59,222 nt of DNA, from positions 1 through 59,222 of the IMG/VR virus record IMGVR_UViG_3300046511_000626; one strand, given 5' to 3'. The translations under genes and the position numbers were made by a program. A model generated the notes under the pieces. That model worked only from the letters and a program-made list of their open reading frames with translations. It was not told the DNA's origin and made no database searches. Shown here piece by piece: positions 1 through 59,222 of this stretch. The DNA comes from a virus. The first letter of the stretch is position 1, and each line of letters opens with the position of its first letter.

Positions 1-160
1 CAAACAGGAGCGCGTAGCCTGGCCGAGTCTGGAGCGATTTCACGTACCGGACATTGCGAGCGTACGGGTACTTCGTCGGCGGCATCTCGTCGGCCGCCGT
101 GTTTGTTTTCATTCCACCGAAGTTGTAGCGCCATCCGCCTTCCGGTCTTTGGAATCCCAT
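1..160 (-). CDS. N-terminus of a tail protein, runs off left edge
   Basis: Only the first 53 codons are present; the gene reads leftward out of the window from an ATG at 160. The N-terminus has the pattern of beta-propeller phage tail proteins such as P22 gp10-like stabilisation proteins: a short glycine-rich opening, then NTAADEMPPTKYPYARNVRY and a terminal RPGY motif in which most copies introduce the first propeller blade. The gene starting at the far right edge of the window on the same strand lacks its N-terminus and has matching character, so both may be parts of one gene broken by the linearisation. Family assignment is inference from the short motif. Confidence 0.6.
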   Translation of the reverse strand, partial: MGFQRPEGGWRYNFGGMKTNTAADEMPPTKYPYARNVRYVKSLQTRPGYALLF

Positions 161-168
161 TGTTCACA

Positions 169-570
169 TTACGTCCAGAATACGATCTGGCCGTCAATCT
201 CTGTCGCCCCAGCGGTCCAAGCCACCGAGTACGGCAGAAGCAAAAGCTGATTTGTTCCGGCAGCAATAGCGGCAATGAGTGACTGTGTCGCCAGCCCCTG
301 CGGAGTACCGTAAAAATTGGTATCGACTCGTTTCGCTGCCACCAATCCGAATGGAAGCTTCACCTTGACCTGTGACGGAGTAGTACTGAGAACACCACCG
401 GAGATTTTCAGGCTCCAGATATAGACATTGTTCCCAATCTTGATCAGATTGCTTGTGACAACCTGGCCACTGGTAACGGTGAAAGTCCCAGTCGTCGCCG
501 TGTAATCGTTCGCATCAAACGGTACGTCCTGCGGCTGGGCGATCGGTAGATCCGTGTTTACCTGCGTCAT
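169..570 (-). CDS. Small beta-rich virion-type protein, paralogue 1
   Basis: A 133-residue protein without a recognised family. It begins MTQVNTDLP and continues with a VPFDANDYTATTGTFTV block followed by alternating hydrophobic strands, which suggests a beta-sandwich. The gene at 595-1014 has the same opening (MTQVNTD) and the equivalent block VPYDPNNFAATASMTWSV, so the two are tandem paralogues. A third relative carrying a signal peptide lies at 33139-33648. Position at the end of the late operon, directly before a tail gene, suggests a virion decoration or fibre-associated role, but no function can be assigned. Confidence 0.75.
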   Translation of the reverse strand: MTQVNTDLPIAQPQDVPFDANDYTATTGTFTVTSGQVVTSNLIKIGNNVYIWSLKISGGVLSTTPSQVKVKLPFGLVAAKRVDTNFYGTPQGLATQSLIAAIAAGTNQLLLLPYSVAWTAGATEIDGQIVFWT

Positions 571-594
571 TTACGCTCCTTAGTTGTTTCAGTA

Positions 595-1014
595 CTATTG
601 CGTTGCGACGACGATGAGCCCGTTGACGTCCGTGTTGTTGGTACCAAGTACCCACGTCGCGTTGTACCGAAGAATCGTCAGGAGATTGCTTCCGGCCGTT
701 GTGGCGATGATGCAACCTTCACTGGCACCTCCTCCCGGAGCGCACAAAAATGGTTGCGCGACAGTCTTGGCGGCCTTGAGGCCGTTGGGCATTTTAAGGG
801 TGAGATTGGCTCCGGCGACAACTCCCCCAACGGTCGTATTCAGGAGCCGTATCCAAAGGAATAGAAGGCTTCCCAGCGCGCACCATTGGTAGGTGACCTG
901 ATCGGCGGAATCGACGCTCCATGTCATCGAAGCCGTAGCAGCGAAGTTGTTCGGATCATACGGTACGTCGGTGAACTGCGGGATGCCTGGATAATCGGTG
1001 TTGACCTGCGTCAC
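595..1014 (-). CDS. Small beta-rich virion-type protein, paralogue 2
   Basis: A 139-residue protein related to the neighbour at 169-570: shared MTQVNTD start, shared D-V-P-[FY]-D-x-N-[DF]-x-A-T block near residue 17, and similar strand pattern through to the C-terminus (LKMPNGLKAAKTV here, VKLPFGLVAAKRV there). It is the upstream member of the tandem pair. The family is not recognised; a small structural or decoration role is inferred from late-operon position only. Confidence 0.75.
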   Translation of the reverse strand: MTQVNTDYPGIPQFTDVPYDPNNFAATASMTWSVDSADQVTYQWCALGSLLFLWIRLLNTTVGGVVAGANLTLKMPNGLKAAKTVAQPFLCAPGGGASEGCIIATTAGSNLLTILRYNATWVLGTNNTDVNGLIVVATQ

Positions 1015-1022
1015 GTAGGCTC

Positions 1023-1220
1023 CTATTTCTTGTAGTTCATTCCCATCGAACGCTTCGGCAGTCCCCTCTTTCGCGTGATTCCGCGGCTGCCGGGAGTTTT
1101 GATCGGTTTGAGGTTCATCTTCACACCCAGGCTGTCTTTGCTGCTGGGGCCTTGAATATCGGCGCTCACTCCATTCTTCTGCATGGTGTCTCCTTCTCCG
1201 TTTGCGTATTGATCGTTCAT
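1023..1220 (-). CDS. Small basic protein, unknown
   Basis: A 65-residue lysine/arginine-rich protein with a glycine-poor, disordered look and the C-terminus RSMGMNYKK. Two starts are plausible: ATG at 1220 (AAGGAA seven bases upstream) and ATG at 1184 (GGAG eight bases upstream, giving 53 residues beginning MQKNGVSADIQ). It sits between two other late-operon genes with about 10 bp on each side. No family recognised. Confidence 0.6.
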   Translation of the reverse strand: MNDQYANGEGDTMQKNGVSADIQGPSSKDSLGVKMNLKPIKTPGSRGITRKRGLPKRSMGMNYKK

Positions 1221-1230
1221 GGTCGATTCC

Positions 1231-1665
1231 TTAACACTTTTTCGCAGCGCCCATCTTGCGAGCGTTTCCGCCGCCGTATTTCTTCGCGGCGGACTTTGTC
1301 AAAACCCTTTCGCCTGTATGAATCAACGCCAAGCCGCCCTTTTTCACCCGGCCGCCCTTCTTGTAAGCGAAGGGCTTCGCCTGTTTCTCGTTCGCCTGGC
1401 GCTTCAGCATGTCGTCAGGGGTATCCTGCTTGGTATCGTTCTTCATGTTCAGGCGCCCAAGGGCCTGACGCGAGGCCGCGGTCTTGTAGTCATCCGGCGT
1501 CGGAATTTTCAGCGATAAGCGCTTCTGTTCGATCTTCTCTTCGTCCGGGTCGGTAGCCTTGTTCTCCATCGCATTCCCTTTGGCTTCCTCGGGAGTCATT
1601 TTCTTATGCGTGATCGTCTGCTTTGTGGCCTTGGCCTCTTCCGCGGTCATCTTCTTATCGGGCAT
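1231..1665 (-). CDS. Lysine-rich protein with KGG(R/K)VKK-type motif
   Basis: A 144-residue, highly charged protein. The N-terminus carries two copies of a KKMT(A/P)EEAK unit. Residues near 101-130 have the pattern YKKGGRVKKGGLALIHTGER followed by VLTKSAAKKYG, a motif seen at the end of many small phage virion-region proteins, where a short basic KKxG stretch precedes an L-H-x-G-E-x-V strand. Probably a minor structural or DNA-binding accessory protein; the exact role is unknown. Confidence 0.65.
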   Translation of the reverse strand: MPDKKMTAEEAKATKQTITHKKMTPEEAKGNAMENKATDPDEEKIEQKRLSLKIPTPDDYKTAASRQALGRLNMKNDTKQDTPDDMLKRQANEKQAKPFAYKKGGRVKKGGLALIHTGERVLTKSAAKKYGGGNARKMGAAKKC

Positions 1666-1674
1666 AGAACCTCC

Positions 1675-2289
1675 TCAGTTACAAACCCAGCCGTTGTTCA
1701 GCCGCTTTGCGATCGCTCCGGTACCCCCGCTGGCGCACGGCGCCGCGATCGTGCAATTGGTACAGTACTTAATCGTTCCGTTGTTGGGCGTTCCCAATGC
1801 CGAAAACAGAACACCATTGAACGCGAGCGAATCCAGCGTTGTCGCCGCTAATGTCGTTACGCCAGTCACGGTCAACGTCGTCGCGTTGATCGTCGTGATC
1901 GCATTGGAATCGAACAGGCCCACACCTGACAACGTGAATGATGTCGGAAGACCGCCCCCACTCAGGACCACATCGTAGAGACCTTGTGCGGCATAGAACT
2001 GCCATGATCCGTTCGATTGCGCCGTGAAAGGATTACCCAGTGGTGTCGGTGAACCGGCATTGTCGGAAAAGATCGTCGCCGGCGTACCGGTACCAGCCAG
2101 AAAAACCGTAACGGTGCATGAAGGAAAGGACTTCTGCACTTTCGTCGTCGATGCCAGGCCGCCGGTCGACACGGTCTGATTGCCGTACTCGCACCAGCCG
2201 CGCGCCGCGGAATTGGCTTTCGTTGGCTGCAGTGTGTAATAGAACAGCGCCGTGAGAATGACCGAAAGAATGACGAGTTTCTTTTTCAT
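1675..2289 (-). CDS. Exported protein with fibre-like beta repeats
   Basis: A 204-residue protein starting MKKKLVILSVILTALFYYTL, a clear type-I signal peptide (basic N-region, hydrophobic core; cleavage probably after KANSA). The mature part is rich in T, G, N and S with strand-turn patterns (GLYDVVLSGGG, LTVTGVTTLAATTLDS) like phage fibre or receptor-binding stalk segments, and a C-terminal Cys cluster (CTNC, CASGG, WVCN). A signal peptide in a late-operon gene is unusual and implies export by the host rather than simple incorporation in the cytoplasm. The stop overlaps the start of nothing; its own start overlaps the end of the upstream connector gene by 4 bp. Confidence 0.7.
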   Translation of the reverse strand: MKKKLVILSVILTALFYYTLQPTKANSAARGWCEYGNQTVSTGGLASTTKVQKSFPSCTVTVFLAGTGTPATIFSDNAGSPTPLGNPFTAQSNGSWQFYAAQGLYDVVLSGGGLPTSFTLSGVGLFDSNAITTINATTLTVTGVTTLAATTLDSLAFNGVLFSALGTPNNGTIKYCTNCTIAAPCASGGTGAIAKRLNNGWVCN

Positions 2290-3641
2290 GACTTCACCGT
2301 TGTTGAATCCTGTCCCTGAAAGGATGGATGGAGTTGTTCATCGCTCTGACCGCGGCCGTCCAGGAACTCGAGGTACAGCGACAGCGCAGACAGCTTCGAG
2401 TTGTACAGCGTGCAACGTCGCAGAAAGTTTCCATGCAACGGAAACGTCTCGGCGAACTCGGCGCCGCCACACTTGAAGGTGGCAAGGTGTTGAGCCTCAT
2501 CCAGAACGGCCGAAAAATCGTCACGGCCGACTTGGATAAAATCGGCATCCAGCGACGGCAGCACCATGTTGCGCACCACACTCGCGGTAACAGAGAAGCC
2601 CGTCGACGTCGGCTGGGCAGCGAGCGCAATCATGTTCAGGCCGGCATAGTAGAGTTTTGTCGGCGTCCCAGGCGTGGCACCCTGCCAGTTGGCATCGTAG
2701 GAATCACCGGCCGTCATCGATACTGGGATAACGGGAATGTTGTTGATACGCGCGCCCAGGAGTGCCGGCGCCGATCGCATGGCGTCGAGTCCTTCCTTGT
2801 AACGCATGTCGCAGTACTTTTCCCGGTAGGGATCTGAGGCAACGCTGTCACGGCCCAACAGTTGTGACAGCGCGCCCCACTTTGCCACCCAGCACCAATC
2901 GTTGGGAATTGGCAAAACCGTGGCGCTCAGCGTCGACAGATCCGCACCGGCATTGACCGTGAGGATGTCGTACTGGCCCGGTACCGCCGGCTGAATGTCG
3001 ACGTCGAAGGCAAGGGGCGGTTCCGTCGACAGCCGATACGTCAACGGGATCCCCGGTGCGGCCTGTACAAAGTCGGACTCAAATGCTTGCTGGGCCCAGA
3101 GGTCGGATGGCACCAGCGTATTCAAGCTGTAGCCGAGCCCGGTATTCGGGATCCAGACCACACGCCGGAGTCCGATGACGGTTTGCACCATAAACGTCCT
3201 GCCAGCGGCCGCGGCGATCAAGCTCTCGGTGATCGTGCATCGGCTTTCGGACAGAACTTCATCTCTCACCTGCTGGATCGCGTTGAGGATATCGGTCAGG
3301 TTGAATTGGAGGGAACCAGTCCATGCCAGGGGATAGGTGGGAGTCTGGGGCTCCAACAGGTGATATTCGATCAAACTGATAAGGGTCTGATCGGTTTCCG
3401 AAAGCGCGCGCAACGTTGCCGGCATCTGCGTCACGTTGGTCATGTCATACCAGGTCACATTCGCTTGCGAGTTGAAGACAAACTCTTCCCGGTAGAAGTT
3501 GGCAAGGGCATTGAAGCTCTGCAGGGCTTCTTTGATGTAGGCCCCCAGCTCGGCGTCGCTGGTGAACTGCTTTGTCGGATCACCGAGCCGTTCTGCCAGC
3601 GCTGTCTTTGCCTGGGCGAATGTGGAGTAACTATAGGCCAT
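2286..3641 (-). CDS. Head-tail connector / tail accessory structural protein
   Basis: A 451-residue protein from the ATG at 3641; a TTG at 3656 would add five residues, but the ATG has GGA about ten bases upstream and a normal start. The N-terminus (YSTFAQAKTALAERLGDP, then an EALQSFNALANFYREEF helix) looks like the first domain of phage head-to-tail adaptor or tail accessory proteins, followed by a long mixed alpha/beta body. It shares its general design with the 336-residue protein at 4986-5996. Placement between lysis genes and small virion genes supports a structural role; the precise connector position is inference. Confidence 0.6.
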   Translation of the reverse strand: MAYSYSTFAQAKTALAERLGDPTKQFTSDAELGAYIKEALQSFNALANFYREEFVFNSQANVTWYDMTNVTQMPATLRALSETDQTLISLIEYHLLEPQTPTYPLAWTGSLQFNLTDILNAIQQVRDEVLSESRCTITESLIAAAAGRTFMVQTVIGLRRVVWIPNTGLGYSLNTLVPSDLWAQQAFESDFVQAAPGIPLTYRLSTEPPLAFDVDIQPAVPGQYDILTVNAGADLSTLSATVLPIPNDWCWVAKWGALSQLLGRDSVASDPYREKYCDMRYKEGLDAMRSAPALLGARINNIPVIPVSMTAGDSYDANWQGATPGTPTKLYYAGLNMIALAAQPTSTGFSVTASVVRNMVLPSLDADFIQVGRDDFSAVLDEAQHLATFKCGGAEFAETFPLHGNFLRRCTLYNSKLSALSLYLEFLDGRGQSDEQLHPSFQGQDSTTVKS

Positions 3642-3702
3642 TGTGTTATATTCCAACCCGTAGCTGCTCTCGCTGGAGCCTCTACCCTTTTCTGCTCAAA
3701 TC

Positions 3703-3733
3703 CGGCCGGGACCGCGAATCCCGGCCGTTTTTT
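3703..3733 (+). terminator. Rho-independent terminator, plus orientation
   Basis: A 9-bp perfect stem (CGGCCGGGA at 3703-3711 with TCCCGGCCG at 3719-3727), 7-nt loop, then six Ts (3728-3733). The T-tract follows the stem only on the plus strand. All neighbouring genes are on the minus strand, so it would stop antisense transcription entering the late operon; on the minus strand the hairpin has only a weak ATTT after it. Confidence 0.7.
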
Positions 3734-3911
3734 ATTTCCCGACCGGAGGAACGACGTAAGCCGCTTGATTGGTGAGTAAGCGCATACCGATGTTGGCAAC
3801 AGCCATTGTCGGCATTGAATACTTCGGTGGAATTATTCCTGACGCTCCAATGGAAATCGCACCACCGAGCAAGTTCAGCCAGAACGTTTTCGAAGCGAAA
3901 ATTGATTTCAT
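3732..3911 (-). CDS. Small membrane protein, holin-like
   Basis: A 59-residue protein beginning MKSIFASKTFWLNLLGGAIS, with one hydrophobic segment of about 20 residues and a second weaker one. This start pattern (short amphipathic lead, SKTFW, then a glycine-containing membrane helix) is typical of small phage holin-like proteins. A perfect AGGAGG lies four bases upstream of the ATG and overlaps the stop of the endolysin gene. Being directly downstream of the endolysin and near a second membrane protein makes a lysis role likely; holin activity itself is inferred. Confidence 0.7.
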   Translation of the reverse strand: MKSIFASKTFWLNLLGGAISIGASGIIPPKYSMPTMAVANIGMRLLTNQAAYVVPPVGK

Positions 3912-3919
3912 GATTCCTC

Positions 3920-4312
3920 CTAAAGTTTTTTCTTCGTGCCCGTTGGGTATAGCCAGACCACCTGTTGATCGAGAGTCGTCGAATCGTCCAAATGAATAAA
4001 AGTGTCACCGATTCCAATCCGCTTGAACCCCAGGCGAAAAGCGTTCGCTAGAATCGCGTAGCGCGTCCTCGAGGCCAAACAGCGAATGTCGGCTGCTTCC
4101 CCGGTCAGATGAGCGGAGCCGGTTTCCCCGCCGACGGCCGCGTTATGCTCCGGCGTGCGGAATCCCGAATCCACGATCAACGGGAAACCGCACTCATCCC
4201 TGAGAATGTCCAGCTTCTTGACGAAGCCAAACTTCATCCCTTCGCCGGATCCAGGCAGGTCCGGACTATCGAACTGCTTTGAATCGAAGAACTGAACCCC
4301 TGGCCAGTTCAC
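3920..4312 (-). CDS. Endolysin, M15-family peptidase
   Basis: A 130-residue zinc peptidase of the M15A/VanY-like group that would cut the peptide part of peptidoglycan to release progeny. Visible motif: SGFRTPEHNAAVGG, then SAHLTGEAAD with zinc ligands His68 and Asp75, and FIHLD with His107 as the third ligand; all core residues are intact. The length equals the catalytic domain alone, so there is no separate wall-binding domain. It starts with GTG at 4312, overlapping the TGA of the upstream membrane protein gene (translational coupling), and is followed by a holin-like gene. Confidence 0.9.
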   Translation of the reverse strand: MNWPGVQFFDSKQFDSPDLPGSGEGMKFGFVKKLDILRDECGFPLIVDSGFRTPEHNAAVGGETGSAHLTGEAADIRCLASRTRYAILANAFRLGFKRIGIGDTFIHLDDSTTLDQQVVWLYPTGTKKKL

Positions 4313-4569
4313 GGTTTTACACCACCGAAATATCGATCCATTTGAGCTTCAATCCGTCCCACACGATAGGAGACTCCATCCAACTGCGCTGTCACCCTGC
4401 CGGTAACATAAGCCGCACCGAGAATTTGTATCGCAAGGCTGACAATGATTGCCCACACCCAAGGCTGAATTCGCAAGCCGCCGGAGCTGTTACGATCTTC
4501 TTCATTCACCATTTTCAGTGTCTCTACTCCCCTCATCCTGTGCTGCGGCTTGAACAATTCTATAGGCAT
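4309..4569 (-). CDS. Single-pass membrane protein of the lysis cassette
   Basis: An 86-residue protein with one strong transmembrane helix (about residues 37-57, WVWAIIVSLAIQILGAAYV) and a hydrophilic C-terminal tail with heptad-like hydrophobics (VSYRVGRIEAQMDRYF). It overlaps the endolysin start by 4 bp. It could be a holin, an i-spanin-like protein or a DUF-type membrane helper; the short coiled tail fits either. ATG start at 4569; an internal ATG at residue 12 is possible. Confidence 0.7.
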   Translation of the reverse strand: MPIELFKPQHRMRGVETLKMVNEEDRNSSGGLRIQPWVWAIIVSLAIQILGAAYVTGRVTAQLDGVSYRVGRIEAQMDRYFGGVKP

Positions 4570-4578
4570 CGATGCTCC

Positions 4579-4974
4579 TTATCGCGTAATGAGAAGCGTC
4601 GTACTGACATCGTTGGTCAGTGTCACGACTCGCCCACGAACGTACTTGGGCCAGGTAAATCCAATCGCAGCGCGTCCAAAGTTGCTCGAATTCACCGCAA
4701 CGATGGTGACGATTGACACGTAGGCAGCGTCAATGTCCTGCTCCGCGGCCTCGATATCGATTTCGAATACTCCGGGAGGGCCGGAGAAATTCACCTGTAG
4801 AGCGGCCCCCCACGGGTAATTAGCGGACTTCTGTCGCTCCAGCTCCACGGCAACGCTGGCTTGTGTCGCAAGCACCCGCTGATTCTGCCAGAGGAAGTAC
4901 TGATGTCCGGCGTTGAGTAAGCGAGCCTGTCCGGGCTGGTAGAATCCCGGCTGTTGCAATGATCCAAAAGGCAT
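4579..4974 (-). CDS. Putative small structural protein
   Basis: A 131-residue protein with a proline/glycine-rich opening and a series of hydrophobic strands in the second half (AAYVSIVTIVAVNSS, GRVVTLTNDVSTTLLITR), consistent with a beta-sandwich virion protein. It lies between a connector-type protein and the lysis genes with 11-bp gaps. No family recognised. Confidence 0.6.
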   Translation of the reverse strand: MPFGSLQQPGFYQPGQARLLNAGHQYFLWQNQRVLATQASVAVELERQKSANYPWGAALQVNFSGPPGVFEIDIEAAEQDIDAAYVSIVTIVAVNSSNFGRAAIGFTWPKYVRGRVVTLTNDVSTTLLITR

Positions 4975-4985
4975 AAACTCTCCTT

Positions 4986-5996
4986 CTACCGGCCGACGTT
5001 CAGTTGGCCGCCGATGGTTGCAAACGGCTGACCGGTGGCGCCGATGGCCGCATATCGAACAAATCTCCGGAAGTACGTCATCATCTTGTCACGGTCCAGA
5101 TCCGCACAAATTTTCAGTTTCTTGAGGAATTCCTTATCCGCACGCTCCGATAGGAATCTCCAGTCGGCGCCAGCGCCGCGAGCGATCCCCTCACCCTTTT
5201 GCGCTTCCTTCCACTGATAGGCGACTTCCTTCGCGCGCCACATGATCAACTCTTCGTTCAGCGGTGGTGGTACCGTATCGGTCGGCGCCGACAAAAGATC
5301 ACCGCGGCGCAAGTACGCGAAGTTGTACGGCCGAACCGCGAGCGGATGTGGCCACAGTTCATAGAGCATGTATCCAAGAGTCGGACTTCCCGCCCGCGCG
5401 TCGACCTCGTAGGGAATCGCAAACGCCGGCAAGTTGAAGTTGGTCCGTTGCGGATCGTCCAATGCCAGATCGTCACGCGTCTTTGTCCAGAAGTCGATCG
5501 GTGCGGCATTGACCGGATCCTGGATTTCAAAGAACCGTTTGAAGTCGATCACCGGTACCGGGAAATAACACTGATAGACCATGTAGGTCAGTCCGGCGCC
5601 GGGAACATCCATCCACGGCCGGTCGATCGTGAACGTGTTGACACCATCGAACGCCACGATGTTGTAGATCGAATAGAACGGATTTCGGATCTGAAACGAC
5701 GTCAGAAGCGGCAATGTGCCGGCTGTCTGGTACGCGAGCCACGCCGCGGCCGCGGTTGCATCGCCCACGATCTGATCACTGTATGCCGTCGCCGTGATCG
5801 TTCCGGCGCTCTGAATCGGGCTGCCGACCTGGAATAGCAAACCAGGCGTAAGCCAGCCAGATTCCTTGAACTGAAACGACCACATCAGAACGTCGTAGCA
5901 GTGACCCAGCGCCTCGTTGATAAAACTCTGAGCCAGCGGAAATTCCAGGCCCGGTACCTGGCCGTGAAGGCTGAAACTCATGTTGGAGTAAGGCAT
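4986..5996 (-). CDS. Putative tail/connector structural protein
   Basis: A 336-residue protein with an N-terminal FPLAQSFINEALGHCYDV helix resembling the first helix of phage tail accessory or gateway proteins, then mixed beta segments and a C-terminal helical region rich in Trp, Lys and Arg (WRAKEVAYQWKEAQKGEG). The start ATG overlaps the stop of the homing endonuclease gene (TAATG). It resembles the 451-residue protein at 2286-3641 in overall organisation. A structural role is inferred from neighbours. Confidence 0.6.
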   Translation of the reverse strand: MPYSNMSFSLHGQVPGLEFPLAQSFINEALGHCYDVLMWSFQFKESGWLTPGLLFQVGSPIQSAGTITATAYSDQIVGDATAAAAWLAYQTAGTLPLLTSFQIRNPFYSIYNIVAFDGVNTFTIDRPWMDVPGAGLTYMVYQCYFPVPVIDFKRFFEIQDPVNAAPIDFWTKTRDDLALDDPQRTNFNLPAFAIPYEVDARAGSPTLGYMLYELWPHPLAVRPYNFAYLRRGDLLSAPTDTVPPPLNEELIMWRAKEVAYQWKEAQKGEGIARGAGADWRFLSERADKEFLKKLKICADLDRDKMMTYFRRFVRYAAIGATGQPFATIGGQLNVGR

Positions 5997-6430
5997 TAGT
6001 TTACCGCCGACGTTCCACGCTGATTCATTTCCGCCAGTGCCCGTTGGATTTCTATCCGCTTGGCACGCATAGATTCGTTAAAGCCCGGAAGGTAATTGTT
6101 CTTCCTCCCGTACACTTCCCTCAGTTCGAGTGCCTTCATTGCCCGATCCTTCTTGATCACCAAAAATGGCACGATCTGTTCTAGGAAAGGAAACGCCATT
6201 GCTCCGCAAATTCTCCAATGGAAAAACGGCTTATTGTTTCCCGTCGGCCGCTTCGCTCTTACGCCGTTCAGATAGATCTTTCCGCCCCACACTTCCTTCA
6301 GCCAGATCAATAGGTTTAGATCCGTATTCCCAACGCTGACATCCAGTCCGAACGTTTTTCTCTGGAGTCGGATACACCCTTCACCATCGATGATCCCGGC
6401 TGTATAAGCGGATTCCGTTTCATTTGCCAT
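5996..6430 (-). CDS. LAGLIDADG-type homing endonuclease
   Basis: A 144-residue protein with the single signature AYTAGIIDGEGCI at residues 8-20, which matches one LAGLIDADG helix including the acidic catalytic residue, followed by the usual strand pattern of the saddle-shaped DNA-binding fold. One motif per chain means it would act as a homodimer. It is free-standing, not inside an intron that can be seen, and is inserted between structural genes with overlaps at both ends (11 bp upstream, TAATG downstream). Such genes spread by cutting alleles that lack them. Confidence 0.85.
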   Translation of the reverse strand: MANETESAYTAGIIDGEGCIRLQRKTFGLDVSVGNTDLNLLIWLKEVWGGKIYLNGVRAKRPTGNNKPFFHWRICGAMAFPFLEQIVPFLVIKKDRAMKALELREVYGRKNNYLPGFNESMRAKRIEIQRALAEMNQRGTSAVN

Positions 6431-6605
6431 GTGCTCGTTTCCTCGCGATGGCCTTCATATTAGCGGCAAATACCGCTTTCTTTTCCTCTTTCCCGCCAGC
6501 CTTAATCCCTGCAGAAATCTTTTTGGTGGTAGCCTTACCGAACGATCCCAATGTTCCCTTTTCCTTCATCTTCTCCGTCGCTTCCTGAATGAACTTCTTT
6601 GCCAT
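6420..6605 (-). CDS. Small lysine-rich phage protein
   Basis: A 61-residue very basic protein opening MAKKFIQEATEKMKEKGTLG. This opening (MAKK[FW]I followed by KGxL or KGAL) is common to small basic proteins found near head genes in many phages; function unknown, nucleic-acid binding is plausible from the charge. It begins just after the terminator at 6622-6654, so it needs readthrough or its own promoter. GGAGG lies upstream of the ATG. Confidence 0.65.
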   Translation of the reverse strand: MAKKFIQEATEKMKEKGTLGSFGKATTKKISAGIKAGGKEEKKAVFAANMKAIARKRAHGK

Positions 6606-6621
6606 ACTGCCTCCTTAAATG

Positions 6622-6654
6622 AAAAAAGCGCCCGCCGCTTTTAACGACGGACGC
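6622..6654 (-). terminator. Rho-independent terminator of the head-gene transcript
   Basis: Read on the minus strand, GCGTCCGTCG (6654-6645) pairs over 10 bp with CGGCGGGCGC (6637-6628), including two G-U pairs, with a 7-nt loop and six Ts following (6627-6622). It comes 23 bp after the gene at 6677-7000 and before the small basic gene. On the plus strand the G-U pairs become C-A mismatches, so it is directional. Confidence 0.8.
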
Positions 6655-6676
6655 TTTTCCCAGCTCGTACCCTAAC

Positions 6677-7000
6677 TCAATACGTCCCGCCGAGTCCTCC
6701 CAGGACCACGGTTTCAGCGGATAGATTGACTCCATTTGCGACCTCGGCGCCGGTTGCGAACACGATCCAGCGCAACTTCCAGGTCTGGCGTGGACCGGAA
6801 CCTGAAGGAATTGGCTGGACCGTGAACGTACCGCTAACCGTGATCGCGCCGTGCAGAACATCGATGTAGTTCTGGAAGGCATTGATCGAAACCGGATCCC
6901 TGGTGGTCTGGGAGTAGGATGTCGGTCCCGTCCCAAAGCCAGCGAAGGCAAGCCGTTTTCCGATCCTGTCGGGATAACCCTTATACAGTTGCAGATTCAT
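6677..7000 (-). CDS. Putative minor head or decoration protein
   Basis: A 107-residue protein with beta-rich character (DVLHGAITVSGTFTVQPI, WKLRWIVFATGAEVANG) and no recognised family. It is the last gene before a strong terminator and follows the capsid and a decoration candidate with 8-bp spacing, so it is probably made with the head proteins. Confidence 0.6.
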   Translation of the reverse strand: MNLQLYKGYPDRIGKRLAFAGFGTGPTSYSQTTRDPVSINAFQNYIDVLHGAITVSGTFTVQPIPSGSGPRQTWKLRWIVFATGAEVANGVNLSAETVVLGGLGGTY

Positions 7001-7008
7001 GCGACTCC

Positions 7009-7608
7009 TTACCCTTGCAGTGAAGGCTGATCCATCAGCACAAGGCCCAGTGTGTTCGGGCTTGGCGGAGACAGCGCGACACCCAGATTTGCGGCGTCGA
7101 TGGTCTGAGCCGTCGTGTCCTGTCCGACACCGAGTGTCGTATAGGTGATCACGTCGCCCGTTGCCGGAGCGGCCTTCTGCAGTGTGGCGCCCATCAGCAC
7201 GCTTGCAACACCGAGCTCCTGAACGAAGCCGTAGTTGCCAGGCGTGATCGCGTTCAAGAACACCACGACGTGGGCCCCGACGATGCCCTTGTCGAAACTG
7301 GTGACGCGATTCAGCTGGGGTTGTCCACCGGCCAGCATCAGACCGACAGTTCCGACCTTGACGTTGCTCGACGTCGCGCCGGAGTCGACCAGAACGCGTC
7401 GATATCGGCCGGCATGGAGTTGCACCTGTGGCAACGTCGTGTAGGACAACTGATTGGCTTCGGCTTCGGTCAAGTCAAAGAAGTCGCCCAGGTTCAGTCC
7501 ACCGGAAAAAATTGGATTGCCGGTGCGAAGATCGGTCAGAGACGTCGGAGACGTATCATTGGCCGCGTTAAGAGCAAACCATGTGGGAAGAATTGGTTGA
7601 AAAGGCAA
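7009..7608 (-). CDS. Capsid-adjacent structural protein (decoration candidate)
   Basis: A 199-residue glycine-, valine- and threonine-rich protein directly downstream of the major capsid gene, 12 bp away. The pattern of short strands and turns (VQLHAGRYRRVLVDSGAT, VGTVGLMLAGGQPQL, GAHVVVFLNAITPGNYG) suggests a compact beta protein. Genes in this place in podoviruses often encode head decoration or stabilising proteins; that assignment is by position only. Confidence 0.55.
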   Translation of the reverse strand: MPFQPILPTWFALNAANDTSPTSLTDLRTGNPIFSGGLNLGDFFDLTEAEANQLSYTTLPQVQLHAGRYRRVLVDSGATSSNVKVGTVGLMLAGGQPQLNRVTSFDKGIVGAHVVVFLNAITPGNYGFVQELGVASVLMGATLQKAAPATGDVITYTTLGVGQDTTAQTIDAANLGVALSPPSPNTLGLVLMDQPSLQG

Positions 7609-7620
7609 TGTCGTTCTCCT

Positions 7621-8859
7621 TTAAGCCTGGAAGCCGTACGCCTGAGCGTTGTGGCGTGGCATGACGTTGTAAAGGTTCGTGCCCAGTCGCATAAACAGGG
7701 CGTCCATGCTGACGTTGTTCGGCATCGGCGCCCGACGCAGTCCGTAGTTCCAGCCCTTCTTGTTCGTCGGCCGAATCTTGAAGGATGACGCCTCGAGGAA
7801 GAACAACACTTCGCCGACCGTGATTGTCGTGTTCGAAGGGATATTGGATCCGGTCAGAGAAATTGCACCGGTGGCCAATCCTGCGTACGTGGGCGACAGG
7901 AACGATCCTGTCTGCGTCGACAGGCCGGAGCCGTCGACGAGATTGTTGTTTCCACCGATACCGCCTGTTGCTGCCAGCGACAGGAAGTCGGCTGCCAGGG
8001 ACGAGGGAGCCAGCGGATCGGCGAAGATTTCAACGCCGTTGAACGTCAAACCATCCCACTGAATATCGTGGTTCTTGTTGGACACGTCGCGCCGTTGCGC
8101 ATCGAGCGCGTTGGCGATCGCGACAAATCCAAGCACGTTGGTAATACCCAGGTCGGGCTTACCGCCGGTGACTGTGGTCTGACCCCAGAGGCGCATCAGC
8201 GCGTTGAAGTCGATCTGGCCGGGAGTACCGGAGGAATTTCCAAGGAACAGCGGCACGCTGTTCAGTGCCGGCCCGATGACCGTGTTTCGTGTGGCGCCAC
8301 CGTAGGTCGTGAAGATGTTTCCATCCCACGACGGATCGACACCGTTATTCAACGCCTCGGACAGTCCGTTGGAGTTGAGAACGCGATTCTGGGAAACGCC
8401 GGTACCGGAGGCCTGACCGTGACGGAACGAGTCCATCTCCAACATGGTGTTGATCATCTCGACCATGTTTTCCATCAGGATCTGGTACTGGTTCGCGATC
8501 ATCGACGGACCAGAGTTGATCACGCCGCCGGTACCGGAGCCGTCATCGAGCTCCCAGTCATCGAGCGGGTTCCAGGAGACGTAGGCCTTTGGCTGGAACT
8601 TCATACCTGTGTTCTGCTGCTGACGGGTGACCGTCACCGTAGAACCAGGAGCAACCGCGGCGCCCTGGGGACGTCCGTAGATGAAACCTTCGAACATTCC
8701 CGAACCGCCCAGGAACGGATCCCAGACGCCGGCACGTCGCAGCTTCGCCTGAAACGGCGTGTCGACGAACAGGTTCTGGAACACGACGTTCTTCCGGACC
8801 GATTCCAGATTTGTCGCGTCGATTTCGTTATAGAGCGGATCACCTAGAGTAAAAGGCAT
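7621..8859 (-). CDS. Major capsid protein
   Basis: A 412-residue protein that fits a major capsid protein by size, composition and position between the scaffold and decoration genes. It opens with a short N-arm and a helix (DATNLESVRKNVVFQNLFVD), carries a long helix in the first half (MIANQYQILMENMVEMINTM) as HK97-fold proteins have a spine helix, and ends with a basic segment and an aromatic C-terminus (MPRHNAQAYGFQA). GGAG lies seven bases before the ATG. The HK97 fold is inferred from context and helix pattern, not from a visible signature. Confidence 0.8.
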   Translation of the reverse strand: MPFTLGDPLYNEIDATNLESVRKNVVFQNLFVDTPFQAKLRRAGVWDPFLGGSGMFEGFIYGRPQGAAVAPGSTVTVTRQQQNTGMKFQPKAYVSWNPLDDWELDDGSGTGGVINSGPSMIANQYQILMENMVEMINTMLEMDSFRHGQASGTGVSQNRVLNSNGLSEALNNGVDPSWDGNIFTTYGGATRNTVIGPALNSVPLFLGNSSGTPGQIDFNALMRLWGQTTVTGGKPDLGITNVLGFVAIANALDAQRRDVSNKNHDIQWDGLTFNGVEIFADPLAPSSLAADFLSLAATGGIGGNNNLVDGSGLSTQTGSFLSPTYAGLATGAISLTGSNIPSNTTITVGEVLFFLEASSFKIRPTNKKGWNYGLRRAPMPNNVSMDALFMRLGTNLYNVMPRHNAQAYGFQA

Positions 8860-8875
8860 TGAGAAACTCCTTCAG

Positions 8876-9733
8876 CTAGTTCACGGTCGAACTGGCGTTC
8901 TGCGCGATGTCCTGGTTAATGAGCGACTGTGTGTACTGGTGTCGCTCCTGTTTGCTCATGGAGAGCGGATCCTTAACTGTCTTGGAATCCACACCCTTTC
9001 TCAGATTCGTAAACTCCGACGGTGCGCCCATCCGCACGTTCGGGTTATTGCCGAGGCGTTCGACCAGTTCGCGTTCCTTTTTCTGGAAACGCTCGTTGAC
9101 CTGCTTTTCGATTTCGGCATTCTGGCGTGTCGCGACGATCTCGGCACGCTTGGCCTCGAAGTTGTACTTCTGCGCGACATGGTCACGGAACTTCATGTGC
9201 CGGCCTTCGGCTTCGGCCGAAAGTGTTTCGATGTCGTCCGGGATCGGAGCTCCGTGCAGCCGCTGATACTCGCTGACCGCCCATGTGGCATTGGCCACCG
9301 CGCGGAGGCCCTCTTCCTTCGTCATAAACGAGGGGGAACCCGGTACCACGTTTGTATTGGCAACGTATCCGTTGGGATTGGGATTCGGGTTCGGATTGGG
9401 ATTCGCGTTCCGGTTGTATCCGGGAGCTTCCTTGGGAATAAAACCGTTAGCGCGACCCTGTTCGTTCTGAGTGCGATAGAACTGGAGCTCGGCTTCGAGC
9501 ATCGTTTTTTCGTTGCCCCACTGATCCAGCGCCGGCGCGATCTTCGTGTCGTACTGCTGGGCCTGTGCACGCTGGGCCGTTTCGGCCTGTTCCTTCAGTT
9601 GCGCGGCCGACTGACGGGCCTGTTCTGCGGTTGTCAGAACGGTGTCGAAGCCGGCGATAATTCGGGCATCGAGCCCGGCGATCTGTTCGTCGGTGAGTCC
9701 GGAAGCTTTCAATGTTTCTGCAACGGTTGGCAT
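8876..9733 (-). CDS. Scaffolding protein
   Basis: A 285-residue, highly charged, mostly helical protein immediately upstream of the capsid gene, the canonical position for a head-assembly scaffold. Residues 1-90 form a coiled-coil-like region (AEQARQSAAQLKEQAETAQRA), the middle has a disordered linker of alternating Asn-Pro (about residues 108-121), and the last 100 residues are helical and basic (EIEKQVNERFQKKERELVER). Such proteins line the inside of the procapsid and leave or are degraded during packaging. No protease is visible beside it. Confidence 0.8.
   Translation of the reverse strand: MPTVAETLKASGLTDEQIAGLDARIIAGFDTVLTTAEQARQSAAQLKEQAETAQRAQAQQYDTKIAPALDQWGNEKTMLEAELQFYRTQNEQGRANGFIPKEAPGYNRNANPNPNPNPNPNGYVANTNVVPGSPSFMTKEEGLRAVANATWAVSEYQRLHGAPIPDDIETLSAEAEGRHMKFRDHVAQKYNFEAKRAEIVATRQNAEIEKQVNERFQKKERELVERLGNNPNVRMGAPSEFTNLRKGVDSKTVKDPLSMSKQERHQYTQSLINQDIAQNASSTVN
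9366..9410. repeat. Hexameric repeat coding for (Asn-Pro)n linker
   Basis: Tandem six-base units of the type GGATTG/GGGTTC within the scaffold gene encode an Asn-Pro dipeptide run. The unit keeps the reading frame whenever it expands or contracts, so linker length may vary between relatives. Confidence 0.75.
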
Positions 9734-9742
9734 ACTTTCTCC

Positions 9743-10021
9743 TTAAACGGGTGGGTTCTGCTCCGGTCCTGGTTGCGGAGCCTGGGACAGCATTGCCGAT
9801 TGCGCTTCCTGGATTCCCGCCGCGGCCTTTTCAAGTCCTGCCGACAGCACAGGAGATTCCTGCGAGAGTCGTTTCAGAACCTGATAAATCTGGGCGAGTA
9901 TGACTTGCTGGGGATTCGCTGGTGCCTGAGATGGTGGGGCGCCGCCTGGCGCGCCTCCGGGAGCGCCGCCTTGTGGCGGTGGTGCTCCTCCTCCCATCGG
10001 CGGTGGGGTAGGTGACGACAT
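9743..10021 (-). CDS. Small Pro/Gly-rich head-region protein
   Basis: A 92-residue protein: the first 37 residues are almost only P, G, A and Q (GGAPGGAPGGAPP repeats), followed by a helix (PQQVILAQIYQVLKRLSQES and onwards) of about 40 residues. It lies 9 bp before the scaffold gene. A disordered tail plus a single helix suits a small adaptor or scaffold helper; unknown family. Confidence 0.6.
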   Translation of the reverse strand: MSSPTPPPMGGGAPPPQGGAPGGAPGGAPPSQAPANPQQVILAQIYQVLKRLSQESPVLSAGLEKAAAGIQEAQSAMLSQAPQPGPEQNPPV

Positions 10022-10120
10022 TTACTTTTTGCGTCCCTTTCGTCCGCCACGCTTCATACCACCAGCCATCTTGCGCATGTGCGGCTTGTGAGCGGACACG
10101 ATCTTCGTTTTCTTCCCCAT
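10022..10120 (-). CDS. Tiny arginine/lysine-rich protein
   Basis: Only 32 residues from the ATG at 10120, starting MGKKTKIVSAHKPHMRKM and ending in a GGRKGRKK tail. GGAG lies five bases upstream of this ATG; a longer frame reaching 10222 has no such signal and would cross the terminator hairpin. Its stop touches the start of the next gene. The strong charge suggests nucleic-acid contact, but the role is unknown. Confidence 0.55.
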   Translation of the reverse strand: MGKKTKIVSAHKPHMRKMAGGMKRGGRKGRKK

Positions 10121-10136
10121 CGCTTCTCCTCGGGCC

Positions 10137-10175
10137 AAAAAAAATCGGCCCAACAACAATTCGTTGCTGAGGCCG
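10137..10175 (-). terminator. Rho-independent terminator upstream of head genes
   Basis: On the minus strand CGGCC-T-CAGCAAC pairs with GTTGTTG-GGCCG (one bulged T, one G-U pair, 5-nt loop) and is followed by ATTTTTTTT. It stands between the gene at 10262-10495 and the head-gene cluster, so it would separate portal/packaging transcripts from capsid transcripts unless antiterminated. Confidence 0.8.
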
Positions 10176-10224
10176 ACTTTGGATCTCTCGCGAGAGAGGC
10201 AAAACGGAATCTCGTGACGCACAA

Positions 10225-10254
10225 GAATTACGCCAACAGATTCAATACTGTCAA
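10225..10254 (-). promoter_or_regulatory. Possible promoter with consensus -35
   Basis: A perfect TTGACA (10254-10249 on the minus strand) is followed after 18 bp by TAATTC, a poor -10. It lies between the 77-residue gene and the terminator at 10137-10175. If used, its RNA would meet that terminator first. Weak evidence because the -10 matches poorly. Confidence 0.25.
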
Positions 10255-10261
10255 CCGAATT

Positions 10262-10495
10262 CTACTGCATGCCTAAAATTTCGCGGATCTTATCGCGCTC
10301 CGGAGACGTCGCGCGGGTGCGCTCAATGAGAACAATCGTGCGAATTCCGCCTTCCTTGAGAGACAACGTCAACTGTCCAGTCGTCCGCTGGGATCGGACA
10401 ACTGAAATCAATTTCTCGATCGACACGCTCGAGTCCAACACGGTTTCCGTAATCAGGTAATCTTCGTTCTTTTTGATGATCGCGTCAGTATTCAT
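10262..10495 (-). CDS. Small protein following the portal gene, unknown
   Basis: A 77-residue protein, MNTDAIIKKNEDYLITETVL at its start, predicted as a mix of helix and strand with many charged residues. It overlaps the portal stop by 4 bp, so the two are translated together. No family recognised. Confidence 0.65.
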   Translation of the reverse strand: MNTDAIIKKNEDYLITETVLDSSVSIEKLISVVRSQRTTGQLTLSLKEGGIRTIVLIERTRATSPERDKIREILGMQ

Positions 10496-12654
10496 TTGCT
10501 GGTTTTGATGACCGGCCGCGGATTGGTTTTCTTATCCTTGACGATAAGTTTCGGTGGCGCCTGGTCCGATGCCGGTCGGCCGCCTCCGTGAACGCCCTGG
10601 TGTGGTGGTGATTTTTGCGGCGCGCCGGGGCCGCCTCCGCTTGGCGCACCGCCGCCCTCTGGTGGAGGCGCACCGTTGGGAGAAGCACCACTATCGGGAC
10701 CACCGATGCCGAGCTCGGCGGCGAACTGACGTTCCTGCGCAAGAATCGCGATCTGGATCTTCTTCCAGTTCACCCACTTTTCAAACTCGGTATCGCCAGG
10801 AATCTCACCGAAGTTTTCAATCCCCAGTTTCTTTGCGACCGTATGCGGCGATATCGGAAAGTCGCGGCTGTAGAGTGCCATATACTTCGCCTGTTCCTGC
10901 GCCTGTGTGATCTTCAGCAACGTCGACGGAACCGAAACGAGTCGAAGTTTCTTGGCAAAACTGCGTGCGCGCGTGAGCTGGTCGTACATCGACGCTCGGC
11001 TGACGACTTCGCCTTCGACCATATCGAAAGGCAATTCCCCGTTTACATACTCGTCTATCAGATGGGACGGAATCATGCTGGAGGGATCGAAGTCCATCAG
11101 AACGGAGGTGACCTTGTCGGGCCCAACGTATTCGATGATCCTGGCCGTATCCATCCACTGAGGGATCATCACCTTGAGCATGTTGGCCACTTTGGCGTTG
11201 CCCGATTCCATCGACGTCGCAATTCCTTTTGCGATCGGGCCAACGCTTTCCAGTGCCTTGTCGAAACTGTCGGGCGATAGATTCAGTTTCGCGTCCATCA
11301 GCGAACCAAGGTCGTTGATGCCCAACTGCCGTTCTTCCTGCTCCTTTAGGAATTGCTGAAACTTGTAATTCGTATCGGTGATCTGGACTTCGTCAGGTAG
11401 GAGCGACTGAAAGGTTTGCTTCGGGATCCCGTCGCCACCCATGCGAACGTTGGGCTCGAAGATATCGAAGTTTTCAACTTTCGGGCCACCCGTCGATGTT
11501 CGATCGTAGCCCATCGGCGGATTCATGCGCGCGGTTAGTACTTCGTCCATTCCACGTTCATGCTTGCGCTTTGTCTGCTCAACCGAACTGACCGATTCCA
11601 CCAGCGACAGCCCTAACGCTTCCCACGGCCAGTCGTCGACGGTATAGGCTACGGCCGGCATTTTCCCGTGCCAGTCAAACGCCGGCCCGTCATACATCGG
11701 CATCGACACTCCGGGATTGGTGATCATCAGGCGAAGATTGGGATACACACGGCAGTCCTGCAGTTGCGCTTTACGCATGACGGGCTGATTGTTCAGGACA
11801 CCGCCGGGAATGTCCTGGCCCAGCGTCGGCACCTTGTAAAACCAACTGGTGTCAACATCGCCCATCGGTAGTTCGAACCCAGTTTTGTTGATCCGAAGAT
11901 CACGGACGAACGTGTAACGGATTTCGCAGTACAGGTTTCCCCAGTTTCTGGTTTCTCCGCCGTATCGAAACTTCTCGGCCCAGTCCAGCCGCTTTGCCGT
12001 CAAGCGCGAAGGATACGTGCATTGATTCACCGGCAACAGGCTTGCCTGAAACAACGGGAATCGCGCGTGAGCTTCGGCGATCGGCATGTACTCGTAGATG
12101 GTGACTGCGTAGGCTTCCTGGATATCGTTGTTTGCCGGTACCTGAACCGGAAGCACATCGAGCAATCCCAGGGCATCGAAAATGATCTGTCGTTCGCCGA
12201 AGCCATAATCCTCGGCTTTGCATTTGGGCCAAAGATATCCAACGCCGGTAACGGCGGCCCACTGAAGAGCCTTGCGCAACTGCCGCGGAAACTGAGCCTC
12301 CGTGTAGATGCACTTCATCACGTTGTTTTCGATTTCAGCGAATTGCTTATACTGTGTGGCGTCTGAACCGACAGTACCGATTTCGCGAACGTCGGAGATG
12401 GTTTCGACAAACTTGCGGATGTTGTACTTCAGGTCATTACTGACCAGAGTCGATCGCCGGCGATCATTGAAGATGCCGTCGAATATCCTCATGTTGTGGG
12501 CCAGGTTCCGGTAGGAGCGCTGGCCGGAGATGTAACCCTCACCCTCTTGTATGGCTTCCTCTACCCAGCCGAGGCGAATCGTCGGGGCTGCCTCAAAAGG
12601 TGGTACCTGCCAGCTTGTGCTTGTGGGCAGGACTTCTCGAAGTACGACGCTCAT
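10492..12654 (-). CDS. Portal protein
   Basis: A 720-residue protein with the length and layout of P22-type podovirus portals, which form the dodecameric DNA channel at one capsid vertex. The first 450 residues are the conserved body (a DRRRSTLVSNDLKYNIRKFVE helix, LRKALQWAAVTGVGYLWPK, and the SLVESVSSVEQTKRKHERGM stem-like helix). A long helical region follows (FQQFLKEQEERQLGIND onwards), and the last 80 residues are a Pro/Gly-rich disordered tail. The gene lies downstream of the terminase in the expected order. Confidence 0.85.
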   Translation of the reverse strand: MSVVLREVLPTSTSWQVPPFEAAPTIRLGWVEEAIQEGEGYISGQRSYRNLAHNMRIFDGIFNDRRRSTLVSNDLKYNIRKFVETISDVREIGTVGSDATQYKQFAEIENNVMKCIYTEAQFPRQLRKALQWAAVTGVGYLWPKCKAEDYGFGERQIIFDALGLLDVLPVQVPANNDIQEAYAVTIYEYMPIAEAHARFPLFQASLLPVNQCTYPSRLTAKRLDWAEKFRYGGETRNWGNLYCEIRYTFVRDLRINKTGFELPMGDVDTSWFYKVPTLGQDIPGGVLNNQPVMRKAQLQDCRVYPNLRLMITNPGVSMPMYDGPAFDWHGKMPAVAYTVDDWPWEALGLSLVESVSSVEQTKRKHERGMDEVLTARMNPPMGYDRTSTGGPKVENFDIFEPNVRMGGDGIPKQTFQSLLPDEVQITDTNYKFQQFLKEQEERQLGINDLGSLMDAKLNLSPDSFDKALESVGPIAKGIATSMESGNAKVANMLKVMIPQWMDTARIIEYVGPDKVTSVLMDFDPSSMIPSHLIDEYVNGELPFDMVEGEVVSRASMYDQLTRARSFAKKLRLVSVPSTLLKITQAQEQAKYMALYSRDFPISPHTVAKKLGIENFGEIPGDTEFEKWVNWKKIQIAILAQERQFAAELGIGGPDSGASPNGAPPPEGGGAPSGGGPGAPQKSPPHQGVHGGGRPASDQAPPKLIVKDKKTNPRPVIKTSK

Positions 12655-12992
12655 ACTTTTTCCTCAACAGGCACGTTGAACGATCGGCGAGTGTGATAGC
12701 CACCTGTTGGGGTTCTCAATTTTTCGTCGTCGGGATCGCCTTTATCCAGAACCCAGAATCGTGCACCGTACGGGATTTCAATCAAGTCTGGCAATGTGTA
12801 GAATTTTTTGCAGTCGTAACATCCTGGAGGCGTGGGACTCCAGTTCCCTTCGAAGAAACCGTTGTACCAGATTCCAATACGGCCATCTGGCGCAATAACC
12901 ATGTTGTTTCCGCTGTGTCCGTCGTCAGACAGCCGACCGGTACCACAATTCGGACACATCAGCGGCCTACACTCTTCGTAAGTGAAACTCAT
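12651..12992 (-). CDS. Zinc-ribbon-like small protein
   Basis: A 113-residue protein with two cysteine pairs, MCPNCG near residues 12-17 and CYDC near residues 58-61, arranged as a single zinc-binding site with a tryptophan- and glycine-rich insertion between. It overlaps both neighbours by a few bases (ATGA type), inside the packaging gene block. Function unknown; zinc binding is inferred from spacing. Confidence 0.65.
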   Translation of the reverse strand: MSFTYEECRPLMCPNCGTGRLSDDGHSGNNMVIAPDGRIGIWYNGFFEGNWSPTPPGCYDCKKFYTLPDLIEIPYGARFWVLDKGDPDDEKLRTPTGGYHTRRSFNVPVEEKV

Positions 12993-13474
12993 CAGTGTCC
13001 ATCCTCATATCCGACGATATGCTGGAAACTCTCGCGCTTCATCTTCTTGTTTTCCCAATCCTCGTCGAGTCTGGCGATCGCAGCGCGACAGAACTCGCGA
13101 TTGACTTCGTTTCGCGCGTTCATCATGGACGTGACCAGTTCGGCGCGTACCTGTTGACGAATTGGACCCTCAATGGATTCGCGCTGTTCGTCGGTCATTT
13201 CGTTTTCGCGCTTTTCCTGCTCGCGATATTTCTTGTCCCAGCGATCGACTTCCGACGCCGTCCTGCAGACGATCTTCTCGAATCCCATTCTTGCGAACAG
13301 CGAAGGAAGCGGGAATTGCTCCGGAGCTCCGACCATGATCCGGCCGGTCGACTTCTGGTGATAGAACACGATCGCGATCTTCTTGACGGCCGGCCGACTC
13401 TGGCCGGGGATCCAGATTTCAGGCGCTTGCTTGCGTGGCGCCATGCTCGAAGGTAAGTAGAGTTTCGTCGTCAT
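12992..13474 (-). CDS. Helical packaging-region protein, unknown
   Basis: A 160-residue protein. The N-terminal third has strands (KIAIVFYHQKSTGRIMVGAP); the rest is a long charged helix (EVDRWDKKYREQEKRENEMT and onward, RAELVTSMMNARNEVNREF). It sits between TerL and portal genes. Its position hints at a packaging or head-vertex accessory but no family is recognised. Confidence 0.6.
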   Translation of the reverse strand: MTTKLYLPSSMAPRKQAPEIWIPGQSRPAVKKIAIVFYHQKSTGRIMVGAPEQFPLPSLFARMGFEKIVCRTASEVDRWDKKYREQEKRENEMTDEQRESIEGPIRQQVRAELVTSMMNARNEVNREFCRAAIARLDEDWENKKMKRESFQHIVGYEDGH

Positions 13475-13977
13475 CGCTTGTAGGGTAAGGCCTTCTCTGA
13501 AGCTTTAGTGGAAGGGGGTGCTTTCGAAATCTTCCTATTGGGGATACCGCTGGAAACCTGTTTTCGAGACGAAACGATTCCCTGTCTTTTGTCGCGGTCC
13601 GCCTGAATCTGCTTCGACTTCACGGCGTCAGAACTGGTCTGCATTCGTTTCAGTCCCTGCGAAAGAAGACTGGATTGTTCCGACAGGTCTTTTACCGCCG
13701 GCTCGGGTTCGGCTTGCGGTTTACGCTGAAGCTTCGATTGAAGGGCCTTGTTCCTCGTCGTCGCCTTGGCGGCCTCGCTTCGCATGTCCATGTTTTTCTG
13801 AATCTCGGAATCGCGGCTGTCGGGAATCTTCTTGCCGGCGACTCTGGCCTTTTCCTTTTCGGTATACTCCGAATCGGTCATGGACATTGGTTGAGGCGCC
13901 TTTCCAAATGGAGCATCATCGTTGGTATCAGATCCACCCAGGGACGGATCGTGCGGTGAGAATTTGCGCTCTGCCAT
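13471..13977 (-). CDS. Disordered, charged packaging-region protein
   Basis: A 168-residue protein low in hydrophobic residues and rich in K, S, D, Q and P, so mainly disordered, with some helical stretches (SEAAKATTRNKALQSKLQRK). It begins 3 bp after the TerL stop and overlaps the next gene by 4 bp. Unknown function. Confidence 0.6.
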   Translation of the reverse strand: MAERKFSPHDPSLGGSDTNDDAPFGKAPQPMSMTDSEYTEKEKARVAGKKIPDSRDSEIQKNMDMRSEAAKATTRNKALQSKLQRKPQAEPEPAVKDLSEQSSLLSQGLKRMQTSSDAVKSKQIQADRDKRQGIVSSRKQVSSGIPNRKISKAPPSTKASEKALPYKR

Positions 13978-13980
13978 TGC

Positions 13981-16101
13981 TTAGTCTCCTACGCTCATCG
14001 ACGCCACGTTAGCATATTCCTCTTTCAATTCCGGCAAAGTTCCTTTCCGTATCTGATAGGTCTTCTCACTGCGTTCGGCCGTCACGTCCATGTGGTGGCG
14101 GGTGAAGTAAGCCATCGCCGCGGCGCGAACGCGATCGTCCTTTTTGTTTTTCTGGTGTTCGATTTTGGTTTTGCCGGCGACGGTGATCTTTCGTTCCAGA
14201 TCCTGCATTTCCAGGATCAGCCATTTGCTGTTGGCCTTATACCAGCCGTTGGTCACAGCATCGATGAAACGATTCATCAGAATCGGTACCGACCAGGTTC
14301 CGGAGTAGAAGCCGTCTTTGACGGAGTTGGTCTCAACGACTTTCTTGTTGTCGTACCGGATCATCTGATGGTGGTAGAGAAAGCCCATCATTTTCAACTG
14401 GTGCTGACAGTCATCGCCGGGCCGCTCGCGCTGCTCAATACAAAACTTCGCGCCTCGAGGATCGCGGCATTTCTTTCCGTACCATGCGCCGAGCGCCGCA
14501 GCAAATCCGACAGCTTGCGCCGGATTGACTCGCAAACTGGTGAACTCGGCAACCTGCACATCCGGGAAATTTCCCTTCGCGCTATTGGTGACGTTGATCA
14601 CCGTACGATCCTCATCGGGCTTATTCATGCCATCGGCCGTGTCGATGCCGATGGAATAATCGCGGCCAGACTTCGGTTCCTCGTAGATGATCAAACGATC
14701 CAGCCACGGCGTTTCTTCCTTTTCGCTGATCGGCAGCAACGGAACGAGGATCCAACTGTAATCTTCTCCGCGGTGGGATCGCCATTCGATCTCGATGCGA
14801 TCGGCTTCGTAGTCGACCATTTCCGGATCCGGTTCGAAACCGTCGTCGATGGACTTTCCCAACACGGCGTAGGATCGAAAATCCACCTTTCGCGCTTCGG
14901 TTTGGACTTCGATGACATCGGGTCCGAACACGACGTCGTTCTTGCCGGTGAGCGCCTCTAAGTCGTCGGCCGGCATCTGCGAGGCCCAAGTCCGTTCGGT
15001 GTGTTTCTTCAGCGCCTCAAGGTAATTGAATTCCCAGAACCACTGTTGCTCGCGCGGCATGTGCCAGGTTGCGCCGGCCACTTCAGAAAGAAACGGCGTC
15101 GATCGGATGTAGAGCTCGCAGCGCTGAACGTGCTTGCGAGTTTCCTTGATCGGCATCCAGTCTTCAGGGATCGGGAACTTCTTGACCCAGTCCGCCTCCG
15201 GATACAGATCCGTTGCCAGCGGCCAGGGGATGAACAGCGGACAGAACCTGGAAATCCCCAGAGGAAACCCTTCTTTTGCGGTGCGCCAGAAGTCAGCTTG
15301 CCATCCGGTATTTCCGCCGCCGGTACCTTCGAAGACCTGGAAAAGTTTTCTCGACGGGTGAGTGGCGCGCAATACGCCTTCCTCGATTGTCTTTTTGGGA
15401 TTGGGAATATCGGCGAGCTCGGAAATATGAATCGCTGTCGGCGTCCATCCTTGCCCGATGCCGGTGGCCTGGGAGCCGGACTGAATCGAAAGAAGCGAAC
15501 CGTTACTGAATCCCATCTGCCCGATTCGATCTTTGGTCTGTCGCGGTACCAGCCACCACGGGCAACGCTGATAACAAATCTCGATGATGCGGCCGATCAA
15601 CTCGGACTTGTCCTGCTGGACCGAAGCCATGACGGCTTGTGTGTTGGGAATGAACAGGAGCCGATGAAGGAACAACAGCGCGGTCTCAGTCGAGATTCCG
15701 ACCTGGCGCGCCTTGAGTACGAAGATTTCGATCGCGACTTCCAGGTCTTCGAAATGCGCGACAAGCTGAAAGAAGATTTCCTGCGAGATGCGTGGATCGA
15801 AGCGGAAAATGTCGCCCTTCTCATCGCAGATAAACGCGTAGCGGCTTTGGAAGTAGTGAGCGTCACAGGCACAGATAATCTGTTCGTTCTGAACCCAGCG
15901 CTTGAGTTGACGTTTTTTGTTTTCCGTCATGCGCTGCGTGACCTGCACGTAGGAGTTTTTAGAATTGCTGACGATCTTTGTGACTTTGTTGACGTATTCC
16001 TTGAACTCGCTGATCTGGTCGATGGTGTGGTAGACCATTTCCCATTTCAGTTTTTGCGCATACGCGTGAAGCTTCTGTTCAATGAGCCGTTTTGAATACA
16101 T
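13981..16101 (-). CDS. terL: Terminase large subunit
   Basis: A 706-residue packaging motor. The ATPase domain shows the atypical Walker A KARQVGIST (residues 130-138) and a Walker B-like HISELAD (224-230). The C-terminal RNase H-fold nuclease begins with YSIGIDTADG (481-490, catalytic Asp) and continues with EDRTVINV. A 125-residue N-terminal extension contains two Cys (ICACD) before the ATPase core. It cuts concatemeric DNA and drives it through the portal. It overlaps the upstream small-subunit candidate by 1 bp. Confidence 0.9.
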   Translation of the reverse strand: MYSKRLIEQKLHAYAQKLKWEMVYHTIDQISEFKEYVNKVTKIVSNSKNSYVQVTQRMTENKKRQLKRWVQNEQIICACDAHYFQSRYAFICDEKGDIFRFDPRISQEIFFQLVAHFEDLEVAIEIFVLKARQVGISTETALLFLHRLLFIPNTQAVMASVQQDKSELIGRIIEICYQRCPWWLVPRQTKDRIGQMGFSNGSLLSIQSGSQATGIGQGWTPTAIHISELADIPNPKKTIEEGVLRATHPSRKLFQVFEGTGGGNTGWQADFWRTAKEGFPLGISRFCPLFIPWPLATDLYPEADWVKKFPIPEDWMPIKETRKHVQRCELYIRSTPFLSEVAGATWHMPREQQWFWEFNYLEALKKHTERTWASQMPADDLEALTGKNDVVFGPDVIEVQTEARKVDFRSYAVLGKSIDDGFEPDPEMVDYEADRIEIEWRSHRGEDYSWILVPLLPISEKEETPWLDRLIIYEEPKSGRDYSIGIDTADGMNKPDEDRTVINVTNSAKGNFPDVQVAEFTSLRVNPAQAVGFAAALGAWYGKKCRDPRGAKFCIEQRERPGDDCQHQLKMMGFLYHHQMIRYDNKKVVETNSVKDGFYSGTWSVPILMNRFIDAVTNGWYKANSKWLILEMQDLERKITVAGKTKIEHQKNKKDDRVRAAAMAYFTRHHMDVTAERSEKTYQIRKGTLPELKEEYANVASMSVGD

Positions 16102-16835
16102 CAGTTCCCATCAGTCAGCAACATCTGTGTCGATTCCAGGTCGGGGAATAGCTCGTCGACATCGGGTTCTTCCGGATGCGACGTATCGGGGGTCGGTTCC
16201 GGAGTCTCAGGAGTGCCGCCGGCGAAGTATTTGCCGATGAACGTTGCGCCCTTCGGTTGCGGCAGGAATCCCATCGCGGTATCGATCGCGTCACGATCCT
16301 TGTAGCCTCGAGGCGTTTTTGCAGCTTTGATTCGCGCGCGTATAACGTCGGGGTGAGAAGTGATTGCCAACACCTTAACGGCGTTTACCGAATGCTGGCG
16401 CAACGCGAAGATGATTTCTCCGAGCAGCGTGTTCATGTCGACTTTGGCTTTGACCGCCCACACTTCAAACGGAATTGCAGCGCGATCGCGTTCACTGGCC
16501 CGATCGTATTCCCGAAGAAACTTGACGATCGATGGATCGGTGGAAAATCGCATGGCGGTGACGACGGCCGGGATTCCGCCTTCGGCTTCCTCGAGGATGG
16601 GAGTCAGCCTGGCCGCACAGCGGAGCTCGTCTTCGTCGACTTCGTGTTTAACAAGCAAAGCTTCGATAAGTTCTGTGCTGAACTTCTCAGTCTTTGGTTT
16701 CTTCGTCGTCTTCGATTCCGGGTCCGGTTGGGAATTTTTCTTTTTCGTCGGGGTGGGCTTTGATGTACGCGGCCTCTCGCGGACCGAGCGTTGTCCACTC
16801 GTCGATTGGTTCGTCGCTTTCGCCTTGGTCTGCAC
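16101..16835 (-). CDS. Terminase small subunit candidate
   Basis: A 244-residue protein directly upstream of TerL with a 1-bp overlap. Residues 1-50 are a Lys/Pro/Ser-rich disordered tail. The middle is helical (FSTELIEALLVKHEVDEDEL, then VWAVKAKVDMNTLLGEIIFA), as expected for a DNA-recognition subunit, and the C-terminus is acidic and disordered. It starts at a GTG with GGAG seven bases upstream. The first 149 bp overlap the 3' end of the upstream gene in another frame. TerS is inferred from position and domain style, not from a signature. Confidence 0.5.
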   Translation of the reverse strand: MQTKAKATNQSTSGQRSVRERPRTSKPTPTKKKNSQPDPESKTTKKPKTEKFSTELIEALLVKHEVDEDELRCAARLTPILEEAEGGIPAVVTAMRFSTDPSIVKFLREYDRASERDRAAIPFEVWAVKAKVDMNTLLGEIIFALRQHSVNAVKVLAITSHPDVIRARIKAAKTPRGYKDRDAIDTAMGFLPQPKGATFIGKYFAGGTPETPEPTPDTSHPEEPDVDELFPDLESTQMLLTDGN

Positions 16836-17025
16836 GCAACTGCTCCTCTGGTGTCAGTATGTGCGTGATTGTAGCGTCAGCGGGTTTTTTCCGTTTCGGA
16901 AAAGTTTTGCGGTGATGCCTGTAGAGAGTTTTGCCGATGCCATCGAGTGTACCGGCGATGAAGTCGAACGTCTCGGCCATCGACTCGAACGCAACGACGA
17001 GCCGCTCTTCCTGTTCAGGTGTCAT
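16687..17025 (-). CDS. Acidic-tailed small protein, overlaps TerS candidate
   Basis: A 112-residue protein: a helical N-terminus (MTPEQEERLVVAFESMAETF), a basic centre (RHHRKTFPKRKKP), and a strongly acidic C-terminus. Its final 149 bp are also the start of the TerS candidate in a different frame, where they give a lysine-rich tail. The start is coupled to the upstream stop by an ATGA overlap. The role is unknown; both reading frames appear genuine because each has its own initiation signal. Confidence 0.6.
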   Translation of the reverse strand: MTPEQEERLVVAFESMAETFDFIAGTLDGIGKTLYRHHRKTFPKRKKPADATITHILTPEEQLRADQGESDEPIDEWTTLGPREAAYIKAHPDEKEKFPTGPGIEDDEETKD

Positions 17026-17237
17026 TTTACGATTTTGAATTTGAACTTGTCGGAGTTGAGAAAGAACATCGTCGGATTCTTATCCACGAACGGTTTCAGG
17101 AAAGGTTCGTCGTACTCGTGACAACAGACGCCGGGTGGATGAACTACCGCACACTTACGGTTTCCGCGTTTGAAGTCGCCACCGCACAACAGGCAGTGAT
17201 AATAGGAATCCTTGGGAAGAACTCCATCGAATTTCAT
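17022..17237 (-). CDS. Cys/His-rich small protein
   Basis: A 71-residue protein with CLLCGG, RKCAVVHPPGVCCHEYDE: two Cys pairs with histidines nearby, the arrangement of a small zinc finger. Overlaps the next gene by 4 bp on either side. Unknown role in the pre-packaging accessory block. Confidence 0.6.
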   Translation of the reverse strand: MKFDGVLPKDSYYHCLLCGGDFKRGNRKCAVVHPPGVCCHEYDEPFLKPFVDKNPTMFFLNSDKFKFKIVK

Positions 17238-17470
17238 TTCCTCACCATGAAGCTTTCGCCGACAAATTCGACAAACATCGAATCGGAGTACTCCGGATTG
17301 TCAAAAATCTCCTTCAAGGCTGGATGAACCTGATAGTCGTCGCTCAACTTCGATGCGATATATCGGGCCGTTCCGAGTGTCATCATTCCGCTGGAGGGTG
17401 GATTGTCTGTGACTTCGGCCGCCGACTCCCACATTTTCTGGAGTGATTCGAAATCGATTTGTTCTGTCAT
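17234..17470 (-). CDS. Small acidic protein, unknown
   Basis: A 78-residue protein from the ATG at 17470 that overlaps the TGA of the gene before it (CTATGA). A longer frame upstream of this ATG exists but is arginine-rich noise lying over the preceding gene. The C-terminus is an amphipathic acidic segment (NPEYSDSMFVEFVGESFMVR). No family recognised. Confidence 0.65.
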   Translation of the reverse strand: MTEQIDFESLQKMWESAAEVTDNPPSSGMMTLGTARYIASKLSDDYQVHPALKEIFDNPEYSDSMFVEFVGESFMVRK

Positions 17471-17718
17471 AGTCGCGCCGGTGGTGGATCGAATCCCCAC
17501 TCCTGCAGGAGATTTCCGTTGATGTCGACCGAGAACCAGACGTTCTCGATCGGACCCGAGTGTAGGCCGTCGCCGGTACCGGGCTGGACGCGCCCTTCCA
17601 TGAAGGCCTGCCGGAACCAGGGGAACCGGCCCAGAACGGCCAGATGCCAAGGATCGGGCACTATTGCAAAGTGGTGGTGCTGGGGAGTCAGCTTTGCGAA
17701 GCGCTCTTCGGTGGTCAT
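17467..17718 (-). CDS. Small conserved-looking phage protein
   Basis: An 83-residue protein with an aromatic core (DPWHLAVLGRFPWFRQAF, ENVWFSVDINGNLLQEWGFD). The look is of a compact folded domain, but no family is recognised. It overlaps its downstream neighbour by 4 bp. Confidence 0.6.
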   Translation of the reverse strand: MTTEERFAKLTPQHHHFAIVPDPWHLAVLGRFPWFRQAFMEGRVQPGTGDGLHSGPIENVWFSVDINGNLLQEWGFDPPPARL

Positions 17719-17727
17719 AGACCGCGC

Positions 17728-18162
17728 CTACTCTTTTTCGGCGCCAGCCTTCTTGGCATTCTTCGCCGCGGCTTTCGCGTTACCCTTGCGTGCGTAGTGC
17801 ACTCGCCGGACTTCCTTGCGGCCGCCGGAGTCTTCCGTCATCACCGGAACGCCCTGTCCACTTTCGCGGCGAACAACATTTGGTGGTTCCGTCGGAATCT
17901 CCTGAACCGTGGTGACCTCGAGGGCGCCTTCGGCTTCAGGATTGAACGGAACTCCGGATTCCGCGACGATTGTCTTTTCGACAACGGCACTACGGCCGCA
18001 ATCGATCGCGCGGATCTTGATGGTGATCTCTCCGGAGAAGCTTTCGTAGGCCACACTGGGATTCAGATAGCAGTCCTGAATCAGTTGCTGCCGAATTCGA
18101 AAGACGAGTGCTTCGATAATTTCCTGTCCGGAAAGTGGTTCGGGGATCGCGATTTCAGCCAT
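17728..18162 (-). CDS. Accessory protein with Lys/Ala tail, unknown
   Basis: A 144-residue protein. A helical N-terminus (SGQEIIEALVFRIRQQLIQD) leads into a beta-rich middle (SFSGEITIKIRAIDCGRSAV), and the last 30 residues are basic, A/K-rich and probably bind nucleic acid. It overlaps the upstream gene by 8 bp. Confidence 0.6.
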   Translation of the reverse strand: MAEIAIPEPLSGQEIIEALVFRIRQQLIQDCYLNPSVAYESFSGEITIKIRAIDCGRSAVVEKTIVAESGVPFNPEAEGALEVTTVQEIPTEPPNVVRRESGQGVPVMTEDSGGRKEVRRVHYARKGNAKAAAKNAKKAGAEKE

Positions 18163-18544
18163 TGTTTTCCCTCAATTGTTTTGGTTTTTCGGGCGTTACG
18201 TTTCGAATTCCTTGCTCACTGTCGGCGGCCCGTCGATCCAGATCCGCGTACAGGGCATCCCATGTATCAAAGCGCTTCATGTACTGGAGAATGTCCAACT
18301 GCTGGCCCCAGTCGTATTTCATCAGGCGTTCGAGAAGATCGTTGCGTGTCCGCGGCCGATTCTTGCCGGAGAACGGACCGTCTTTAACGATTGGCGGCGC
18401 GACCGGAACTCCAGGGAAAGTACCCAGTTCGGTAAAGTGGATCCCATCAGCGGTGCTGTAGATCGTCGTGTAGTCGGAGCCGCTCGCTACGTCGACGCTG
18501 ACAATCGGCTTTTCACCGTGCCAGTAAACCTTCTCGTCGCTCAT
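18155..18544 (-). CDS. Unknown accessory protein
   Basis: A 129-residue protein: a beta-rich first half (EKPIVSVDVASGSDYTTIY, then ADGIHFTELG), a helical second half (LLERLMKYDWGQQLDILQYM) and a charged end. It overlaps neighbours by 4-8 bp at each side. Family not recognised. Confidence 0.6.
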   Translation of the reverse strand: MSDEKVYWHGEKPIVSVDVASGSDYTTIYSTADGIHFTELGTFPGVPVAPPIVKDGPFSGKNRPRTRNDLLERLMKYDWGQQLDILQYMKRFDTWDALYADLDRRAADSEQGIRNVTPEKPKQLRENNG

Positions 18545-18696
18545 CGTTTCCTCGCTGCGCGTTTTCCAGCGATTCGCTTCGCCTTCCCCATGTGTTTAAA
18601 GTTGTCAGTGACTTCAGCTAGTTTGACTTGCTTCAGATCGAATTTCTTTCCGCTGGGCCCTTGATACTCATCCGGTCCGATCTTTTCGAATGGCAT
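18541..18696 (-). CDS. Small basic protein behind structured leader
   Basis: A 51-residue protein from the ATG at 18696, chosen because GGAGG lies six bases upstream; the longer frame to 18726 would run through the leader helix. It begins MPFEKIGPDEYQGPSGKKFD, and ends in a KRIAGKRAARKR basic tail. Its ribosome binding site comes directly after the 3' strand of the structured RNA at 18711-18842, so translation may be controlled by that RNA. Confidence 0.6.
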   Translation of the reverse strand: MPFEKIGPDEYQGPSGKKFDLKQVKLAEVTDNFKHMGKAKRIAGKRAARKR

Positions 18697-18710
18697 AGAA
18701 CCTCCAAAGT

Positions 18711-18842
18711 TTGCCGAAGGGATCATCGCTTCCGGAAGGTATCTCGGTCTTCACGCCTAGAAAGCGGTTGTCTCTCCGCCCACCAGTTACGCCGGTGAAT
18801 GCGCCGGCACAGCCCTCCTTCCGTTGGCTTCCCCTTCGGCAA
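18711..18842 (-). ncRNA. Structured RNA element between tRNA and small ORF
   Basis: In the minus-strand transcript, TTGCCGAAGGG (18842-18832) and CCCTTCGGCAA (18721-18711) form a perfect 11-bp helix closing 110 nt. Inside, GCCGG/CCGGC (loop 8) and GGGCGG/CCGCTT (two G-U pairs, loop 8) form hairpins and AGCC/GGCT a further short one, which gives a multibranch layout. The closing helix starts at the base next to the tRNA discriminator and ends about ten bases before the Shine-Dalgarno of the next gene. No known riboswitch class was recognised. Could be a cis-regulatory leader or a tRNA-processing signal. Confidence 0.55.
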
Positions 18843-18914
18843 TTGCGGAGGTCGGAATTGAACCGACGACTGCCCGGTTATGAGCCGGGAGTTCTACCAC
18901 TGAACTACTCCGCG
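18843..18914 (-). tRNA. tRNA-Met (CAU), initiator-like
   Basis: A complete 72-nt cloverleaf: acceptor CGCGGAG/CTCCGCA, D-stem GTTC/GAAC with AGTGGTA loop, anticodon stem CCCGG/CCGGG with loop CTCATAA (anticodon CAU), 5-nt variable loop, T-stem GTCGG/CCGAC with TTCAATT loop, discriminator A. CCA is not encoded. The first pair is C1-A72, unpaired as in bacterial initiator tRNAs. The three inner anticodon-stem pairs are all G-C, though 29-41 is C-G rather than G-C, and 11-24 is U-A rather than the initiator A-U. So it mixes initiator and elongator features; a CAU tRNA-Ile2 is a less likely alternative. Confidence 0.9.
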
Positions 18915-18919
18915 ACGAA

Positions 18920-19129
18920 TCAGCCTAACTCTTCAATGGCTGCGTAAACAGCCCGAACAGTGATTCGGCCAGAATCTTTGGCATCTTCCGACAGTTGATC
19001 GTACGGCACCATAAATTCTTCTCCAGTCGAAGCGGACTTCCGGGAAGTGATTCCCTTTTGGAGATTCTTCTTCATCCACGCTTCATGGACCTTCGCGCTG
19101 ACAAGTTCGACATCAGGTAGGATGATCAT
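18920..19129 (-). CDS. RyR-domain-like small protein
   Basis: A 69-residue protein from the ATG at 19129, which overlaps the stop of the upstream sponge gene (ATGA). It matches the layout of the short RyR repeat found in many phages: a VHEAWM helix at residues 13-18, a polar middle, then EEFMVPYDQLSEDAKDSGRI, where [LM]VPY-x-x-L is the hallmark, and a final TVRAVYAAIEEL helix. The RyR domain is named for the ryanodine receptor; phage copies have been proposed to bind nucleotide-type ligands in conflict systems. Pairing with a nucleotide sponge fits that idea. Confidence 0.65.
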   Translation of the reverse strand: MIILPDVELVSAKVHEAWMKKNLQKGITSRKSASTGEEFMVPYDQLSEDAKDSGRITVRAVYAAIEELG

Positions 19130-19461
19130 TTTTCGTGCGTTCCTTCGACTCCCCGTTTGATTCGTGCCACCGTCCGGCGCTGCAGCCACATCAGCGATTC
19201 CTCGAGATGGGTCAAAGCAAGTGCGTTCTCCCGGCAAGCGTACGGGCCGGCCTGAAAACACCGCAACCGATCGATTTCGATCGCCATGTGGGCTTCCCCT
19301 GGCACCCCGTTGATTCCGGCTTCCTTGATCGGCCCGTTTTGGAACGAAACCATGTGTTGCTGTTCCACACCGTCTTTGTCGGTGTAGGAGATTCTATACA
19401 GGTGATGGGCTCCGCCGGCGCCGGGCTCGTCGAGTACTTCGATCTTCACCAGGTGTTTCAT
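19126..19461 (-). CDS. Acb2/Tad1-like cyclic-oligonucleotide sponge
   Basis: A 111-residue protein from the ATG at 19461; a longer frame to 19578 overlaps another gene and lacks family character. The second half has the helical-hairpin signature I recall for the Acb2/Tad1 hairpin family: FQNGPIKEAGINGV, then EIDRLRCFQAGPYACRENAL, ALTHLEESLMWLQRRT and RGVEGTH. Known members bind cyclic nucleotides or gcADPR and so block CBASS or Thoeris signalling. The N-terminal 45 residues form an added beta domain (KIEVLDEP, HHLYRISYTD). Function is inferred from the family; ligand specificity cannot be read off. Confidence 0.72.
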   Translation of the reverse strand: MKHLVKIEVLDEPGAGGAHHLYRISYTDKDGVEQQHMVSFQNGPIKEAGINGVPGEAHMAIEIDRLRCFQAGPYACRENALALTHLEESLMWLQRRTVARIKRGVEGTHEK

Positions 19462-19496
19462 GGCGTCGCCTGGAACGATGTGATCTGTCAGTTCTC

Positions 19497-19652
19497 TCAA
19501 ATTAGCCTCACTTCTGGTTGATGTTCTTCGCAGAATCGAGCCTCCGGGATTAAGTCTCCAGGAAACCACAATTCGCAAACAACGGGTTTACCGCACAGTG
19601 TTGCAACGTTTCGTTGCGCGTCGAAATCCACTTCAAATTCGCACGCGCTCAT
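19497..19652 (-). CDS. Cys-rich small protein
   Basis: A 51-residue protein found by reading the gap: MSACEFEVDFDAQRNVATLC then GKPVVCELW and ARFCEEHQPEV. Four cysteines (residues 4, 20, 26, 40) and a histidine suggest a zinc site. ATG at 19652 overlaps the upstream TAA (TAATG). It ends 35 bp before the sponge gene. Function unknown. Confidence 0.65.
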   Translation of the reverse strand: MSACEFEVDFDAQRNVATLCGKPVVCELWFPGDLIPEARFCEEHQPEVRLI

Positions 19653-20140
19653 TACTTCACAATCGTCGTCGAACCGGTTTCCGGTTCCGGCGACGGCTCG
19701 TCGGCATGGCCGACAATTTCTCCGGCACGGCCAACGCTGGCCGCCACCGCCTGGCCGGCCTTCTCCCAGGCTTCCTGGATCCGAACTTGCAGATGATCGA
19801 ACGTCGGCAAGTCGGCGCCGCTGACCAGGCTCTTGTTGTTTGTGAACTTACAGTAAGCGTCGTAACCGATGTTACCCAGCGTTTTCGTTCTCATAATTTC
19901 CTTTCTGTGAACCCTGAAACCAACCTTATAGCCGCCATAGCGCTCCATCCACATATCTCGCGCGAAATTCTTGTCGAGTACGATCGGCATATCTTCGAGA
20001 CTGAATTTTTCGACTTTCGTTCTCTCTTCGCCCAGCCACAGGCACAGTTCGTCCCATATCGCCTGAGACACAACCAGTTCGACGACGGCTTCCCGCGGTT
20101 CCTTCACGTATTTGCAGATTTCTTCCAGTTCAGGACTCAT
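19652..20140 (-). CDS. Conserved-type phage accessory protein, unknown
   Basis: A 162-residue protein. Residues 95-130 (YDAYCKFTNNKSLVSGADLP, then FDHLQVRIQEAWEKAGQAV) have a pattern seen in short phage proteins: Y-x-x-[YF]-x-x-x-[NG]-x-K-S-L-V-S-G followed by an IQxAW helix. The front half is helical and acidic. No activity can be assigned. ATG start; a 92-bp gap without a gene precedes it. Confidence 0.6.
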   Translation of the reverse strand: MSPELEEICKYVKEPREAVVELVVSQAIWDELCLWLGEERTKVEKFSLEDMPIVLDKNFARDMWMERYGGYKVGFRVHRKEIMRTKTLGNIGYDAYCKFTNNKSLVSGADLPTFDHLQVRIQEAWEKAGQAVAASVGRAGEIVGHADEPSPEPETGSTTIVK

Positions 20141-20232
20141 AAAGCGTTTCTCAAATCACGCCCGGACGGGCCAGGGAAATTCCCTCAAATTGCTTGGTTA
20201 GTGTCCCCAGCGCGCCGGGCTCTGCGGTTATG

Positions 20233-20478
20233 TCAAGGTTTCGGCGAATACTTCCGTTCGAAAACGTCCTTTGGGTTCAGGTACTCGTAGCCGTCGGACT
20301 GGATCACGAGGTAGTCTCCCGGTTCCATGAGATACCGCGCCGTCATCCCGTGATCGGCCATTCGGTTCTTCCCATCATCAGTGCAAAATGGAGTCTCGCC
20401 ATCCTCGCGCTGAGTGCCGACAGATACGATCTTGAACGCTTCCACTTCAACTGGGTTTGCTATGTACTTCAAAAACAT
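20233..20478 (-). CDS. Small phage protein with PGDYLVIQSDGYEYLNP motif
   Basis: An 81-residue protein that begins MFLKYIANPVEVEAFKI and ends PGDYLVIQSDGYEYLNPKDV then FERKYSP. This strand-turn-strand ending is a recurring small phage domain of unknown function. It overlaps the upstream gene by 10 bp. Confidence 0.65.
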   Translation of the reverse strand: MFLKYIANPVEVEAFKIVSVGTQREDGETPFCTDDGKNRMADHGMTARYLMEPGDYLVIQSDGYEYLNPKDVFERKYSPKP

Positions 20479-20684
20479 CCTCCCCGGCGCCGATCCAGCG
20501 CCTTATTTGCCAGAACTTGAATCGCAATGTTGTCCAGTTCCCGGTCGGCCTCTTTGGCTGCGTCCCATCCGCGAATGAACTGCAGACGGACTTCGTCGAC
20601 ATGGGCCTTCAGGTGGACCGGATAAACCTCACCGAAAAGGTAAACCAGATATCTTCCCACCCTTTCGTAGCATCCCCTTCTCAC
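20469..20684 (-). CDS. Small helical protein, unknown
   Basis: A 71-residue protein starting at a GTG (20684) that overlaps the TGA of the previous gene and has AAGGA seven bases upstream. Helical and charged, with RGWDAAKEADRELDNIAIQV and a basic RRRGGCF end. Role unknown. Confidence 0.6.
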   Translation of the reverse strand: MRRGCYERVGRYLVYLFGEVYPVHLKAHVDEVRLQFIRGWDAAKEADRELDNIAIQVLANKALDRRRGGCF

Positions 20685-20794
20685 GATCGATCCTTCCCTT
20701 TGATAACGTCCTGTGCCAGTTGACCCTGTCGAATCACCCCATTGCACTTCGGACAGGTCGCCTTGATCGCCGCGGTGATCTTGGGATCCGTCAT
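20681..20794 (-). CDS. Tiny protein with CPKC motif
   Basis: A 37-residue protein read from ATG 20794 (GGAGG upstream): MTDPKITAAIKATCPKCNGV and a basic end. One CPxC knuckle only, so any zinc site would need a partner. Coupled to both neighbours by 4-bp overlaps, which supports it being real. Confidence 0.6.
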   Translation of the reverse strand: MTDPKITAAIKATCPKCNGVIRQGQLAQDVIKGKDRS

Positions 20795-21228
20795 CGCTTT
20801 TTCCTCCGGTCCGCCGATGGCCCGTTGAATGTTTTCACGAAGTCCTTGAGTTCCTTCAATGTCAATTTCCCGATCTGCTGGAACACTGGGACTGGATCCG
20901 CCACGGGTGGACCGCCCAAAAGCCCCTGCAGGTGTTCCACCTGGTGGATCAACAGGTCTATCTCAAAAAAGAGATAATCCACCGCGTCTCTGACTTTTAC
21001 CGGATTTGGCGGTTCCATTTGAATAGCTAAACGCTCGTCCATCAGCTTTTCGTGTCGGTCCCGGCGCTTTGGTTTGGGTGGATCCGGATTCTCCCGCGGA
21101 AGAACGGGGTTTCGCGCTCCCTTCATCCTCTGATCAAACCGGTTCAGTTCGGCTCGGAATCTGGAACAATTCGTCGCATGGCTCCTCGAGACTCGACCGT
21201 GAGTTATGCACAAGTAAACAGGACACAT
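20791..21228 (-). CDS. Accessory protein, unknown
   Basis: A 145-residue protein from ATG 21228, immediately after the stop of the tiny membrane protein gene. N-terminal Cys/His residues (CPVYLCITHGR, SHATNCSRF) suggest a metal site, a Pro/Lys/Arg linker follows, and the C-terminal 80 residues are helical (AVDYLFFEIDLLIHQVEHLQ). If the internal ATG at residue 35 is used, the metal site is lost. Unknown function. Confidence 0.55.
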   Translation of the reverse strand: MCPVYLCITHGRVSRSHATNCSRFRAELNRFDQRMKGARNPVLPRENPDPPKPKRRDRHEKLMDERLAIQMEPPNPVKVRDAVDYLFFEIDLLIHQVEHLQGLLGGPPVADPVPVFQQIGKLTLKELKDFVKTFNGPSADRRKKR

Positions 21229-21229
21229 A

Positions 21230-21331
21230 TCAGAACAACCTCAACAGTACGAAGATCGCCACACCCGTCACGATTCCATCGATCGCCCCACACACGATGT
21301 CGGCCATCACTTTCACCGGTGATTCCTGCAT
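21230..21331 (-). CDS. Tiny single-helix membrane protein
   Basis: A 33-residue protein, MQESPVKVMADIVCGAIDGI then VTGVAIFVLLRLF, with one hydrophobic helix reaching the C-terminus. It begins inside the end of the upstream zinc-finger gene and ends 1 bp before the next start. Small size lowers certainty; the tight packing argues for it. Confidence 0.5.
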   Translation of the reverse strand: MQESPVKVMADIVCGAIDGIVTGVAIFVLLRLF

Positions 21332-21549
21332 AACTGCACCCCAGTCCAGTGCGGATTCGCCGCTTTTGCAAACACGGTCGCGTCATAGCAATCCTGGCAG
21401 TACTCCTCCGGCACCTGGCAATCCTCGCAGTGGGGTGGTTCCAGAAACTCTATTTCCAGTTTGGCTCCGCACACCACACACTGAACCGTTTCATCGCCCA
21501 GCGGTAAGTTTCTCGCGTCTCCCCTTATCCGCCCGTCGAATGCCTTCAC
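21313..21549 (-). CDS. Zinc-finger-like small protein
   Basis: A 78-residue protein with CVVCG, HCEDC, CQDC and a final LCRNHR: up to eight Cys and two His, enough for two zinc sites of the treble-clef or B-box style. Downstream of, and overlapping by 4 bp, the HTH regulator. It may be co-regulated with it; molecular role unknown. Confidence 0.65.
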   Translation of the reverse strand: MKAFDGRIRGDARNLPLGDETVQCVVCGAKLEIEFLEPPHCEDCQVPEEYCQDCYDATVFAKAANPHWTGVQLCRNHR

Positions 21550-21803
21550 CGCGGCACCCTCTTCAACTCCCTCGGCGCCTTCATCGACCCGGCCTTTACC
21601 GTCTGTTTCGCAGCCCGAAATTTCAACATCACCGGCACTGTTACCCCGTGATCGCTCGTCTCCACGTTCCGAACCGTTCGTACCGACACTCCCATCAGCT
21701 CTGCCAACGCTTCCTGCGTCAACAAATTCCTTTGTCGAAATGTTCGAAATTGGGCCGAAATTCGCCTCTTTTCGCGCTTCGAAGTCGTAATCGCCACTGG
21801 CAT
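21546..21803 (-). CDS. XRE-family HTH regulator
   Basis: An 85-residue DNA-binding protein: residues 20-60 contain FRQRNLLTQEALAELMGVSV then RTVRNVETSDHG, the helix-turn-helix of the Cro/CI (XRE) family, with the usual TQ-x-x-LA-x-x-x-G-V-S core. It is the first minus-strand gene at the divergent control region 21804-22566, so it probably controls its own promoter and the rightward early genes, whose leader carries three identical-pattern operators. The basic tail may add DNA contacts. Confidence 0.8.
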   Translation of the reverse strand: MPVAITTSKREKRRISAQFRTFRQRNLLTQEALAELMGVSVRTVRNVETSDHGVTVPVMLKFRAAKQTVKAGSMKAPRELKRVPR

Positions 21804-22456
21804 GATTCCCGCACTCTACAACTTTTTTGGTTTTTCGTGGAAATTATCTGCCCTCATTTTGCCGGTCTTCATTTTTTTGTTTTTTTTGTGAATCAAGACG
21901 TGAAAGGCGTCGACGCCGGCGCGCCGCGGCCAGGTCCGGACAACTCGAAAATGGTCGGATCTGGGGAAAACTGGGGATTTCTCCGGTCTCTGAAGGCGGG
22001 AAGACGGCGTCAAGAGCTCCGTTATGATCTCGGCCGCGTGCAAGTCGAATGATTGCGTTACTTACAATTCAATGTCGTATAACGGTTGTTATGGTGGGAC
22101 TTTCCAGACTTGGAACGGCTTCCTCGGATCCCGTCGACTTACGGCCGGAACTGTAAGCGCGCACGTGAGTTAAACGGCCGATCCTTCAAAAATTCGCTCA
22201 TTAGGGCGCCGTCTCTCATGCGTGCACTCTCTCTCACGGCTTGACGGTACCACGGCTTGTCTCTCTCTCACAATATGGATTGTACAGACGGGAAGGCTTC
22301 GCTTGGCTTCCTTCCTTCGGAAGCCTGAGATATGGAAGGGTACCGTTCCACTGCGTTGCACTTCGGCCTATCGGCAATGTGGAAGGGGAAACAAGAGATA
22401 CACCCGATTTTCTTGAGAGAGACGGGGATTGAAGAAAACAAGGGGATAAAGGGACT

Positions 22457-22471
22457 TGACAGGAAATGTCA
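22457..22471 (+). promoter_or_regulatory. Operator 1, TGACA-N5-TGTCA
   Basis: TGACAGGAAATGTCA, a perfect inverted repeat with a 5-bp spacer. The base before it makes TTGACA, a consensus -35, so a bound repressor would cover the polymerase site. Its centre is 22 bp from operator 2, two helical turns, so both would face the same side of the DNA. Confidence 0.7.
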
Positions 22472-22478
22472 TTTCCGA

Positions 22479-22493
22479 TGACAAAAATTGTCA
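22479..22493 (+). promoter_or_regulatory. Operator 2, TGACA-N5-TGTCA
   Basis: TGACAAAAATTGTCA, same arms as operator 1 with a different spacer. Spacing of 22 bp between the two centres allows cooperative binding. The nearest candidate protein is the XRE regulator at 21546-21803. Confidence 0.7.
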
Positions 22494-22566
22494 ATCGCCT
22501 GGCGCCGGGTTAAAGCTTTGGGAATGAGGGGAATAGGGGGGAAACGGCGGCGTTGGGGACGAAAGT

Positions 22567-22809
22567 ATGATGACAGAAAGTGTCATTTTCAAAAGGTTAT
22601 CGAAATGGAAGTATAGGGGAATGCAAGGTTTAGCGATTGGACGCGTCCGTGCTTTAACAGAGGGTATGGAATACGTAAAAGCGATGGAAATACTTCAGAA
22701 GCATATGGCGGAATACAGGAATTCGTTCGGTCTTTATGGGAAGGACTTCCTGTACAGGGTGTACTCCCACATTGTGGATTCAATGATTCAGGAAGGGAAA
22801 CAATCATGA
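22567..22809 (+). CDS. First rightward early protein, unknown
   Basis: An 80-residue, mostly helical, charged protein. Its first codons overlap operator 3, so expression is probably under the HTH repressor. The gene overlaps the next by 4 bp. No family recognised. The base composition here is less GC-rich than the late genes. Confidence 0.65.
   Translation: MMTESVIFKRLSKWKYRGMQGLAIGRVRALTEGMEYVKAMEILQKHMAEYRNSFGLYGKDFLYRVYSHIVDSMIQEGKQS
22571..22585 (+). promoter_or_regulatory. Operator 3, inside the first codons of the early gene
   Basis: TGACAGAAAGTGTCA lies at codons 2-7 of the gene at 22567. The same arms as operators 1 and 2 in a coding position argue for a selected site that blocks elongation or a promoter just upstream. 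Confidence 0.65.
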
Positions 22810-22979
22810 AAGCAACCGGATACGACAAGCTGGGGATTCCACGTTTTACCGTGACAGGGTTAACCGCGAATGAATTGGCGGAATTGGTGACATACGCAAG
22901 TGGGAACCTTCAATATTCCACGCCAATTGAGTACGTGGCAGTGGACCGAACAGACGATAGAACGGGGGAAAACTCATGA
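22806..22979 (+). CDS. Small early protein, unknown
   Basis: A 57-residue protein starting MKATGYDKLGIPRFTVTGLT and ending in an acidic segment. ATG at 22806 follows a GGAAGGGAAA ribosome-site cassette and overlaps the previous stop; its own stop overlaps the next ATG. Unknown function. Confidence 0.65.
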   Translation: MKATGYDKLGIPRFTVTGLTANELAELVTYASGNLQYSTPIEYVAVDRTDDRTGENS

Positions 22980-23224
22980 AACGGCAAAAGTACATTGGGT
23001 GGATTAAAGACGGGAAATATCCCGATAGTTCGCTTGGGGTAAGTTTTGAGACGACGACGTCCAAAGACAAAATCTACAAACATGCGGCTCATCTGTCACT
23101 TCTCATGGGGGGAATGAGCAATTGCCAACGTCCGTTTACGCTGACAATCACGACGTTCGGACGGGATAAAGCCAAACTGGAAATTGTAGACAAGTTTGTC
23201 CTTCCAACAAGGGGGAACCAATGA
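22976..23224 (+). CDS. Small early protein, unknown
   Basis: An 82-residue protein with a strand-rich pattern (QKYIGWIKDGKYP, FTLTITTFGRDKAKLEIVDK). Overlaps both neighbours by 4 bp in a chain of coupled early genes. Family not recognised. Confidence 0.65.
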   Translation: MKRQKYIGWIKDGKYPDSSLGVSFETTTSKDKIYKHAAHLSLLMGGMSNCQRPFTLTITTFGRDKAKLEIVDKFVLPTRGNQ

Positions 23225-23382
23225 TTAGCGAATACTTGACGCCGGAGGAACGGACCGAACGCCTGTTAACACTCGGCTGGTGGAATTCCATGTTTTTCGC
23301 CTTCGAACATTGGAAGGCGAATGAGGGAACCGAAGCCGATCGGACGCTGTACAAAATTGTGGAATACCTGCACAACATTTAG
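23221..23382 (+). CDS. Small early protein, unknown
   Basis: A 53-residue helical, aromatic-rich protein (TLGWWNSMFFAFEHWKANEG). The ATG overlaps the upstream stop; a GGAAGGGGAA cassette follows its TAG. No family recognised. Confidence 0.6.
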   Translation: MISEYLTPEERTERLLTLGWWNSMFFAFEHWKANEGTEADRTLYKIVEYLHNI

Positions 23383-23399
23383 GAAGGGGAACTAAGACC

Positions 23400-23723
23400 A
23401 TGAAAACCACTGCGCCATTGACGAAAGACCAAGAGAAAAAACTGTACTGCGATCTAATCGCGAAATGTCCGGACGGTTATGTGAAGGACATTCTCACAGA
23501 TATGCGCGCAGACGTCGAACGTGCGATCACGTCGGATCTCGGCTTCATTACGCTTGGCTTGTATCTCACACAAGCCGAGGAACAAAGACAGGAACTTTTG
23601 ACGGTCTCGAATGAAGTTAAACGGCTTCGCTCTGAGATCCGAGATCTGGAAGGAAGGAAGCAATTGATTGAACAGGGGCTCTACACGGTCCGGAAGACGG
23701 TCCGAGAATTGACCGGCTTATGA
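23400..23723 (+). CDS. Coiled-coil early protein
   Basis: A 107-residue protein with a heptad-repeat coiled coil over residues 58-100 (EEQRQELLTVSNEVKRLRSE, IRDLEGRKQLIEQ). Probably self-associates or binds a partner helix. GGAAGGGGAA precedes the start. Function unknown. Confidence 0.65.
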   Translation: MKTTAPLTKDQEKKLYCDLIAKCPDGYVKDILTDMRADVERAITSDLGFITLGLYLTQAEEQRQELLTVSNEVKRLRSEIRDLEGRKQLIEQGLYTVRKTVRELTGL

Positions 23724-23806
23724 CCGTGCAACAAAGGTTAACGCTCTGGTTTGCCGTCTTTGACTTTTGCGTCTTTGCGGCTTTGCTACTTCACTATGGC
23801 CGATAA
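23720..23806 (+). CDS. Tiny membrane peptide
   Basis: A 28-residue peptide, MTVQQRLTLWFAVFDFCVFA then ALLLHYGR: one transmembrane helix with a short basic end. ATG overlaps the upstream TGA. One of several such peptides in this genome. Confidence 0.5.
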   Translation: MTVQQRLTLWFAVFDFCVFAALLLHYGR

Positions 23807-23822
23807 CAGGAAGGGGAACAAT

Positions 23823-24035
23823 ATGACGTTCGACAAGTTAGCAGACAGCATCAAAACTCACGCCGTGCTTATGTCAGGGACCAACAAAGACGTGCTTAGT
23901 CGCGCGACGGTCTCTCACGTTACAGGAAAGCTATACGCGATTGCGATCTCTCACGCGGACGCCCGAAGACCGGTCTTAGAGCTGGGCTCGGCCGAGATCC
24001 GGATAGTTTGCAGGAACGGCTTACACGCGCGTTAG
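23823..24035 (+). CDS. Small early protein, unknown
   Basis: A 70-residue protein from ATG 23823, chosen because GGAAGGGGAAC lies immediately upstream; an in-frame upstream extension lacks this. Strand-helix pattern (KLYAIAISHADARR, SAEIRIVCRNG). Unknown family. It is the last gene before the long structured leader of the DUF932 gene. Confidence 0.6.
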   Translation: MTFDKLADSIKTHAVLMSGTNKDVLSRATVSHVTGKLYAIAISHADARRPVLELGSAEIRIVCRNGLHAR

Positions 24036-24125
24036 AGCGCCGGCCAGGTTAGGCACCGGTCCAATAGTGCCAGGTCCATTAGGCCGATTGGCTTAAGTTT
24101 CAAGAATTGTTTCAATGTCCGAGTA

Positions 24126-24211
24126 CCGCGTAACAGGGGACAGGTTTTGGTTCGAGACCAAAACGCGGCGTGCTTCCACACTAGGCGCAATTTCGCGCCA
24201 GGGTCGGAAGC
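24126..24211 (+). promoter_or_regulatory. Structured 5' leader with T-arm-like hairpin
   Basis: In the 192-bp gap before the DUF932 gene, GTTTTGG/CCAAAAC (24144-24150 and 24158-24164) closes a TTCGAGA loop that copies a tRNA T-loop; CCGC/GCGG (24126-24129, 24165-24168) can close it further with a large bulge. A second hairpin pairs GCTTCC (24172-24177) with GGAAGC (24206-24211), with GGCGC/GCGCC inside. It ends four bases before the GAGGAAA ribosome site. No full tRNA can be folded here. Confidence 0.5.
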
Positions 24212-24227
24212 TTCGAGGAAAGTTAAA

Positions 24228-25370
24228 ATGAATATCACATCTGCTCATTCACAGTGGAAAGACCGGCCAGCCGACCAACGTTTCTGGGATCTTCAATCGC
24301 TGCACAACGCAGTAACCGCACATCGACAAGCGGCCGCGGAAGCTTCGATTGATATGCAGGATATACGCGTGGAAGCCATTGACGGCCGCGTGGAAATCTC
24401 CGGCCGGACTGGTACTCACGCCGAAGTGACTAATTTTGCTTTCGGCCAGCTCGCGGCGCGAGCGGACGCGCCGGCTTCTTACCTGAGATCTCTACCAGCA
24501 ACGTTGGCAGTTCAGAATATCAATCATGGATTGAAAGCGCGCTCCGATCACGGACCTGCAAAGCTTTTGCTGCACAAAAACGGGGGATACTTCGCGCGCG
24601 CGATCACTTCGGATAAGTACTCCCGTCTTTGGAACCATACGATCTCAGAAAAGCTTCTGAGACTTGCGGATCTCGGCTGGGTGCCGGCGCCAGCTTACGT
24701 TCCCTGGGGACAGGATGCTGAAAACTTCGATACTCGAATTGCGACGGCCGAAGACGCGTCTTTGTCTCTCACGATCAAACCTGGAACCGTGATAGCGCCG
24801 GCCGGCTTGTACGCGTCCTTCGAAGATATGTTTGTTTTTCTGGTTCAGAAAGACAAAGTGATTAATGACGGATCGGCTTCCGGTCTCATGCGCGGAATCA
24901 TTGTGTGGAATTCCGAAGTTGGAAAGTCCACTTTCGGGATGCAAAGCTTCTATTTCCGCGGCGTGTGTGGAAATCACATCATATGGGACGCCGAAGACGT
25001 CAAAGAATTGCGTATGAGGCACGTTGGTCTCACGGACGATAAGGCCTTCCGTGGCCTGGAATTCGAGCTCCGCAAGTATGCAAACGGATCCGCCGATCTC
25101 ATGGAAGCCAAAATCGAGTCGAGCCGCAAGTTCGTTCTGAAGTCGACAAAGCCGGAAGACGTTATCGACTTCATTTTTGAGAAAAAGATACTTTCCAGGT
25201 TTGACGCCAAGCGCGCCATTGAAGCCGTGGTAACGGACGTGGACGGGCCCGCCTACACTTCCTGGGGACTTGCGCAAGGTATCACGCGTATTTCTCAGTC
25301 TGAATTGAACGCGGACAAACGGACCGAGTTGGACCGTGCGGCCGGCCGCGTCCTGCAGGTAGCGTTCTAA
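24228..25370 (+). CDS. DUF932 phage/plasmid-like protein
   Basis: A 380-residue protein of the DUF932 (phage/plasmid-like, TIGR03299-type) family, common in phages and plasmids, biochemical function unknown. Recognisable landmarks: the N-terminal VTNFAFGQLAARADAPASYL block, LLHKNGGYFARAITSDKYSR, and the second half with FYFRGVCGNHIIWDAEDVKE, the C-G-N motif typical of this family. Start at ATG 24228 after GAGGAAA. A hairpin follows its stop. It is the best-conserved gene of the rightward early block. Confidence 0.85.
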   Translation: MNITSAHSQWKDRPADQRFWDLQSLHNAVTAHRQAAAEASIDMQDIRVEAIDGRVEISGRTGTHAEVTNFAFGQLAARADAPASYLRSLPATLAVQNINHGLKARSDHGPAKLLLHKNGGYFARAITSDKYSRLWNHTISEKLLRLADLGWVPAPAYVPWGQDAENFDTRIATAEDASLSLTIKPGTVIAPAGLYASFEDMFVFLVQKDKVINDGSASGLMRGIIVWNSEVGKSTFGMQSFYFRGVCGNHIIWDAEDVKELRMRHVGLTDDKAFRGLEFELRKYANGSADLMEAKIESSRKFVLKSTKPEDVIDFIFEKKILSRFDAKRAIEAVVTDVDGPAYTSWGLAQGITRISQSELNADKRTELDRAAGRVLQVAF

Positions 25371-25375
25371 TTCTG

Positions 25376-25402
25376 GCAAAGGGGGACGAAAGTCCCCTTT
25401 GT
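25376..25402 (+). terminator. Hairpin after DUF932 gene, terminator or attenuator
   Basis: CAAAGGGGGAC and GTCCCCTTTG pair (one bulged G) around a GAAA tetraloop, with only a short TTT after. Likely a weak terminator that lets part of the transcript continue into the small genes downstream. Confidence 0.55.
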
Positions 25403-25439
25403 TTCCCAGTCTCAAAATCAAATCACGGAGGAAACGACT

Positions 25440-25667
25440 ATGGAAGCCAAAACGGTAAAAATGAAGTCAGGCAATTCTCTATTCTTTCCAGTCTTCAATG
25501 AAGAATTCGAGAACCTTGTACACGAATCTTCTACAGGTTTTTGCTTGGCTTGTGGGGAATCGGCCGATGGAATCGAGCCCGATGGGGAACGGCTCGATTG
25601 TGAAAATTGCGGAGCTCCGAAGGTTTACGGCCTGGAACAATTGTTGCTACTCGGCTTCATTCGATAA
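25440..25667 (+). CDS. Zinc-ribbon small protein
   Basis: A 75-residue protein with CLACG and CENCG about 20 residues apart, a classical zinc ribbon. Preceded by the TCACGGAGGAAACGAC initiation cassette. Function unknown; it may bind nucleic acid or be a protein adaptor. Confidence 0.7.
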   Translation: MEAKTVKMKSGNSLFFPVFNEEFENLVHESSTGFCLACGESADGIEPDGERLDCENCGAPKVYGLEQLLLLGFIR

Positions 25668-25693
25668 CTCTCAAAATCACGGAGGAAACGACA

Positions 25694-25936
25694 ATGGCCG
25701 AAAAACTCTACATTTCAAAAGTGACAGGAAACGTTTTCCGCCAAGTGAACGTTGAACCAGGCCAATACGAACGGATTGGCTATTTGCACAATGGGAAGTT
25801 CACGCCGGCAAAACAAACGGACGCCTACGTATTCGGGAAGGACTTTGCTGCACAAGGCCTGGCGTTCTATCCAGCTTGTCGCACATCAGAAGGGGAAATC
25901 ATTCCAACGTCCAGCGTAACCGTTCAGTTCGCATAA
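25694..25936 (+). CDS. Small protein, unknown
   Basis: An 80-residue protein from ATG 25694 (MAEKLYISKVTGNVFRQVNV), beta-rich, with the same ribosome-site cassette upstream. An in-frame extension to 25607 runs through the previous gene and is rejected. No family recognised. Confidence 0.7.
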   Translation: MAEKLYISKVTGNVFRQVNVEPGQYERIGYLHNGKFTPAKQTDAYVFGKDFAAQGLAFYPACRTSEGEIIPTSSVTVQFA

Positions 25937-25994
25937 CTCGAACGCCAGGCACAGTAACGTTCCTGGCAAACCAAAACAATTTCACGGAGGAACT

Positions 25995-26192
25995 ATGTCA
26001 AACAAAGGGAAGCCGTCGCCGATCGGCCGGCCGGCGCTAATTGGAAGGCCTGAACCGGTTCGAATCCTGGAAGAAATACGGCAATGTTTAACCGGCCGCA
26101 TGTGGGATTCCGATACTGCGAACAATATCGCGGATATTCTCACGCGGAACGGATACGTAATCGAGGAACCGGTCGAAGATTCCGAAAACTAA
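25995..26192 (+). CDS. Small protein, unknown
   Basis: A 65-residue protein: a basic Gly/Pro-rich start with GRPALIGRPEP, then a helical acidic remainder (RILEEIRQCLTGRMW). TCACGGAGGAA cassette upstream, terminator hairpin downstream. Family not recognised. Confidence 0.65.
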   Translation: MSNKGKPSPIGRPALIGRPEPVRILEEIRQCLTGRMWDSDTANNIADILTRNGYVIEEPVEDSEN

Positions 26193-26196
26193 AACC

Positions 26197-26222
26197 ACGG
26201 GGGAAGGGAATTCCCCCGTTTT
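26197..26222 (+). terminator. Rho-independent terminator/attenuator
   Basis: ACGGGGGAA (26197-26205) pairs with TTCCCCCGT (26211-26219), 5-nt loop, then TTTTC. It stands directly before the clamp-like gene, so it may lower that gene's expression. Confidence 0.65.
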
Positions 26223-26239
26223 CATTTCACGGAGGAACT

Positions 26240-27718
26240 ATGTCAACTCTCGAAACTCTCGAACCAATCGAAACTACGGGCCCAGTAAAGCTAACTACGG
26301 GAAAGGATTTTAAATTTCCCCCTACCTGGAAGGCGCCGGCCGGATCCCATCTCAGGATTAAGCCGGATGGGACTGTTACGTATAACAATCCTGCGTGTCT
26401 GAAGTATGCGGAACCTGGAAGCCGGCCGTTTAAACTTCCGCCGAACAAACCACGGAATGAAAGCGCTTTTTCGACTTTCGAACGGATGAAAGCCGAAATA
26501 GAAAAACGGGCCCAGAAAGATCGGATGCACAATCACGTGCGGTTCATTGGTCGGCCGGCAATGGCAGGTTATCGTATCGCTGCCACGGACGGAACCGTAG
26601 CTCTATTGGAGCTGGGGAAAGGAACGGGGGAACCGTGCGGAATCTTTGACGGCAAAGCTTCGCGCGTTCATTGTGCGATCACGGATCCGGAATTCCACAA
26701 TGTGATTAAACGCGCGTTGATCATGGCCGAAGATTCCGGCCGGCTTCAATTGCTTTGCTCGATCGGTCCGGATGGGAAGGCGTCTTTGAAAGTCTACAGT
26801 AAGCATGAGGCGCCGTCTGAAACCAATGATGCCGGAGATTTCCTGGAACGGCTAGAGCTCCAATCAGGGGAAGCTTTCCACTTTGCAATGAACGGCCGGT
26901 TCATTGAAGCCGTGTGCGGAAGCTATCCTCTTCGGATATGGTTCCAGGGCCCGAATCATCCGGTTATGTTCGAGTCCGAAAACGGAGAATTCCGCTACAT
27001 TGTTTCCCCGTTTGGCGATGATCTTAAACCAGAGTTACGCGCGGACTTGGAAAGCTTCGGTTACGATCCTGTCTCAGAATCCGAAAACCAAAAGCCGGCG
27101 CCGGATGACGTTCCAGGGCCCGAACATATCGCCACGGCCGCGGAAGCCGAAGAACTTGGAACGGCCGGCGCCTTACGATCGGATACCTGTCCCATTTGTG
27201 GCGATTGGATCCGGATATCGGAACGGATCACGGCCGACGGCCGGCTTATCGGCACGTGTGGCGACGCCTTCACACGCGCGCAATGGGATAACGATCCGGC
27301 CGGTTACGATCCGGTCTCAAAGTCTGAAGATCCTGCCACGGAGAAGCCGGCCGAAGTAGCGCCGGCCGCCGAGCTCCCCCAGGAACCACCACAAGAGGCG
27401 CCGGCGGCCGAGCTGCACGCGGAAGCCGTTTACCCTACTTATGTTCGATTGGTGATAGGGGAAGCCGTTTCACAGGATGCGGCCGCGGCCGTGGTTTGCC
27501 GGATGAAAGACAATATCAAAGCGATTGTCCGTCTTTCCCAGGGATCCGCGATGCAGGAATTCGGGAGTTGCATGGTACTGCTTACCCTGGAATTCCAAAA
27601 CCTGCACGACGCTATCAACTACTCAAAATCGAAACCTTACGAATCACTTTGCACGGAAACCAATCATTTCTTGCTCGGTTCCTACGTGCACAAGCTATTC
27701 GAGAAAACGGGGGAATAA
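26240..27718 (+). CDS. Multidomain protein with sliding-clamp-like core
   Basis: A 492-residue protein from ATG 26240 (TCACGGAGGAA upstream). Residues about 95-285 resemble a DnaN-type sliding clamp: YRIAATDGTVALLE like the clamp ATDG strand, then PEFHNVIKRALIMAEDSG, AFHFAMNGRFIEAVCG and FQGPNHPVMFESENGEFRYI before a final strand, as in clamp domain III. A linker with two GYDPVS[EK]SE copies flanks a zinc ribbon (CPICG ... GTCGDAF), then a Pro/Ala/Glu linker and a 90-residue C-terminal domain of unknown kind. It may be a phage clamp or clamp decoy; this rests on motif resemblance only. Confidence 0.5.
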   Translation: MSTLETLEPIETTGPVKLTTGKDFKFPPTWKAPAGSHLRIKPDGTVTYNNPACLKYAEPGSRPFKLPPNKPRNESAFSTFERMKAEIEKRAQKDRMHNHVRFIGRPAMAGYRIAATDGTVALLELGKGTGEPCGIFDGKASRVHCAITDPEFHNVIKRALIMAEDSGRLQLLCSIGPDGKASLKVYSKHEAPSETNDAGDFLERLELQSGEAFHFAMNGRFIEAVCGSYPLRIWFQGPNHPVMFESENGEFRYIVSPFGDDLKPELRADLESFGYDPVSESENQKPAPDDVPGPEHIATAAEAEELGTAGALRSDTCPICGDWIRISERITADGRLIGTCGDAFTRAQWDNDPAGYDPVSKSEDPATEKPAEVAPAAELPQEPPQEAPAAELHAEAVYPTYVRLVIGEAVSQDAAAAVVCRMKDNIKAIVRLSQGSAMQEFGSCMVLLTLEFQNLHDAINYSKSKPYESLCTETNHFLLGSYVHKLFEKTGE

Positions 27719-27719
27719 C

Positions 27720-27893
27720 ATGGCCAACAAAATCACATGCCCGCAATGTGGAAGCGCCGATACCAGTTACTACGACGGCGCAATGGGATATGAAGCCGTG
27801 CGTTGTAACGCGTGCTCTGAGGAAACGGATCTTAACAACAATCACGCTCATAATCCGCGGCCGGATCGGCCGGCGAAGTCCGGAACCCAATGA
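27720..27893 (+). CDS. Zinc-ribbon small protein
   Basis: A 57-residue protein, MANKITCPQCGSADTSYYDG then RCNACSE: two CxxC knuckles about 21 residues apart. It starts 1 bp after the clamp-like gene. The polar tail is disordered. Unknown function. Confidence 0.7.
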   Translation: MANKITCPQCGSADTSYYDGAMGYEAVRCNACSEETDLNNNHAHNPRPDRPAKSGTQ

Positions 27894-27970
27894 TAGTACC
27901 GTTTTGGCTGATAATGTGCGTCTTCCTGGCGTGGTTGCTGGCCATGATGTTCACGTCACAGGATCGTTAG
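27890..27970 (+). CDS. Tiny membrane peptide
   Basis: A 26-residue peptide, MIVPFWLIMCVFLAWLLAMM plus FTSQDR, one transmembrane helix. The ATG overlaps the previous TGA and its TAG lies within the GTTAGG start of an intergenic repeat. Confidence 0.5.
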   Translation: MIVPFWLIMCVFLAWLLAMMFTSQDR

Positions 27971-28000
27971 GGCTCGGTCTCAGAATCCAGAAACTTTTTG
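27966..28000 (+). repeat. Intergenic repeat copy A
   Basis: One of three related 35-bp elements beginning GTTAGG-N3-CGGTCTCAGA and, here and in copy B, ending ACTTTTTG or AGTTTTTG. Copy A spans the stop of a membrane peptide gene and lies upstream of the Cys-rich protein gene. Confidence 0.65.
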
Positions 28001-28031
28001 GGAATTACATACTTAACTCCCCGGAGGCCAA

Positions 28032-28592
28032 ATGAAAACTGAATATGTGGAAGAAGGCGTGAAGATCGGGACATGCGAACACTGTGGCGACGAAGACATC
28101 CGAATTTACGAGAATAATGAACGCTGCGAGGAATGCGACGATCAGTTTGTCCATTGCTCCGTCTGCAATGAAGAACAGCATTGTGATGACAAGTGTCGGC
28201 ACGTCTTTGAGGACGATGAGTACTGCTGGCAAGGGGCCGGTATTCGCATAAGTGATAGCCTACGCCCCTCTTTTCTACGCCTGCTCGAATTGATGCCGGA
28301 CGGCTTCGCTAAAGACTTAAAAACCGCAATTCGGTCCGGGAAGTTTCATACGTTTACCAGCCTGCCTCTTATTGGAGGCGGTGGATCTCTTTGGCTCTAC
28401 GGGATAGAGAGCAAAAGCCACGGGGCCTACGCTGCTCGATTAATGGAAATCGGGTCATCGGATCTCGGCGATGATACGTCGGATGGCTGGCACGTCTTGG
28501 TAAGTCTGTACAACGAGGAAACGAAGGCTGCAAATCGCATCATCTGTAAGTGGATCACAGAGTTTCTAAAGGACAAGAACAAGGCCAAATGA
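28032..28592 (+). CDS. Cys-rich N-terminal zinc domain protein
   Basis: A 186-residue protein. Residues 15-56 hold CEHCG, CEECD, CSVC and C-D-D-K-C, spacing compatible with a double zinc site. The remainder is a folded alpha/beta domain without a recognised family (FTSLPLIGGGGSLWLYGIES). ATG at 28032 after CCGGAGG. Last gene of the rightward early block. Confidence 0.65.
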   Translation: MKTEYVEEGVKIGTCEHCGDEDIRIYENNERCEECDDQFVHCSVCNEEQHCDDKCRHVFEDDEYCWQGAGIRISDSLRPSFLRLLELMPDGFAKDLKTAIRSGKFHTFTSLPLIGGGGSLWLYGIESKSHGAYAARLMEIGSSDLGDDTSDGWHVLVSLYNEETKAANRIICKWITEFLKDKNKAK

Positions 28593-28638
28593 AGGAAGTT
28601 AAGTATATAAATCCCAACTTTTTCAATGGTGCCGAATA

Positions 28639-28673
28639 GTTAGGCGTCGGTCTCAGATCTTAGGAAGTTTTTG
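28639..28673 (+). repeat. Intergenic repeat copy B
   Basis: GTTAGG-CGT-CGGTCTCAGA then TCTTAGGAAGTTTTTG; same frame of conserved bases as copy A. It lies in the convergent gap between the rightward early genes and the leftward block. Confidence 0.65.
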
Positions 28674-28687
28674 TCACTCGCGGTTGC

Positions 28688-28722
28688 GTTAGGGTCCGGT
28701 CTCAGAACTTGAAAACTAAACG
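28688..28722 (+). repeat. Intergenic repeat copy C
   Basis: GTTAGG-GTC-CGGTCTCAGA then ACTTGAAAACTAAACG. The 5' core matches copies A and B; the 3' part has diverged and runs into the terminator hairpin stem. Confidence 0.6.
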
Positions 28723-28751
28723 GGCCCAAGGCTTACGTTCCTGGGCCCGTT
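28707..28751 (-). terminator. Terminator of the leftward replication block
   Basis: AACGGGCCCA (28719-28728) pairs with TGGGCCCGTT (28742-28751), a 10-bp stem extended by GG/CC. On the minus strand it is followed by TTTAGTTTTC, six bases after the stop of the gene at 28757. The plus strand lacks a T-run. Confidence 0.7.
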
Positions 28752-28756
28752 CCCCA

Positions 28757-29287
28757 TTACGGGTTGTTTGGATCCACGGGCGGCATGTCGGGATCCGGAG
28801 TTGGCGGAGTATCCGGAGTCGGCGGCGTATCGGGAACGGGGGGAACATCCGGCGTCGGTGGAACGTCGGGCGTTGAAGGCGTGGTATTCGCTACCAACGC
28901 ATCGGCAAGCTTGGTCGACTCGCCCTTCATCTCCGCAATCAGGTTTGTGATTGCTAGGAGATTCTGTGGGAGCGCGCCGCCGTTGACAGCTTCATTGACG
29001 GCTTGCTGAATGAGATTCGGCACTCCGGCAATATAGGCAATAGCGGAATCGATGACGGTTTCCTGGGCGTGGACTTCGGCGGTCAAGTCTGCCAGGGCTT
29101 GTGAGATTGGGTCCATAGAACGATCCTCCGAACTGTGGTTAGAGTCCGCCGATTCCGCGGGGGCGCCGGCGAGAGCATTGTTAAGTTTCGAACGTGAAGT
29201 AGACAGCAAGGCAGTCAGCGCGACGAGGTTCTGAGTCAGTTCCAGTTTCGTCTCGTCATGAATGTGAATGTGTATTTCAAATTTCAT
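28757..29287 (-). CDS. Protein with PPTPD-repeat tail
   Basis: A 176-residue protein from ATG 29287, which overlaps the upstream stop (ATGA). It begins MKFEIHIHIHDETKLELTQN, continues helical (ADLTAEVHAQETVIDSAIAY) and ends with about 40 residues of PPTPD-type repeats, a rigid extended linker style seen in surface or virion proteins. No catalytic motif. Follows two exported proteins in the operon and may act with them at the cell surface, but it has no signal peptide itself. Confidence 0.65.
   Translation of the reverse strand: MKFEIHIHIHDETKLELTQNLVALTALLSTSRSKLNNALAGAPAESADSNHSSEDRSMDPISQALADLTAEVHAQETVIDSAIAYIAGVPNLIQQAVNEAVNGGALPQNLLAITNLIAEMKGESTKLADALVANTTPSTPDVPPTPDVPPVPDTPPTPDTPPTPDPDMPPVDPNNP
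28793..28873. repeat. Short tandem repeat coding for PPTPD units
   Basis: Imperfect 15-18-bp units of the form GG-N-GTATC-GGAGTCGGC encode the Pro-Thr-Pro-Asp tail. The units keep the frame when copy number changes. Confidence 0.7.
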
Positions 29288-29811
29288 CGAATCATCGTCC
29301 AAATTTTTTCAGCCGGGTTGAAGGATCCGTCCCATACCGTCAGCCGGAACGTATGAGGTCCAAGCGCCGGCGTGGCGTTCCAGCGAACATAGAACGGCGT
29401 GGGAAGCACATCGACTCCATTGCCATCGCGTGGGCCGGCCCTGCCGTCAATTTCTAACTGGTAGTACATCACGCCGATATCATCGGTTGCGGTAACCGTG
29501 AACGGCACGCCATTGGTTAGCGCCGGAATCTTCACGGTACCAGGCAAAACGTCTTTCCCTCCGGAATAGATCACCGACGAAATAACAGGCGCGATCGAAT
29601 TCGCCGGCGAAGCCGGAGGGATTAAGCCGGCAATGATGGACTGAAACGGAAATTGTAGAAAGTGAAAAGTGAACGCCGGGCCCGTTGGCGACGTGCACGC
29701 GTAGGTATAGTCACGGGTGGGCGCCGGCGTCTGGGCGAACACCGCGGCCGAGCCGAGGATGACGGCCAGAATCATTAGAAACCAGGCTAGGAACTTGAGA
29801 TTAGGATCCAT
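29284..29811 (-). CDS. Exported Ig-like domain protein
   Basis: A 175-residue protein with a signal peptide (KFLAWFLMILAVILGSAAVF, cleavage near AVFA-Q). Residues 75-175 have an Ig-like beta-sandwich pattern typical of bacterial adhesion and surface domains: VISSVIYSGGKDVLPGT, GVPFTVTATDDIGVMYYQLE, then FYVRWNATPALGPHTFRLTV. Exported early-side proteins like this are unusual for a phage replication block; roles in superinfection exclusion or receptor masking are guesses. Confidence 0.7.
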   Translation of the reverse strand: MDPNLKFLAWFLMILAVILGSAAVFAQTPAPTRDYTYACTSPTGPAFTFHFLQFPFQSIIAGLIPPASPANSIAPVISSVIYSGGKDVLPGTVKIPALTNGVPFTVTATDDIGVMYYQLEIDGRAGPRDGNGVDVLPTPFYVRWNATPALGPHTFRLTVWDGSFNPAEKIWTMIR

Positions 29812-29819
29812 ATTTTACC

Positions 29820-30281
29820 TTACGGCGCCGTCAGCGTAATCGTGATCGTCGGAACAGCCGTGTCCGGCGGTACGTTGTTCACTGTGACATTCAGCGCATT
29901 CGATAGTCCGACATTCGGACTGGATCCATCACAGAAGTTCGTCGGCGTCGCCGTGGGCCCGTGGCCAGCTTTGTCCAGAGCCTTTGCCGTGATCACATAG
30001 TTCCCGTTTGGCGTCGTGGCCGTGTTCCAGCTGAACACATAGTTCGTGCCCGAGTTCGGCGTTGTCAGTACCGGGCTGAGCGGTGTGGTTCCAATGAAGA
30101 ACTGAACGGATCCGACTCCGCATTCGGTATCCCCGACGGCCGGCGTGACATCGGTAGCCATTGCGGTCAGCGTGACAGTTCCGCTAATCGACTGCGCCCA
30201 GGTCGGCGTGCACCACAGGCTAAAAACAAAAACCAGAACGGCGAATGCTTTACTGAAAAACGATTTCAAGTGGCCTCCCAT
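29820..30281 (-). CDS. Exported Ig-like domain protein
   Basis: A 153-residue protein from ATG 30281 (AAAGGAG upstream); a longer frame to 30470 overlies the resolvase gene and is rejected. Signal peptide AFAVLVFVFSLWCTPTWAQS. The rest is a beta-sandwich with the classic sequence of bacterial Ig repeats: SVQFFIGTTPLSPV, NYVFSWNTATTPNGNYVITA, KALDKAGHGPTAT. It overlaps the resolvase gene by 16 bp. Sister of the next gene downstream. Confidence 0.7.
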   Translation of the reverse strand: MGGHLKSFFSKAFAVLVFVFSLWCTPTWAQSISGTVTLTAMATDVTPAVGDTECGVGSVQFFIGTTPLSPVLTTPNSGTNYVFSWNTATTPNGNYVITAKALDKAGHGPTATPTNFCDGSSPNVGLSNALNVTVNNVPPDTAVPTITITLTAP

Positions 30282-30889
30282 AATTTCGGCTCCTTTGCTG
30301 GGCGAACTTTGACTTTCGGATACTTTACCGCATGGATGGCTTCGCGTTCCGTGTGGTGGAGCGCTGCGTTGACGCTGTCGGGCTGCTGCAGGGCATACCC
30401 GAACCGCGCCAGGCCGAACGCATCGGCCATATTGTGATCCAGGATCGGTAATCCGGCTTTCTGAACGCACGCGAGCATGATGTCTTTGTCGGCATTCCCA
30501 TTGCCAGTGACAAATTTCTTAACGGACTTCGGCGAGATTTCAATCGGTACCTGGCCGATCTTGCGAAGGGAATACTTCACGATTCCGCCGAGCTCGTGAA
30601 CGATATCCATGCTCGAGCTGACCGATCCGTGCGAGTACTCCTCGATGATCACCTGGTGGGCGTGCATGGCCCAGGTTAGGATCGGCAAAAGAATATCCTC
30701 CCAGGCGGCAAGCTGCTCCTTGGCGGTGCGGACGGCCAAGGCGCCGTGATATCGAAAACCCTGATTCTCTTGGCAAACGTACTTTCTCCCCGGCAATTGG
30801 ATCCGATCCAGCGAGTCGCGCGTATCGCCGAAACAGAGCATTGCCAGGCCTGTCGCGCGGATGCTCAAATCTATCCCTAAAATATTCAC
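30266..30889 (-). CDS. RuvC-like Holliday junction resolvase
   Basis: A 207-residue RNase H-fold nuclease. Catalytic acids are in place: Asp7 in ILGIDLSIRATGLA, Glu83/84 in VIIEEYSHG, and Asp151/Asp156 in DHNMADAFGLARFG. Phage RuvC-like enzymes resolve branched replication and recombination intermediates before packaging. The last 30 residues are basic. Located with the replication genes, in the operon that also codes for the helicase loader. Confidence 0.85.
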   Translation of the reverse strand: MNILGIDLSIRATGLAMLCFGDTRDSLDRIQLPGRKYVCQENQGFRYHGALAVRTAKEQLAAWEDILLPILTWAMHAHQVIIEEYSHGSVSSSMDIVHELGGIVKYSLRKIGQVPIEISPKSVKKFVTGNGNADKDIMLACVQKAGLPILDHNMADAFGLARFGYALQQPDSVNAALHHTEREAIHAVKYPKVKVRPAKEPKLWEAT

Positions 30890-31317
30890 TTATTCACTTT
30901 CCGCGGCAGTTTGATTTTGAAGCCGGCGGCTTTGGTTAGCATGAGAAACATCGTGCGCAGTTCGGCCCAGAGTTCTTTCTTTTCCGCTTTGCCAGTTTCG
31001 GCGATGGCTGCCTCAAGTTGGTCCATTGTCGCCTGTCCCAAGCCGCGGCGTAGCAATCGATCTTTCATGCCAGGCTTAATGTGTTTTGTTACCTGCTGAC
31101 GCCAGCCTTCGCACACTTTCACGCGTTCCACGTTACCATCGACGTCGAAGGCAAAGCCGCGTCGAATTGCCATCGGCTTGCGCCAGTTCAGCCCGTGGTG
31201 ACAGAAGAACGGCAGCCCGGATAGCGCTGCGACTTGTCCCCGGAATCGATTGTACGGTTCGCGCTCGAAGGTTTCCGATCCTTCCCGAAATGCGCAGGTA
31301 TCACACGGGGAAGCCAT
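30886..31317 (-). CDS. Four-cysteine protein (possible Fe-S or zinc site)
   Basis: A 143-residue protein with CDTCAFREG at residues 5-13, FFCHH near 38-42 and VCEGW near 68-72, a set of four Cys spread like a metal cluster; the remainder is helical and basic. Position between the resolvase and the helicase loader suggests DNA metabolism. Whether it binds zinc or iron-sulphur cannot be decided. Confidence 0.65.
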   Translation of the reverse strand: MASPCDTCAFREGSETFEREPYNRFRGQVAALSGLPFFCHHGLNWRKPMAIRRGFAFDVDGNVERVKVCEGWRQQVTKHIKPGMKDRLLRRGLGQATMDQLEAAIAETGKAEKKELWAELRTMFLMLTKAAGFKIKLPRKVNK

Positions 31318-31318
31318 T

Positions 31319-31642
31319 TCAATCCGCCACCGTGATTTCGTTCAGTTGCCGGCGCGCGCGCGATCGCATCGACTTCGTGACTCCCCAGACCAGAAAGCCG
31401 CGCTTGGTTTTGTTTTTCAGCGGCCAGTTCTTTTCCTGAATTGCGCGGACTTCCTTCTGAATCTCCCAGGGATACAGGTTCGCTTCCGATCCGGCCGCAA
31501 GCAGCTCGCGGATCGGTCGAGCGCGTTCGGCTTCCCAAGCGTCTTCGGTCTTTCGTGCGGCCGTCAGCCGGCGCGTATGGATCATGTTCCGAACCCGCTG
31601 GTTTCCACGCGGTGGTGTCCGTCGATTTGCTCGTTTTCCCAT
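31319..31642 (-). CDS. Basic helical protein, unknown
   Basis: A 107-residue arginine- and lysine-rich protein with a central helix (PIRELLAAGSEANLYPWEIQ) and a basic C-terminal segment (KSMRSRARRQLNEITVAD). Its genes on both sides act in replication, so DNA binding is plausible. No family recognised. Confidence 0.6.
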   Translation of the reverse strand: MGKRANRRTPPRGNQRVRNMIHTRRLTAARKTEDAWEAERARPIRELLAAGSEANLYPWEIQKEVRAIQEKNWPLKNKTKRGFLVWGVTKSMRSRARRQLNEITVAD

Positions 31643-31660
31643 TCAGTTCCCTTTCAATTT

Positions 31661-32368
31661 TTACAATTCGATCACTTCGCAAATATCATCGAACCGCCGA
31701 ACGATTGACGGATGGACTTGGCCGGAGGCTGCCAGTTCTCGAAGGCTCAGATTGCTAGTCACAGTGAGTCCCAGATTTCGTCGGTAGATTGTGTCAATCA
31801 AATCAAAAAGAACTTCGAATTTGAAATCTGTCGCCTTGAATTTATCCACATCGTCAATCAGCAAGTGAAATCGGTCCGCATAGCGGCAACGGTCGCGCAC
31901 CTGACAGAAATACTCGCGGTCCATTTCAGCGTGACGAAGTTCGGTCACAAGTTCCGCCATCGACATGCCCATGCACGGATATTCAATCCGTACCAAATGG
32001 GCATACTGGGCCACCGCAAGGTGTGTCTTGCCTCGAGCGTAGTCGCCGAAGATATAGAAACTGCCAGTGAACCTTCCTGAGACTTTATCGAGGCCTTTCT
32101 GCTGGAGAGCGTCAGTAGGAACATAACTGGCAAATGAGGCTTGGCGAAACCGTGCGGGAATTGCTGCGAGTTTCTGTGTGATAACCCTCTGCTTCTGGCA
32201 TTCACAGCGGCATACTCCCCCGATCATTCGCACATAACCGGTATCCTCGCAGACAGGGCAGTTTGGTTTAGCGTTCTCGTGGCGTGTATGGTTTGGTGAA
32301 CGCTCCGCCGCCGAAGAGATTTGCTCCCGAAGTTTGTCCAGTTCCTTCTCGTTTCCCGTTGGTTCCAT
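31661..32368 (-). CDS. DnaC-like helicase loader (AAA+ ATPase)
   Basis: A 235-residue AAA+ protein that would load the host replicative helicase on phage DNA. An N-terminal zinc site is formed by CPVC (37-40) and CRCEC (53-57). Walker A GDYARGKT is at 108-115 and Walker B HLLIDDVDK at 168-176, followed by the sensor region LTVTSNLSLRELA. The first 34 codons overlap the 3' end of the upstream initiator-like gene in another frame (101 bp). No phage helicase was seen, so it probably recruits host DnaB. Confidence 0.85.
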   Translation of the reverse strand: MEPTGNEKELDKLREQISSAAERSPNHTRHENAKPNCPVCEDTGYVRMIGGVCRCECQKQRVITQKLAAIPARFRQASFASYVPTDALQQKGLDKVSGRFTGSFYIFGDYARGKTHLAVAQYAHLVRIEYPCMGMSMAELVTELRHAEMDREYFCQVRDRCRYADRFHLLIDDVDKFKATDFKFEVLFDLIDTIYRRNLGLTVTSNLSLRELAASGQVHPSIVRRFDDICEVIEL

Positions 32369-33062
32369 TTCCGTTTCCTCCTCCGTCTCGTTCCCACCAG
32401 TTCAGGATCGACAAATACGCTTTCCGATTTCGCAGCTTCGGAGGCGGTAGTCCGGTTTTGGGATTCTTGGCTTCCTCGATCCAACGGTCAAACCTGGCAA
32501 TGTAACTGTTAAGATTTCCGTTCAGTTTGGCAGTGAGTTTGGCGTGCTCTTCCGCTAGCAGTTTGCAATTCCCGAATTCCCCGTGAGCAATATATATATT
32601 CTCTACTCTACTCTCCTCTACTCTACTCTCCTCTACTCTCGCGAGCGCGCGAGGGCTATTACCTTGCTCGTCATCTGCTAGCACGAAGATGGCAGGTTTC
32701 AACCCGCTAGCATCTTGCTCCACAAGTTCAATGTAACCCATAGCAGTAAGAGTTTTCAATGAGATAGGCCGGGTGAGGCTGAGTCTCTGTTTGATCCAGG
32801 AAGGCCGGTACGGGATGAGGTTGTCGGTCTCGCTGGCAAGTAGGTAGAGTCCCAGCAAGTGCCACCGGTCACCCTCGGAGAGCTCTAAAATGCGCCAGTC
32901 GGCCAGTAGTGAACGGTGTAATTTGATCCAGGGAGGGTTCCGGTCGTGGTAATGCTGAAGCTTTTCGAAGTCGATAACTCGGATGAACTGCGCCAACAAG
33001 CACCGTCTTTCACGCCGTCTGAATTGGGATGCTGGGGGGACAAGCCCGACGGTGGAAGGCAT
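32268..33062 (-). CDS. Replication initiator/DnaD-like protein
   Basis: A 264-residue protein upstream of the helicase loader, the usual place for a phage initiator of the lambda O/DnaD group. The first domain is winged-helix-like (HDRNPPWIKLHRSLLADWRI, WHLLGLYLLASETDNL, LTRPISLKTLTAMGYIEL). A linker of tandem EESRV units follows, then a helical part ending with NRKAYLSILNWWERDG and a Gly/Asn-rich tail. The ATG at 33062 has a weak ribosome site; a downstream TTG is an alternative. Confidence 0.6.
   Translation of the reverse strand: MPSTVGLVPPASQFRRRERRCLLAQFIRVIDFEKLQHYHDRNPPWIKLHRSLLADWRILELSEGDRWHLLGLYLLASETDNLIPYRPSWIKQRLSLTRPISLKTLTAMGYIELVEQDASGLKPAIFVLADDEQGNSPRALARVEESRVEESRVENIYIAHGEFGNCKLLAEEHAKLTAKLNGNLNSYIARFDRWIEEAKNPKTGLPPPKLRNRKAYLSILNWWERDGGGNGNGTNGKREGTGQTSGANLFGGGAFTKPYTPRER
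32600..32640. repeat. 15-bp tandem repeat in the initiator gene
   Basis: TCTACTCTACTCTCC occurs about two and a half times (minus-strand codons for EESRV). It is next to a short AT palindrome, AATATATATATT. A repeat inside an initiator gene may mark a linker of variable length or, by analogy with lambda, a replication origin; only the repeat itself is seen. Confidence 0.7.
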
Positions 33063-33102
33063 CTATTCAAGAGCGACCTGAATACCGCCCCCCAGCGAGG
33101 GG

Positions 33103-33131
33103 ATTCTCTACCCCTCGCCGGGGACTGTCAA
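33103..33131 (-). promoter_or_regulatory. Promoter for the replication block with overlapping palindrome
   Basis: TTGACA (33131-33126 on the minus strand), a 17-bp spacer, and GAGAAT (33108-33103) make a good sigma70-type promoter facing the initiator gene at 33062. A perfect 8-bp inverted repeat GCGAGGGG/CCCCTCGC (33095-33102, 33111-33118) flanks the -10, so a regulator may bind there. Confidence 0.5.
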
Positions 33132-33138
33132 CAGGATT

Positions 33139-33648
33139 CTACGGAGCGTCGTTAACTTCGAGGGTCAAATTGAGATCGATTCGGAGAGTATTGGAGATAA
33201 TCGGCCAGTTGGCGCCACTGGCACGCCGGATCAGCAAACTGTTGGATCCTTGGGAGGCAATGACATAACAGGTTTCCCATACGCCGGCGTTTCCGTTGTC
33301 GGTTGCCATCAGGGCGGCCGATGTGACGGTCCGGCCAGCGGTACGTCCCTCCGGAATCTTAACGGTGATAAATGCGCTGGCCGGCGCGCCGGAAGTCGAC
33401 GAGTTGAGGATATCCACCATGAGATGCAGCTGCTTGTTGTCGTCGACGTTGTAACGGTAAGTATTCTGGGTACCGACGGCAAATGTCATTCCGGCGGTTG
33501 CGCCGAAATTAGTGGAATCGTAGGGAACCGTGGTGTAGGCACCGGTACCCAGAGTTGCGTGGACCGGGCGGTCGGCAAACTGAAACAAACCGATAGTTAC
33601 AGCAACGAGCATCAGCAAGACAAGAGCGCGTGGAAAGTGAAGCATCAT
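33139..33648 (-). CDS. Exported paralogue of the small virion-type proteins
   Basis: A 169-residue protein with a signal peptide (ALVLLMLVAVTIGLFQFADR, cleavage near PVHA-T) followed by a domain related to the proteins at 169-570 and 595-1014: TVPYDSTNFGATAGMTFAVG is the same block as VPYDPNNFAATASMTWSV. Later strands also correspond (AFITVKIPEGRTAGRTVTSA). So one family occurs twice in the late operon without and once here with an export signal. Confidence 0.75.
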   Translation of the reverse strand: MMLHFPRALVLLMLVAVTIGLFQFADRPVHATLGTGAYTTVPYDSTNFGATAGMTFAVGTQNTYRYNVDDNKQLHLMVDILNSSTSGAPASAFITVKIPEGRTAGRTVTSAALMATDNGNAGVWETCYVIASQGSNSLLIRRASGANWPIISNTLRIDLNLTLEVNDAP

Positions 33649-33672
33649 GTAATCTCCTTTGAATTGAACCTG

Positions 33673-34038
33673 TTAATTGACTGAACCACTACTCGGGCTC
33701 GCTAGTATTGCCCGAATCTTTTCGATATCTGGAAGTAAATCCTTCGCCAGCGCGAACGCCAGCCACGCCTTGGAGACCACTTCCCCTGGCGAGTCGCCCG
33801 GATGACAGCCGCGGAACTGACCGTCGGCCATACACGCACACAGCTTCCAGGCGCACGGCTCGGAATTCTCCTGGGGCTGATAGAGTCGCGATCCCTTGGG
33901 CAGTTCCCGGAATAGGATCGGCCAACTTTCGTCGCTATACCAGTCGCGCGTACAGCACACGCACACACAATCATGCTTATGGTGTTCGGTGCCGCGCAGC
34001 TGTGAAATCTGGCGGCTGATTCGTTCCTGAAGTGTCAT
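33673..34038 (-). CDS. Cys-rich protein, unknown
   Basis: A 121-residue protein with CVCVCC near residues 24-29, CAWKLCAC near 62-69 and C-H-P, a dense cysteine cluster that suggests metal binding, followed by a helical end (SKAWLAFALAKDLLPDIEKI). Overlaps the HTH gene by 4 bp, so it is co-expressed with the regulator. Confidence 0.6.
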   Translation of the reverse strand: MTLQERISRQISQLRGTEHHKHDCVCVCCTRDWYSDESWPILFRELPKGSRLYQPQENSEPCAWKLCACMADGQFRGCHPGDSPGEVVSKAWLAFALAKDLLPDIEKIRAILASPSSGSVN

Positions 34039-34238
34039 CGGTCTATCCTCTTGTAAGAAATTCGAAGGATCTTTTCGAGTTCCTCGACGTTCGATAATGT
34101 CGGATCGGTTTCCCCGCCGAGCATCCGGTAAAGCGTTGAAAAGGATATCTTGCAGGTATAGGCCAGATCGGTTACCGATATCCTCTGCCGATCAATTTCA
34201 GACTTAATCGCTTTGATTCTCGGCGAAAGCGTTTTCAT
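34035..34238 (-). CDS. XRE-family HTH regulator
   Basis: A 67-residue Cro/CI-type DNA-binding protein: ISVTDLAYTCKISFSTLYRM followed by LGGETDPTLSNVEELEKIL, the complete five-helix fold without an oligomerisation domain (Cro-sized). It is divergent to the rightward DNA-metabolism operon and shares an 88-bp intergenic region with a palindromic operator. Its own -10 (TATGAT) ends eight bases before the ATG, so its mRNA may be leaderless. Confidence 0.8.
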   Translation of the reverse strand: MKTLSPRIKAIKSEIDRQRISVTDLAYTCKISFSTLYRMLGGETDPTLSNVEELEKILRISYKRIDR

Positions 34239-34246
34239 GGTGCGGC

Positions 34247-34275
34247 ATCATACACAAATTGCGCATTTGCATCTA
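34247..34275 (-). promoter_or_regulatory. Promoter of the leftward HTH gene
   Basis: TATGAT on the minus strand (34252-34247) matches five of six -10 bases and ends eight bases before the ATG at 34238. The -35 position overlaps the palindrome at 34266-34281, so autorepression is likely. Confidence 0.5.
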
Positions 34276-34281
34276 TGCAAA
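34266..34281 (+). promoter_or_regulatory. Operator palindrome TTTGCAT-CT-ATGCAAA
   Basis: A perfect 16-bp inverted repeat (7-bp arms, 2-bp centre), preceded by a related half site TTGCGCA at 34259-34265. It lies between the two divergent promoters, the standard arrangement for a Cro/CI-like switch; the neighbouring XRE protein is the likely ligand. Confidence 0.7.
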
Positions 34282-34289
34282 CTTTATTC

Positions 34290-34318
34290 TTGACGCTTTT
34301 TCAGGTTCCGAGTACTGT
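34290..34318 (+). promoter_or_regulatory. Promoter of the rightward metabolism operon
   Basis: TTGACG (34290-34295), 17-bp spacer, TACTGT (34313-34318). The -10 ends eight bases before the ATG of the first gene, which has no Shine-Dalgarno, so transcription probably starts at or next to the A of the ATG. Confidence 0.6.
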
Positions 34319-34326
34319 TCCGGTCC

Positions 34327-34509
34327 ATGCCGACGGAAAAAGAGCCGCTGAATATTCTGCTGACTGTCGACGATGACGTCCGGATGGACCACAAGCTACC
34401 GCTGGATCCGTTTCCGCATTCAATTCCCCATCAGGACGAAAGCGGGATGCGGGAGCTCTGGGCGGCCGAGGCTTACGATCGAACTTTTGCCAGAATGTGG
34501 GGTTTCTAA
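34327..34509 (+). CDS. First gene of the rightward operon, leaderless candidate
   Basis: A 60-residue acidic protein (NILLTVDDDVRMDHKLPLDP). The ATG is eight bases past the -10, with no ribosome site. The TAA overlaps the next ATG (TAATG). Function unknown. Confidence 0.6.
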   Translation: MPTEKEPLNILLTVDDDVRMDHKLPLDPFPHSIPHQDESGMRELWAAEAYDRTFARMWGF

Positions 34510-34802
34510 TGGGTCACGACGAGCCGATTCATCCGCCAGAAGCACGGTATCTAGGCGACAGCGTCTACATCGAGTTTGATGGTTACAGCGTGATCCTCAC
34601 CACCAACAACGGCTATCCGGACGATCCGCGCAACAGGATCGCCCTGGAACCTGAAGTCCTGCACAATTTCAAACAATGGGAAAAGCAACTGAGCACATTC
34701 ATCCGGGAATACATCAGAAGGCAGGATCGAGAACCAGGAGTTGTCGATGTAACGCCAATGCCACCGAGCAAAGAGGAGAACGATGTCACGAACGAAGGCT
34801 GA
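34509..34802 (+). CDS. Small phage protein of the YLGDSVYIEFDGY type
   Basis: A 97-residue protein with YLGDSVYIEFDGYSVILTTN near residue 13, then NRIALEPEVLHNFKQW. I recall this strand pattern ([YL]GD-[GS]-V-Y-x-E-F-D-G-Y) from small phage proteins of unknown function. It overlaps the next gene by 20 bp. Confidence 0.7.
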   Translation: MGHDEPIHPPEARYLGDSVYIEFDGYSVILTTNNGYPDDPRNRIALEPEVLHNFKQWEKQLSTFIREYIRRQDREPGVVDVTPMPPSKEENDVTNEG

Positions 34803-34950
34803 TCCGATTCAAAAACTGAAAGACACCATCATTCAACTGCCGGCAGAGGCAATGGAAAAACTGTATCTCTGGCTGCAAGCGGTTCGAGATGTCAACATTG
34901 AGAACGCGCGGCGCGAAGCTGCCAAAAAGAAAGAAGGTTCCACCACATGA
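34783..34950 (+). CDS. Small helical protein
   Basis: A 55-residue helical, charged protein (QLPAEAMEKLYLWLQAVRDV) with AGGAG four bases before its ATG. The stop overlaps the start of the following annealing-protein candidate. Confidence 0.6.
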   Translation: MSRTKADPIQKLKDTIIQLPAEAMEKLYLWLQAVRDVNIENARREAAKKKEGSTT

Positions 34951-35810
34951 GTCAAGAAGATCCAAACGCCAAACGCGTTGAAGCCGAGGTCGTTCCGCCG
35001 GATACATCGATTGCCACCACACAGGCGGCCACGGTCGAACAGCTCGCACAAACCGAGGAAGGCCTTGTCGTACTCGAGCGCGGCATTGAAATCATGAAAG
35101 TGCTGCGTGCGGCATCGATCGCCCTGACTTATCCGCACGACTGGGTTCTGTTCAAGGCCGATGACCGGATTACCGGCTACTGCCAGGATGCCGGCTGCCA
35201 ACGGTTCTCCGATATCTGGGGAATCGAAATTTACAATCTGGGGGAATGGCTTCGCGCAGAAGATCCGGACGACAAGACATTCTCCTGGACGATCACCGGC
35301 GACGGTATGTCGAAGCGTACCGGCCAGATTGTGACCGGAATCAGCGGGACGCGCTATTCCTACGAGGACTTCATCACCAAACGTCGACTTCCGCGGCTGC
35401 AGGTAGAAACCGAAGTGAAGAAAGCCGCACGTGCCAACTTGCATGGAAGCATTGTGCGTGAGCTCGCGGGTATGAAGTCCGTTCCAATGGAAGAACTGGA
35501 CAACATCTGGAAAGTTGCCGGAATGGGCGAATACAAGACGACAAAGCTCTCTCCAAAAGGGCGTGGGTTTGGTACCGCTGACGAACGCGCTGGCGGATCC
35601 AGCGACAAGAACGGCGGAGTCGATGTGCAGGACATTCCGTTCTGTTCGTTCTGCGAGCCTCCGGAACGGCTGGTATTCCGGCCCGAGAAGAAATTCTGGG
35701 GCTGCCGCAACTACAAGAAGCACGAATCCGACAAAATGATCATCCAGCACGACGTTCTACTGAAACAGATTGCCGATCGTAAAGCGAAGGCCGGCGATGC
35801 CCAAGCCTGA
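34947..35810 (+). CDS. Candidate single-strand annealing/recombination protein
   Basis: A 287-residue protein. After a disordered start, residues 45-195 form an alpha/beta domain with YPHDWVLFKADDRITGYCQD, TITGDGMSKRTGQIVTGISG, and a final helical KAARANLHGSIVRELAGM segment; the C-terminus has a zinc ribbon (CSFCEPPERL then KKFWGCRNY). A basic-strand domain followed by KAA-x-x-N-x-x-x-x-[AG]-[IV] helices, encoded beside a RecB/Cas4-like nuclease, recalls phage recombinase pairs. No signature was certain; an unrelated nucleic-acid-binding role is possible. Confidence 0.4.
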   Translation: MSQEDPNAKRVEAEVVPPDTSIATTQAATVEQLAQTEEGLVVLERGIEIMKVLRAASIALTYPHDWVLFKADDRITGYCQDAGCQRFSDIWGIEIYNLGEWLRAEDPDDKTFSWTITGDGMSKRTGQIVTGISGTRYSYEDFITKRRLPRLQVETEVKKAARANLHGSIVRELAGMKSVPMEELDNIWKVAGMGEYKTTKLSPKGRGFGTADERAGGSSDKNGGVDVQDIPFCSFCEPPERLVFRPEKKFWGCRNYKKHESDKMIIQHDVLLKQIADRKAKAGDAQA

Positions 35811-36057
35811 CGGTGGTCCAGCGTTTCCAAAGCCGGATGTGATCTGGAACGGTGACTATGTATACGGTCCGTTCGGAATGTCTCTCCGGCAATGGTACGC
35901 CGGGATGGCCATGCAGTCGATCTTCGGTGGGATCGGCGCCCAGATTGTTGCGAATCGGGACTCGCGGTACGACGAGACGAACTGGGCTGAAGTCGTGGCG
36001 AAGAATTCCTTCGAAATGGCCGACGCGATGATCGCCGAAAGTGAGAAGAACGTATGA
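35797..36057 (+). CDS. Small phage protein with GGPAFP and YG(P)xGMSLRxW motifs
   Basis: An 86-residue protein, MPKPDGGPAFPKPDV, then YGPFGMSLRQWYAGMAMQSI and a helical end (FEMADAMIAESEKNV). This pattern, GGPAFP followed by GMS-x-R-[DQ]-[WY], is widespread in tailed phages, function unknown. Start at ATG 35797, 14 bp inside the end of the preceding gene. Confidence 0.75.
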   Translation: MPKPDGGPAFPKPDVIWNGDYVYGPFGMSLRQWYAGMAMQSIFGGIGAQIVANRDSRYDETNWAEVVAKNSFEMADAMIAESEKNV

Positions 36058-36563
36058 CCCTCGATCAACACATCGCCAGACACCAGATGCTGCACCGATC
36101 TTTCGACGAGCTGGTCGCCGACTTCATCATGCAGAACGACGGCAAGATGTTTACCAATACAACGCTGCTGGAGCTGGTCGAGTGGTCCTTCCAACAGACT
36201 AAGTTCCCCACGCTGGCCAACGGTACAGTGTACGAGGAAAATCTGACCGAAGGGGACCAGTGTCCCTATGCTGGCTGCAAGGGCCGGATGGGATTCCAGC
36301 CTGTCGAGAACTGCTCCTGCCACGTGAATCCGCCGTGTGGCGCCTGTGTCGACAATCCCCTCGTTTGCTTGGCGTGCGGCTGGACGCTGGGCGAACCCAA
36401 TGGTCCGCCGTCACTCCTCGAGGTTTGCAAGAAGACCCTCGAGTTCTTCCACAAAGTGCGCGCCGAGGAAGGCGATCCCCTCCGGCCGCTGCAGGACCGG
36501 TTTCACGGACCGATACGGGAACTGCTGGAAACGGCGATCGCCAGAGAAGAGGGCAAATCATGA
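36054..36563 (+). CDS. Cys-rich (zinc-binding) protein
   Basis: A 169-residue protein: a helical N-terminus (RSFDELVADFIMQNDGKMF), then CPYAGC, CSCHVNPPCGAC and CLACG in residues 70-118, probably two zinc sites, and a helical end. Overlaps neighbours by 4 bp. Role unknown. Confidence 0.65.
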   Translation: MTLDQHIARHQMLHRSFDELVADFIMQNDGKMFTNTTLLELVEWSFQQTKFPTLANGTVYEENLTEGDQCPYAGCKGRMGFQPVENCSCHVNPPCGACVDNPLVCLACGWTLGEPNGPPSLLEVCKKTLEFFHKVRAEEGDPLRPLQDRFHGPIRELLETAIAREEGKS

Positions 36564-36874
36564 GCGCGACTGAACCGAAGTACGCGCCGGAAGAATTTAT
36601 GGAGTATTTCCGATCCAACTACCCCGGCCCGAACACGATCATCCATAGTCCTGATTGGCACGCACCGAAGATTTATCGCGCCGCGCTTCATGCAAGCGGT
36701 CATCGAGAACTTCTGGAATCGCTGGAAGCCATCATGGGTGGGTTTGAGTCTGGAATGTTCGTCCGAGATGTCAGCAAGGATTCCGATCCGAACTGGTCTC
36801 TGGAAATGATGAAATTGGTTCAGATGCTGGGAAAAGCCAAAGCCGCGATTGCGAAAGCAAAAGGAGAAGCGTGA
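36560..36874 (+). CDS. Unknown protein
   Basis: A 104-residue protein with a helical second half (RELLESLEAIMGGFESGMF, MMKLVQMLGKAKAAIAKAKG). ATG 36560 overlaps the previous stop. A longer frame upstream lies over the previous gene and is rejected. Confidence 0.6.
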   Translation: MSATEPKYAPEEFMEYFRSNYPGPNTIIHSPDWHAPKIYRAALHASGHRELLESLEAIMGGFESGMFVRDVSKDSDPNWSLEMMKLVQMLGKAKAAIAKAKGEA

Positions 36875-37080
36875 GCGCAAGTAATCTCGTTAACCTGCAA
36901 AAAGCGGTAGACGATATCGAATCCCTGCTGGATGAGAAGGACCGCCGAATCGCTGAACTGGAAACTGCCGAAGGAAAATGGGAAAAGAGCGAGAAGGATT
37001 ACGAGCGTCTCGTTGAACAGTACGAGCGGGAAATCGAAAACCTCAAATTGGAGCTAAAGGAAGCCAATGAGCACGACTGA
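36871..37080 (+). CDS. Coiled-coil small protein
   Basis: A 69-residue protein starting at GTG with a coiled coil over most of its length (KAVDDIESLLDEKDRRIAEL, YEREIENLKLELKEANE). Likely dimeric. It ends 14 bp inside the nuclease gene, so the two may be made in a fixed ratio. Confidence 0.6.
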   Translation: MSASNLVNLQKAVDDIESLLDEKDRRIAELETAEGKWEKSEKDYERLVEQYEREIENLKLELKEANEHD

Positions 37081-38278
37081 GAATCTACCCAAACCCGAAG
37101 AGATGACTGCGGTTCAGATGGGGCAGGCGATTGAAACAGCATGGGCCCAGTTCATGAATCAGGACTCGCGGCCAATGTCCAAGCGTAACAACGTCTACGC
37201 ATCGGCCTACCGGGAGTGCACACGCCAGATGGTTCTCGATATGACCCACGGCGACACGCTGCCCGGCTTCGATGCCGATACCCTTGCGCGCTTTCGTCGT
37301 GGAAATGATCGGGAACGTGACCTAATGGCCGACTTGAAGAAAGTCGGCCGTAATTCCGAACCGTCGTTCGAAGTGGCTGGCGAACAGGAACGGTTCGAGA
37401 TACGGGACAAGAAAGGGCGCGTGTGCATCACCGGCAAGATCGACGGCCGTCTGGTGTTCCGCGATTACAAGAACCTGAAGTTCCTGCACGGACAGCGGAG
37501 TACTCCGATCGAGGCCAAGGCCTGGAGTGCACAGTTGGTTGCGCACATCGACGTATTCGAGGATCTGTTCAAGAGCCGCTGGACTCGAGCCGGTGCCTAC
37601 CAATTGCTGTCCTACATCTTCGCAGAGAACGTACCCTTGGGATTCTTCCTGCTCGATCGTAGCGGACTGCCGGCGTTGATACCGGTGGAGCTCTATCCGA
37701 ATCTGGACAGGGTTGAAAAGTTCCTCGTGAAGTCCGAACAGGCAATGGATCACAAGGAAGCCGGCACGCTTCCCGACTACACGGCCGAAAAGGAAGAGTG
37801 CAAGTTCTGTCCGCATTTCGGACGGAATTGCAATCCACCGATGGACTTCGGCGCCGGCGCCCAGGTGTTCACGGATCCGGAGGTAATCACCAAGGCTGAG
37901 CGCTTCAATGAGCTCGAGCGGAAGATGACCGACGAGGAATGGAGCGAATTCAATCGGCTCGACAAGTGGAAGAGCCAACAGTTCCGCGGGGTGGAAACCG
38001 GTGTCGCTGGTGGTTTGCTGATCACTGGCAAATGGAAAAAGGGAAAGGAAGTCACAATCCCGGAAGCCGACCAGGCCGACGTCAACCTGAAGACAATCGA
38101 GTTCCAACAGTTCATGGAGAAGTACACAACGGAGAATCCGAAGAAACAGTTTTCCGTGAATCTGATCCGTGTGAGCGACGTTCCTCCGCCGGCGGCTCCG
38201 AAGGAAGAGAAGGCGGCCGCGGCGCCGAAGGAACCGAAGAAGCGAAAGAAGAAGGGCGACGATCAACTGTCGCTTTGA
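37067..38278 (+). CDS. Fe-S RecB/Cas4-like PD-(D/E)XK nuclease
   Basis: A 403-residue nuclease. Catalytic residues: Asp126 in GKIDGRLV, Glu149-x-Lys151 in IEAKAW, and QLLSY (179-183) as motif IV. Four Cys (Cys51; Cys245, 248, 255 in CKFCPHFGRNC) are placed as in Cas4/AddB-type iron-sulphur clusters that bracket the nuclease core. It could trim DNA ends for recombination. The Pro/Lys tail ends DDQLSL, like a sliding-clamp-binding motif (QL[SD]LF). A structured RNA follows the stop by one base. Confidence 0.8.
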   Translation: MSTTENLPKPEEMTAVQMGQAIETAWAQFMNQDSRPMSKRNNVYASAYRECTRQMVLDMTHGDTLPGFDADTLARFRRGNDRERDLMADLKKVGRNSEPSFEVAGEQERFEIRDKKGRVCITGKIDGRLVFRDYKNLKFLHGQRSTPIEAKAWSAQLVAHIDVFEDLFKSRWTRAGAYQLLSYIFAENVPLGFFLLDRSGLPALIPVELYPNLDRVEKFLVKSEQAMDHKEAGTLPDYTAEKEECKFCPHFGRNCNPPMDFGAGAQVFTDPEVITKAERFNELERKMTDEEWSEFNRLDKWKSQQFRGVETGVAGGLLITGKWKKGKEVTIPEADQADVNLKTIEFQQFMEKYTTENPKKQFSVNLIRVSDVPPPAAPKEEKAAAAPKEPKKRKKKGDDQLSL

Positions 38279-38279
38279 T

Positions 38280-38364
38280 ATCCCCCCACTGCCAAGGAGG
38301 GGATCGCCGCGGGATGTCTGCGGCGTAAACAGGGGAGGCCGGTGGCCTTGGCAGGAGACCGGCC
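38280..38364 (+). ncRNA. Three-hairpin RNA with 9-bp kissing loops
   Basis: Hairpin 1 is ATCCCC/GGGGAT (38280-38285, 38299-38304), hairpin 2 CGCCGC/GCGGCG (38305-38310, 38320-38325), hairpin 3 GGCCGGT/ACCGGCC (38337-38343, 38358-38364). CTGCCAAGG (38289-38297), in loop 1, is exactly complementary to CCTTGGCAG (38346-38354) in loop 3. Such a loop-loop pairing across a spacer hairpin makes a compact RNA fold. The same two segments could instead form a long-range stem. No known RNA class recognised; position between two genes suggests cis-regulation or a free RNA. Confidence 0.65.
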
Positions 38365-38386
38365 GAACCTTTCTTGTCAGTCACTA

Positions 38387-38429
38387 CCGGGCGGCTGATG
38401 TACGGAAGGGTACGGTGACAGCCGCTCGG
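38387..38429 (+). promoter_or_regulatory. Hairpin enclosing the start site of the next gene
   Basis: CCGGGCGGCTG (38387-38397) pairs over 11 bp, one G-U, with CAGCCGCTCGG (38419-38429). The 21-nt loop holds GTAC-GGAAGG-GTAC, a small hairpin with the ribosome site, and the GTG start at 38415. The start is thus sequestered unless the stem opens, which makes translational control by the RNA just upstream plausible. Confidence 0.65.
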
Positions 38430-38660
38430 ATTTTTATGACAGACGAAGAACGATCAATTGAAGGGTACCGGCTATTCCAGTTGATTCGAGACAAACTGGC
38501 AACCGGGGCCACATTCAAGAATCCGAAGTCGGCGGATTTCTTCTCTGGCCAGATCCCGCGATTCAATCGCCGGTACGAAAAGACGTACGTATCCAAGGGC
38601 CAGTTGAAATGGCTGTCGGACATCATCAAGAAAAAGCAACTGACTGGAGCGGCGAAGTGA
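38415..38660 (+). CDS. Small basic protein under RNA control
   Basis: An 81-residue protein from GTG 38415 (GGAAGG five bases upstream, inside a hairpin loop); an ATG at 38436 has no ribosome site. Helical and basic (RSIEGYRLFQLIRDKLATGA, YVSKGQLKWLSDIIKKK). Unknown family. The 136-bp leader is the most structured non-coding segment seen in this window. Confidence 0.65.
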   Translation: MTAARIFMTDEERSIEGYRLFQLIRDKLATGATFKNPKSADFFSGQIPRFNRRYEKTYVSKGQLKWLSDIIKKKQLTGAAK

Positions 38661-38866
38661 TCGACATCAACCAGTTGACGGAAGCCGACAAAGGCCGCGA
38701 AGTCCGCTACCAAACATTCGGGCGAATCGAATACGGAAGGATTACATCGTGGAGTAAGGCTTCCATTTTCGTTCGCTATCACACAGTTGTTGAAGGCGGG
38801 TTCTCGCGCGCTCGGACCGGCGAAACCAGCGAATCGACAAGTCCGCAAGATTTGGAGTTTGTATGA
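38657..38866 (+). CDS. Small phage protein, unknown
   Basis: A 69-residue protein starting at GTG 38657 inside the previous stop (GTGA). The DKGREVRYQTFGRIEYGRIT then SWSKASIFVRYH pattern is a small SH3-like barrel style common in phages. Function unknown. Confidence 0.6.
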   Translation: MIDINQLTEADKGREVRYQTFGRIEYGRITSWSKASIFVRYHTVVEGGFSRARTGETSESTSPQDLEFV

Positions 38867-39459
38867 AGTTTTGTTTCATCGATTGCGAGACCACCGGTAC
38901 CGACAAGGAAAGATCCGGATTGATCCAGCTGGCCGGCGCAATCGCCATAGAAGGCAAGATCGTCGAGCGGTTCAACCTCACCGCGGCGCCGTTTGACGAT
39001 GACCTGATCGCCGAGGAAGCCCTGCAGGTCAATGGATTGACGAAGGGAATTATTCGCGGATATCAGGAGCCGCGTCGTGCCTACCTGATATTCATCAAAA
39101 TGCTGGGACAGTACGTCGACAAATACAATCCGAGGGACAAGTTCCAGCTTTGCGGATTCAACGGGGACTTCGACGCCGACATGATTCGTAGTTGGTTCAA
39201 GAAGAACGGCGACGACTATTTCGGTTCCTGGTTCTGGTGGCCGGTGATCGACGTCGCCAAGCTGGCCGGGATCCGCTACATGGATACGCGCGGTCAGCTT
39301 CCAAACTTCCGGTTGACCACGGTCGCTAAGTTTGCCGGCCTGGAGGTCGACCAGGCAAAGGCCCACGACGCGATGTACGACATTGACCTGACGATGCGCC
39401 TCTTCGAGATGTTCACGCGCGATCTGACGAATCTCGATTTCAAATTGGAGTTCGCATGA
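38863..39459 (+). CDS. DnaQ-like 3'-5' exonuclease
   Basis: A 198-residue DEDDh exonuclease. Exo I: FIDCETTGTD with Asp7 and Glu9; Exo II: FNGDFDADMI near residues 99-108 with a catalytic Asp; Exo III: AHDAMYDIDLT with His168 and Asp173. No polymerase domain is attached and no polymerase is seen nearby, so it works alone or with the host polymerase, for example in end trimming or recombination. Overlaps neighbours by 4 bp. Confidence 0.9.
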   Translation: MKFCFIDCETTGTDKERSGLIQLAGAIAIEGKIVERFNLTAAPFDDDLIAEEALQVNGLTKGIIRGYQEPRRAYLIFIKMLGQYVDKYNPRDKFQLCGFNGDFDADMIRSWFKKNGDDYFGSWFWWPVIDVAKLAGIRYMDTRGQLPNFRLTTVAKFAGLEVDQAKAHDAMYDIDLTMRLFEMFTRDLTNLDFKLEFA

Positions 39460-39629
39460 AGTTACCCGAACAGACCGCCGGCGACTATCAGGACACCGGC
39501 TTCTGTATGTACTGCCTGATGACACTCGAGGCCAAACAACCTGGCGGACGCGATGCGCGGCACAAGAGCACGCAGACGCCGTACAACCAATGTCCGCAAG
39601 CCCTGAAAGCATTGAAGGAGAAAAGGTGA
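39456..39629 (+). CDS. Small Cys-containing protein
   Basis: A 57-residue protein with CMYC near residue 17 and one more Cys (NQCPQAL), basic C-terminus. ATG 39456 overlaps the exonuclease stop. Possible zinc knuckle; unknown role. Confidence 0.6.
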   Translation: MKLPEQTAGDYQDTGFCMYCLMTLEAKQPGGRDARHKSTQTPYNQCPQALKALKEKR

Positions 39630-39630
39630 A

Positions 39631-40110
39631 ATGGCGCGAAGTCCTGCAACAGGCAAAGCGACGAAGCAAAACGTTCCGCGGCGCAGTATGGCTGCCGAGC
39701 GTCAATCCCCGATCGTGGCTGACGAGGAACTTCGCGATGCCACCTGCACCGAATGTGGTTGTACGGAAATGGGTTGTTGCGAAGGTGGCTGCTTCTGGGT
39801 GGAAGTCGATCGGGAGAAGGGAACCGGGATCTGTTCCCGATGTAAGCAAATGAGCGGGGAGGAGACACGGCCGTCGCGGCCGATCAACAAGCTCTGGGCC
39901 GTCTACCGGCAGATGATTCCTCGAGATGCGACGTTGACGCAGATCAAGGAAACCCGTCGGGCCTTCTATTCCGGAGCCGCGGCCATGTTTCAGTTTATGG
40001 TCACAATCTCCGAACAGGACGAAGGCAAGGCAACTGTAGCAATGACGGCGATCGACGACGAAGTGCGCGCGTTCTTCGCCGGCGTTGGCAATGCGGACGA
40101 TCAAAACTGA
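39631..40110 (+). CDS. Zinc-binding protein, unknown
   Basis: A 159-residue protein with CTECGCTEMGCCEGGC and CSRC in residues 39-70, dense enough for two zinc ions, followed by a helical C-terminal half (INKLWAVYRQMIPRDATLTQ). It starts 1 bp after the previous gene and its TGA overlaps the next ATG. Confidence 0.65.
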   Translation: MARSPATGKATKQNVPRRSMAAERQSPIVADEELRDATCTECGCTEMGCCEGGCFWVEVDREKGTGICSRCKQMSGEETRPSRPINKLWAVYRQMIPRDATLTQIKETRRAFYSGAAAMFQFMVTISEQDEGKATVAMTAIDDEVRAFFAGVGNADDQN

Positions 40111-40385
40111 TGACATGCTCGCGCATTGTATTGCCCGACGGGAGAATCGGAATCATTTGCGGCCGACGATGGCCGAAAAAGCACCGGTGTTTCTATTGCC
40201 CGGCGGTTGCGGAGTACCAGTGCGATCACCCGGTATTCCGGAACAACAAGCGCGGCACCTGCGATACCTGGATGTGTAAGGACTGCAGGAACGATATCGG
40301 CAAGGAATTGGATCTGTGCCGTCCGCACTTCAATTTCTGGCGCAGCAACGGCAACCGGTTTGTTCTCGGAGGGCTTGCTCGGTGA
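40110..40385 (+). CDS. Cys/His-rich zinc-finger protein
   Basis: A 91-residue protein with HRCFYC, QCDHPVF, TCDTWMCKDC and LCRPHFNF: a cross-brace pattern of at least eight Cys/His that could hold two zinc ions. Similar to small phage zinc fingers of unknown function. It overlaps its upstream neighbour by 1 bp. Confidence 0.7.
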   Translation: MTCSRIVLPDGRIGIICGRRWPKKHRCFYCPAVAEYQCDHPVFRNNKRGTCDTWMCKDCRNDIGKELDLCRPHFNFWRSNGNRFVLGGLAR

Positions 40386-40393
40386 AAGGAACC

Positions 40394-40492
40394 ATGTACA
40401 CCGGAGCTCGCAACAAAGGCGGCAACGCGAAGGTTCGGCTCGCTCGGATTGCAGCCAAGTTGAAAGCGCGAAGAAAGAAACGGTCGAAATGA
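40394..40492 (+). CDS. Tiny very basic protein
   Basis: A 32-residue protein, MYTGARNKGGNAKVRLARIA then AKLKARRKKRSK, with GAAAGGAA upstream; a GTG twelve bases earlier is an alternative. The stop overlaps the next ATG. Probably binds nucleic acid; unknown. Confidence 0.5.
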   Translation: MYTGARNKGGNAKVRLARIAAKLKARRKKRSK

Positions 40493-40938
40493 AACGCAAA
40501 GACCTGTTCATGGGTTCGACTGAGATTGAAGCCATCCGGACAATAGGGGACATCCAGTCCTACCTTGTTCGTATGGGCGCGACGCAGATCGCCACGCAGT
40601 TCGAAAAAGGGGAACCCTCCGGGCTGTACTTTACGTTGCTGGTCGGCGGCAATACCATTCCTTTTCAGTTGCCGGCACGGATCGAGCCGATCTTCAAAAT
40701 TATCAACGGCGACGGCTACTCACGGGACAAAGCCAAGGATATGTCGCAAGCGAAACGGGTAGCCTGGCGCCAGATCTACCGATGGATCCAAGCTCAGGTT
40801 GCTCTTGTGGAAACCGGAATGGCCAAGGCCGATGAAGTCATGATGCCGTACATACAAGTGGCGCCAAACGAGACGCTTTATCAACGAGCCGTCAGCAGTG
40901 GATATCAGAAACTACTTCCGGCACCGTCCGAATCGTAA
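40489..40938 (+). CDS. Conserved-type phage protein, unknown
   Basis: A 149-residue protein: EIEAIRTIGDIQSYLVRMGA, a strand pair (GLYFTLLVGGNTIPFQLPAR), then AWRQIYRWIQAQVALVETGM. The closing R-x-x-[YW]-R-W-[IL]-x-A-[QL] helix is one I recall from phage proteins of unknown function near recombination genes. Longer upstream frame rejected because it covers the two preceding genes. Confidence 0.65.
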   Translation: MKRKDLFMGSTEIEAIRTIGDIQSYLVRMGATQIATQFEKGEPSGLYFTLLVGGNTIPFQLPARIEPIFKIINGDGYSRDKAKDMSQAKRVAWRQIYRWIQAQVALVETGMAKADEVMMPYIQVAPNETLYQRAVSSGYQKLLPAPSES

Positions 40939-40947
40939 AGGAGAACA

Positions 40948-41661
40948 ATGTTCCAAACACCAAAGATTCCCGCATTCATTCAAGGCGCATCCCTCGAGGG
41001 AAAAGAAGACGCCCAGATGGTTCGTTTCAAGATCTATATCACGCCGATTCCCCATGCGCTGGCGTGCGAGGTCTCGCCGGCGATCGCCGACCGCATCTTC
41101 AAGTTCGACGCTTCGAAAACTCCGCAACCGATTCCGGAGATTCAATCCGTCAACTTCGATATCGGTACCGTCGACCTGCAAACGATGATCATGTATCCGG
41201 TCGACGATCCGGCAATGGACGATCATGCCGTGATGCTGAAGGCCGTCCAGATCTCGAAAATCAGCGCGCGGAAGTTGTTCCCGGAGGATCCGAAGTTCTC
41301 GTTGATCTTCGACGCCGAGTTGCCCAAAGACGATCTGTCGTTCTCCATGATGGGAAAGTACTTCAAGCGGAAAGTGTTCCTGACGTTCGAAACCATGCAA
41401 CAGGAACTGCCGCTGAGCGGAGTTCCCACCTGCGAGTACTGCGAGAATCCGGCCGTTGCCCAGGACTCGGAAGAAACGTTCCTCTGCGAAAAAGACCTGA
41501 AGACTAAGGCTGTCGGCGAAGTGAAGTTCATCGCTAAGAAGGAAACGCCGGCAGAGGCAGAGAAACGCGCCGTAGCGGCAGCCGCGGCCGCTACTGCGCC
41601 GGCGGATCCGGACGACGATCGCAAGGATACCAGTCACATCAATCGTAAACGCAAGAAATGA
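40948..41661 (+). CDS. Protein with beta core, zinc ribbon and basic tail
   Basis: A 237-residue protein. The first 135 residues are a beta-rich domain (RFKIYITPIPHALACEVSPA, INFDIGTVDLQ-type strands, HAVMLKAVQISKISARKLF), then CEYCENPA and LCEKD form a zinc ribbon, and the Ala/Asp/Lys tail ends NRKRKK. Unknown; single-strand DNA binding is a possibility from composition. Confidence 0.55.
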   Translation: MFQTPKIPAFIQGASLEGKEDAQMVRFKIYITPIPHALACEVSPAIADRIFKFDASKTPQPIPEIQSVNFDIGTVDLQTMIMYPVDDPAMDDHAVMLKAVQISKISARKLFPEDPKFSLIFDAELPKDDLSFSMMGKYFKRKVFLTFETMQQELPLSGVPTCEYCENPAVAQDSEETFLCEKDLKTKAVGEVKFIAKKETPAEAEKRAVAAAAAATAPADPDDDRKDTSHINRKRKK

Positions 41662-41664
41662 GAA

Positions 41665-42582
41665 ATGGACTTCTACAACGAATGGGATCCATATGCTGCG
41701 GACTGGCTGGAAAACCTGATCGCCGCGGGTCATATTCCGGAAGGGAAAGTTGATCGACACAGTATCGGAGAAATCACGCTTGCAAACCTTCAAGACAGCA
41801 TCCACGCCCATTTCTTCGCGGGGATTGGAGGCTGGCCGCTTGCCTTCCGGCTCGCTGGCTGGCCAGCAACTCGGCCTGTTTGGAGTGGATCCTGTCCCTG
41901 TCAGCCGTTCAGTATCGCCGGCAAGCGAAAAGGCCACGCCGACGAGCGAGACCAGTGGCCACACTTCCGAAGACTTATCGCGCTCGGAGAGCCTCCAACA
42001 GTCTTTGGAGAACAGGTTGCGTCACCGGATGGACGTCGGTGGTTCGCCGGAGTACGTAATGACCTGGAGGCATTGGGCTATGCCGTCGGGTGCGCCGATC
42101 TGTGCGCTGCGAGCGCGACAGCGCCTCATATCCGACAACGGCTTTACTGGGTGGCGTTCACCCGATCACAACAAAAGGGGGGGGGCAATTCAGGATCCAG
42201 CCAAAGTGCTGGCTCGGATGGAAGCCGGTCACCAGATCAATCTGGAGGATCAGGTCATGCTCACCGGTTGGTCGACAGCGTCCAGCCGGGATTGGAAGGA
42301 TACGCCGGGAATGGCGGCGGAGGGAACCAATCCGGACGGATCGAAACGATCGAGGAACGACCAATTACCACGGCAAGCGGCAACGGTTTCTGGAACAACT
42401 TCGATCTTGCATTTTCAATCGACGGGAAAACGAGGCGCATTGAACCCGGAACATTCCCGCTGGCTCATGGGGTTCCCGCCAGAGTGGGGAAGCTGCGCGC
42501 CTACGGTAACGCGATCTGCGTCCCGACGGCGGTCGAGTTCATAAAAGCGTTCATGGAGATTCGAGATGCCAGCACTACCTAA
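41665..42582 (+). CDS. C5 cytosine DNA methyltransferase
   Basis: A 305-residue Dcm-type enzyme that would methylate cytosine in a specific DNA site, probably to evade restriction. Motif I FAGIGGW (51-57), motif IV PCQPFS with Cys79 as nucleophile, motif VI reduced to GEQV (usually ENV), motif VIII RQRLYW (157-162), a short low-complexity target-recognition region, and motif X YGNAICVPTAVEFIKAF near the end. The family order is complete. An out-of-frame gene overlaps 795 bp of it. Confidence 0.88.
   Translation: MDFYNEWDPYAADWLENLIAAGHIPEGKVDRHSIGEITLANLQDSIHAHFFAGIGGWPLAFRLAGWPATRPVWSGSCPCQPFSIAGKRKGHADERDQWPHFRRLIALGEPPTVFGEQVASPDGRRWFAGVRNDLEALGYAVGCADLCAASATAPHIRQRLYWVAFTRSQQKGGGNSGSSQSAGSDGSRSPDQSGGSGHAHRLVDSVQPGLEGYAGNGGGGNQSGRIETIEERPITTASGNGFWNNFDLAFSIDGKTRRIEPGTFPLAHGVPARVGKLRAYGNAICVPTAVEFIKAFMEIRDASTT
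41750..42544 (+). CDS. Overprinted gene inside the methyltransferase gene
   Basis: A 264-residue open frame, +1 relative to the methyltransferase, from a TTG with GGAAGGG five bases upstream; ATGs at 42029 and 42059 are alternatives. Segments ESLQQSLENRLRHRMDVGGS, TWRHWAMPSGAPICALRARQ, GWSTASSRDWKDTPGM and SRWLMGFPPEWGSCAPT have the feel of a conserved family and, as I recall, match a class of phage proteins found with C5 methyltransferases. Its role is unknown; it may assist or modulate the methylase. Dual coding is the main reason for caution. Confidence 0.55.
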   Translation: MIDTVSEKSRLQTFKTASTPISSRGLEAGRLPSGSLAGQQLGLFGVDPVPVSRSVSPASEKATPTSETSGHTSEDLSRSESLQQSLENRLRHRMDVGGSPEYVMTWRHWAMPSGAPICALRARQRLISDNGFTGWRSPDHNKRGGAIQDPAKVLARMEAGHQINLEDQVMLTGWSTASSRDWKDTPGMAAEGTNPDGSKRSRNDQLPRQAATVSGTTSILHFQSTGKRGALNPEHSRWLMGFPPEWGSCAPTVTRSASRRRSSS

Positions 42583-42778
42583 AACACGCGAGGGCCTCGA
42601 GGCGGACGGCTTCAAGTACAGCACAGAGGGAAAGTGCCGTGGATGTCCGGCCCAGATCCAATGGTTCGTCACCCCTCGAGGTCAATGGATGCCCTTCGAC
42701 ATGCCCGACGAGAAAGGCGAGTTCATCAATCATTGGGCGACCTGTCCATCGAGGAAAAGCTTCAAGAGGCGCACATGA
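42566..42778 (+). CDS. Small protein with GKCRGC motif
   Basis: A 70-residue protein: GKCRGCPAQIQWFVTPRGQW then MPFD and a final CPS. The pattern C-x-x-C-x-x-x-[IV]-x-[WF] followed by G-x-x-x-P-[FV]-D is common among small phage zinc-ribbon-like proteins. Overlaps the methyltransferase stop by 17 bp. Confidence 0.7.
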   Translation: MPALPKTREGLEADGFKYSTEGKCRGCPAQIQWFVTPRGQWMPFDMPDEKGEFINHWATCPSRKSFKRRT

Positions 42779-42993
42779 TCGGCGACAAGTGGATATGGGA
42801 AGGCCTCCGGACCGCGGAGAAGATCGTCGCGGCCGAGTCTCTCCGGCCGGCTGGACACGCGTTCGATCCACAGAAGAGAAGGGTTCGCATGAAAGCAAAG
42901 AAGAAACGAAAGTACTATCCGTCGAATCCGTACCCGCGGGATTCGAAACTTCACAGGCTGGCCAATGCCTATCGGCCGAGGGATCCGAAATGA
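42775..42993 (+). CDS. Small basic protein, unknown
   Basis: A 72-residue protein, MIGDKWIWEGLRTAEKIVAA, then a basic stretch KRRVRMKAKKKRKYYPSNPY. ATG overlaps the previous TGA. Last gene before the glycan cassette. Confidence 0.6.
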   Translation: MIGDKWIWEGLRTAEKIVAAESLRPAGHAFDPQKRRVRMKAKKKRKYYPSNPYPRDSKLHRLANAYRPRDPK

Positions 42994-43550
42994 AACCGAC
43001 ACTCCTGCAGTTGGCCGAGATATTTCACAGCGACAAACTCCACTGGCACTCCTACATTCCGAAATACGAGGAATTGTTCAAGGACCGCAAGGTGGAAACA
43101 CTACTGGAGATTGGCATCGGCTACGCGGACCTGATGACGCCGTTCTTACCAGAGGGTGTTTCCTACATCCACGGATCCAGCCTGTACATGTGGCAGGAGT
43201 ACTTTCCGGACGCTGAGATATTCGCGTGCGACATTCGGGAAGGGACACTGATCAATGAAGGCCGGATCCATTCTATGGTGTGCGATCAATCTTCGCGGAG
43301 CGATCTGTTTAAGGTGGCCTACGAATGCAAGCGATTCCCAGACGTGATCATCGACGACGGTTCCCACATCTACGAACACCAGAGAATTACGGCGCAGTTC
43401 TTTGTTCCATACATGCCAGTTGGCGCGCTGTACGTGATCGAAGACGTTTGGGACAACGAAAAAGGGCACGCATTGGCAACTGAGTTCGGTGGGGAACTCT
43501 GGCGCGGCGAGAAGGGACGCGACGACAACATGGTGGTGATCCAGAAATGA
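42990..43550 (+). CDS. SAM-dependent methyltransferase 1
   Basis: A 186-residue class I methyltransferase. Motif I TLLEIGIGYADLMTPF (residues 38-53) binds SAM; an acidic residue ends strand 2 (AEIFACDIREG); VIIDDGSH is the post-I loop. The form, with DD-G-SH after strand 4, is that of small sugar or natural-product O-methyltransferases (Methyltransf_24/CmcI-like), so the acceptor is probably a glycan. First gene of the cassette; overlaps the next by 4 bp. Confidence 0.75.
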   Translation: MKPTLLQLAEIFHSDKLHWHSYIPKYEELFKDRKVETLLEIGIGYADLMTPFLPEGVSYIHGSSLYMWQEYFPDAEIFACDIREGTLINEGRIHSMVCDQSSRSDLFKVAYECKRFPDVIIDDGSHIYEHQRITAQFFVPYMPVGALYVIEDVWDNEKGHALATEFGGELWRGEKGRDDNMVVIQK

Positions 43551-44281
43551 ACATCGTAATGATAACGACCTACAGGCGGCCGTTGCTGTTTCAGCAAACA
43601 GTAGCAAGCCTGTTGAATAATGCTGCAGATCGAAAATCCCACCACCTGACGGTCGTGTTCGATCTTCAGGACGAGCACGACGAAACTCCGCCAATGTACA
43701 GCGACGTCTCGATCGTGCTGACAAAGTACGGCGCCTCGAGGGCACGTAATATCGGCGCCGGATCGATTCCCCGGTACCGCCGGCAGGAACACGTTCTGTT
43801 CCTGGACGATGACGTGTATCTCTGCGACAAGTGGGACGAGCGACTCAACAGTCTGGCAAATTGGGCGCCGAACGCAATCATTTCGGGATACTCCCATCCG
43901 TTTAATCACTGCGAACCAAAGATCGGTCACAACATCATCGAACGCGATTCCGAAGGCAGCGTGAAGATTATGGAGGAGGTCCGATACGGCGAGCCGTTGG
44001 TAATCTCCTCGGTGGCCATGATGATGCCGTGGAGCGTTTTTGACTACGTGGGCCCGTGGGACGAACCCGGCGGCCCTGGAGGATCCGAAGACTTCGCATT
44101 GTGTATGCGCGCGCGGGACAAGTTCGGCTACCGCTTCGCGGTGACGGATCCGCAATGCGTGATTCACACGGGCCTGATGAGCTCCGGCGGTACCGCGATC
44201 GCCGGCTACAAAGAACTGTGTGAACAGAACGACAAGCTTCTGGACTTCTGGAATATTCGAGGGAGGGTGACTTTTCAATGA
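43547..44281 (+). CDS. GT2-type glycosyltransferase A
   Basis: A 244-residue inverting GT-A glycosyltransferase. MITTYRRPLLFQQTVASLL is the usual opening, LFLDDDVYL has the DDD metal-binding motif (residues 87-89), and GGSEDFALCMRARD near residue 180 supplies the ED catalytic base motif. It would transfer a sugar from a nucleotide-sugar donor. No membrane helices, so a cytoplasmic enzyme. Overlaps its neighbours by 4 bp. Confidence 0.85.
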   Translation: MNIVMITTYRRPLLFQQTVASLLNNAADRKSHHLTVVFDLQDEHDETPPMYSDVSIVLTKYGASRARNIGAGSIPRYRRQEHVLFLDDDVYLCDKWDERLNSLANWAPNAIISGYSHPFNHCEPKIGHNIIERDSEGSVKIMEEVRYGEPLVISSVAMMMPWSVFDYVGPWDEPGGPGGSEDFALCMRARDKFGYRFAVTDPQCVIHTGLMSSGGTAIAGYKELCEQNDKLLDFWNIRGRVTFQ

Positions 44282-45006
44282 AACTCGCCGTACTCACGTG
44301 CGCCGCATTTCCCAGTGAAGGGGAAGCCCGGCGGAAACTCTGGATCTTTCTCCGATCGTGCGAGAAGTTCAACATCGATCCGATCCTGTACGGCATGGGA
44401 ACCCAACAGTTCCCTGGGTACAAACGGATGATGCTCGACATGCAGTTGGAAGCATTGTGGAATATCCCGGCTGGCTACACTCACGTTCTATTCACTGATG
44501 GCTGGGACGCGTTCTTCACGGCGCCACTGGAGGAAATCTGCCGGAAGTACGCCAACATGCTCTATCCAGACTTCCTCGCGTCGGCCTACATCGGTCTCGG
44601 CAACGAATCCGACATGTCGAAATATGCTGGCTGTTTTGATCCAAATGTTATGTATCGGTACCCAAACCGTGGCGGCTACATTGCCGCGATCGGCACCGCG
44701 CGCTACTACTTCGAAGCAATGGTCAACATGCCACACCAGACCGGCGATGACTGCTTCAACTGGTACGAGGGATGGCGCGAGGGCTGGTTCCGGCCGACGC
44801 TGGACAGCGGCTGCGAAATCTTCCAAGTGTCGGATGTCAATGCGGCGCTGACGATCACTCGCGATGCCTACGAGGAACCACGACTCGTAAACACATTGAC
44901 CAAATCGCAACCGTGCGTCTTTCATCTATCCGGCGGGTACACGGATCCAGAAACCGGCAAAGACGCTGCCCTGAAGCCGTGGGCAAGAGCATTAGGAGTT
45001 ATATGA
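44278..45006 (+). CDS. GT25/PLOD-like glycosyltransferase
   Basis: A 242-residue protein resembling the glycosyltransferase domain of procollagen lysyl hydroxylase (LH3) and related GT-A enzymes: VLFTDGWDAFF (metal-binding D-x-x-D), NRGGYIAAIGTARYYFEAMV, GDDCFNWYEGWREGW, and FHLSGGYTDPETGKDAALKP, where the final His often binds the metal. Known relatives add glucose or galactose to hydroxylysine-linked sugars or other acceptors. The acceptor here is unknown. Confidence 0.7.
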   Translation: MKLAVLTCAAFPSEGEARRKLWIFLRSCEKFNIDPILYGMGTQQFPGYKRMMLDMQLEALWNIPAGYTHVLFTDGWDAFFTAPLEEICRKYANMLYPDFLASAYIGLGNESDMSKYAGCFDPNVMYRYPNRGGYIAAIGTARYYFEAMVNMPHQTGDDCFNWYEGWREGWFRPTLDSGCEIFQVSDVNAALTITRDAYEEPRLVNTLTKSQPCVFHLSGGYTDPETGKDAALKPWARALGVI

Positions 45007-45560
45007 AAACGTTCGACGAAGTTTGGAAGTTCACCGACACGGTACCGGGATCGTTCACGCGCCTGAGCGCGGAGAAGCTGTACGAACTGGGACTCTGTGT
45101 TCCTTGGGGCGGCAACGTTGCCGAAATTGGAGTGGACCAGGGACGAAGCCTGAGCGTGATGCTGTTTGCCACGCTGGGCCTTTCACCGATGTTCTACCTG
45201 GTCGACAGTTGGGAAAGCGTTCTGATCGACAACCAAGCCAAGGTTGAAGACCTGATCAAGAAGTTCTCTCCGACACCGAACTACGCCGTGCTGCAGATGA
45301 GATCGGCCGCGGCCGCTAAACTCGTGATGGCAACGCTGGATCTGGTTCACATCGACGCACACCACTTTGACGATATCGACGACGGTGGCCCATCAAAGGA
45401 TTGCGAACTATGGCTGCCGAAGGTCAAGCCAGGAGGGGTGGCGTGCTTCCACGACTATCACAGTTGTTTTGATGACGTGACCATCGCCGTCGACAAGTAC
45501 TGTGCCGGCTGGGAAGACCTGGGCGACTGGGACGGACTGGCGATCCGGAGGAAGCCGTGA
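45003..45560 (+). CDS. SAM-dependent methyltransferase 2
   Basis: A 185-residue class I methyltransferase: NVAEIGVDQGRSLSVMLF (motif I), FYLVDSWE (end of strand 2), LDLVHIDAHHFDDIDD (strand 4), PKVKPGGVACFHDYHS (strand 5). Methyltransf_24-like; it resembles the third methyltransferase in layout, so the two may act on one glycan. Overlaps neighbours by 4 bp. Confidence 0.8.
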   Translation: MKTFDEVWKFTDTVPGSFTRLSAEKLYELGLCVPWGGNVAEIGVDQGRSLSVMLFATLGLSPMFYLVDSWESVLIDNQAKVEDLIKKFSPTPNYAVLQMRSAAAAKLVMATLDLVHIDAHHFDDIDDGGPSKDCELWLPKVKPGGVACFHDYHSCFDDVTIAVDKYCAGWEDLGDWDGLAIRRKP

Positions 45561-45739
45561 AGCAATTGAGCTACTGGCTTCAGATGGGTTCCTGTGTGAT
45601 TTGTGCTGCAACCATTACCTATAAAGCGTTTTTCACACATTCCGATCTTGTGTTCGCGTGGCTCCCCTGCATTCTTTCTCTCCTACGTCGTATGCAGGAA
45701 TTGGAGGCGGCCAAAAAGGAGATCCATGCTCATATTTGA
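45557..45739 (+). CDS. Small membrane protein in the glycan cassette
   Basis: A 60-residue protein with one or two membrane helices (YWLQMGSCVICAATITYKAF, LVFAWLPCILSLL) and a charged helical end. GTG start at 45557 overlaps the previous stop. It may anchor the cassette enzymes at the membrane; unproven. Confidence 0.55.
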   Translation: MKQLSYWLQMGSCVICAATITYKAFFTHSDLVFAWLPCILSLLRRMQELEAAKKEIHAHI

Positions 45740-46268
45740 AAAAGCCTACGAGTTCACGTCCACGATCGGTTCCCACACGTCGTTCGAGGAGGAAGAGTGT
45801 GCGGCGTACTTCGGCATTCTGATGTCACTGCCTGAAAAATCTACGATTGTTGAAGTGGGACTGGAGTATGGCAGATCCAGTTCAATCGCCCTACAGGTGG
45901 CGACGGAGAGGCAGTTGGGGTACTGGGGAATTGATCCAGAGATAAAGCCAGAGTTCCGCAAAATGCTGGCGACGGTCCCACGTCTCCCACAAATGAGTCT
46001 GTCGCCGTATCGCAGTTCTGAGACGGATACCGATCTGAAAATTGGCGCAATCCTGATTGACGGCGATCATTCCTATGCTGGCGTATCGATCGACTGCCAT
46101 CACTTCCTACCCAGTGTCTCGGTGGATGGCTATGCGTTCTTCCACGATTACCGAAGGGAAAGCTTGCCCGATGTGACGAAGGCCGTCGATGACTACATGA
46201 AAGATCGGCCGCAATGGCAACCTGTTGGAGTAGCCGGAACACTCGGAGTATGGCGGAGGATCGCATGA
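45726..46268 (+). CDS. SAM-dependent methyltransferase 3
   Basis: A 180-residue class I methyltransferase with TIVEVGLEYGRSSSIALQVA (motif I), YWGIDPEI (strand 2), GAILIDGDHSYAGVSID (strand 4) and a conserved FFHDYRR stretch. Same Methyltransf_24 group as the one at 45003; the D-G-D-H-[ST]-Y motif is characteristic of that group. ATG 45726 with AGGAGATCC upstream. Confidence 0.8.
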   Translation: MLIFEKAYEFTSTIGSHTSFEEEECAAYFGILMSLPEKSTIVEVGLEYGRSSSIALQVATERQLGYWGIDPEIKPEFRKMLATVPRLPQMSLSPYRSSETDTDLKIGAILIDGDHSYAGVSIDCHHFLPSVSVDGYAFFHDYRRESLPDVTKAVDDYMKDRPQWQPVGVAGTLGVWRRIA

Positions 46269-46363
46269 CGTGGCCACAGGTGGTCCATGACTGTGTGTTC
46301 TATATCGCTGTTGCAGTGTGCGTCTTCGCTTTTTTCAGGTACGTGATAGGAGGCAAAGAATGA
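46265..46363 (+). CDS. Tiny membrane protein
   Basis: A 32-residue protein, MTWPQVVHDCVFYIAVAVCV then FAFFRYVIGGKE, one transmembrane helix. Overlaps both neighbours by 4 bp. GGAGG before the next gene is inside its end. Confidence 0.5.
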   Translation: MTWPQVVHDCVFYIAVAVCVFAFFRYVIGGKE

Positions 46364-46977
46364 CAGATAGAAAAACGTTCGATAACTCCGCAGATCTTGG
46401 AAAGTGGTACGACGAACACTACATCGAGATGGGCGACGGCTGGCACACCCCGGCCGAAGAGGTCAATCGACACCTGGATGATATCGGGGTTCCGTTCGAC
46501 AAAACGAAGTGGTTGCTCGACGTCGGTTGCGGCGCCGGCCACTTCCTGCAGGAAGCAACGAAACGGGTCAGTTGCGTCGGCATTGAATTGAGTCGGATCG
46601 GACTGGCCCACACGACACTTCGAGCACCAGAAGCAAAACTGATTCTCGGAGATATCGGCAACGGAATCAGCCTTCCGGTATTCGACATCATGAGTGCTGG
46701 TACCGACCAATTCGACTACATCGTCAGCATCGGTTCCCTGGAACACATCGTCGATCTTTCACAGGCGCTGGATAACATCCGTGCGCTGATGAAGGACGAC
46801 GGCAAGTTCTACTTCTACTGCCCGAACGAATTGTGGATGCACTTCGATCAACCAAACGAACAGACCAAGCCGGACAAAGACTGGATTGAACTGTTCGCCT
46901 CTCACGGGCTCCGTACGCTTCGATTCACACGCTGGAACGACAACACGGCCTTCTTTGGAGATAAAGGGCAACTATGA
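46360..46977 (+). CDS. SAM-dependent methyltransferase 4
   Basis: A 205-residue Methyltransf_11-type enzyme: WLLDVGCGAGHFLQEATKRV, CVGIELSRIGLA, FDYIVSIGSLEHIVDLSQAL and MKDDGKFYFYCPNE, the complete SAM-binding set. This type methylates varied small molecules, in particular sugars and lipids. ATG 46360 after GGAGG. Confidence 0.85.
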   Translation: MTDRKTFDNSADLGKWYDEHYIEMGDGWHTPAEEVNRHLDDIGVPFDKTKWLLDVGCGAGHFLQEATKRVSCVGIELSRIGLAHTTLRAPEAKLILGDIGNGISLPVFDIMSAGTDQFDYIVSIGSLEHIVDLSQALDNIRALMKDDGKFYFYCPNELWMHFDQPNEQTKPDKDWIELFASHGLRTLRFTRWNDNTAFFGDKGQL

Positions 46978-47723
46978 AGATGTGCATCATCACCGCGCAC
47001 GCCGGCGCCGACTCGCTGCAACGGGCCGTAGAAAGTTGGGTAGGGAAGAAAGTCTCACCGATGGCAGGAATGGTTCCACCAGACCTGATTGTGAACGAAA
47101 ACGGACTCGAGGTTTACATCACGTCCGGAGCCTCGGGAATGCTCCCAGCATTCCAACATGCGTTAGGAGCGACGGGCGAATACGACATTCTCGCCTACCT
47201 GCACGACGACACGATCATCAACGATCCAGGTTGGGTTGCTAAGGTGATGCGGGAGTTCGAAGATCCGAAGGTGGGCCTCGTTGGCTTCGGCGGCGCCACC
47301 CGCCACGGGGATCCCTTCATGTACAACAAGCCGTACGAATACCAGCAACTGGCGCGCGCCGGCTTCGCTTCGAACATGCGAGACGCGGAGAACCACGGGG
47401 AACGATTCACCGGCAGCCGGGACGTCGCCGTACTCGACGGATTCGCCCTGATAGTCAGGAGGGCAGTTCTCGAAGCTGCCGGCGGCTGGCCATTGAACAC
47501 ACCGATCGGTTACGTGTGCTACGACTACTGGCTGTCCTGCATGGCGCGCCGGCTGGGGTACCGGATCCGACGGGTGGGGGTGGCCTGTGACCACCTGGGC
47601 GGCCAGACGTTCGTGAAGCTTGGTATTGGGCAGGATCCCAAACACTGGAAACAGTACCTGGATTCCCACCGATACATTTACGACGAGTTCAAAGACGTGC
47701 TGCCGTACGAGGTTCCACGGTGA
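46974..47723 (+). CDS. GT2-type glycosyltransferase B
   Basis: A 249-residue GT-A enzyme: CIITAHAGADSLQRAVESWV opening, LAYLHDDTIINDPGW (HDD metal site, residues 77-79), GGATRHGDPFMYN and DGFALIVRRAVLEAAGGWPL (acceptor region), and DYWLSCMARRLGYRIRRVGV. Probably adds a sugar to the glycan made by the neighbouring enzymes. Confidence 0.85.
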   Translation: MKMCIITAHAGADSLQRAVESWVGKKVSPMAGMVPPDLIVNENGLEVYITSGASGMLPAFQHALGATGEYDILAYLHDDTIINDPGWVAKVMREFEDPKVGLVGFGGATRHGDPFMYNKPYEYQQLARAGFASNMRDAENHGERFTGSRDVAVLDGFALIVRRAVLEAAGGWPLNTPIGYVCYDYWLSCMARRLGYRIRRVGVACDHLGGQTFVKLGIGQDPKHWKQYLDSHRYIYDEFKDVLPYEVPR

Positions 47724-47944
47724 CAGGTGGCGAATGGATCGTGGCGATGGGCGACGAACTGAAAGAGAAAGGATACGAGTTTGTTTATTACGGTGGATTG
47801 CCATTGGTGAAGCGCGAAACGACAGCGTCCTTTGAAGCGAAACGCAAGTTTTTGAAAGAGCGATTCAATACACCGTGCACGAGAGCAATTTACGCCGAGG
47901 GAACACTGTTCGTTCCGCCGGGACTGAAACTGGAGAAACCATGA
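47720..47944 (+). CDS. Small protein of the cassette, unknown
   Basis: A 74-residue, mainly helical protein starting at GTG 47720 (overlapping TGA), with a KRETTASFEAKRKFLKERFN segment. No family recognised. Sits between a glycosyltransferase and a methyltransferase. Confidence 0.55.
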   Translation: MTGGEWIVAMGDELKEKGYEFVYYGGLPLVKRETTASFEAKRKFLKERFNTPCTRAIYAEGTLFVPPGLKLEKP

Positions 47945-48453
47945 TTGGACTGAACTGCGGTAGCGGTCAACGACCCTTCGACAGGGAACAGGGATGGTGC
48001 AACATAGACATCAATCCCCGATGGAATCCCGACGTACTGGGACACTGGAACAATCTGACGCCGTTTGAGGACAACAGCGTCGACCTTGTCGTTTCTCACC
48101 ATTCTCTGGAGCACGTCGGCTGTGGTGAGGGGAGCGGTTTCGTGACGGAAGCCTACAGGGTTCTGAAGACCGGTGGGAGCCTTCTGGTGTTCGTGCCGGA
48201 AATGCGGAAGCTGGCCAATATGTGGTTGCGAGGGGAGCTCACCGAACAGTTGTACATGACCAACGTGTACGGCGCCTACATGGGCGACGAAGCCGATCGG
48301 CACAAGTGGGGATACTCGCAACAGGGGCTGGGGGAATATCTCTCACGAACGGCAAGCTTTCGGGAGGTTCGGCCCTTCGACTGGCGCCCGATCGCCGGCG
48401 CCGATATCGCCCGTGACGATCGATGGATTCTGGGAATGGAAGCGGTCAAATAA
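47941..48453 (+). CDS. SAM-dependent methyltransferase 5
   Basis: A 170-residue Methyltransf_11-like enzyme, unusually short at the N-terminus: it starts right at motif I (MIGLNCGSGQRPFDREQGWC), then NIDINPRWNPDV, VDLVVSHHSLEHVGCGEGS and LKTGGSLLVFVPEM. The L-N-[LC]-G-[CS]-G form is typical of methyltransferases in polysaccharide gene clusters. Confidence 0.85.
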   Translation: MIGLNCGSGQRPFDREQGWCNIDINPRWNPDVLGHWNNLTPFEDNSVDLVVSHHSLEHVGCGEGSGFVTEAYRVLKTGGSLLVFVPEMRKLANMWLRGELTEQLYMTNVYGAYMGDEADRHKWGYSQQGLGEYLSRTASFREVRPFDWRPIAGADIARDDRWILGMEAVK

Positions 48454-48464
48454 GGGGGCTAACA

Positions 48465-48881
48465 GTGAGCAAGGTCGACTACGCACACAAAGAAGCGTTC
48501 TGTCTCATGCAATACAAATGCGACCAGTGTGGACATTTGGAGGTTCTTTGGAATTCCAGAGATGGAGTAACGCCGTTTACGATCCCATGCGGAAATTGCG
48601 GCAAGTCCTCAACGCATGTGGACTGGAATAGGGACACCAGGGCCGTCGGATTCCTGCCGCAACTGGACGATGATGCGCGAGTTTTCGTTGACGTCACAAA
48701 GGAACGTGCCGTCGAATTTGCCACACGTCGGATGCTGCTTTTTGTCGATGATCCAAACTATCCGGCACCACCGAAAGACTCTCCGGAATGGAATCGCCTG
48801 ATCGCCCAACTGACCGAGGATTTTTACCATAACGGGGAAGCCCCCGACATTACTACTGCGAAGGAGCTGAGAACTAAATGA
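48465..48881 (+). CDS. Zinc-ribbon protein, unknown
   Basis: A 138-residue protein starting at GTG 48465 (AAGGGGG upstream), with CDQCG and CGNCG about 30 residues apart, a zinc ribbon, then a mixed domain. Its presence inside the glycan cassette is not explained. Confidence 0.6.
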   Translation: MSKVDYAHKEAFCLMQYKCDQCGHLEVLWNSRDGVTPFTIPCGNCGKSSTHVDWNRDTRAVGFLPQLDDDARVFVDVTKERAVEFATRRMLLFVDDPNYPAPPKDSPEWNRLIAQLTEDFYHNGEAPDITTAKELRTK

Positions 48882-49606
48882 AACGAGAACTCGATTATTC
48901 GAATGTGAACCCGGTGGTGATGCTGTGCAGGAATGCCCTGCAGTTGACGAAGAACGCGGTCCGATCGGTGATGGAACAGGATATCCCGACACTGCTTCAT
49001 GTGGTTGACAACGACAGCCAGGACGGCACGACGGAGTTCCTGGAAAGCTGCTGTCCCAACACCACCACGTTCCGGCCGGCGCAAGGGGTTTCCTCCGGAT
49101 GGAACTACGCTCTGACGAACATTTTCCGAGTCTGTGACCACGCACTTGTCGTAAATAATGACGTAGTACTTCGCCCGGACACGTACCGTTCGCTTCTCGA
49201 GGACGGCGGAGATTTTGTCACGGCAGTCAGCGTCGACAACCTGAAGGGAATCGAAGGCGACTGGGCGAAAGCACCGCGCCCACATCCGGACTTCAGTTGT
49301 TTCATGCTTCGCAAATCGGTTTGGGATAAAGTCGGTGCATTCGACGAAACAATGAGACTCTACGCCTCCGACGCGGACTATCACGTCCGGATGCACAAAG
49401 CCGGCATCGAGGCCTACACGATCGGGATCCCGTTCTTTCATTACGCCAGCGGAACGTTGAAGACAGCGACGCCCGGCGAGAAAGCTTCAATCTCCGAACA
49501 GGCCGACAAGGATCGGTACACCTTCGAGCTAAAGTGGGGCTGCAAGGTTGGATCCAAGCAGTACTACGAGATGTTCGGACATGGGGCACCTGATGAGAAA
49601 GATTAA
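48878..49606 (+). CDS. GT2-type glycosyltransferase C
   Basis: A 242-residue GT-A enzyme: VVMLCRNALQLTKNAVRSVM opening, VVDNDSQDGTTEFLES (UDP/nucleotide site), ALVVNNDVVLRPDTY (NND metal motif), FSCFMLRKSVWDKVGAFDET and DADYHVRMHKAGIEAYTIG. The last segment is typical of rhamnosyl- and related GT2 enzymes. It overlaps the next gene by 14 bp. Confidence 0.88.
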   Translation: MKRELDYSNVNPVVMLCRNALQLTKNAVRSVMEQDIPTLLHVVDNDSQDGTTEFLESCCPNTTTFRPAQGVSSGWNYALTNIFRVCDHALVVNNDVVLRPDTYRSLLEDGGDFVTAVSVDNLKGIEGDWAKAPRPHPDFSCFMLRKSVWDKVGAFDETMRLYASDADYHVRMHKAGIEAYTIGIPFFHYASGTLKTATPGEKASISEQADKDRYTFELKWGCKVGSKQYYEMFGHGAPDEKD

Positions 49607-50054
49607 GCCGAAACCGAAACTCAAGAAGCCGGCGCGACGGGTACGCCGAAGTCCATACGGCCGCGCGCTGGAACTGGCGACGAAACGGTACGAGAAGGCC
49701 ATCGCGGAGTACATCAAGTGTCAAACTCGTATGGCCGCGCTCGAGCAGGAGATTCCCAGTCTCGATGAAGTCAAGCGCGTACTCGAGGGCCACATGCACG
49801 GAGGCAAACCCACAGCTCCGGCGCTGAATCCGTTGCCGGTGCGGGAATCGCCACGGCCGCCGGCGCCGCCAGTGGAACTGCCAGCGGCCGTCATAAGCCG
49901 TGTTCCACCACACTTGCTGCGTTACATTACTCCTCACCCGTCGATTGCGCGCGGATCACAGGCCCAGGGAAGCGTTGTGAAAACGAATCTTCCCGGCGGT
50001 GATGATGACGACAGGTTCCTGCCCGAACCGGGCGGCGTAGAAGTTTTGCCATGA
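49593..50054 (+). CDS. Basic, proline-rich protein
   Basis: A 153-residue protein. A very basic start (MRKIKPKPKLKKPARRVRRS), a short helix with YEKAIAEYIKCQTRMAALEQ, a Pro/Ala-rich linker and an acidic end. ATG 49593 with GGGG upstream; ATG 49581 is an alternative. No family recognised; the charge suggests it bridges nucleic acid or an acidic partner. Confidence 0.55.
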   Translation: MRKIKPKPKLKKPARRVRRSPYGRALELATKRYEKAIAEYIKCQTRMAALEQEIPSLDEVKRVLEGHMHGGKPTAPALNPLPVRESPRPPAPPVELPAAVISRVPPHLLRYITPHPSIARGSQAQGSVVKTNLPGGDDDDRFLPEPGGVEVLP

Positions 50055-50067
50055 AAGGATTGAATGA

Positions 50068-51372
50068 ATGAGAGTCCCGCTCCTGATCATCTCCGATGCA
50101 CCGTCGGCTTCAAGTGGACTGGGCCGAATCACCCGCGACCTGGCGCTGGGAATCCATCACAATCTTCCCGATGAATACGAAGTTGCCACCTTTGGATATG
50201 GAGGTAGCGGCGATCGCAACCTTCCGTTCATTCAGTACCCAATCGAGAACATGCACGAATGGTTCCTGCCCACCCTGCAGGACGTCTGGTACAACTTCGC
50301 CGGCACCCGCAAAGGCGCCGTGTTGTGCGTATGGGATCCGGCGCGGCTGCTTTGGTTCGGTCGGCCAGACCAGAAGCTATGGAGCCGTAACAAGGAAATG
50401 AGCGAATGGCTGATGACGAAACCATTCGAAAAGTGGATCTACGCGCCGATGGATGCCGAAGGACCGATGGGGAAATTGTCGATCGCCAACGCTGAATGTT
50501 TGTACGGGTTCGATCGGATCATCGCCTACAGCGAATGGGAAAAGAAAGTCATCGAGGAAACCTACTCGGAATTCGACTGCAGAGCGCGCGACCTGATCGC
50601 AATTCCCCACGGCATTCACACCCACGTTTTTCACCCACGCCGGGAAGCGGATCGCCGCGGTGTGTTTCGCCAGGACTTCGGCTTTGTCGGCAACGTACTC
50701 GAGGACTACGAAAAGATCGTGGGAATCGTCGCCACCAACAACACGCGGAAGGATTACGGCTTGGCGATCGGAGCGCTGTCAGAAGTCAATAAAGAGGTAC
50801 CGATTCGGGTTTTCATTCAGATTGATCAGGTCGAGAAGAACTGGGCGATCGGTACCTTGCTGCAGGACTTCAATATGATCCACCGCGCGTTCATCAGCGT
50901 CAAGTTGGTCAGCGACGATGCAATGGCGAAAGCCTACTCCGCGTGCGACCTGACCCTGGGCATCGGTCCGGAGGGATTCGGCTTTCCGATCTTCGAGAGC
51001 CTGGCATGTGGAACACCGGTGATCGCCGGCAGCGTCGGCGGCCACGCCGAACATATGGACCCGGAGTACCTGATCAAGCCGGATCTGACACGTCTGGAGA
51101 GTGTATTCAACTGCGTACGGCCGGTCTATGACCCGAAGAAATGGGCGTGGAAGATCAAAAAGGCATTAACTCGGAACGACGCGACACCGCACCGCTTTCT
51201 GGTTGGGAAATCGCTGTTACCGCCGCGGCTGGACTGGAAGAACCTTTGGGCTGCGGAGTGGGGCCCGTACTTCAAGAGACAGCATCAAAGATTTCAATCG
51301 CCGGAGCCGATTCTGGTTGTCCCCAGCAACAGTCCCGAAATGGACACGGCGCCAGAGGCCCGTCGCACGTAG
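50068..51372 (+). CDS. GT4-type glycosyltransferase
   Basis: A 434-residue GT-B enzyme (retaining). N-domain: LLIISDAPSASSGLGRITRD, the usual G-x-G-R loop for the acceptor side; C-domain: FGFVGNVLEDYEKIVGIVAT, LTLGIGPEGFGFPIFESLAC then GTPVIAG, the E-x7-E donor motif. It is the longest enzyme of the cassette and its last gene. It overlaps the convergent nuclease-like gene by 101 bp at the 3' end. Confidence 0.88.
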   Translation: MRVPLLIISDAPSASSGLGRITRDLALGIHHNLPDEYEVATFGYGGSGDRNLPFIQYPIENMHEWFLPTLQDVWYNFAGTRKGAVLCVWDPARLLWFGRPDQKLWSRNKEMSEWLMTKPFEKWIYAPMDAEGPMGKLSIANAECLYGFDRIIAYSEWEKKVIEETYSEFDCRARDLIAIPHGIHTHVFHPRREADRRGVFRQDFGFVGNVLEDYEKIVGIVATNNTRKDYGLAIGALSEVNKEVPIRVFIQIDQVEKNWAIGTLLQDFNMIHRAFISVKLVSDDAMAKAYSACDLTLGIGPEGFGFPIFESLACGTPVIAGSVGGHAEHMDPEYLIKPDLTRLESVFNCVRPVYDPKKWAWKIKKALTRNDATPHRFLVGKSLLPPRLDWKNLWAAEWGPYFKRQHQRFQSPEPILVVPSNSPEMDTAPEARRT

Positions 51373-52192
51373 ACAGCTGCTTATCCGGGAGCTCGGTAAC
51401 GCGTCTCACGATATCGAGCTTCCGTTTCGCCATATCCCGGATTCGTCCCGCTTCGAGCTCACCAGGCAATGGTATCTCCACAACGAATAAGGACTCCTGC
51501 AGCACGTCGTCTTCGAACATGGCCTGGAGCCAGGTATGCCGGTCAATCTCGTCGTGCTCCTCGCGAAACACCGGGATCCAGGTTTCCTTGAATCCCTCGA
51601 TCGTTCCGCGGCTTCGTTTCTTGAATCTCAAACTACTTTTCTGCGGATGCAACAGCGCCTTGGACCAGAACCCGTGGCGCCGGCCGCCGCTCATCGGACC
51701 CATCTGCGCGACGATCATTTGCATCGGCATTTCCAACATGCAGACTTCCCCGATACCGAACCAGGAACGAACCTCATGTTCTTTGCGGTCTTCGTTCCAA
51801 CTGGAAACCGGAAGAAACCGTCGAAGGGTCGTTCCGGATGGATCCAACAGCGCAGAATAGTTCCACGAAGAACCTTTTGTATGGACTTGCAGCCATGGCG
51901 GGGTATTCGGCTTTCGAATCGCGGAGGCAACCAGATCGGCGATCGCGGCGTGATTCATCACCGATCGGTACAGGTTGATACCCTCGGCATCCAGTCCGCG
52001 ATCAGATGCCAGCGTTACCAGTTCTTCGCCGGCGGACTCGCCGTAGTCGTCGCGGTCTTTCTCGAGGAGGGCAGCGGAAACGGCACGTCGAACCAGATCG
52101 GTTGACGTCATCCTGTGCTTTTCCCAGCGTCGGGCCCAGTAGCCGCGCCGGTTGCACATTTCGTATGCAGTAAGGATTTCAGCGGAATTCAT
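51272..52192 (-). CDS. Cas4-like Fe-S protein, possible degenerate nuclease
   Basis: A 306-residue protein. An N-terminal cysteine in ILTAYEMCNRRGYWARRW (Cys13) and a C-terminal CDGPLAPCPFRDCCWG cluster bracket the middle, as in Cas4/AddB nucleases with an Fe-S cluster. The PD-(D/E)XK core (a D followed by E-x-K) could not be located with confidence, so the enzyme may be divergent or inactive. Placed at the end of the late operon, tail-to-tail with the GT4 gene. Confidence 0.55.
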   Translation of the reverse strand: MNSAEILTAYEMCNRRGYWARRWEKHRMTSTDLVRRAVSAALLEKDRDDYGESAGEELVTLASDRGLDAEGINLYRSVMNHAAIADLVASAIRKPNTPPWLQVHTKGSSWNYSALLDPSGTTLRRFLPVSSWNEDRKEHEVRSWFGIGEVCMLEMPMQMIVAQMGPMSGGRRHGFWSKALLHPQKSSLRFKKRSRGTIEGFKETWIPVFREEHDEIDRHTWLQAMFEDDVLQESLFVVEIPLPGELEAGRIRDMAKRKLDIVRRVTELPDKQLSTCDGPLAPCPFRDCCWGQPESAPAIEIFDAVS

Positions 52193-52282
52193 TGGATAAG
52201 GATCGTCCCCGGTCGAAGGCGCGCGGCTAATCTCCTAAACGAACCCGTTTGGATATCGAAGGGTTCCCATTCCGGGAATATA

Positions 52283-54607
52283 TCACGGAGTCGGACGGCC
52301 CAATGCTTCCTTGGCTTCTCGAGGGTTTGTGACGGTACCGGCTGCAGCTCCGGTTCGAATCCAGGCCTGTATCGCCGGCGACACCGTGATCGGCTGGTGC
52401 GCGGCCGCGGTCTGATTGATCACCGTTTGGATGTTGGCTTTCACCTGCTGACGGACCGCCGGTGGCAGCTTGTCCGCTGCAGCCAGATCGGCCGCCGTTG
52501 GTTTTGAAATGAAGTCGATGAAACCGTCGGTTTTGAGAAGCGCCGGAATTCCGAATCGAATCGCCGGTACCGCCAATGCCGTCCAGAGATGTCCCTGACT
52601 GAGCGCATACAGGGCGCCAGCCGCGGTGACCACGTCGTACTTGGATCCTCGTCCCATTCCGTAGGCTTGCGTGCGAGCGCGCTCGGCTTTGGTATCCATG
52701 ATTTCGCCAACGGTTGGAGCGGCCGGGCCCGGTACCTGTGTCCGAGGCGTGACCTGGGGAGCGACTTCACCGGGGATCGGCTGCAGCGTTGCCATCGCTC
52801 GCGGTCCTGTGGCCTTTGGAGCCGGCGCTGTGGGCAACGGCTTCTCCGAAGGGATCTTCAGTGCTCCGCGCTGTCCGTACGCTGTCCTGAGCCGTTCTGT
52901 GGTCGCTGCGAGGGCATTGACGGCATCGGCGTACTGCGTGGGGATTGCGCGCAACTTCGCGGCGCCGACGCCGGCGGCCTTACCTTTGGTGAAGGGCTCG
53001 GAGTAGTATTCCGGATCCAGCACGCCGACACGTCGACGGACGTTGGCAACGGCGCTGTCCTTGTCGTAGAACGCATCCTGATATTTGTTCCAGAAGCCGT
53101 CGGCCTCCTGGAGCTCGAGCCCGGCGCCATTGCGTTCGGCGATTTCGGTCTTTGCTGCGTCAACCTGTTCCTTCAGATATTTGACAGCCTGGTAAACGTC
53201 ACCCGGTAGACCACCTTCAGCCAGCTTGCGGCCGAGTTCGGAGGAATAACCCTGAAGCTGATCGAAAGGAAGATTCTCCGGCTCGCCGAGAAGGCCTTGA
53301 TCCTCCATCAGCTTATAGAGTCCAGTGCCCGGTTCCGGCTTCACGCCGTTGACCATCTGGCCGGTAGCATCCTCGTCTGCGGCGCCTTTCCTCATCAGGT
53401 CGTTGAACTGACGAATGCTCTCCGGTGCGCCCTTCAGCTTTCCCTGCGCTTCCTTTGCGGCTGCTGCGATATCGGAAAGCGGAACGCCCGGATCGTCCCC
53501 AACCTTCGCGCGTACGGCCTCATACTTGCCGTTTCCTTCCTGACGAAGTTTCTTGTCCAGATCGACGACATCGTTGCCCAGTTGCTCGCTTCCTTCGCGA
53601 AGCTGACTGTCCAGGGTGGCCGCCTGGTTCTTCAGCTGAGCAACGTTCTGGTTGTGGGTGGTGGCTTCCTGCGTTGCGGCCTGGTGAGCTTCCTGCTGGA
53701 TCATGTTGGCCTTCGCCGTCGCCGCGGTGTTCTGTTCGGTGTCGATATCGGCCTGAGTCATAGATGACTCATTTTTGGCGATGACCTTCTGTTGATTGGT
53801 CGCGGTCTTCTGCTGTGCCGCCGTCTGGGCATCCGCGTTGGCTTTTGCCACGTTAGCGTCGGATTCCGCCTGTTTAACCTTTGCGGCGTCGGCATCCTGG
53901 TTGTACTTGTCCACGATCTTGTCGGTGGTTTCATAGGCGCTGGCGCCGACTTTGCCTTGTGCGATCGCGCGTGTACTTTCACGGAGGGCACCAACCTTGC
54001 TTAGTCCCCCCACCGTTGCGTCGACGGCCAACTTCGGCGCCTCCGAAAGCGTTACACCTTCGACCGCGGCGCCGACGTTCTGAGGCGACAGATTGACATT
54101 GAGTGGACCGACCTGCGTGCCGGGCCCGGCCGGTTCCGCGGTACGGATGATATCGCCGATGATCGGTAACTGTTTCCCGTAGGCCAGCGCCTGGCCGGCC
54201 CATCCCTCTCCGCCTCGAGCGGCAACGTCGCGCTGAGCTTCGGCATTTTCGACAGCATTGGCCATCGTCGCTGGAATATTGAACAGCAACCGCGGGACGA
54301 TCGGAAGTTTGCTTTCCAACTCCTTCGGCGTGTAGTGCGTATCGGGAGGATTCATCAGGGCTTCGGGAGCTCCCTTCAGTGCCGTGAGCCCACGTTTGAC
54401 CGCGCCGAGAATCGCACTTCCGTATCCTTCCGGTGCAGGTGTAGGGGCGGTCTCCGGCGCCGCGGCAGTACCCAGATGGATATCGAGCGCTGCGTTGAGT
54501 TTGTCCTTTTGCTCCGGCGTCATTCGGCCGAGCAACGCGGTCTGACGTTCTCGAGGAAGCGCCTGGAATGTCGTGACAAGATCGTCGACTTCTGGAGTTG
54601 TGGGCAT
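52283..54607 (-). CDS. Large internal virion protein
   Basis: A 774-residue protein. Long coiled-coil segments (KQAESDANVAKANADAQTAA, HQAATQEATTHNQNVAQLKN) and glycine/alanine-rich membrane-like helices suggest a DNA-ejection protein of the podovirus internal-core type. The last part is a basic helical domain (AVPAIRFGIPALLKTDGFID). It lies in a run of three such proteins after the fibre gene. Name based on position, size and composition. Confidence 0.6.
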   Translation of the reverse strand: MPTTPEVDDLVTTFQALPRERQTALLGRMTPEQKDKLNAALDIHLGTAAAPETAPTPAPEGYGSAILGAVKRGLTALKGAPEALMNPPDTHYTPKELESKLPIVPRLLFNIPATMANAVENAEAQRDVAARGGEGWAGQALAYGKQLPIIGDIIRTAEPAGPGTQVGPLNVNLSPQNVGAAVEGVTLSEAPKLAVDATVGGLSKVGALRESTRAIAQGKVGASAYETTDKIVDKYNQDADAAKVKQAESDANVAKANADAQTAAQQKTATNQQKVIAKNESSMTQADIDTEQNTAATAKANMIQQEAHQAATQEATTHNQNVAQLKNQAATLDSQLREGSEQLGNDVVDLDKKLRQEGNGKYEAVRAKVGDDPGVPLSDIAAAAKEAQGKLKGAPESIRQFNDLMRKGAADEDATGQMVNGVKPEPGTGLYKLMEDQGLLGEPENLPFDQLQGYSSELGRKLAEGGLPGDVYQAVKYLKEQVDAAKTEIAERNGAGLELQEADGFWNKYQDAFYDKDSAVANVRRRVGVLDPEYYSEPFTKGKAAGVGAAKLRAIPTQYADAVNALAATTERLRTAYGQRGALKIPSEKPLPTAPAPKATGPRAMATLQPIPGEVAPQVTPRTQVPGPAAPTVGEIMDTKAERARTQAYGMGRGSKYDVVTAAGALYALSQGHLWTALAVPAIRFGIPALLKTDGFIDFISKPTAADLAAADKLPPAVRQQVKANIQTVINQTAAAHQPITVSPAIQAWIRTGAAAGTVTNPREAKEALGRPTP

Positions 54608-56142
54608 TATCGTCCCCTGGAACCGGCTGGAACGCTGATCTTATCGAGCTTTTTGAGAATCTCGTCATCGGTCGTCGACGTCGGCGCCGGCTTGCCGGAA
54701 GCCGAATCCAGTGCGGCCTTTGCTGAGCGCTGATTGTCGTAGGCCACCGAAATCAACTGGTTTCGAATATTGTCAGGCAACGCGCCGCTGGTGATGTTAT
54801 TCATCCACTGCTCGAATGTGTTGCCAAGACCAGCGTTTTTGATCATCGTGTCATACTCGGCCATGCTGAACCGGCCGGAAGCTTCACGCGCCATTCGGAT
54901 TGCCAGGTTGCGATCACTGAGCGCGCTTTTCTTTTCCGCGGCCGCTTTCGCCAAATCGACAATGCCGGTAGCTTTGTCGAAGTTGACTTTTGCTTCCTGA
55001 TACGGCTTCGAGGCTTTGCTGGCGATCACCTTCGGAGCTCCGCCGGGTTGCGGCAGTAACGATCGGGCTTCCGCCGGAGTCTTCGGCAGTCCGGCACCGC
55101 CCGCCGGTGCTCCAGCCGGGGAGACAGTTGGTGCACCTGTTGGCGTGGGTACCGAATTCGGTGGAGCGGCGCCACCGGTACCGACTGGACCAGACACCGT
55201 CGTTTTCGGAATCGAAATGATGTTCCCGAATCCGTCATCGGTAATGTAGTCGGTCGTCGTGATTCGGCCGAACAGTCCCGGCGGTGGAACAGCGTCTGGA
55301 TTTTCAGTGCCGGGAATACGGTGATTGTTGGCGTCGAGCATGATCGACAAAGGTTTGCTCGTCGTCGGATCGATGATCCAGGCCTGTTTGTTCTTCACCG
55401 GAGCGAACTTGTCATCCGGGACGAATCTCTTGAGAACTTCCGGATCGACCGGATTCCCCTGGAAATCGGTCGTCGTGTTTAATGCCTTGCTGTGGTGAAG
55501 CGTGACCCGCTTTCCATCCAGCGTTCCGGTAAGATCTTCCCACTGCCCGGATCGTTCGGCCGGAGGTTTCAGTAGCGTAGCCGGAACGCCGGCAAGTGTG
55601 GCCTGAAGATCCTGCAGCACGTCGTCTGGAATATTGTGTTTCTGCGCCCATGCGATCGTGGCATCGTTATTTTTCTGTTTGATCTTCTGTACAACGTCAT
55701 TGTTGAGACCTTCGATTTCACCGCTGATACCGGCTTGCTCGATCTGTCCGGCGCGCGTTGTGTTGTATTCCGGCAACTTCGCGGACGCGACGGCGGCCTC
55801 CGGTGTCGCATTCGCTCGAGGATCCAACTGCGGCTGGTTTCGCGCGTGACCGGTCAGGGTACGAAGCCTCTGCAGCAACGCCGGAGTTTCGTGCGGAGGA
55901 TACAGGGCGTTGTGTTGCTGACTGAGCGTTTGAAGTTGCTGCATCAGCGGAGCAGCTTCGGGCTTGTCCTTGCCACCAACGCGAACGATGTTCTGCGCAA
56001 CAGCCTTCATCTGTTCCGCGATCGCATCGGCCTGTTTGTCACGTTCGGACTGCCGCTGTGCTTGGTTGTAACGAAGTTGACTGGCGATCGTGTCCAGACC
56101 GCTTTCGAGGCCAGCGCCGAGTGCTTCTTGTGAAGTTGACAT
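54607..56142 (-). CDS. Internal virion protein
   Basis: A 511-residue protein. An N-terminal coiled coil (AEQMKAVAQNIVRVGGK region, MQQLQTLSQQHNALYP), a middle domain with DGKRVTLHHSKALNTT, a Pro/Gly linker, and a helical C-terminus (NLAIRMAREASGRFSMAEYD). It abuts the 774-residue protein, the usual order of podovirus ejection genes. The identity is inferred from context. Confidence 0.6.
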   Translation of the reverse strand: MSTSQEALGAGLESGLDTIASQLRYNQAQRQSERDKQADAIAEQMKAVAQNIVRVGGKDKPEAAPLMQQLQTLSQQHNALYPPHETPALLQRLRTLTGHARNQPQLDPRANATPEAAVASAKLPEYNTTRAGQIEQAGISGEIEGLNNDVVQKIKQKNNDATIAWAQKHNIPDDVLQDLQATLAGVPATLLKPPAERSGQWEDLTGTLDGKRVTLHHSKALNTTTDFQGNPVDPEVLKRFVPDDKFAPVKNKQAWIIDPTTSKPLSIMLDANNHRIPGTENPDAVPPPGLFGRITTTDYITDDGFGNIISIPKTTVSGPVGTGGAAPPNSVPTPTGAPTVSPAGAPAGGAGLPKTPAEARSLLPQPGGAPKVIASKASKPYQEAKVNFDKATGIVDLAKAAAEKKSALSDRNLAIRMAREASGRFSMAEYDTMIKNAGLGNTFEQWMNNITSGALPDNIRNQLISVAYDNQRSAKAALDSASGKPAPTSTTDDEILKKLDKISVPAGSRGR

Positions 56143-56151
56143 AGGATTATC

Positions 56152-56778
56152 CTAACCGTTGTTGTTTGCGCCGGCAGCTTTTCCGTAACTGTCGCTACCG
56201 CCGCCGAAGATTGAACCGAGTCCACCCGACACTCCCGCGGTTGCGATGTTGAGGCCACCGCTGATTAGTGAGCCCCACATCTTGGCGGCTGACGCATTCT
56301 TTTCTGAAATGTCCTTATGGAGCAAGTTGCTAAGATTCGATTCGGTTCCACTGGAAATGCCTAACGCGTTCATCGATTGCCCGATTTCACCTTCGCCGAG
56401 CGCTCCCAGTTTTTCGGCCGCGCTGGTTTGCTGTTCGCCGAGTAAGGACGAGATCAGAGCATGAGTGTGATCCTCGATTTCCTGATTCTCCCCGGCGACT
56501 CCACCGCCTCGAGCAGTACCGGTTTGTGCCCGTTCGCGCTTTGCTGCGTCGGAGGCGCCCACCGCCGCGTTGACCGCTGGCGCGACGGCCGTACGATCAC
56601 CACTAACAAGTCGCTTGTTGTAGTCGATGGCTGTGTCGAGGGCGTTACCCCCTTTTTCCCCGAGCCCGACGCCAGTTGAATACGTGGATGAGAAGAGATT
56701 GCCCAGGTTCTGGAATGTATCCGATTCCTGTTTTTTCTCTCCCTTTCCTGCTCCCTTAAAGGCATCGAAGATCGACAT
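56152..56778 (-). CDS. Internal virion/DNA-transfer protein
   Basis: A 208-residue protein with a glycine/serine-rich disordered middle and a C-terminal hydrophobic Gly-rich helix (WGSLISGGLNIATAGVSGGL). The Gly-rich membrane-like helix is a feature of podovirus gp14-type and DNA-transfer proteins that form the ejection channel. Role inferred from position before two larger internal proteins. Confidence 0.55.
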   Translation of the reverse strand: MSIFDAFKGAGKGEKKQESDTFQNLGNLFSSTYSTGVGLGEKGGNALDTAIDYNKRLVSGDRTAVAPAVNAAVGASDAAKRERAQTGTARGGGVAGENQEIEDHTHALISSLLGEQQTSAAEKLGALGEGEIGQSMNALGISSGTESNLSNLLHKDISEKNASAAKMWGSLISGGLNIATAGVSGGLGSIFGGGSDSYGKAAGANNNG

Positions 56779-56814
56779 CGTTTCCTCCGTTCACTCGCGC
56801 ATTATAGCGCCCGA

Positions 56815-58176
56815 TTACGACAGCCGTTCGAGGCAAATGAAAAGCGCGTATTTCGCTGTTCCGACGATTCCAACCAGCACGGTCGAATACGCGATGTTTC
56901 CCGATTGAAGTTGAATGAAAAATACCCCTGACGTTCTTCCCAGCGCCGTCAACGGAAGTGCCGTGCTCGATACGGTCACCGCACCGGCCGCGTCGGTAAA
57001 CGTGACCTGCAACTGAATCGTGCCGGCCGTCAGATCCAATGTTGTATCTTCCAGGTAATAGCTGACGCGATAGGTTCCTGCAGTTCCACCGTTGGCGAAA
57101 TTCGTCGATCCGATCGCTGCCCCCTGATTGGTGAGCGCAACCGTATCAGAGATCCTATTGTATGAAACACCGGTACCACCGTTCGCTGCAGGAACCACAG
57201 CGAAACCAGCATCCTTCACCAGGGCGCCACCACCACCAAACAAAAAGTTGTTAAGTGTTAATACACTTGTTTCGTAGGTGATGTTCCCATCGGCGTCTGG
57301 AAACGTGTACGTGCGATCGGCGGAATTTGCATGAGTAAGCTTCCCGAAAAAACTTCCTACCCTGAAGCGGATCCCGTTGAAGAGCACCTGGAAGTAGTCG
57401 GCCAGCGCAGCACCGAGAACTTTGAGTTGAACCGTCCACGCCGCGGTTTCGGTACCGGCTGCGGCGCTGGTCCAGAACGTATCCAACGCCGAAGCATCGG
57501 TAAGCGCATTGGAGTTGTTATCCAGTTCCGTTCGTGCGATTGCACCGAAACCGGCCGCTGGCACGCCAGTTGAGCGGTGCGCCATCCGGAACACATTCGA
57601 CGACGCCGCGGTGACCGCATCGGTAATGACCTGCCGGAGTCCTCCGACTGTGATGAACTTCGTACCCGTCCAAAGGTAATCCGTCAGTTCGGTCGTGTCC
57701 GTGGCGACAAACGAGAATCCCGCATCGTTCAATCCCAGGTCATTCGGAATTGAAGCAATCGCGCCCGTCATCATGCCGGCGCCGAATACCCACGCCGGTA
57801 TACCTGCGTTGGTGATGTAGTAGATCGCCGTACGATCCGTTTCGATGAAAAGAGTACCGACCGGCTGACTGGCTGCGCTGAAGGAAACAAGCCTCGTGGA
57901 GTGCGTTCCGACGATGATCGTAATCGCGGCCCCGCCGCCGCCGCCGCCCCCTCCGCCACCACCACCGCTGAAGGTATTGTTAACGGTCTGCTGAATGACC
58001 TGCTGAAGTGCCTGGCTGGACACCCCGGCCGTGGCGGCAATCTCCTCTACCTGCTTGTGCAGGAAGAACAGGTTGTCGACGATCATTTTCGTCGCTTTTT
58101 GTACGGGGACGCTTTCACGGTGGATGTCAGTCGGATATTGAAGTCCTGGTCGTCCTCGATCCTCGTTGGTGCTCAT
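56815..58176 (-). CDS. Tail fibre or spike protein
   Basis: A 453-residue protein. Residues 1-62 look like an anchor domain with a coiled coil (KMIVDNLFFLHKQVEEIAAT). A run of 12 glycines joins it to a beta-rich shaft (AITIIVGTHSTRLVSFSAAS, NRISDTVALTNQGAAIGSTN) and a C-terminal head with YRVSYYLEDTTLDLTAG. Such a build, anchor plus flexible link plus beta body, fits receptor-binding fibres. The receptor is unknown. Confidence 0.7.
   Translation of the reverse strand: MSTNEDRGRPGLQYPTDIHRESVPVQKATKMIVDNLFFLHKQVEEIAATAGVSSQALQQVIQQTVNNTFSGGGGGGGGGGGGAAITIIVGTHSTRLVSFSAASQPVGTLFIETDRTAIYYITNAGIPAWVFGAGMMTGAIASIPNDLGLNDAGFSFVATDTTELTDYLWTGTKFITVGGLRQVITDAVTAASSNVFRMAHRSTGVPAAGFGAIARTELDNNSNALTDASALDTFWTSAAAGTETAAWTVQLKVLGAALADYFQVLFNGIRFRVGSFFGKLTHANSADRTYTFPDADGNITYETSVLTLNNFLFGGGGALVKDAGFAVVPAANGGTGVSYNRISDTVALTNQGAAIGSTNFANGGTAGTYRVSYYLEDTTLDLTAGTIQLQVTFTDAAGAVTVSSTALPLTALGRTSGVFFIQLQSGNIAYSTVLVGIVGTAKYALFICLERLS
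57932..57967. repeat. CCN/GGN trinucleotide repeat coding for poly-glycine
   Basis: A run of CCG/CCC/CCA triplets on the plus strand encodes about 12 consecutive glycines in the fibre. Repeat slippage would change the hinge length by whole residues. Confidence 0.85.
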
Positions 58177-59222
58177 CCTTCACCAACGCCGACTGCGGCT
58201 TCAATATCCCGGATGATTCTGTAGCCTTCGGCCCGGCCCCACTGTCCGACGTAGAATTCCGAATCGCTCAAATACGGCTGCCATTCCGCGTCCGCGCAAT
58301 CGGCGGTGATGAAGTACAGCATCCCTTTGTTGAACGTCGGCTTGAACAAAGTTTTCTGATATGCGCCGGCCGTCGATGGCAGCGTGATCACGGCCGGCGA
58401 TGTTCCATCGTAGACGGTAATCGTCAGCGTGACCGGCGCCGTGGACTTATACGCGAATAGGATTTGCCAGATGTGCTTGTAGCCCATCATTCCGAATGTC
58501 GTGCCCTGGTTCTTCCAGAGATTGAGCGACACCGGTACCGACTGGAACATCGGCTGCCAGGACCGAAGCAACGTCGGGACACTTTGCTGTGTGAAGTCAT
58601 CGATCCAATCCAGGAGTACTCCCATGTAGCTCAGCTCGAGCCCGATGGGAACATTCGTGTGCTGCCGTGTCGCGGCCGTTGGAATGACAAATACCGGCTG
58701 AACGGACGATCCCCCCTCGAGAATCGTGGCGTTGACACCGTTGACGGCCGCCGGAATCAGGTCGATGAATTCGTCGTTGTAGAGCTCATTGGAGCGGACG
58801 TCACCGCCGTTCCATTCGAATGTCGCCACGGCCCCAGCGATTGGAACGTCACGGTCGTTGACCAGATCTTCTTGAACGTGAACCAGCCCGTTGTCGTCGC
58901 CCATCACCAATGCGTCGTAGATCGATCCGGTCGATAGCAGCGTGCCGGCCTGTTGCTCGACGTTGTAGTGAACGCCGATCGGATCCGCATACTCATCGAC
59001 CGACCAGGCCGGGTTCGCGCGATCGCGAAGGTCGCAAACCAGCGTGCGCGGGAGACCTTCGGAGTCTCGATAGTCCGCGTAGAGATAGTTGTTCTTGAAG
59101 CAAAGCCGGAACAACGACGCGTATTTGTAATCCGGAGCGTGCACAGTCAGACCGCCGTAGGTGTAATCGCGGCCGACAACGCCTTCATGCGGGAAGATGT
59201 TGTGCAGATCCTCATCGGTGAG
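58173..59222 (-). CDS. C-terminal part of a tail protein, runs off right edge
   Basis: An open frame of 349 codons entering from the right edge; the start is outside. An in-frame GTG at 59144 is probably internal. Blade-like segments occur (YKYASLFRLCFKNNYLYADY, DALVMGDDNGLVHVQEDLVN, FATFEWN-type strands), as in beta-propeller tail proteins (P22 gp10-like). The end overlaps the fibre start by 4 bp. Its missing N-terminus and the orphan N-terminus at 160-1 suit one gene, though joining the ends directly breaks the frame. Confidence 0.6.
   Translation of the reverse strand, partial: LTDEDLHNIFPHEGVVGRDYTYGGLTVHAPDYKYASLFRLCFKNNYLYADYRDSEGLPRTLVCDLRDRANPAWSVDEYADPIGVHYNVEQQAGTLLSTGSIYDALVMGDDNGLVHVQEDLVNDRDVPIAGAVATFEWNGGDVRSNELYNDEFIDLIPAAVNGVNATILEGGSSVQPVFVIPTAATRQHTNVPIGLELSYMGVLLDWIDDFTQQSVPTLLRSWQPMFQSVPVSLNLWKNQGTTFGMMGYKHIWQILFAYKSTAPVTLTITVYDGTSPAVITLPSTAGAYQKTLFKPTFNKGMLYFITADCADAEWQPYLSDSEFYVGQWGRAEGYRIIRDIEAAVGVGEG

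Follow-up and report, generated by a model that had tools for sequence, protein, structure and literature searches.

What role is played by a run of hairpins that interrupts an otherwise tightly packed phage operon? The question is raised by the virus record IMGVR_UViG_3300046511_000626, the whole of which (59,222 bases) was analysed here and is referred to as the window. In a simple gene model, the + strand genes from ~34.3 kb onwards mostly overlap by 4 nt, and the gap at 38279-38435, which separates a Cas4-type exonuclease gene (the nuclease gene) from a small gene, is the exception to this packing. Here we describe, in the gap of this phage replication operon, a previously uncatalogued intercistronic RNA with structural support. 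Our preferred reading, to which we assign a probability of roughly 45%, is that of a cis-acting mRNA element in which a protective or processing array of hairpins is joined to a structured ribosome site; such an element probably tunes the expression of the neighbouring genes.

A hairpin array in the gap of a phage operon

Two relatives carrying the element were found in IMG/VR, namely IMGVR_UViG_3300047440_000490 (G001) and IMGVR_UViG_3300046724_000480 (G002), and a covariance model locates a single copy per record in all three. Over the first three hairpins (H1-H3) G001 is identical to the window save for one C fewer, and is therefore informative only for a fourth hairpin, H4. G002 is a divergent relative that keeps the element together with the downstream genes. 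The features of the locus outside H4 are as follows.

37067..38278, + strand: Cas4/RecB-type exonuclease (nuclease) gene, upstream; phrog_1990 Cas4-domain exonuclease, E 3.5e-06
38276-38278, + strand: nuclease stop codon TGA, read from the sequence
38280..38304, + strand: hairpin H1, stem ATCCCC/GGGGAT, loop CCACTGCCAAGGA, read from the sequence; starts 1 nt past the stop codon
38289..38297, + strand: CTGCCAAGG, loop-1 half of a 9-nt complement; invariant in G001 and G002
38305..38325, + strand: hairpin H2, stem CGCCGCGG/CTGCGGCG, loop GATGT; compensatory G-C to A-U change in G002
38337..38364, + strand: hairpin H3, stem GGCCGGT/ACCGGCC, loop GGCCTTGGCAGGAG; compensatory U-A to A-U change in G002
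38346..38354, + strand: CCTTGGCAG, loop-3 partner of CTGCCAAGG in the 9-nt complement; changed in G002
38436..38660, + strand: small downstream gene, MTDEERS..., 74 aa; start common to all three phages
38863..39459, + strand: DnaQ-type 3'-5' exonuclease gene, further downstream; PF00929 RNase_T, E 6e-13, and phrog_192, E 2.8e-27

The three hairpins that an initial annotation had placed behind the nuclease stop codon are thus present. The segment 38276-38450 folds at -84.8 kcal/mol against a mean of -63.4 for shuffled sequences (z -4.97; 0/200 shuffles as good), and the counterpart in G001 has a z-score of -3.94. An alternative stem pairing GTCACTACC with GGTACGGTGAC was rejected, as G001 does not keep that pairing.

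The same annotation had recognised no known class of RNA here, in agreement with an Rfam search that found no match above the gathering score. The element is narrowly distributed, being known from three sequences of which two are nearly identical. Searches of phage and plasmid records with patterns of the element gave no match, nor did a 26-base exact pattern in genome contigs; among exonuclease relatives, covering 2 further viral contigs and some of 52 genome contigs, the covariance model gave no convincing copy. Patterns built on H1 and on H1-H2 returned G001, G002 and matches at about chance level only, and two of the latter, L111 and L104, which had a covariance-model score and were inspected, both lie in coding sequence. 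When the 9-nt loop pair itself served as the pattern, 21 stretches were retrieved, of which only that of G001 shows the architecture.

Compensatory changes argue for conserved stems

Between the window and G002, H1 and H2 differ by two substitutions in all, both on paired partner bases, so that the pair is restored (G-C to A-U, in H2). The U-A to A-U change in H3 of G002 is likewise compensatory, and the outermost pair of that stem is lost. H4, compared between the window and G001, carries two compensatory (double) and two one-sided changes, with 16/16 pairs kept. None of the compensatory changes in H2, H3 and H4 arises in a control in which the partners were slid by 1-3 columns. H1, whose stem and loop are invariant in the three phages with the exception of one C, shows no covariation and is thus without independent support. 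In a shuffle control the observed value was reached by 45/500 shuffles for H1-H3, loop pairs included, and by 135/500 for H4; as this control is weak with two or three sequences, we take the compensatory changes as support and not as proof. Together with the fold z-score, they uphold the claim of a structured RNA, and suggest, from three sequences only, that the structure is conserved by selection. The + strand RNA is likelier to be the folded form, since on the opposite strand the G-U pairs of H2 and H4 would turn into C-A mismatches.

Constant position in mosaic genomes

The three phages are mosaics, and part of the sequence conservation may therefore reflect recent exchange. Within the nuclease gene (37067-38278), the sequences are identical in the three phages at ~nt 100-600, beyond which G002 diverges to 59-86%; this clearly marks a mosaic breakpoint. 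Since the genomes are mosaics, a rival explanation is that the conserved block marks a recombination boundary, a linker that joins gene modules and has no role as an RNA. This patchwork identity speaks for it, as do two insertions, each of a gene absent from the other two records: a PNK3P-like (polynucleotide 3' phosphatase) gene between the nuclease gene and the element in G002 (C1:5255-5758, minus strand), directly before the element, and a 66-aa gene between H4 and the MTDEERS gene in G001 (C1:6758-6955), after it. We nevertheless consider a linker quite unlikely, as it would not account for the restored pair at the sole two H1-H2 substitutions that separate the window from G002, the compensatory changes in H3 and H4, or the G-U pairs on the + strand.

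The position of the array points to a relation with the gene upstream. H1 begins 1 nt after a stop codon in 3/3 phages, behind two unrelated upstream genes: the junction T-TGA-TATCCCC stands behind the nuclease in the window and G001, and behind the PNK3P-like phosphatase in G002. The distance to the next start and the downstream genes vary among the three phages. The fixed spacing behind the upstream stop codon suggests that the element serves the upstream 3' end, a role known from protective intergenic hairpins (PMC5927463).

G002 keeps the stems but not the loop 1-loop 3 complement

The loops of H1 and H3 do contain the perfect 9-nt complement originally described, CTGCCAAGG against CCTTGGCAG. 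Inverted repeats of 9 nt spaced 12-100 nt apart are ordinary in the window (43 cases), but only one place has both arms in hairpin loops closed by stems of at least 6 bp, with 0.01 expected per dinucleotide-shuffled window. The match is accordingly unlikely by chance, as had been claimed, with the proviso that the earlier reader had the whole window in which to spot such features. Its presence in both the window and G001 counts as one inherited event, the two elements being identical there.

In G002, loop 1 is unchanged and loop 3 reads GGGCTCAGGCAAGGA, so that 4/9 column pairs are broken without compensation, the longest run is 4 pairs (UGCC/GGCA), and the energy of the loop duplex weakens from -18.1 to -6.7 kcal/mol. 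The proposed kissing-loop fold is therefore not kept in this phage, and the other suggested arrangement, a switch to a long-range stem, fares no better, the three hairpins being favoured over it by ~15 kcal/mol. Complementarity is thus lost without compensation in a homologue where the loops are concerned, and not where the stems are; a striking 9-nt loop complement can be absent from a relative that keeps the stems.

These observations bear on the possibility that pairing of loops 1 and 3, in response to a protein or a ligand, acts as a switch on the downstream start. Its attractions are the rarity of the loop complement, the invariance of loops 1 and 2, and the persistence of the 4-pair run UGCC/GGCA at an almost unchanged position in loop 3 of G002. 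Yet 4-nt matches between loops of this size are common by chance, the remaining pairs are broken without compensation, the long-range helix is energetically unfavourable, and G002 lacks H4 altogether. Nothing points to a ligand, and the ligand-responsive part of the original proposal found no positive support. We therefore give little credence to such a switch.

H4 presents a ribosome site within a hairpin

Downstream of the array, the window and G001 carry a further hairpin with the following features.

38387..38429, + strand: hairpin H4, 43 nt, 11-bp outer and 5-bp inner stem, followed by ATTTTT; 16/16 pairs kept between the window and G001
38404..38409, + strand: ribosome site GGAAGG, forming the apical loop of H4; AAAGGG in G001; unpaired probability 0.97-1.0
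38415..38417, + strand: GTG start codon in a 4-nt bulge of H4 (ATG in G001); unpaired probability 0.81-0.98 for the three bases

The outer stem (38387-38397/38419-38429) has 11 bp, one of them a G-U pair. H4 was not listed by a scan that accepts loops of 3-8 only. The initial annotation had described a sequestered start site, and the 11-bp stem indeed encloses both GGAAGG and GTG; however, both are unpaired in the predicted fold, lying in the apical loop and in the bulge, and so appear enclosed and not paired away. The assignment of this GTG as the start of the next gene also stands in part: its frame continues into MTDEERS, but the homologous protein starts at the ATG at 38436 in 3/3 phages, and the GTG start adds merely MTAARIF ahead of it in the window. 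In G001 the corresponding frame (MTAAQIF) forms a leader of 11 codons whose end overlaps the start of the inserted gene. In G002, which has no H4, AAGG and ATG stand close behind H3. The ribosome-site hairpin is thus a separable module, missing from one of the three phages.

With its ATTTTT tail, H4 could also be an intrinsic terminator or attenuator, the whole then being a 3' UTR or a small RNA that ends there. The G+C-rich 11-bp stem followed by AUUUUU, present in the window and G001 with compensatory changes, is what recommends this explanation. We regard it as unlikely, given that a reading frame passes through H4 (MTAARIF/MTAAQIF), that in both phages the apical Shine-Dalgarno sequence and the bulged start codon fit a ribosome-binding hairpin, that H4 is a 43-nt hairpin with an internal loop and five U only, that G002 dispenses with H4, and that the operon continues downstream with replication genes. 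On the predicted fold, a structured initiation site appears to suit H4 better than a terminator does, although the AUUUUU tail would also be consistent with termination. Structured ribosome-binding sites occur in phage mRNAs, and H4 resembles them in having a Shine-Dalgarno sequence and a start codon within one hairpin. It differs from them in that neither is base-paired, the former being in the apical loop and the latter in a bulge, and in that it is found in 2/3 relatives only.

A candidate intercistronic element with invariant loops

The preferred reading, a cis-acting intercistronic element, draws on the gap at 38279-38435 in an operon of mostly 4-nt overlaps and on the stable fold of the segment in the window and in G001, as well as on the compensatory changes, the G-U pairs of the + strand and the position behind the stop codon described above. 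Stable hairpins lie between cistrons, close behind a stop codon, as in protective or processing elements. In the mechanism we propose, the flanking genes would be transcribed as one polycistronic phage mRNA, in which the three stable hairpins directly behind the upstream stop codon would form a structural barrier. This barrier may protect the upstream message from 3' exonucleases, mark a processing point, or both, and would thereby let the operon's two parts differ in expression level. Where H4 is present (2/3 phages), its apical loop would display the ribosome site of the next reading frame and its bulge the start codon, an arrangement expected to moderate initiation at that frame.

Protective intergenic hairpins are established in malE-malF and other systems (PMC5927463). 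The phage element shares with the intercistronic stem-loops of malE-malF and the puf operon, known from differential operonic decay (PMC5927463), the placement of stable hairpins right behind a stop codon within an operon and a conserved structure; it differs in consisting of three tandem hairpins with invariant loops and in being confined to a small group of phages. A generic barrier has no need of invariant loops in H1 and H2; these loops count against it and hint at a specific binding partner. Other points weighing against the cis-element reading are that it draws on three sequences, two of them nearly identical, that H1 lacks covariation and that the genomes are mosaic.

A more specific explanation takes these loops at face value. 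In this scheme the element would be a new phage RNA motif whose invariant loops 1 and 2 bind a specific phage or host protein and thereby link translation termination on the upstream nuclease gene with expression of the exonuclease module downstream, while loops 1 and 3 touch through the short UGCC/GGCA run, extended to 9 pairs in the window and G001. We hold this to be distinctly improbable; if the invariant loops do bind a protein, the element would merit characterisation as a compact phage regulator.

Another rival explanation is that the element is a decoy or a cis site bound by CsrA/RsmA, as H1, H2 and H3 each have GGA motifs within or next to their loops. CsrA sites are GGA motifs, best placed in hairpin loops (PMC5027483), and GGA near the loops is retained in G002 even with its changed loop 3. 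Like CsrB/RsmZ-type RNAs, the phage element has several short hairpins with GGA near the loops; unlike them, it has few sites and no significant GGA enrichment, its 5 GGA in 90 nt falling inside the operon's own range, as 8% of windows there reach that count. Most of these motifs are partly paired, none of the three records contains a CsrA gene, and Rfam gave no Csr/Rsm match, which together make CsrA binding very doubtful.

GOLLD and ROOL are structured phage RNAs that use kissing loops supported by covariation (PMC12286853). They are far larger (GOLLD often >800 nt) and often lie near tRNA islands, whereas the phage element spans ~90 nt between two protein genes and its loop pairing is not conserved.

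Two minor observations concern coding and tRNA content. A mini-ORF, ATG TCT GCG GCG TAA (MSAA*), lies at 38314-38328 inside H2, with its ATG, in loop 2, conserved in 3/3 phages, and a perfect AAGGAGG in H1 stands 13 nt upstream of that ATG. It is possible that MSAA* is a leader mini-ORF, one that is poorly spaced from AAGGAGG and longer in G002. Elsewhere, a tRNA-Met (CAT) gene at 18842-18915 on the minus strand is the sole tRNA gene found in the window.
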